A stretch of DNA of 5,807 nucleotides, taken from the NCBI GenBank assembly GCA_001412365.1, contig LKUE01000022.1:1-5807 (forward strand), read 5' to 3'. The notes below the pieces were generated by a model. It searched no databases. It was not told the DNA's origin and saw nothing but the letters and a program-made list of their open reading frames with translations. Numbering within the stretch: position 1 is the stretch's first letter; each line of letters starts with the position of its first letter. The stretch is from Desulfuromonas sp. SDB. GTDB lineage: Bacteria; SDB-A. The position numbers and the translations under genes were made by a program. Of this stretch, positions 1 through 5,807 are shown piece after piece.

Positions 1-41
1 AACAATGAGCAATTAACAATGAACAATTATCAATAATCAAT
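1..41. repeat. AT-rich intergenic repeat, imperfect 14-bp tandem units
   Basis: Positions 1-14 and 15-28 are two copies of a 14-bp unit (AACAATGARCAATT, one mismatch), followed by ATCAATAATCAAT. Positions 23-41 recur with one mismatch at 3002-3020. In both places a C-rich stretch follows, and a palindromic ACCTGCC element begins 34-37 bases further on. This suggests a composite intergenic repeat rather than random AT-rich DNA. It may extend left of the window. Confidence 0.55.
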
Positions 42-70
42 GCCCCCAACACCAAAGTGATTAGACACAA

Positions 71-99
71 ATTTACCTGCCGAAAGTGGCAGGTGAACA
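71..99 (+). repeat. Palindromic intergenic repeat, copy 1
   Basis: ACCTGCC (75-81) pairs with GGCAGGT (88-94) around a GAAAGT loop. Pairing extends outward to 72-97 with one T-G wobble, giving a roughly 10-bp stem. All 29 bases are identical to 938-966. The asymmetric loop sets the orientation as +. It lies upstream of higBA and has no T-run, so it is not a typical intrinsic terminator. Confidence 0.75.
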
Positions 100-181
100 C
101 TGAAAAACACAGACAGATAGGATAAAATACTTCCACCACTTTATAAAAATAGAGAAAGGATTATAATTTCAAAAGCTATTG

Positions 182-217
182 CTATTGCTTGACAATAGTA
201 TCGTCATGCGATAGGAT
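182..217 (+). promoter_or_regulatory. higBA promoter with two inverted-repeat operators
   Basis: A -35 box TTGACA (189-194) and a -10 box TAGGAT (212-217) are separated by 17 bp. Two inverted repeats overlap them: CTATTG-N5-CAATAG (182-198) spans the -35, and TATCG-N5-CGATA (199-213) fills the spacer and enters the -10. Their centres are about 16 bp apart. In higBA systems HigA, or HigBA, represses its own promoter by binding such palindromes; that these two are the HigA sites is inferred from position. The expected transcription start coincides with the higB GTG at 223. Confidence 0.7.
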
Positions 218-222
218 ATGGA

Positions 223-504
223 GTGATTAAATCTTTCAAATGCAAGGAAACTGAGAAGATTTGGTTTGGTAAAGTATCAAAAAAATTACCTCTGGAGATT
301 CAAAATATTGCCAGAAGGAAACTGCGTATGATGAATAATGCCCAAAATATTACCGAATTAAAAATACCTCCTAATAATAAACTTGAAGCATTGAAGGGTA
401 CAAGAAAAGGACAGTTTAGCATAAGAATTAATAGGCAGTGGAGGATTTGTTTTATGTGGGTAAATGGCAATTGTTTTGATACTGAAATAATTGATTATCA
501 TTAA
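223..504 (+). CDS. higB: HigB-family toxin (RelE superfamily mRNA interferase)
   Basis: The 93-residue product is a full-length HigB toxin (plasmid maintenance killer protein family). These are small ribosome-dependent endoribonucleases that cleave mRNA during translation. The family signature is intact in the C-terminal half: LEALKGTRKGQFSIRIN (about 54-70), then QWRICFMW (72-79) and the terminal EIIDYH. The start is GTG at 223, chosen because MIKSF is the usual family N-terminus. It lacks a convincing Shine-Dalgarno and lies 6 nt after the -10 box, so the mRNA may be leaderless. It is first in a two-gene operon, toxin before antitoxin as is usual for higBA, with higA 11 bp downstream. Nothing suggests inactivation. 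The family call is secure; the activity is inferred. Confidence 0.93.
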   Translation: MIKSFKCKETEKIWFGKVSKKLPLEIQNIARRKLRMMNNAQNITELKIPPNNKLEALKGTRKGQFSIRINRQWRICFMWVNGNCFDTEIIDYH

Positions 505-515
505 GGAGATAAAAT

Positions 516-806
516 ATGGATAAGTTAAAAAATATTCATCCGGGAGAAATTTTAGAAGAGGAATTCCTTAAACCGATGAAAATAACTGCTTATAGATTAG
601 CAAAAGAAACAAATTTAAATCAGACCCGAATCTCCCAGATTATTCATGGGAAGAGAAAGATCACTGCGGATACTGCTTTGCGGTTGGCAAAATTCTTTGG
701 TACATCTGCGCAATTTTGGTTAGGTCTTCAGGATGATTACGATCTGGAGGAAGAAAGAAATAAAATTAAAACAGAACTGGAAAAAATACAGACAATAACT
801 GCTTAG
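516..806 (+). CDS. higA: HigA-family XRE antitoxin
   Basis: The 96-residue HTH protein neutralises HigB and represses the operon. The XRE-type helix-turn-helix spans about residues 22-66, with the recognition-helix region around NQTRISQIIHGKRKIT. It is followed by the HigA hallmark FGTSAQFWLGLQDDYDL (about 61-77), and the tail is a charged helix. The strong Shine-Dalgarno AGGAG (504-508) overlaps the end of the higB stop codon and sits 7 nt before the ATG, so translation should be efficient and coupled to higB. Likely DNA targets are the palindromes at 182-213. The length is normal and the gene looks functional. No clear terminator follows. Confidence 0.94.
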   Translation: MDKLKNIHPGEILEEEFLKPMKITAYRLAKETNLNQTRISQIIHGKRKITADTALRLAKFFGTSAQFWLGLQDDYDLEEERNKIKTELEKIQTITA

Positions 807-829
807 ATATTTACCTTAGGATTTTTGAT

Positions 830-937
830 CCCTAATGAATAATCCCCCATCCCAATTTTTAACCACAATGAACACAGAGAATTAAGGTATGCTGCTTCGC
901 AGATATCACCCTACAACCCTTAAATAATTAACCACAG
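830..937. repeat. Degenerate intergenic repeat leader (C-rich and CACAG-type motifs)
   Basis: Downstream of higA lies TAATGAATAAT followed by the C-rich run TCCCCCATCCC (about 833-853), resembling the AT-rich then C-rich leaders at 1-50 and 3002-3036. Next come ACCACAATGAACACAGAG and a small CTGC-TTC-GCAG hairpin (about 891-901), then ACCACAG leading into the palindrome at 938. No ORF or RNA gene is recognisable. It looks like a decayed composite intergenic repeat. Confidence 0.4.
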
Positions 938-984
938 ATTTACCTGCCGAAAGTGGCAGGTGAACAGGATAAGAATAATAATTG
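938..984 (+). repeat. Palindromic intergenic repeat, copy 2, with tail
   Basis: Positions 938-966 match 71-99 exactly, with the stem ACCTGCC (942-948)/GGCAGGT (955-961) and loop GAAAGT. A tail, AGGATAAGAATAATAATTG, follows (966-984); its last 13 bases recur at 3761-3773. The element lies between the converging 3' ends of higA and the DUF2283 gene. A T-run after the stem is absent on both strands, so an intrinsic terminator role is not supported. Confidence 0.75.
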
Positions 985-1001
985 ATTATTGGATAAATGA
1001 A

Positions 1002-1208
1002 TCAAACAGGTTGACTAGACATTTCCTGGTAAGAGAATTCCCAAAGATTCGAATTTGCTTTAGCATGTTCTATTGTCATGCTGACAATATTTCCTTTGGA
1101 ATCAATATCTATATAGATATTTTCACTAATTTCCTTTGTTTCATATACTTCTCTGTCGGTAAACTCAATATGAGATGTATCGGTATCAGAAAAGTATTTA
1201 ACTTTCAT
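1002..1208 (-). CDS. DUF2283 protein, putative antitoxin
   Basis: The 68-residue protein matches the DUF2283 family: it begins MKVKYFSDTDTSHIEF and carries the core pattern YIDIDSKGNIVSMTIEHA (about 32-49), with TKEISENI just before it. DUF2283 proteins are small and lack an enzymatic motif. They are often encoded directly after DUF4258 genes, as here, and the pair is regarded as a predicted TA module with DUF2283 as the antitoxin; that role is inferred from context. The start at 1208 lies 2 bp beyond the stop of the upstream gene. Its very strong Shine-Dalgarno, AAGGAGGG, sits inside the last codons of that gene, so translation is probably coupled and abundant. The gene appears complete. Confidence 0.85.
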   Translation of the reverse strand: MKVKYFSDTDTSHIEFTDREVYETKEISENIYIDIDSKGNIVSMTIEHAKANSNLWEFSYQEMSSQPV

Positions 1209-1210
1209 TT

Positions 1211-1447
1211 TTATCCCTCCTTGAAGGATCTATCAAAAAATGCATTATGTACAGTTTCCCCATCTTCAAGTATTATAACTCTTAAATATTTAAAAGTCTC
1301 CTCTATTTTAGCCCATTTCCTAATACGTCCGTCTGATTGAATTTCAATTTTTTCTGGATTTTCCATAACATATATTATCCATTCTTCTTTTATTTTCAAA
1401 CGGTCAGATCTGTTTCTAGTATAATCAAAATATTTTGTTGTTTTCAT
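1211..1447 (-). CDS. DUF4258-type protein, putative toxin of the DUF4258-DUF2283 pair
   Basis: The 78-residue protein resembles the DUF4258 group found beside DUF2283 genes: it opens with KYFDYTRNRSDR, has EEWIIYVMENPEKIEIQSDG (21-40) and RKWAKIEE, and ends with YLRVIILEDGETVHNAFFDR (54-73). The family is thought to share the compact RelE-like fold, so this is the presumed toxin. No catalytic residues can be assigned by eye and the biochemical role is unproven. No Shine-Dalgarno is visible before the ATG at 1447. An AT-rich -10-like TAAAAT lies 9 nt upstream and a 10-bp inverted repeat touches the start codon, so initiation is probably weak and repressible. It is the first gene of a two-gene operon. 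Confidence 0.82.
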   Translation of the reverse strand: MKTTKYFDYTRNRSDRLKIKEEWIIYVMENPEKIEIQSDGRIRKWAKIEETFKYLRVIILEDGETVHNAFFDRSFKEG

Positions 1448-1480
1448 TTTGAAATATTTTATATTCTTTTATTTCAAAAT
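1446..1480 (-). promoter_or_regulatory. Inverted repeat over the DUF4258 start, probable operator
   Basis: ATTTTGAAAT (1446-1455) and ATTTCAAAAT (1471-1480) are perfect 10-bp inverted arms separated by 15 bp. The proximal arm overlaps the first two bases of the start codon. On the minus strand a -10-like TAAAAT (1461-1456) lies between the arms. A -35 box is not convincing: TTGACT at 1510-1505 is too far away. Bound protein would block the start region, so an autoregulatory operator is the likeliest reading. Confidence 0.5.
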
Positions 1481-1629
1481 AAGAGTAATTTTATATCTTA
1501 CTCAAGTCAAGATAAGTGGTAAATTATCATTCAAACCACCCAACAAAAAGATAAATAGTATTTCTTTTGGATGATTTATTCAATATAGTAGCAGGTTTTC
1601 CTTACTTCAGTGAGAGGAGAAGCTTTGAC

Positions 1630-1681
1630 TTTCCATATAAACTTCAAGATTGTATAATAAAAAGATTGATTATTAATCTTG
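1630..1681 (+). promoter_or_regulatory. hicB promoter and repeated AAGATT half-sites
   Basis: A consensus -10 TATAAT (1653-1658) has TTTCCA (1630-1635) 17 bp upstream as a plausible -35. The sequence CAAGATT (1645-1651) is repeated as AAGATT (1662-1667) and inverted as AATCTTG (1675-1681). The inner pair is AAGATT-N7-AATCTT; the outer pair is CAAGATT-N23-AATCTTG. These flank the -10 and start region, as expected for a TA operator. Which protein binds is unknown: this HicB has no visible separate HTH domain. Confidence 0.5.
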
Positions 1682-1706
1682 AGTAAAATAAATATTTGGG
1701 CAAAAT

Positions 1707-1919
1707 ATGAATAGAGAATATACTGCAGTAATAAAAGAAATTGATGATTGGTGGGTTGGCTGGATTGAAGAAGTTCCCGGAGTGAATTGTCAGGAAAAGA
1801 CCTATGAAGAATTAAAAGAAACTCTGGAAATTACTCTAAAAGAAGCCTTGGAATTTAACCGACAGGATGCCCTTACCTCTGCTGTCAGTGGATATAAAGA
1901 AGAAAAAATTGCACTATGA
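1707..1919 (+). CDS. hicB: HicB-family antitoxin
   Basis: The 70-residue protein is a short HicB antitoxin with the partial RNase H-like fold that binds and blocks HicA. The hallmark stretch is intact: an N-terminal strand MNREYTAVIKEIDDWWVGWIE, the EVPGVNCQ turn (about 22-29), and the helix TYEELKETLEITLKEALEFN (33-52). It has no added HTH domain. The ATG at 1707 has only a weak GG-containing ribosome site (TTGGG, 1696-1700). The stop overlaps the hicA start as ATGA, so the two were translationally coupled. The partner hicA carries a premature stop, leaving this as an apparently intact antitoxin without a functional cognate toxin. Confidence 0.9.
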   Translation: MNREYTAVIKEIDDWWVGWIEEVPGVNCQEKTYEELKETLEITLKEALEFNRQDALTSAVSGYKEEKIAL

Positions 1920-2104
1920 AGCGGAAAAAGCTTCTACAGTATCTTCGTAATCAAGAATGTTACCTGTTAAGATAAGGTAGTAAACATTCTTGGTGGTATA
2001 ATCCCATTCAAAATAAAATATCATCTATTCCAAGACATTCAGAAAAAAAAGATATTTTAGCTAATAAGATCTGTAAAGACCTCGATCTTGAACCAGTTAA
2101 ATAA
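1916..2104 (+). pseudogene. hicA: hicA toxin inactivated by one in-frame stop codon
   Basis: Reading from the ATG at 1916, which overlaps the hicB stop, one unbroken frame gives 62 codons of a typical short HicA except that codon 20 (1973-1975) is TAA. Before it the frame reads MKRKKLLQYLRNQECYLLR, the normal HicA N-terminus. After it come GSKHSWWYNP, IPRH and KDILANKICKDLDLEP, the rest of the family pattern. HicA proteins normally have Glu between the Arg and GSKHS, so a single GAA-to-TAA change explains the break. The catalytic His (codon 24) lies beyond the stop, and no ATG, GTG or TTG codon allows a restart. The product would be a 19-residue peptide without RNase activity. A sequencing error or stop readthrough cannot be excluded from sequence alone. 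Confidence 0.88.
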
Positions 2105-2126
2105 AAATAACTTTATCCTGACTTAA

Positions 2127-2327
2127 TTAGGAATAACTTAGAAAGTTTTTGAAGTATTTTTTATGCTCTTCAGGGGAAAAACCAATACCAAAACAATGAT
2201 GTATCTGCCATCTATTATTGACATTTTTTAACAATATACTTTCAACATGTTCATCAATTTTCTTCTGTTTATCCCCATCATAAATAGGAATCCATAACAG
2301 AACTTCAGATTCATCAGAAGAAAACAT
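2127..2327 (-). CDS. Unrecognised short ORF, possibly a gene fragment
   Basis: This 66-codon frame reads MFSSDESEVLLWIPIYDG, then a Lys/Asp-rich helix and QIHHCFGIGFSPEEHKKYF. It resembles genuine protein in composition (mixed hydrophobic and charged residues, Trp, paired His), but I recognise no family. The ATG at 2327 has no Shine-Dalgarno. The frame stays open for only seven more codons upstream before a TAA, and the palindromic repeat copy at 2357-2383 begins 30 bp beyond the ATG. It may be the C-terminal remnant of a longer gene cut off at the repeat, or a small orphan gene. It converges on the hicA pseudogene with a 22-bp gap. No partner gene is adjacent. Confidence 0.4.
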   Translation of the reverse strand: MFSSDESEVLLWIPIYDGDKQKKIDEHVESILLKNVNNRWQIHHCFGIGFSPEEHKKYFKNFLSYS

Positions 2328-2356
2328 ACCGGTACTAGCATTAATTAGTTAAAATT

Positions 2357-2391
2357 GAATTCACCCGCCAAGTGTCTGGTTAACAAGATAC
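2357..2391 (+). repeat. Palindromic intergenic repeat, degenerate copy 3
   Basis: GAATTCACCCGCCAAGTG and the bases after it (2357-2383) match 3051-3077 at 23 of 27 positions. The right arm has decayed (GTCTGGT in place of GGCAGGT), so the stem is largely lost. AACAAGATA follows, matching the AACAGGATA tail of copy 2. The AAGT loop gives + orientation. It lies between the unrecognised minus-strand ORF and the parD-relE operon. Confidence 0.6.
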
Positions 2392-2417
2392 TAAAATACA
2401 AAATAATTAAATATATG

Positions 2418-2446
2418 TTGCATAATACAATTTATTGTTGTATTAT
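2418..2446 (+). promoter_or_regulatory. Promoter and operator of the ParD-like/RelE operon
   Basis: TTGCAT (2418-2423) and TATTAT (2441-2446) form a -35/-10 pair with 17-bp spacing. A perfect 9-bp inverted repeat, ATAATACAA (2422-2430) and TTGTATTAT (2438-2446), is laid exactly over both boxes with a 7-bp spacer. This is the usual arrangement for repression by a dimeric antitoxin. AAGGAG (2458-2463) provides a strong ribosome site for the first gene. Confidence 0.65.
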
Positions 2447-2470
2447 TGAAACAAATAAAGGAGAAAAATA

Positions 2471-2689
2471 ATGGGAAATGCAGTAAGAATATCCGAGGAA
2501 TTACTGAATGAAGCAAAGCTGGTCAGCAAAATTGAAAAAAGATCCATTACCGGACAGATTGAATACTGGGCTAAAATCGGTAAAATTGCTGAAGAAAATC
2601 CTGATCTAACCTACAGCTTAATAAAAGAGATATTATTGGGGATAAGAGAATTGGATCAAGGATTAATGAGTGAATACCAGTTTGGCTAG
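2471..2689 (+). CDS. ParD-like antitoxin
   Basis: The 72-residue protein belongs to the ParD-like antitoxin group. Its N-terminus MGNAVRISEELLNEAKLVSKIEKRS forms the expected strand-helix unit, followed by ITGQIEYWAKIGKIAEENPDL (26-46), the diagnostic segment of this family (in relatives roughly R-S-x-x-x-Q-I-E-x-W-A-x-I-G). The C-terminal part would wrap the toxin. It should neutralise the downstream RelE/ParE-type toxin and repress the operon through the palindrome over its promoter. A strong Shine-Dalgarno (AAGGAG, 2458-2463) lies 7 nt before the ATG. The toxin gene begins 3 bp after the stop. The length is normal and the gene appears intact. Confidence 0.85.
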   Translation: MGNAVRISEELLNEAKLVSKIEKRSITGQIEYWAKIGKIAEENPDLTYSLIKEILLGIRELDQGLMSEYQFG

Positions 2690-2692
2690 AAT

Positions 2693-2971
2693 ATGAAAGT
2701 TTTTCAATCCAGGAAGTTTTCTCATAAAGTAAAAAAATTCAATAAATCTGAAAAATCAGAACTAGATAAAATCATAAAAAGAATTCTAAAAAATCACCAA
2801 CTAGGAGTGGAGAAAAAGGGTGATTTAAAAGGTATTTTTATTTATAAATTTAAGATTAAATCGGTAGAATACTTGCTTGCTTACCGGATCAAACAAGAGA
2901 ATCTTGAATTGATCATGATTGGAGTTCATGAGAATTACTATCGAGAATTAAAATCGTATATTAAAAACTAA
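2693..2971 (+). CDS. RelE/ParE-superfamily toxin
   Basis: The 92-residue basic protein has the RelE/ParE layout: an N-terminal helical hairpin (about 6-34, Lys-rich), a KKGDLKGIFIYKF strand pair (41-53), a YLLAYRI strand (60-66), and the C-terminal strand and helix IMIGVHENYYRELK (74-87). The G-x-HENYYR ending is typical of the subgroup paired with ParD-like antitoxins. Members either cleave mRNA at the ribosome or poison gyrase; which applies cannot be told from sequence. The start has no Shine-Dalgarno of its own and lies 3 bp after the antitoxin stop, so expression probably depends on re-initiation, keeping toxin below antitoxin. It appears complete. Confidence 0.85.
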   Translation: MKVFQSRKFSHKVKKFNKSEKSELDKIIKRILKNHQLGVEKKGDLKGIFIYKFKIKSVEYLLAYRIKQENLELIMIGVHENYYRELKSYIKN

Positions 2972-3001
2972 AACCATGACTTGAATTGACCCTATCATTT
3001 T

Positions 3002-3077
3002 ACAATTATCAATGATCAATAACCCACCCCACCCCAGAAAGGTTTACCAAGAATTCACCTGCCAAGTGGCAGGTAAA
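3002..3077 (+). repeat. Composite intergenic repeat: AT-rich leader, C-rich stretch and palindrome copy 4
   Basis: Positions 3002-3020 match 23-41 with one mismatch. A C-rich stretch (about 3022-3036) follows, then the perfect stem ACCTGCC (3057-3063)/GGCAGGT (3068-3074) with loop AAGT. The order and spacing of the parts match 23-97. The element sits between the converging ends of the relE-type gene and the hicB-XRE gene. Neither strand shows a T-run after the stem, so it is not a canonical terminator. Confidence 0.7.
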
Positions 3078-3086
3078 TAATTTCTC

Positions 3087-3515
3087 TTAGCAGAAAATTA
3101 AGTTGTAATTAAAATCAGTGAATACTTCTTTTATCTTGAATAAGGTTTTTAGGGTTGGATTAGAAGTTTTCGCCTTTTCCAGTTTCTGATAACTATAGAT
3201 ATTTTTCATACCCAATTTACTGGCTGCTTGTCTCTGGGTAATTTTATTTTCTATTCTGTACATCCTAAGAAGCATGGAGAAAGCGATATTTGGTCTTACT
3301 GATACTGCATAAACATTGTTTTTGTTTATTTTCTTTTCAGGTAGAGGAAATATGACTTTGGAATTATCGGGTTCTTCTAAATACAGATTTAAAACTTCTT
3401 CCATATTCTTTTTTAATTCACTTAAATTATCACCTTCGGTAAAACAACCGGGCATTTCAATACATTCAGCCCAATAACCATCTTTTTCTCGGTGAATTTT
3501 AAAATGATATTTCAT
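3087..3515 (-). CDS. hicB: HicB-family antitoxin with C-terminal XRE helix-turn-helix
   Basis: The 142-residue two-domain protein has a HicB fold at residues 1-60: KIHREKDGYWAECIEMPGCFTEGDNLSELKKNMEEVLNLYLEE covers the strand, the EMPGCFTEGD turn and the helix. After a linker, an XRE-type HTH spans about 76-135, with ITQRQAASKLGMKNIYSYQKLEK as its core. The first domain should bind a HicA toxin; the second should bind operator DNA. The ATG at 3515 has an AGAGG ribosome site 8 nt upstream. Only the C-terminal piece of hicA lies upstream, with a 2-bp gap, so the antitoxin and repressor has outlived its toxin. It may persist as an anti-addiction protein, a free regulator or a decaying remnant. 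The reading frame itself is intact. Confidence 0.9.
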   Translation of the reverse strand: MKYHFKIHREKDGYWAECIEMPGCFTEGDNLSELKKNMEEVLNLYLEEPDNSKVIFPLPEKKINKNNVYAVSVRPNIAFSMLLRMYRIENKITQRQAASKLGMKNIYSYQKLEKAKTSNPTLKTLFKIKEVFTDFNYNLIFC

Positions 3516-3517
3516 TT

Positions 3518-3625
3518 TTAATCCTCTTTTAATACTTTTCTCAAATGATACTCTAAACCCTTGCTCAACTCTTTGTGTAGAGGGATTGAAATTCGTTTAT
3601 TTCCTTTTCCCATAATCAATGGCAT
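3518..3625 (-). pseudogene. hicA: C-terminal remnant of a hicA toxin gene
   Basis: Directly upstream of hicB-XRE, in the usual hicAB order, an open stretch of 35 codons (ATG at 3625, stop ending at 3518) contains GKGNKRISIPLHKELSKGL followed by a basic helix ending KVLKED. This matches the C-terminal half of HicA, where the (V/I)PxH strand leads into a K-G-x-L-x-x-x-L-x-K helix. The N-terminal half, with the GSHH-type catalytic histidine, is absent. A TAA lies two codons upstream of the ATG, and the DNA beyond that is repeat-like and gives no HicA sequence in any frame I read. The gene was therefore truncated by deletion or by a repeat-associated event, not by a point mutation. An internal ATG at 3613 also exists; neither start would yield an active toxin. 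Confidence 0.75.
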
Positions 3626-3677
3626 TAATTATTCTATTTTCTAATACCAATTATAATTAGTATTTTCAATAAATAAT

Positions 3678-3773
3678 TTAACCTCAGATAAACACGGGTG
3701 AACACAGATAGAAATTTAATGATTACTGTTTGAAAACAGTCTTTTTCCTTGCTAAAAAGAAGAATAATAATTG
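3678..3773 (+). repeat. Degenerate CACAGAT-type intergenic repeat with shared tail
   Basis: TTAACCTCAGATAAACACGGGTGAACACAGATAGAAAT (two halves, about 3678-3715) is related to the ACCACAG and GGTGAACA flanks of the other copies but lacks the ACCTGCC palindrome. After a small hairpin (3725-3740), AGAATAATAATTG (3761-3773) is identical to the tail of copy 2 (972-984). Together with 3626-3677 it makes up the spacer between the hicA remnant and the DUF4160 gene. No ORF is recognisable here. Confidence 0.45.
3725..3746 (+). terminator. Short hairpin with T-run, terminator-like
   Basis: ACTGTT (3725-3730), loop TGAA and AACAGT (3735-3740) form a 6-bp stem followed by CTTTTT (3741-3746). The shape is that of a weak intrinsic terminator reading rightward. 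No plus-strand gene ends nearby, the last being at 2971, so it would insulate the DUF4160 operon from read-through. Alternatively the palindrome is an operator, as it lies about 30 bp upstream of the predicted -35. Confidence 0.35.
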
Positions 3774-3799
3774 CTTACAAAATTGAATTATCTTAGAAT
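3771..3799 (+). promoter_or_regulatory. Promoter of the DUF4160-DUF2442 operon
   Basis: TTGCTT (3771-3776) and TAGAAT (3794-3799) are spaced by 17 bp; the -10 matches 5 of 6 consensus bases and the -35 is weak. Transcription would start about 7 nt after the -10, at the GTG start codon at 3806, which suggests a leaderless mRNA as at higB. Confidence 0.5.
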
Positions 3800-3805
3800 A
3801 TATCT

Positions 3806-4045
3806 GTGAGTACTACTGTTTTTAAAATTGGTAGTTATAGGTTCTTTTTCTTCTCAAGAGAAGAAGTGAGAAAACATATTCATGTTTATCATCCGGATGG
3901 AGAAGCAAAGTTCTGGTTGGAACCAGATATTGAATTAGCAAGAAATTATAAGTTAACTGAAAAACAATTAAATGAGATAAAGAAAATTATTGAGGAAAAC
4001 CTAGATGAAATCAAAAATTCATGGAAAGAACATTTCGGAAATTGA
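3806..4045 (+). CDS. DUF4160 protein, member of a putative TA pair
   Basis: The 79-residue protein is a clear DUF4160 member: TVFKIGSYRFFFFSREE at the N-terminus, the KHIHVYHPDGEAKFWLEPDIELA core (23-45) with the conserved HxHV and AKFWL(E/D)P motifs, and a C-terminal helix LNEIKKIIEENLDEIKNSWKEHF. The biochemical function is unknown. These genes recur next to DUF2442 genes, as here, and such pairs have been proposed as TA-like modules; which partner is toxic is not established. The GTG at 3806 places the usual family N-terminus correctly and has no Shine-Dalgarno, so the message may be leaderless. The 3' end overlaps the next gene by 41 bp. Confidence 0.85.
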   Translation: MSTTVFKIGSYRFFFFSREEVRKHIHVYHPDGEAKFWLEPDIELARNYKLTEKQLNEIKKIIEENLDEIKNSWKEHFGN

Positions 4046-4265
4046 AGTTTTAAACATAGATAAACACGGATTTTGGCTATTTTTAAAAGGTAGAGAATAT
4101 TTTTTACCTTATTCTGATTTCCCCTGGTTTTTAGAAGCAAGAATTAAAGATATTAATAAAGTTGAATTACTCCATGAATCTCATATCTATTGGCCTAATT
4201 TAGATATTGATCTGGATGTTAAAATTCTTGAAAATCTAGAAAATTATCCTTTAACTTATAAATAA
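4005..4265 (+). CDS. DUF2442 protein, partner of DUF4160
   Basis: The 86-residue protein carries the DUF2442 pattern: EVLNIDKHGFWLFLKGREYFLPYSDFPWF (14-42), ARIKDINKVELLHESHIYWPNLDIDLDV (45-72) and the ending NYPLTYK. Family members are small mixed alpha/beta proteins, and many occur as the second gene after DUF4160. It starts inside the DUF4160 gene at 4005 in another frame. A GAGGA ribosome site (3992-3996) lies 8 nt upstream, much better than that of the first gene, so this product is probably made in excess. That would suit an antitoxin-like role, but this is inference. The gene is complete. It is followed by a degenerate palindromic repeat rather than a recognisable terminator. Confidence 0.87.
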   Translation: MKSKIHGKNISEIEVLNIDKHGFWLFLKGREYFLPYSDFPWFLEARIKDINKVELLHESHIYWPNLDIDLDVKILENLENYPLTYK

Positions 4266-4285
4266 ACTTTCATTTTCTTCCCTTA

Positions 4286-4322
4286 ATTTACCTGGTGCAA
4301 ATAGCAGGTGAATAGGATAAGA
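4286..4322 (+). repeat. Palindromic intergenic repeat, degenerate copy 5, with tail
   Basis: ATTTACCTG (4286-4294) and GCAGGTGAA (4304-4312) keep the outer arms of the palindrome around a longer, altered centre. TAGGATAAGAAA follows, matching the tail of copy 2. Orientation is + by the tail. It separates the DUF2442 gene from vapBC. Confidence 0.6.
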
Positions 4323-4355
4323 AATACTGATATGAAACAACTAATATAATTTTCT

Positions 4356-4413
4356 TTGAACTATCTTAAAAAAGTGTTATCATAATGTATAAAGTGATAA
4401 CATTTAATCGGAG
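4356..4413 (+). promoter_or_regulatory. vapBC operator and probable promoter
   Basis: TGTTATCA (4375-4382) and TGATAACA (4395-4402) are perfect 8-bp inverted arms with 12 bp between them, so the arms lie on about the same face of the helix. This is a typical operator for a VapB ribbon-helix-helix dimer or VapBC complex. CATAAT (4381-4386) or TATAAA (4388-4393) could be the -10, with TTGAAC (4356-4361) as a -35; spacing is not ideal for either. GGAG (4410-4413) is the vapB ribosome site, 7 nt from the ATG. Confidence 0.6.
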
Positions 4414-4420
4414 TTAATAT

Positions 4421-4669
4421 ATGATTAGAACTCAAATACAATTAACTGAAAAGCAAGCAGAAGCTTTGAAAAAATTGTCTTCTGAAAAAGATGTATCCAT
4501 TTCTGAATTAATCAGAAGAGGTGTGGATTTGTTATTAAAAACGGACTTAATTTCCAATAATGAATTGAAAAAGAAAAATGCGTTGAAATTATCTGGTTTA
4601 CATAAAACCGGTTGTAAAAATCTTTCTACTCATCATGATTATTACATTTATGAGGATAATAACAAATGA
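4421..4669 (+). CDS. vapB: VapB-type ribbon-helix-helix antitoxin
   Basis: The 82-residue antitoxin has a CopG/Arc-type ribbon-helix-helix at residues 1-41: the IRTQIQLTEKQ strand, helix AEALKKLSSEK, then VSISELIRRGVDLLL. The dimer binds DNA with the N-terminal ribbon, presumably at the palindrome 4375-4402. The C-terminal tail, with SGLHKTG and the aromatic DYYIYED, should occupy the active-site groove of the toxin. Translation starts at 4421 behind a GGAG ribosome site. The stop overlaps the vapC start as ATGA, so the two genes are translationally coupled. It looks intact. The VapB name is given because the partner is a PIN-domain protein; RHH antitoxins also pair with other toxins. Confidence 0.9.
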   Translation: MIRTQIQLTEKQAEALKKLSSEKDVSISELIRRGVDLLLKTDLISNNELKKKNALKLSGLHKTGCKNLSTHHDYYIYEDNNK

Positions 4670-5070
4670 GTGTATTTGTGGATACATCAGGAATTCTCGC
4701 TTTGATTAATGCTGACGATATTAATCACAAACAGGCAGATGAAATCTGGAAAAATCTGATTGAAAAAGAGGAGGAATTGATTTCCACTAACTATGTTCTC
4801 TTAGAAACTATAGCAGTAATCCAAAACAGAATTGGATTAACAGCAGTTAATTCTTTATATAAATATTTGATCCCCATACTGAAAATTATGTGGGTAGATG
4901 TTTCTGTTCATAATCGAGCAATGACAAATTTACTAATCATGAATAAGAAAAAGATAAGTTTAGTTGATTGTGTCAGCTTTGAAATCATGAATTTATCCGG
5001 CATTACTGAAGTATTCTGCTTTGACAAACATTTTCAGGAACAAGGATATACTTTCATCGAGATGAATTGA
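4666..5070 (+). CDS. vapC: PIN-domain VapC toxin ribonuclease
   Basis: The 134-residue PIN-domain protein has all four acidic residues expected at the metal site: Asp6 in VFVDTSGILAL, Glu47 in STNYVLLETIAV, Asp101 in ISLVDCVSFEIM and Asp120 in VFCFDKHFQEQGY. VapC toxins are Mg2+/Mn2+-dependent RNases that cut initiator tRNA, other tRNAs or rRNA to stop translation; the target cannot be predicted here. The length fits the family. The ATG overlaps the vapB stop by 4 nt and there is no independent ribosome site, which favours antitoxin over toxin. The module is complete and appears functional. The gene converges on hipA with a 255-bp gap containing decayed repeats. Confidence 0.93.
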   Translation: MSVFVDTSGILALINADDINHKQADEIWKNLIEKEEELISTNYVLLETIAVIQNRIGLTAVNSLYKYLIPILKIMWVDVSVHNRAMTNLLIMNKKKISLVDCVSFEIMNLSGITEVFCFDKHFQEQGYTFIEMN

Positions 5071-5112
5071 TAATTAAAAGAGAAAATAATATACCTTCCC
5101 CTTTCTGATGAC

Positions 5113-5237
5113 GAATCACAGGTAAACACTATTCACAGATTACACCCCCCACCACCGATGGGATTGGAACACAGATGGACAGGATTTCAATTGATCAATC
5201 TACCGAGCATCAGGGAAACAAGATAAGAATTATGATG
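5113..5237 (+). repeat. Decayed intergenic repeats between vapC and hipA
   Basis: Several family motifs occur in degenerate form: CACAGGTAAACACT, CACAGATTAC followed by a C-rich run (about 5145-5155), AACACAGATGGACAGGAT (about 5169-5186), an ATTGATCAAT segment, and AAACAAGATAAGAATTATGAT (about 5217-5237), which resembles the tails of copies 2 and 3. No palindrome of the ACCTGCC type is intact and no ORF is recognisable. Confidence 0.4.
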
Positions 5238-5307
5238 ATAAAAGCTTTTTTAAAATCTTCTATTAGATTTATATATAAACTCAGATAATAGCAATAATCT
5301 AACTTTT

Positions 5308-5333
5308 AAAAATATGACTTGAGTATTAAGTCA
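5308..5333 (-). terminator. Possible intrinsic terminator of hipA
   Basis: On the minus strand TGACTT (5333-5328), a 7-nt loop and AAGTCA (5320-5315) form a 6-bp stem, followed by TA and five T (5312-5308). The hipA stop codon (5328-5326) falls within it. The stem is AT-rich and weak, so termination would be partial. Confidence 0.4.
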
Positions 5334-5807
5334 ATCTGGAATACTTTTCATTAACTATTTCTTTAAATCTTTCTTTTTCCTGCCGGTCAAGATAGGAATT
5401 ATCAATTATCTTTTGAATTTCAGCTTTCTTATCAATAAATAAGTTAATAGCTTTTTCGGGGATTTTCAGATATTTAGCAAATTTAATAAAATCCGGCTTT
5501 TGGATATTATTCTTTTTCCCATTTAAAGTAAGAGCAGTATCCTCTTCTTCCGGGATCAATATTTTTGAAGATACAATATCATAACCGGGTGAAAGTCTTA
5601 TTTCATTGTGGTTATTATATATTATGGAAAAATTTTTCTGATGAGCATCTCCATTCCCTAATATGAAATTTAATACGATTCTCTCAAAAAATAACTGGAC
5701 ATCTAAACCGGGTACTTCAGATATTGACCATAATTTTTTCCCGATTTCTTCATATGATCCACTGTATTTATCTTTCTTATTTAAAATCTGAAAAAAAGTT
5801 TCCGTAT
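5326..5807 (-). CDS. hipA: HipA-family serine/threonine kinase toxin, C-terminal part
   Basis: The frame is open from the right edge to the TAA at 5326 and gives 159 residues of the C-terminal kinase lobe; the rest lies outside the window. Key elements are KYSGSYEEIGKKL (13-25), the catalytic loop FILGNGDAHQKNFS (47-60), with Asp53 and Asn58 in the positions of E. coli HipA Asp309 and its following Asn, and the metal-binding segment LSPGYDIVSSK (71-81), with Asp76 equivalent to Asp332. TALTLNGKKNN and a helical tail follow. HipA kinases inactivate glutamyl-tRNA synthetase, or TrpS for HipT, by phosphorylation. Catalytic residues are intact in the visible part. An ATG at 5559 is internal. A HipB-type antitoxin gene would be expected upstream, beyond the edge. 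Confidence 0.92.
   Translation of the reverse strand, partial: TETFFQILNKKDKYSGSYEEIGKKLWSISEVPGLDVQLFFERIVLNFILGNGDAHQKNFSIIYNNHNEIRLSPGYDIVSSKILIPEEEDTALTLNGKKNNIQKPDFIKFAKYLKIPEKAINLFIDKKAEIQKIIDNSYLDRQEKERFKEIVNEKYSRLT

Follow-up and report, generated by a model that had tools for sequence, protein, structure and literature searches.

The window analysed here, a 5,807-nt stretch that makes up one entire contig (C22) of the 3.14-Mb draft genome of an uncultured bacterium (433 contigs), is a cluster of type II toxin–antitoxin (TA) systems in which adjacent two-gene loci of different families, as assigned by sequence, are packed together. Eight such TA-type loci, whose families are unrelated according to profile searches, lie side by side within 5.8 kb. 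The window is a dense example of a kind of cluster that is already known and shows no sign of an integron or of a new capture device. The cluster probably arose by the serial capture of type II TA modules, one by one via horizontal transfer, followed by decay in a permissive, repeat-rich and non-essential region.

The first-pass annotation had proposed eight TA loci in under 6 kb. The families that it named are present where it had placed them, on both strands, but only five of the eight loci (higBA, DUF4258-DUF2283, parDE-like, DUF4160-DUF2442 and vapBC) are predicted to be complete two-gene modules; both hicA toxins are broken and hipA is truncated at the contig end. The orientation of the loci is mixed, with five on the forward and three on the reverse strand. 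This TA density is exceptional for the genome itself: each of 393 stretches of 5.8 kb, sampled over 0.5 Mb of it, contained a gene of at least 160 amino acids. The only PIN gene and the only HipA gene found in the genome, both described below, lie in the window, together with one of three HigB and one of three HicA genes. Rfam and tRNA searches of the window gave no match, ruling out an RNA- or tRNA-anchored island. PADLOC found no strong defence match in the window except to HipA-like models. A phage origin was also rejected, with the PHROG families in the window being restricted to TA, regulator or unknown categories and with no relatives of DUF2283, HicB or a non-TA gene fragment (see below) in the viral contigs searched.

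Among the intact modules, the putative higBA locus on the forward strand consists of a HigB-like toxin gene of the RelE/ParE superfamily (223–504, GTG start; PF05015, 73.7 bits, residues 5–93) and an HTH antitoxin gene, higA (516–806; TIGR02607, 112 bits against a cut-off of 47.7). Two further forward-strand modules are formed by a ParD-like antitoxin gene (2471–2689; PF11903, 64 bits) with a ParE-like toxin gene (2693–2971; PF15781, 92 bits), and by a vapB-like RHH antitoxin gene (4421–4669; PF12651, 30 bits) with a vapC PIN toxin gene (4666–5070; PF01850, 38 bits). On the reverse strand the C-terminal part of a hipA-like kinase gene (5326–5807; PF07804, 81 bits, profile positions 81–204 of 213) ends at the contig edge. 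The remaining forward-strand module carries its predicted toxin first, with an intact DUF4160 gene of the DhiT type (3806–4045; PF13711, 62 bits) adjacent to and overlapping an intact DUF2442 antitoxin gene of the DhiA type (4005–4265; PF10387, 53 bits), both matches being above their cut-offs. In a comparison confined to sequence families, this pair (3806–4265) shares both domains, the toxin-antitoxin order and the overlapping frames with DhiTA (listed in PMC8198452) and with the Thermus PEM module, for which introduction of the first gene is reported to have failed unless the second was present (PMC12724237).

The DUF4258-DUF2283 pair lies on the reverse strand, with an intact DUF4258 gene (1211–1447), encoding a predicted BECR-fold toxin, upstream of an intact DUF2283 gene (1002–1208; PF10049, 60 bits), its predicted antitoxin partner. 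Pfam gives weak backing to the DUF4258 assignment (PF14076, 17 bits against a cut-off of 25), which is supported by the pairing and by the predicted fold. The two genes are same-strand neighbours in 70 of 71 loci, and only five of the 71 adjoin another family of the types found in the window. Relatives of the pair, at about 50–79% amino acid identity, come from many phyla, and the identity of the DUF2283 protein reaches 89% across recurrences of the pair. An AF2 model of the DUF4258 protein (pLDDT 95.6) matches BrnT (Z 6.7, rmsd 2.8 over 69 residues), CdiA-CT (Z 6.3) and YafQ/RelE (Z of about 5); the best matches are BECR toxins, but their scores, from Z 5 to 6.7, fall short of the mark of Z 8. 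The protein may be akin in its predicted fold to the BECR-fold toxins BrnT, RelE and YafQ but differs from them in that its gene comes first and in having DUF2283 as partner. DUF4258 has been placed in the RelE/ParE superfamily with the order given as antitoxin-toxin (PMC11980606), and DUF2283 is not mentioned in that paper. A fold search of DUF2283 against the PDB gave no clear match, with a chain of an EF-Tu/CdiA/CdiI structure ranking second at Z 4.7.

Both hic loci show decay. At the first, an intact hicB-like antitoxin gene, UPF0150-like (1707–1919, forward strand; PF21748, 19.5 bits), is followed by a hicA pseudogene (1916–2105, forward strand; PF07927 match with one stop) that is interrupted in frame by a TAA at codon 20 (1973–1975) while the rest of the frame is conserved; an intact relative is present in genome G027. 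At the second, a gene for a HicB-like antitoxin with an XRE/HTH domain (3087–3515, reverse strand; PF15919 and HTH_3, PHROG HicB-like 36 bits) lacks a full toxin gene, and inspection of the sequence and its translation revealed a hicA remnant of only about 30 C-terminal codons (3516–3625, reverse strand, the upstream boundary being approximate). With a stop at codon 20 in one case and a C-terminal remnant in the other, neither locus is able to make a full HicA. The window had been said to hold no recognisable function other than TA, and this did not prove correct: the reverse strand at 2127–2348 holds a fragment, cut at a repeat (2349–2391), from the C-terminal part of a non-TA protein of roughly 143 residues. 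By inspection it is NTF2/SnoaL-like, and it has 35% identity over 67 amino acids to a 143-residue protein of genome G224.

Repeats had been noted between the modules and were found at most junctions. Five copies of a palindromic repeat lie on the forward strand (scores are for model R1): two with the loop GAAAGT at 61–105 (48.9 bits) and 928–972 (55.6 bits), one abutting the non-TA gene fragment (47.5 bits), one abutting the stop codon of the HicB-XRE gene at 3043–3085 (50.6 bits) and a degenerate one at 4276–4320 (41.9 bits). The first two form a direct pair that brackets higBA (53 nt at 85%). The repeat occurs at about 22 places genome-wide, and the five in this one 5.8-kb contig, where 0.04 would be expected, are not explained by a permissive region alone. 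The family is present on at least 14 other contigs, where the copies inspected adjoin ordinary genes, and a specific association of the repeat with TA loci was rejected on that ground. Twelve relatives, three of them from the same family, lack the repeat, which is lineage-specific and dispersed. It resembles REP/BIME-type repeats as a short, dispersed, intergenic palindrome often near gene ends but differs from them in that no link to a RAYT was found; mobilisation by a RAYT was rejected, as the contig of the single Y1 transposase of the genome (C25) carries no copy of the repeat.

For several of the modules, close relatives occur in genomes that are very distant, which suggests that these modules arrived singly by horizontal transfer. 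The hicBA region is 71% identical in nucleotide sequence to G027 and DUF4160-DUF2442 is 69% identical to genome G004, both genomes being related to this one only at the domain level, while higBA is 67% identical to genome G001 of the same family. The neighbours of DUF4160-DUF2442 in G004 and of higBA in G001 are ordinary genes. Like other chromosomal TA clusters, the window packs unrelated type II modules together with remnants, and comparable dense clusters occur in unrelated genomes, for example on an Ignavibacteria contig (L196, 1766–6253), in Desulfonauticus (L165) and in Kapabacteria (L189). The same genome has further TA clusters without the repeat (C224, C407, C69 and C79), compared with which the window is denser, has no larger gene on its contig and has repeats at most junctions.

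Under serial capture, single modules would enter by horizontal transfer and collect in a permissive, non-essential stretch, where new ones may be tolerated because insertion harms nothing. The loss of a type II TA module frees its toxin, and intact modules would for this reason resist deletion. Antitoxins may outlast toxins once hicA breaks, so that the locus would come to hold live addiction modules beside decaying remnants. The dispersed repeats would be a sign that the region is non-coding in character, and breakpoints may now and then fall in them.

Since the contig is only 5.8 kb long, the cluster could belong to a larger mobile element that brought the modules in. Mobile elements commonly carry TA clusters, the assembly stops at both ends of the window and the G+C content of the window is below that of the genome sample (30.1% against 33.5%), all of which is compatible with modules that entered as stabilising passengers of a larger element, be it an ICE, a prophage remnant or a plasmid, represented in the assembly by this contig alone. 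This origin is nevertheless rather unlikely: profile searches found no mobility, replication or phage genes in the window, and the spread of the repeat over other contigs, beside ordinary genes, links the window to intergenic DNA native to this genome. Faulty assembly or binning, giving a chimeric or foreign contig, might be suspected in so fragmented a draft, the more so as the first bases of the window match repeats at other contig ends, but is very improbable, as a repeat missing from the relatives yet common to the module junctions and to many contigs of the same bin indicates that modules and genome belong together. Just as improbable is a piece of this genome's chromosomal integron, in the form of a cassette array distant from its integrase. 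The genome does carry an IntI-type integrase on contig C253 (396 bits against a cut-off of 265), with attC-like sites and cassette-like genes, and the window recalls the sedentary chromosomal integrons of the Vibrio type in its dense TA content. However, with the C253 sites as positive control, no attC-like structures were found at the window junctions; a search with consensus R boxes matched nothing in the window, and the repeats have no R boxes. Loose criteria gave just three attC-like matches here, against a background of 1.1 per 5.8 kb, all of them within genes and weakly folding (about -0.1 kcal/mol per nt, whereas the sites on C253 reach about -0.5). The view that this is not an integron array thus holds for the window, with its mixed orientation, and the integron reading is already largely refuted; there is no integron integrase on the window contig, although the same genome has one, with attC-like sites, on the separate contig C253.

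It had also been suggested that modules accumulate by recombination between dispersed repeats. The repeat is indeed dispersed and enriched here, its copies share one orientation, the pair bracketing higBA with a shared loop is found nowhere else in the genome, and a repeat lies at the cut end of the non-TA fragment. That modules each moved as a repeat-flanked unit, through homologous or illegitimate recombination, is unlikely, given that copies elsewhere flank ordinary genes and that the other TA-bearing contigs named above have none. Moreover, the mean identity among the window copies is 65% compared with 62% for random sets of copies, a value equalled by 25% of such sets, and only the higBA-flanking pair is closer (84%). 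The copies are too diverged to give a sign of recent exchange between them, and a recent duplication of the repeat inside the window is likewise unsupported. The same junctions, same-loop pair and fragment end could be read as a capture platform, with the lineage-specific repeat as attachment site for insertion and excision of TA modules. This is a distinctly long shot; if repeats did guide insertion, the locus would represent a novel means by which bacteria gather TA modules.

Read as the product of serial capture, the window would be a compact and well-documented example in which modules came in one at a time and then decayed where they were, the toxins disappearing ahead of the antitoxins. 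Of most use as a side result is the DUF4258-DUF2283 pair, a good candidate for a widespread mobile TA system that recurs as the same two-gene unit across many phyla.

Profile searches bore out most of the families named in the first-pass annotation, namely HigB with HigA, DUF2283, ParD-like with ParE-like, HicB with an HTH domain, DUF4160 with DUF2442, RHH with PIN, and HipA_C; a Pfam match to DUF4258 was also present, although weak (17 bits). Complete toxin-antitoxin (TA) pairs are found at only five loci in the window. The first hicA carries an in-frame TAA at codon 20, the remainder of the frame being conserved, and of the second only about the last 30 codons remain, upstream of the HicB-XRE gene. 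The view that no other recognisable function was present had overlooked an open frame on the minus strand (2127-2348), the product of which shows 35% identity to the C-terminal half of a 143-aa protein in another genome that by inspection looks NTF2/SnoaL-like. The homology extends to approximately 10 bases or less from the palindromic repeat at 2349-2391, so the frame is a gene cut off at the repeat. With two antitoxins that lack working toxins and one gene fragment, the locus is therefore partly decayed, and the window is a real, dense, partly decayed TA cluster.

The host draft genome (3.14 Mb in 433 contigs) is 98.7% complete. The window comprises contig C22 (5807 bp) in full, without flanking sequence on either side; its left end lies inside a repeat also found at other contig ends and its right end truncates hipA. 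In a background sample of 81 contigs (0.5 Mb) chosen by contig number, none of 393 stretches of 5.8 kb was without a gene of at least 160 aa, and open frames of at least 60 aa covered 94% of the sample against 73% of the window, remnants included. The only PIN and HipA matches of the genome fall in the window; HigB and HicA each have three, of which one is here. Smaller TA clusters occur on contigs C224, C407 and C69 and at the end of C79. All are close to contig ends, which says little because the same holds for over half of the genome sample. The C224 cluster (L041, 3217-6341) holds higBA, an AbiEi/AbiEii-like pair (by inspection), phd-relE and DUF6364.

An integron-type integrase is encoded in the host genome, but on another contig (C253:64-1002; 396 bits against a cut-off of 265); at least two attC-like sites that fold well lie next to it. 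In the window, attC-like matches were only loose, within genes, weakly folding and near background, and none had consensus R boxes. As had been proposed, the window is thus not an integron array. On C253 (L114, 61-8691) the integrase and attC-like sites are accompanied by cassette-like TIR, AAA/OLD-like and DUF4062-like genes (by inspection), of defence type.

The earlier suggestion was that modules accumulate perhaps by recombination between dispersed repeats. A 43-nt palindrome (ACCTGCC, a short loop, GGCAGGT) was modelled. It occupies approximately 22 distinct places in the genome, a count that may be low because assemblies break at such repeats; five are in the window, in one orientation throughout, against 0.04 expected per 5.8 kb. 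Inspected copies outside the window adjoin ordinary genes, a model search found none on the TA-bearing contigs C224, C407, C69 and C79, and none was found in 12 relatives, three of the same family. Window copies resemble each other about as much as random sets of copies do. Only the two copies that bracket higBA depart from this: they form a 53-nt direct repeat (85%) with a loop unique to that pair in the genome, as would fit a single insertion or a local duplication, though this is one case. Repeat-guided capture of modules is possible, with little to support it. The palindrome belongs to longer composite intergenic repeats with CACAGAT, CTGCTTCGCAGAT and AACAATTATCAAT motifs, seen at 4276-4320 and 5101-5239 and in loci L043, L045 and L056. 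These recur at numerous contig ends and probably account for the fragmentation of the assembly.

The DUF4258-DUF2283 pair (1002-1447) is a conserved two-gene unit over many phyla. A scan of named genomes for DUF4258 gave 71 loci (L146-L216), labelled Desulfobacterota, Cloacimonadota, Planctomycetes, Ignavibacteria, Cyanobacteria, an archaeal draft genome and others, and the DUF2283 protein of the window is up to 89% identical to relatives there. DUF2283 was the same-strand neighbour in 70 of the 71 and any other window-type family was nearby in only five, so the pair travels as a unit, independently of the rest. Other TA families occur among the small genes around these loci, some of which are themselves dense clusters, so such clustering is ordinary. 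One Ignavibacteria locus (L196, 1766-6253) holds approximately five TA modules in 4.5 kb, a density comparable to that of the window, including a second, divergent DUF2283 gene. The closest folds to the predicted DUF4258 structure (pLDDT 95.6) are BrnT (Z 6.7), CdiA-CT of E. coli NC101 (Z 6.3) and YafQ/RelE (Z approximately 5), all RNase-type toxins, a likeness that at Z below 8 is no proof. DUF4258 has been placed in the RelE/ParE superfamily with its target given as unknown (PMC11980606); no mention of DUF2283 or COG5428 was found in the literature searched, which took in little subscription literature. The DUF4160-DUF2442 type is known as DhiTA (PMC8198452), and in Thermus it is a plasmid-stabilising pair, of which the first gene could be introduced only when the second was present (PMC12724237).

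The hicBA module shares 71% DNA identity with a locus of one genome and DUF4160-DUF2442 69% with a locus of another, where the latter module is flanked by unrelated genes; the relationship of both genomes to the host goes no further than domain level. The modules thus have relatives in distant genomes and the cluster has decayed, from which the arrival of modules singly follows as the simplest inference. The cluster may instead be carried on a larger mobile element, since the contig is short. Most likely, however, the modules were acquired one at a time, tolerated within a non-essential region and, judging from their families, retained by addiction while intact, and decay took the toxin first.

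What the first reader, a model, noticed from the sequence alone, without database searches (positions are those of the whole stretch)
1973..1975. hicA killed by a single nonsense codon at residue 20
Seen: a continuous 62-codon hicA frame with TAA exactly where HicA proteins have Glu before the GSKHS catalytic segment; everything after it is still readable HicA with no frameshift. This suggests a recent event, one G-to-T change. The adjacent hicB is intact. Established: loss of the toxin first is the tolerated order, because losing the antitoxin first is lethal.
Basis: partly seen in the sequence, partly recalled or inferred. Interest (0 to 1): 0.68.

Follow-up and report, generated by a model that had tools for sequence, protein, structure and literature searches.

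The report
Dead HicA toxin beside intact HicB
A small bacterial toxin gene (hicA) has been switched off by one stop codon in its middle while its antitoxin gene (hicB) beside it is still whole; this is real, but it is the ordinary way toxin-antitoxin pairs decay and is seen in many other genomes.

Summary
A 62-codon hicA frame (1916-2104, +) is interrupted only by TAA at codon 20 (1973-1975). The catalytic His24 and the rest of the domain lie after the stop, with no in-frame ATG, GTG, TTG or CTG behind it. All 20 close relatives aligned carry Glu there. The partner hicB (1707-1919) is intact and overlaps hicA by ATGA. The pair is a small hicBA whose HicB has no DNA-binding domain (Gerdes' Class 2). 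It sits in a 5.8-kb contig of toxin-antitoxin cassettes.

It is ordinary. In 386 genomes (this one included), 9 of 70 related hicA places have an internal stop. In this genome three of four recognised hicA loci are dead.

"Recent" is allowed but not shown: no further stops or frameshifts, no detectable rate increase, no sister strain available. An assembly error cannot be excluded without reads. Most likely a pseudogenised toxin with an orphan antitoxin, either still decaying or kept as a shield against incoming toxins. Interest is low.

The parts
1707..1919 (+). hicB, intact, 70 aa, small HicB without a recognisable DNA-binding domain
   Evidence: open frame; weak Pfam UPF0150 match (E 9e-4, below cut-off); full-length match to the HicB profile of relatives, 1-70, 123 bits
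1916..2104 (+). hicA pseudogene, 62-codon frame with one internal stop
   Evidence: translation; Pfam HicA_toxin; subfamily profile E 2.1e-31
1973..1975 (+). premature TAA at codon 20, in place of the Glu that is invariant in close relatives; four codons before catalytic His24
1916..1919 (+). ATGA overlap of hicB stop and hicA start (translational coupling inferred)
   Evidence: sequence
3518..3625 (-). second hicA remnant: 35 codons of the C-terminal half, lacking the N-terminal half and the catalytic His
   Evidence: 53% identity over 32 aa to the HicA lying upstream of the nearest HicB homologue in G045 (L083)
3087..3515 (-). second hicB, intact, 142 aa, with C-terminal HTH (Gerdes Class 3 type)
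   Evidence: Pfam HTH_3 above cut-off, HicB_lk_antitox E 5.6e-5 below cut-off; homologues in other genomes

Best explanation
This is a decayed type II hicBA toxin-antitoxin module of the small, reversed-order kind (Gerdes Class 2). A point mutation made a stop codon at the Glu codon before the G-x-x-His catalytic loop of HicA. Translation of hicA, probably coupled to hicB through the ATGA overlap, therefore yields a 19-residue peptide without the catalytic His and without most of the dsRBD-like fold. HicB is still encoded by an intact frame and has no toxin of its own left. It is an orphan antitoxin, either drifting or kept for a time because it can still neutralise incoming HicA of the same family. 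Shown: frame, stop, conservation, intact hicB, absence of a downstream start codon. Inferred: loss of toxicity, expression of hicB, and any retained role.
For: Frame and stop. Glu at this position in all 20 close relatives. His24 is essential in a studied HicA (PMC12297915) and here lies after the stop. No in-frame ATG, GTG, TTG or CTG after the stop. hicB full length. Internal stops are common in the family: 9 of 70 places in 386 genomes, this one included, plus L041, which has a different stop and an intact hicB, and L045, where hicA has lost its N-terminal part. In the same genome, C347 hicA has its own internal TAG and the second window hicA is truncated. Gene layout matches Class 2 hicBA (PMC10865869).
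Against: No reads, so a base error in a fragmented assembly is not excluded. No sister strain shows the ancestral state directly. No expression or toxicity data.
Confidence: 0.87

Rival explanations
1. Assembly or sequencing error: the organism carries an intact hicA.
For: The window is a whole short contig of a fragmented assembly (433 contigs), and the rest of the frame is clean.
Against: The site is not in a homopolymer. Other hicA genes of the same genome are broken in other ways. The other complete genes of known families in the window read without breaks.
Confidence: 0.07
2. Readthrough or ochre suppression gives some full-length HicA, so the toxin is only turned down.
For: The rest of the frame is preserved, and the hicA branch is not unusually long relative to hicB (ratio 1.47, eighth of 21).
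Against: HigB (223-504) and the ParE-like gene (2693-2971) in the same window end in TAA at the natural end of their families, so TAA is a stop here. Readthrough of TAA is normally very low (general knowledge). Related hicA genes elsewhere have internal stops of all three kinds.
Confidence: 0.03
3. The pseudogene reading is right, and in addition HicB is kept by selection as an anti-addiction protein that protects against horizontally arriving HicA of this subfamily.
For: hicB is conserved (1 departure from 30 near-invariant sites). The subfamily is scattered over distant phyla, which suggests transfer. Orphan antitoxins, some with confirmed inhibitory activity, and a possible anti-addiction role are discussed for Klebsiella (PMC7192599).
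Against: A recently orphaned gene would look the same; hicB shows no constraint beyond that of its relatives. No relative of this hicB was found in the plasmid and phage collections.
Confidence: 0.25

Closest known systems
Class 2 hicBA modules (Gerdes 2024, PMC10865869)
   Same: hicB before hicA, overlapping genes, small HicB (70 aa) without a DNA-binding domain, HicA of 62 codons
   Different: the toxin gene is interrupted by a stop, so the module is not functional as a pair
Solitary hicB genes and orphan antitoxins (PMC10865869; PMC7192599)
   Same: intact antitoxin without a functional toxin, in a cluster of TA loci
   Different: here the toxin remnant is still complete apart from one codon
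Thiotrichaceae / Thiomargarita hicBA (L034, L035)
   Same: closest intact relatives, HicA 73% identical over 62 residues, same gene order
   Different: hicA uninterrupted; hicB and hicA do not overlap by ATGA there

Membership tests
HicA toxin (PF07927) | match to the family profile over the domain | tested here: met
   E 3.1e-6, 27.6 bits against a cut-off of 27 with X at the stop
HicA toxin (PF07927) | uninterrupted open frame including the catalytic His | tested here: not met
   TAA at codon 20, His at codon 24; hence a pseudogene of the family, not a functional member
HicA toxin (PF07927) | RNase toxicity neutralised by HicB | not testable with these tools
   needs expression in a laboratory strain
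Class 2 hicBA | hicB upstream of hicA, small HicB of 63-103 codons without DNA-binding domain | tested here: met
   70 aa HicB, no HTH or RHH match in Pfam; genes overlap by ATGA; class definition from PMC10865869
Class 3 hicAB (second pair in window) | hicA upstream of hicB with C-terminal HTH | tested here: inconclusive
   HicB with HTH_3 intact, but hicA is only a C-terminal remnant

The most novel reading that the evidence does not exclude
In this lineage HicA toxins are repeatedly inactivated while HicB antitoxins are retained under selection as a standing shield against incoming HicA modules, with two such orphan HicBs on one contig.
Probability: 0.1. Interest if true: 0.35.

Novelty: new member of a known kind. 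Interest (0 to 1): 0.13.

Why it matters
It is a clean example of toxin loss with antitoxin retention, and two such cases lie on one contig. Alone it teaches little. Counted across many genomes, the ratio of broken toxins to broken antitoxins would test the expected order of decay of toxin-antitoxin pairs.

Tried and rejected
Restart after the stop giving a C-terminal HicA: rejected, no ATG, GTG, TTG or CTG in frame behind it. Relaxed selection as a clock: inconclusive; the window hicA departs at 4 of 33 near-invariant sites (G14E, R35I, I44K, G57D), but intact relatives depart at up to 6, and the hicA/hicB branch ratio is mid-range. A sister copy for the ancestral codon: none in the same genome or the three same-family genomes. 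Relatives of hicB on plasmids or phages, and of hicA in viral contigs: none. Contig from another organism: not favoured; the palindrome CACCTGCC-N-GGCAGGT of this contig also occurs on other contigs of the same assembly, 13 hits against 0 for the control, and its G+C of 30% lies at the low end of the unmasked contigs sampled, 29-40%.

Full report
Observation. The frame 1916-2104 (+) reads as 62 residues of HicA with one internal TAA at codon 20, coordinates 1973-1975. With X at the stop it passes the Pfam HicA_toxin cut-off (E 3.1e-6) and matches a profile of ten close relatives from first to last position (E 2.1e-31). The half behind the stop alone still scores 20.5 bits. No second internal stop and no frameshift is present.

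Comparison with relatives. A scan of 84,980 species genomes gave 14 relatives, the best 73% identical, in Thiomargarita and Thiotrichaceae, and others in Desulfothermus, Planctomycetota, Atribacteria, a spirochaete and a cyanobacterium. All 13 that cover the position have Glu, encoded by GAA in 11 and GAG in 2. In the wider close set of 20 other sequences, Glu is invariant there. The catalytic His, which is essential in the gonococcal HicA (His24; PMC12297915), is codon 24 here and lies after the stop. No in-frame ATG, GTG, TTG or CTG follows the stop, so a C-terminal piece is not expected.

The partner. hicB, 1707-1919, is intact and overlaps hicA by ATGA. It covers the whole HicB profile of its relatives. 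It has 70 residues and no HTH or RHH match. That is the layout of Class 2 hicBA, a class whose toxins and antitoxins had not been studied experimentally according to the 2024 survey (PMC10865869).

How unusual is it? I searched 386 genomes, this one included, with the subfamily profile and found 70 places. The tool flagged 11 with stops. On reading the sequences, two (L094, L096) are natural ends, leaving 9 internal stops, among them the window and C347 of the same genome. Among the named relatives, L041 has a different stop with an intact hicB, and L045 has lost the N-terminal part of hicA next to a shortened hicB. Among the distinct loci read, hicA alone carries an internal stop in 5 (the window included), hicB alone is broken in 1 (L036, an extra base in a run of eight A, possibly a sequencing error), and both are broken in 1 (L069). 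The direction fits the expectation that toxins are lost first, but 5 against 1 is too few to be significant.

Age. From codon composition, 38 of 549 single changes in the other 61 codons would make a further stop. Seeing none bounds divergence since inactivation to about 0.24 substitutions per site, or about 0.07 if indels occur at 0.15 per substitution, an assumed value. The window's hicA branch is 1.47 times its hicB branch, eighth of 21, so there is no sign of long relaxed evolution. 'Recent' is therefore allowed, not shown.

A second case in the window. On the minus strand, 3518-3625 encodes MPLIMGKGNKRISIPLHKELSKGLEYHLRKVLKED, directly before the intact hicB-HTH gene at 3087-3515. Alone it is too short for a Pfam match. 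The nearest homologue of that HicB (G045, 51% identity) has a complete HicA in the same place, and the window peptide matches its C-terminal half at 53% over 32 residues. The other reading frames upstream show no N-terminal half. So both hicA genes in this contig are dead and both hicB genes are whole. A further hicA in the genome (C347) has an internal TAG; a fourth (C79) is intact.

Surroundings. The contig is an array of toxin-antitoxin and TA-like pairs: HigBA (223-806), DUF2283/DUF4258 (1002-1447, -), the hicBA pseudo-pair, ParD-like/ParE-like (2471-2971), the hicA remnant and hicB-HTH, DUF4160/DUF2442 (3806-4265), RHH/PIN (4421-5070) and a cut HipA_C gene (5326-5805, -). Clusters of this kind, with solitary hicB genes, are described (PMC10865869).

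Conclusion. It is an everyday event in the life of toxin-antitoxin pairs. What would change this view is population data showing that the orphan hicB genes are kept by selection.

Noticed in passing
window 3518-3625 (-) and 3087-3515 (-): A second hicA reduced to its C-terminal half in front of an intact HTH-type hicB.
   Followed up: yes
window 75-95, 942-962, 3056-3074: Palindromic repeat CACCTGCC-N-GGCAGGT between cassettes; 13 oriented hits of the relaxed form in the genome, on other contigs too, against 0 for the reversed control. Possibly an interspersed repeat of intergenic regions.
   Followed up: partly
L036, about 3790-4001: In Desulfothermus okinawensis the hicB next to an intact hicA has an extra A in a run of eight A near its start: either a draft-genome error or an antitoxin-first break.
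   Followed up: partly
window 1-5807: The whole contig is an array of TA or TA-like pairs and remnants, with the DUF2283/DUF4258 and DUF4160/DUF2442 pairs placed like toxin-antitoxin pairs.
   Followed up: partly
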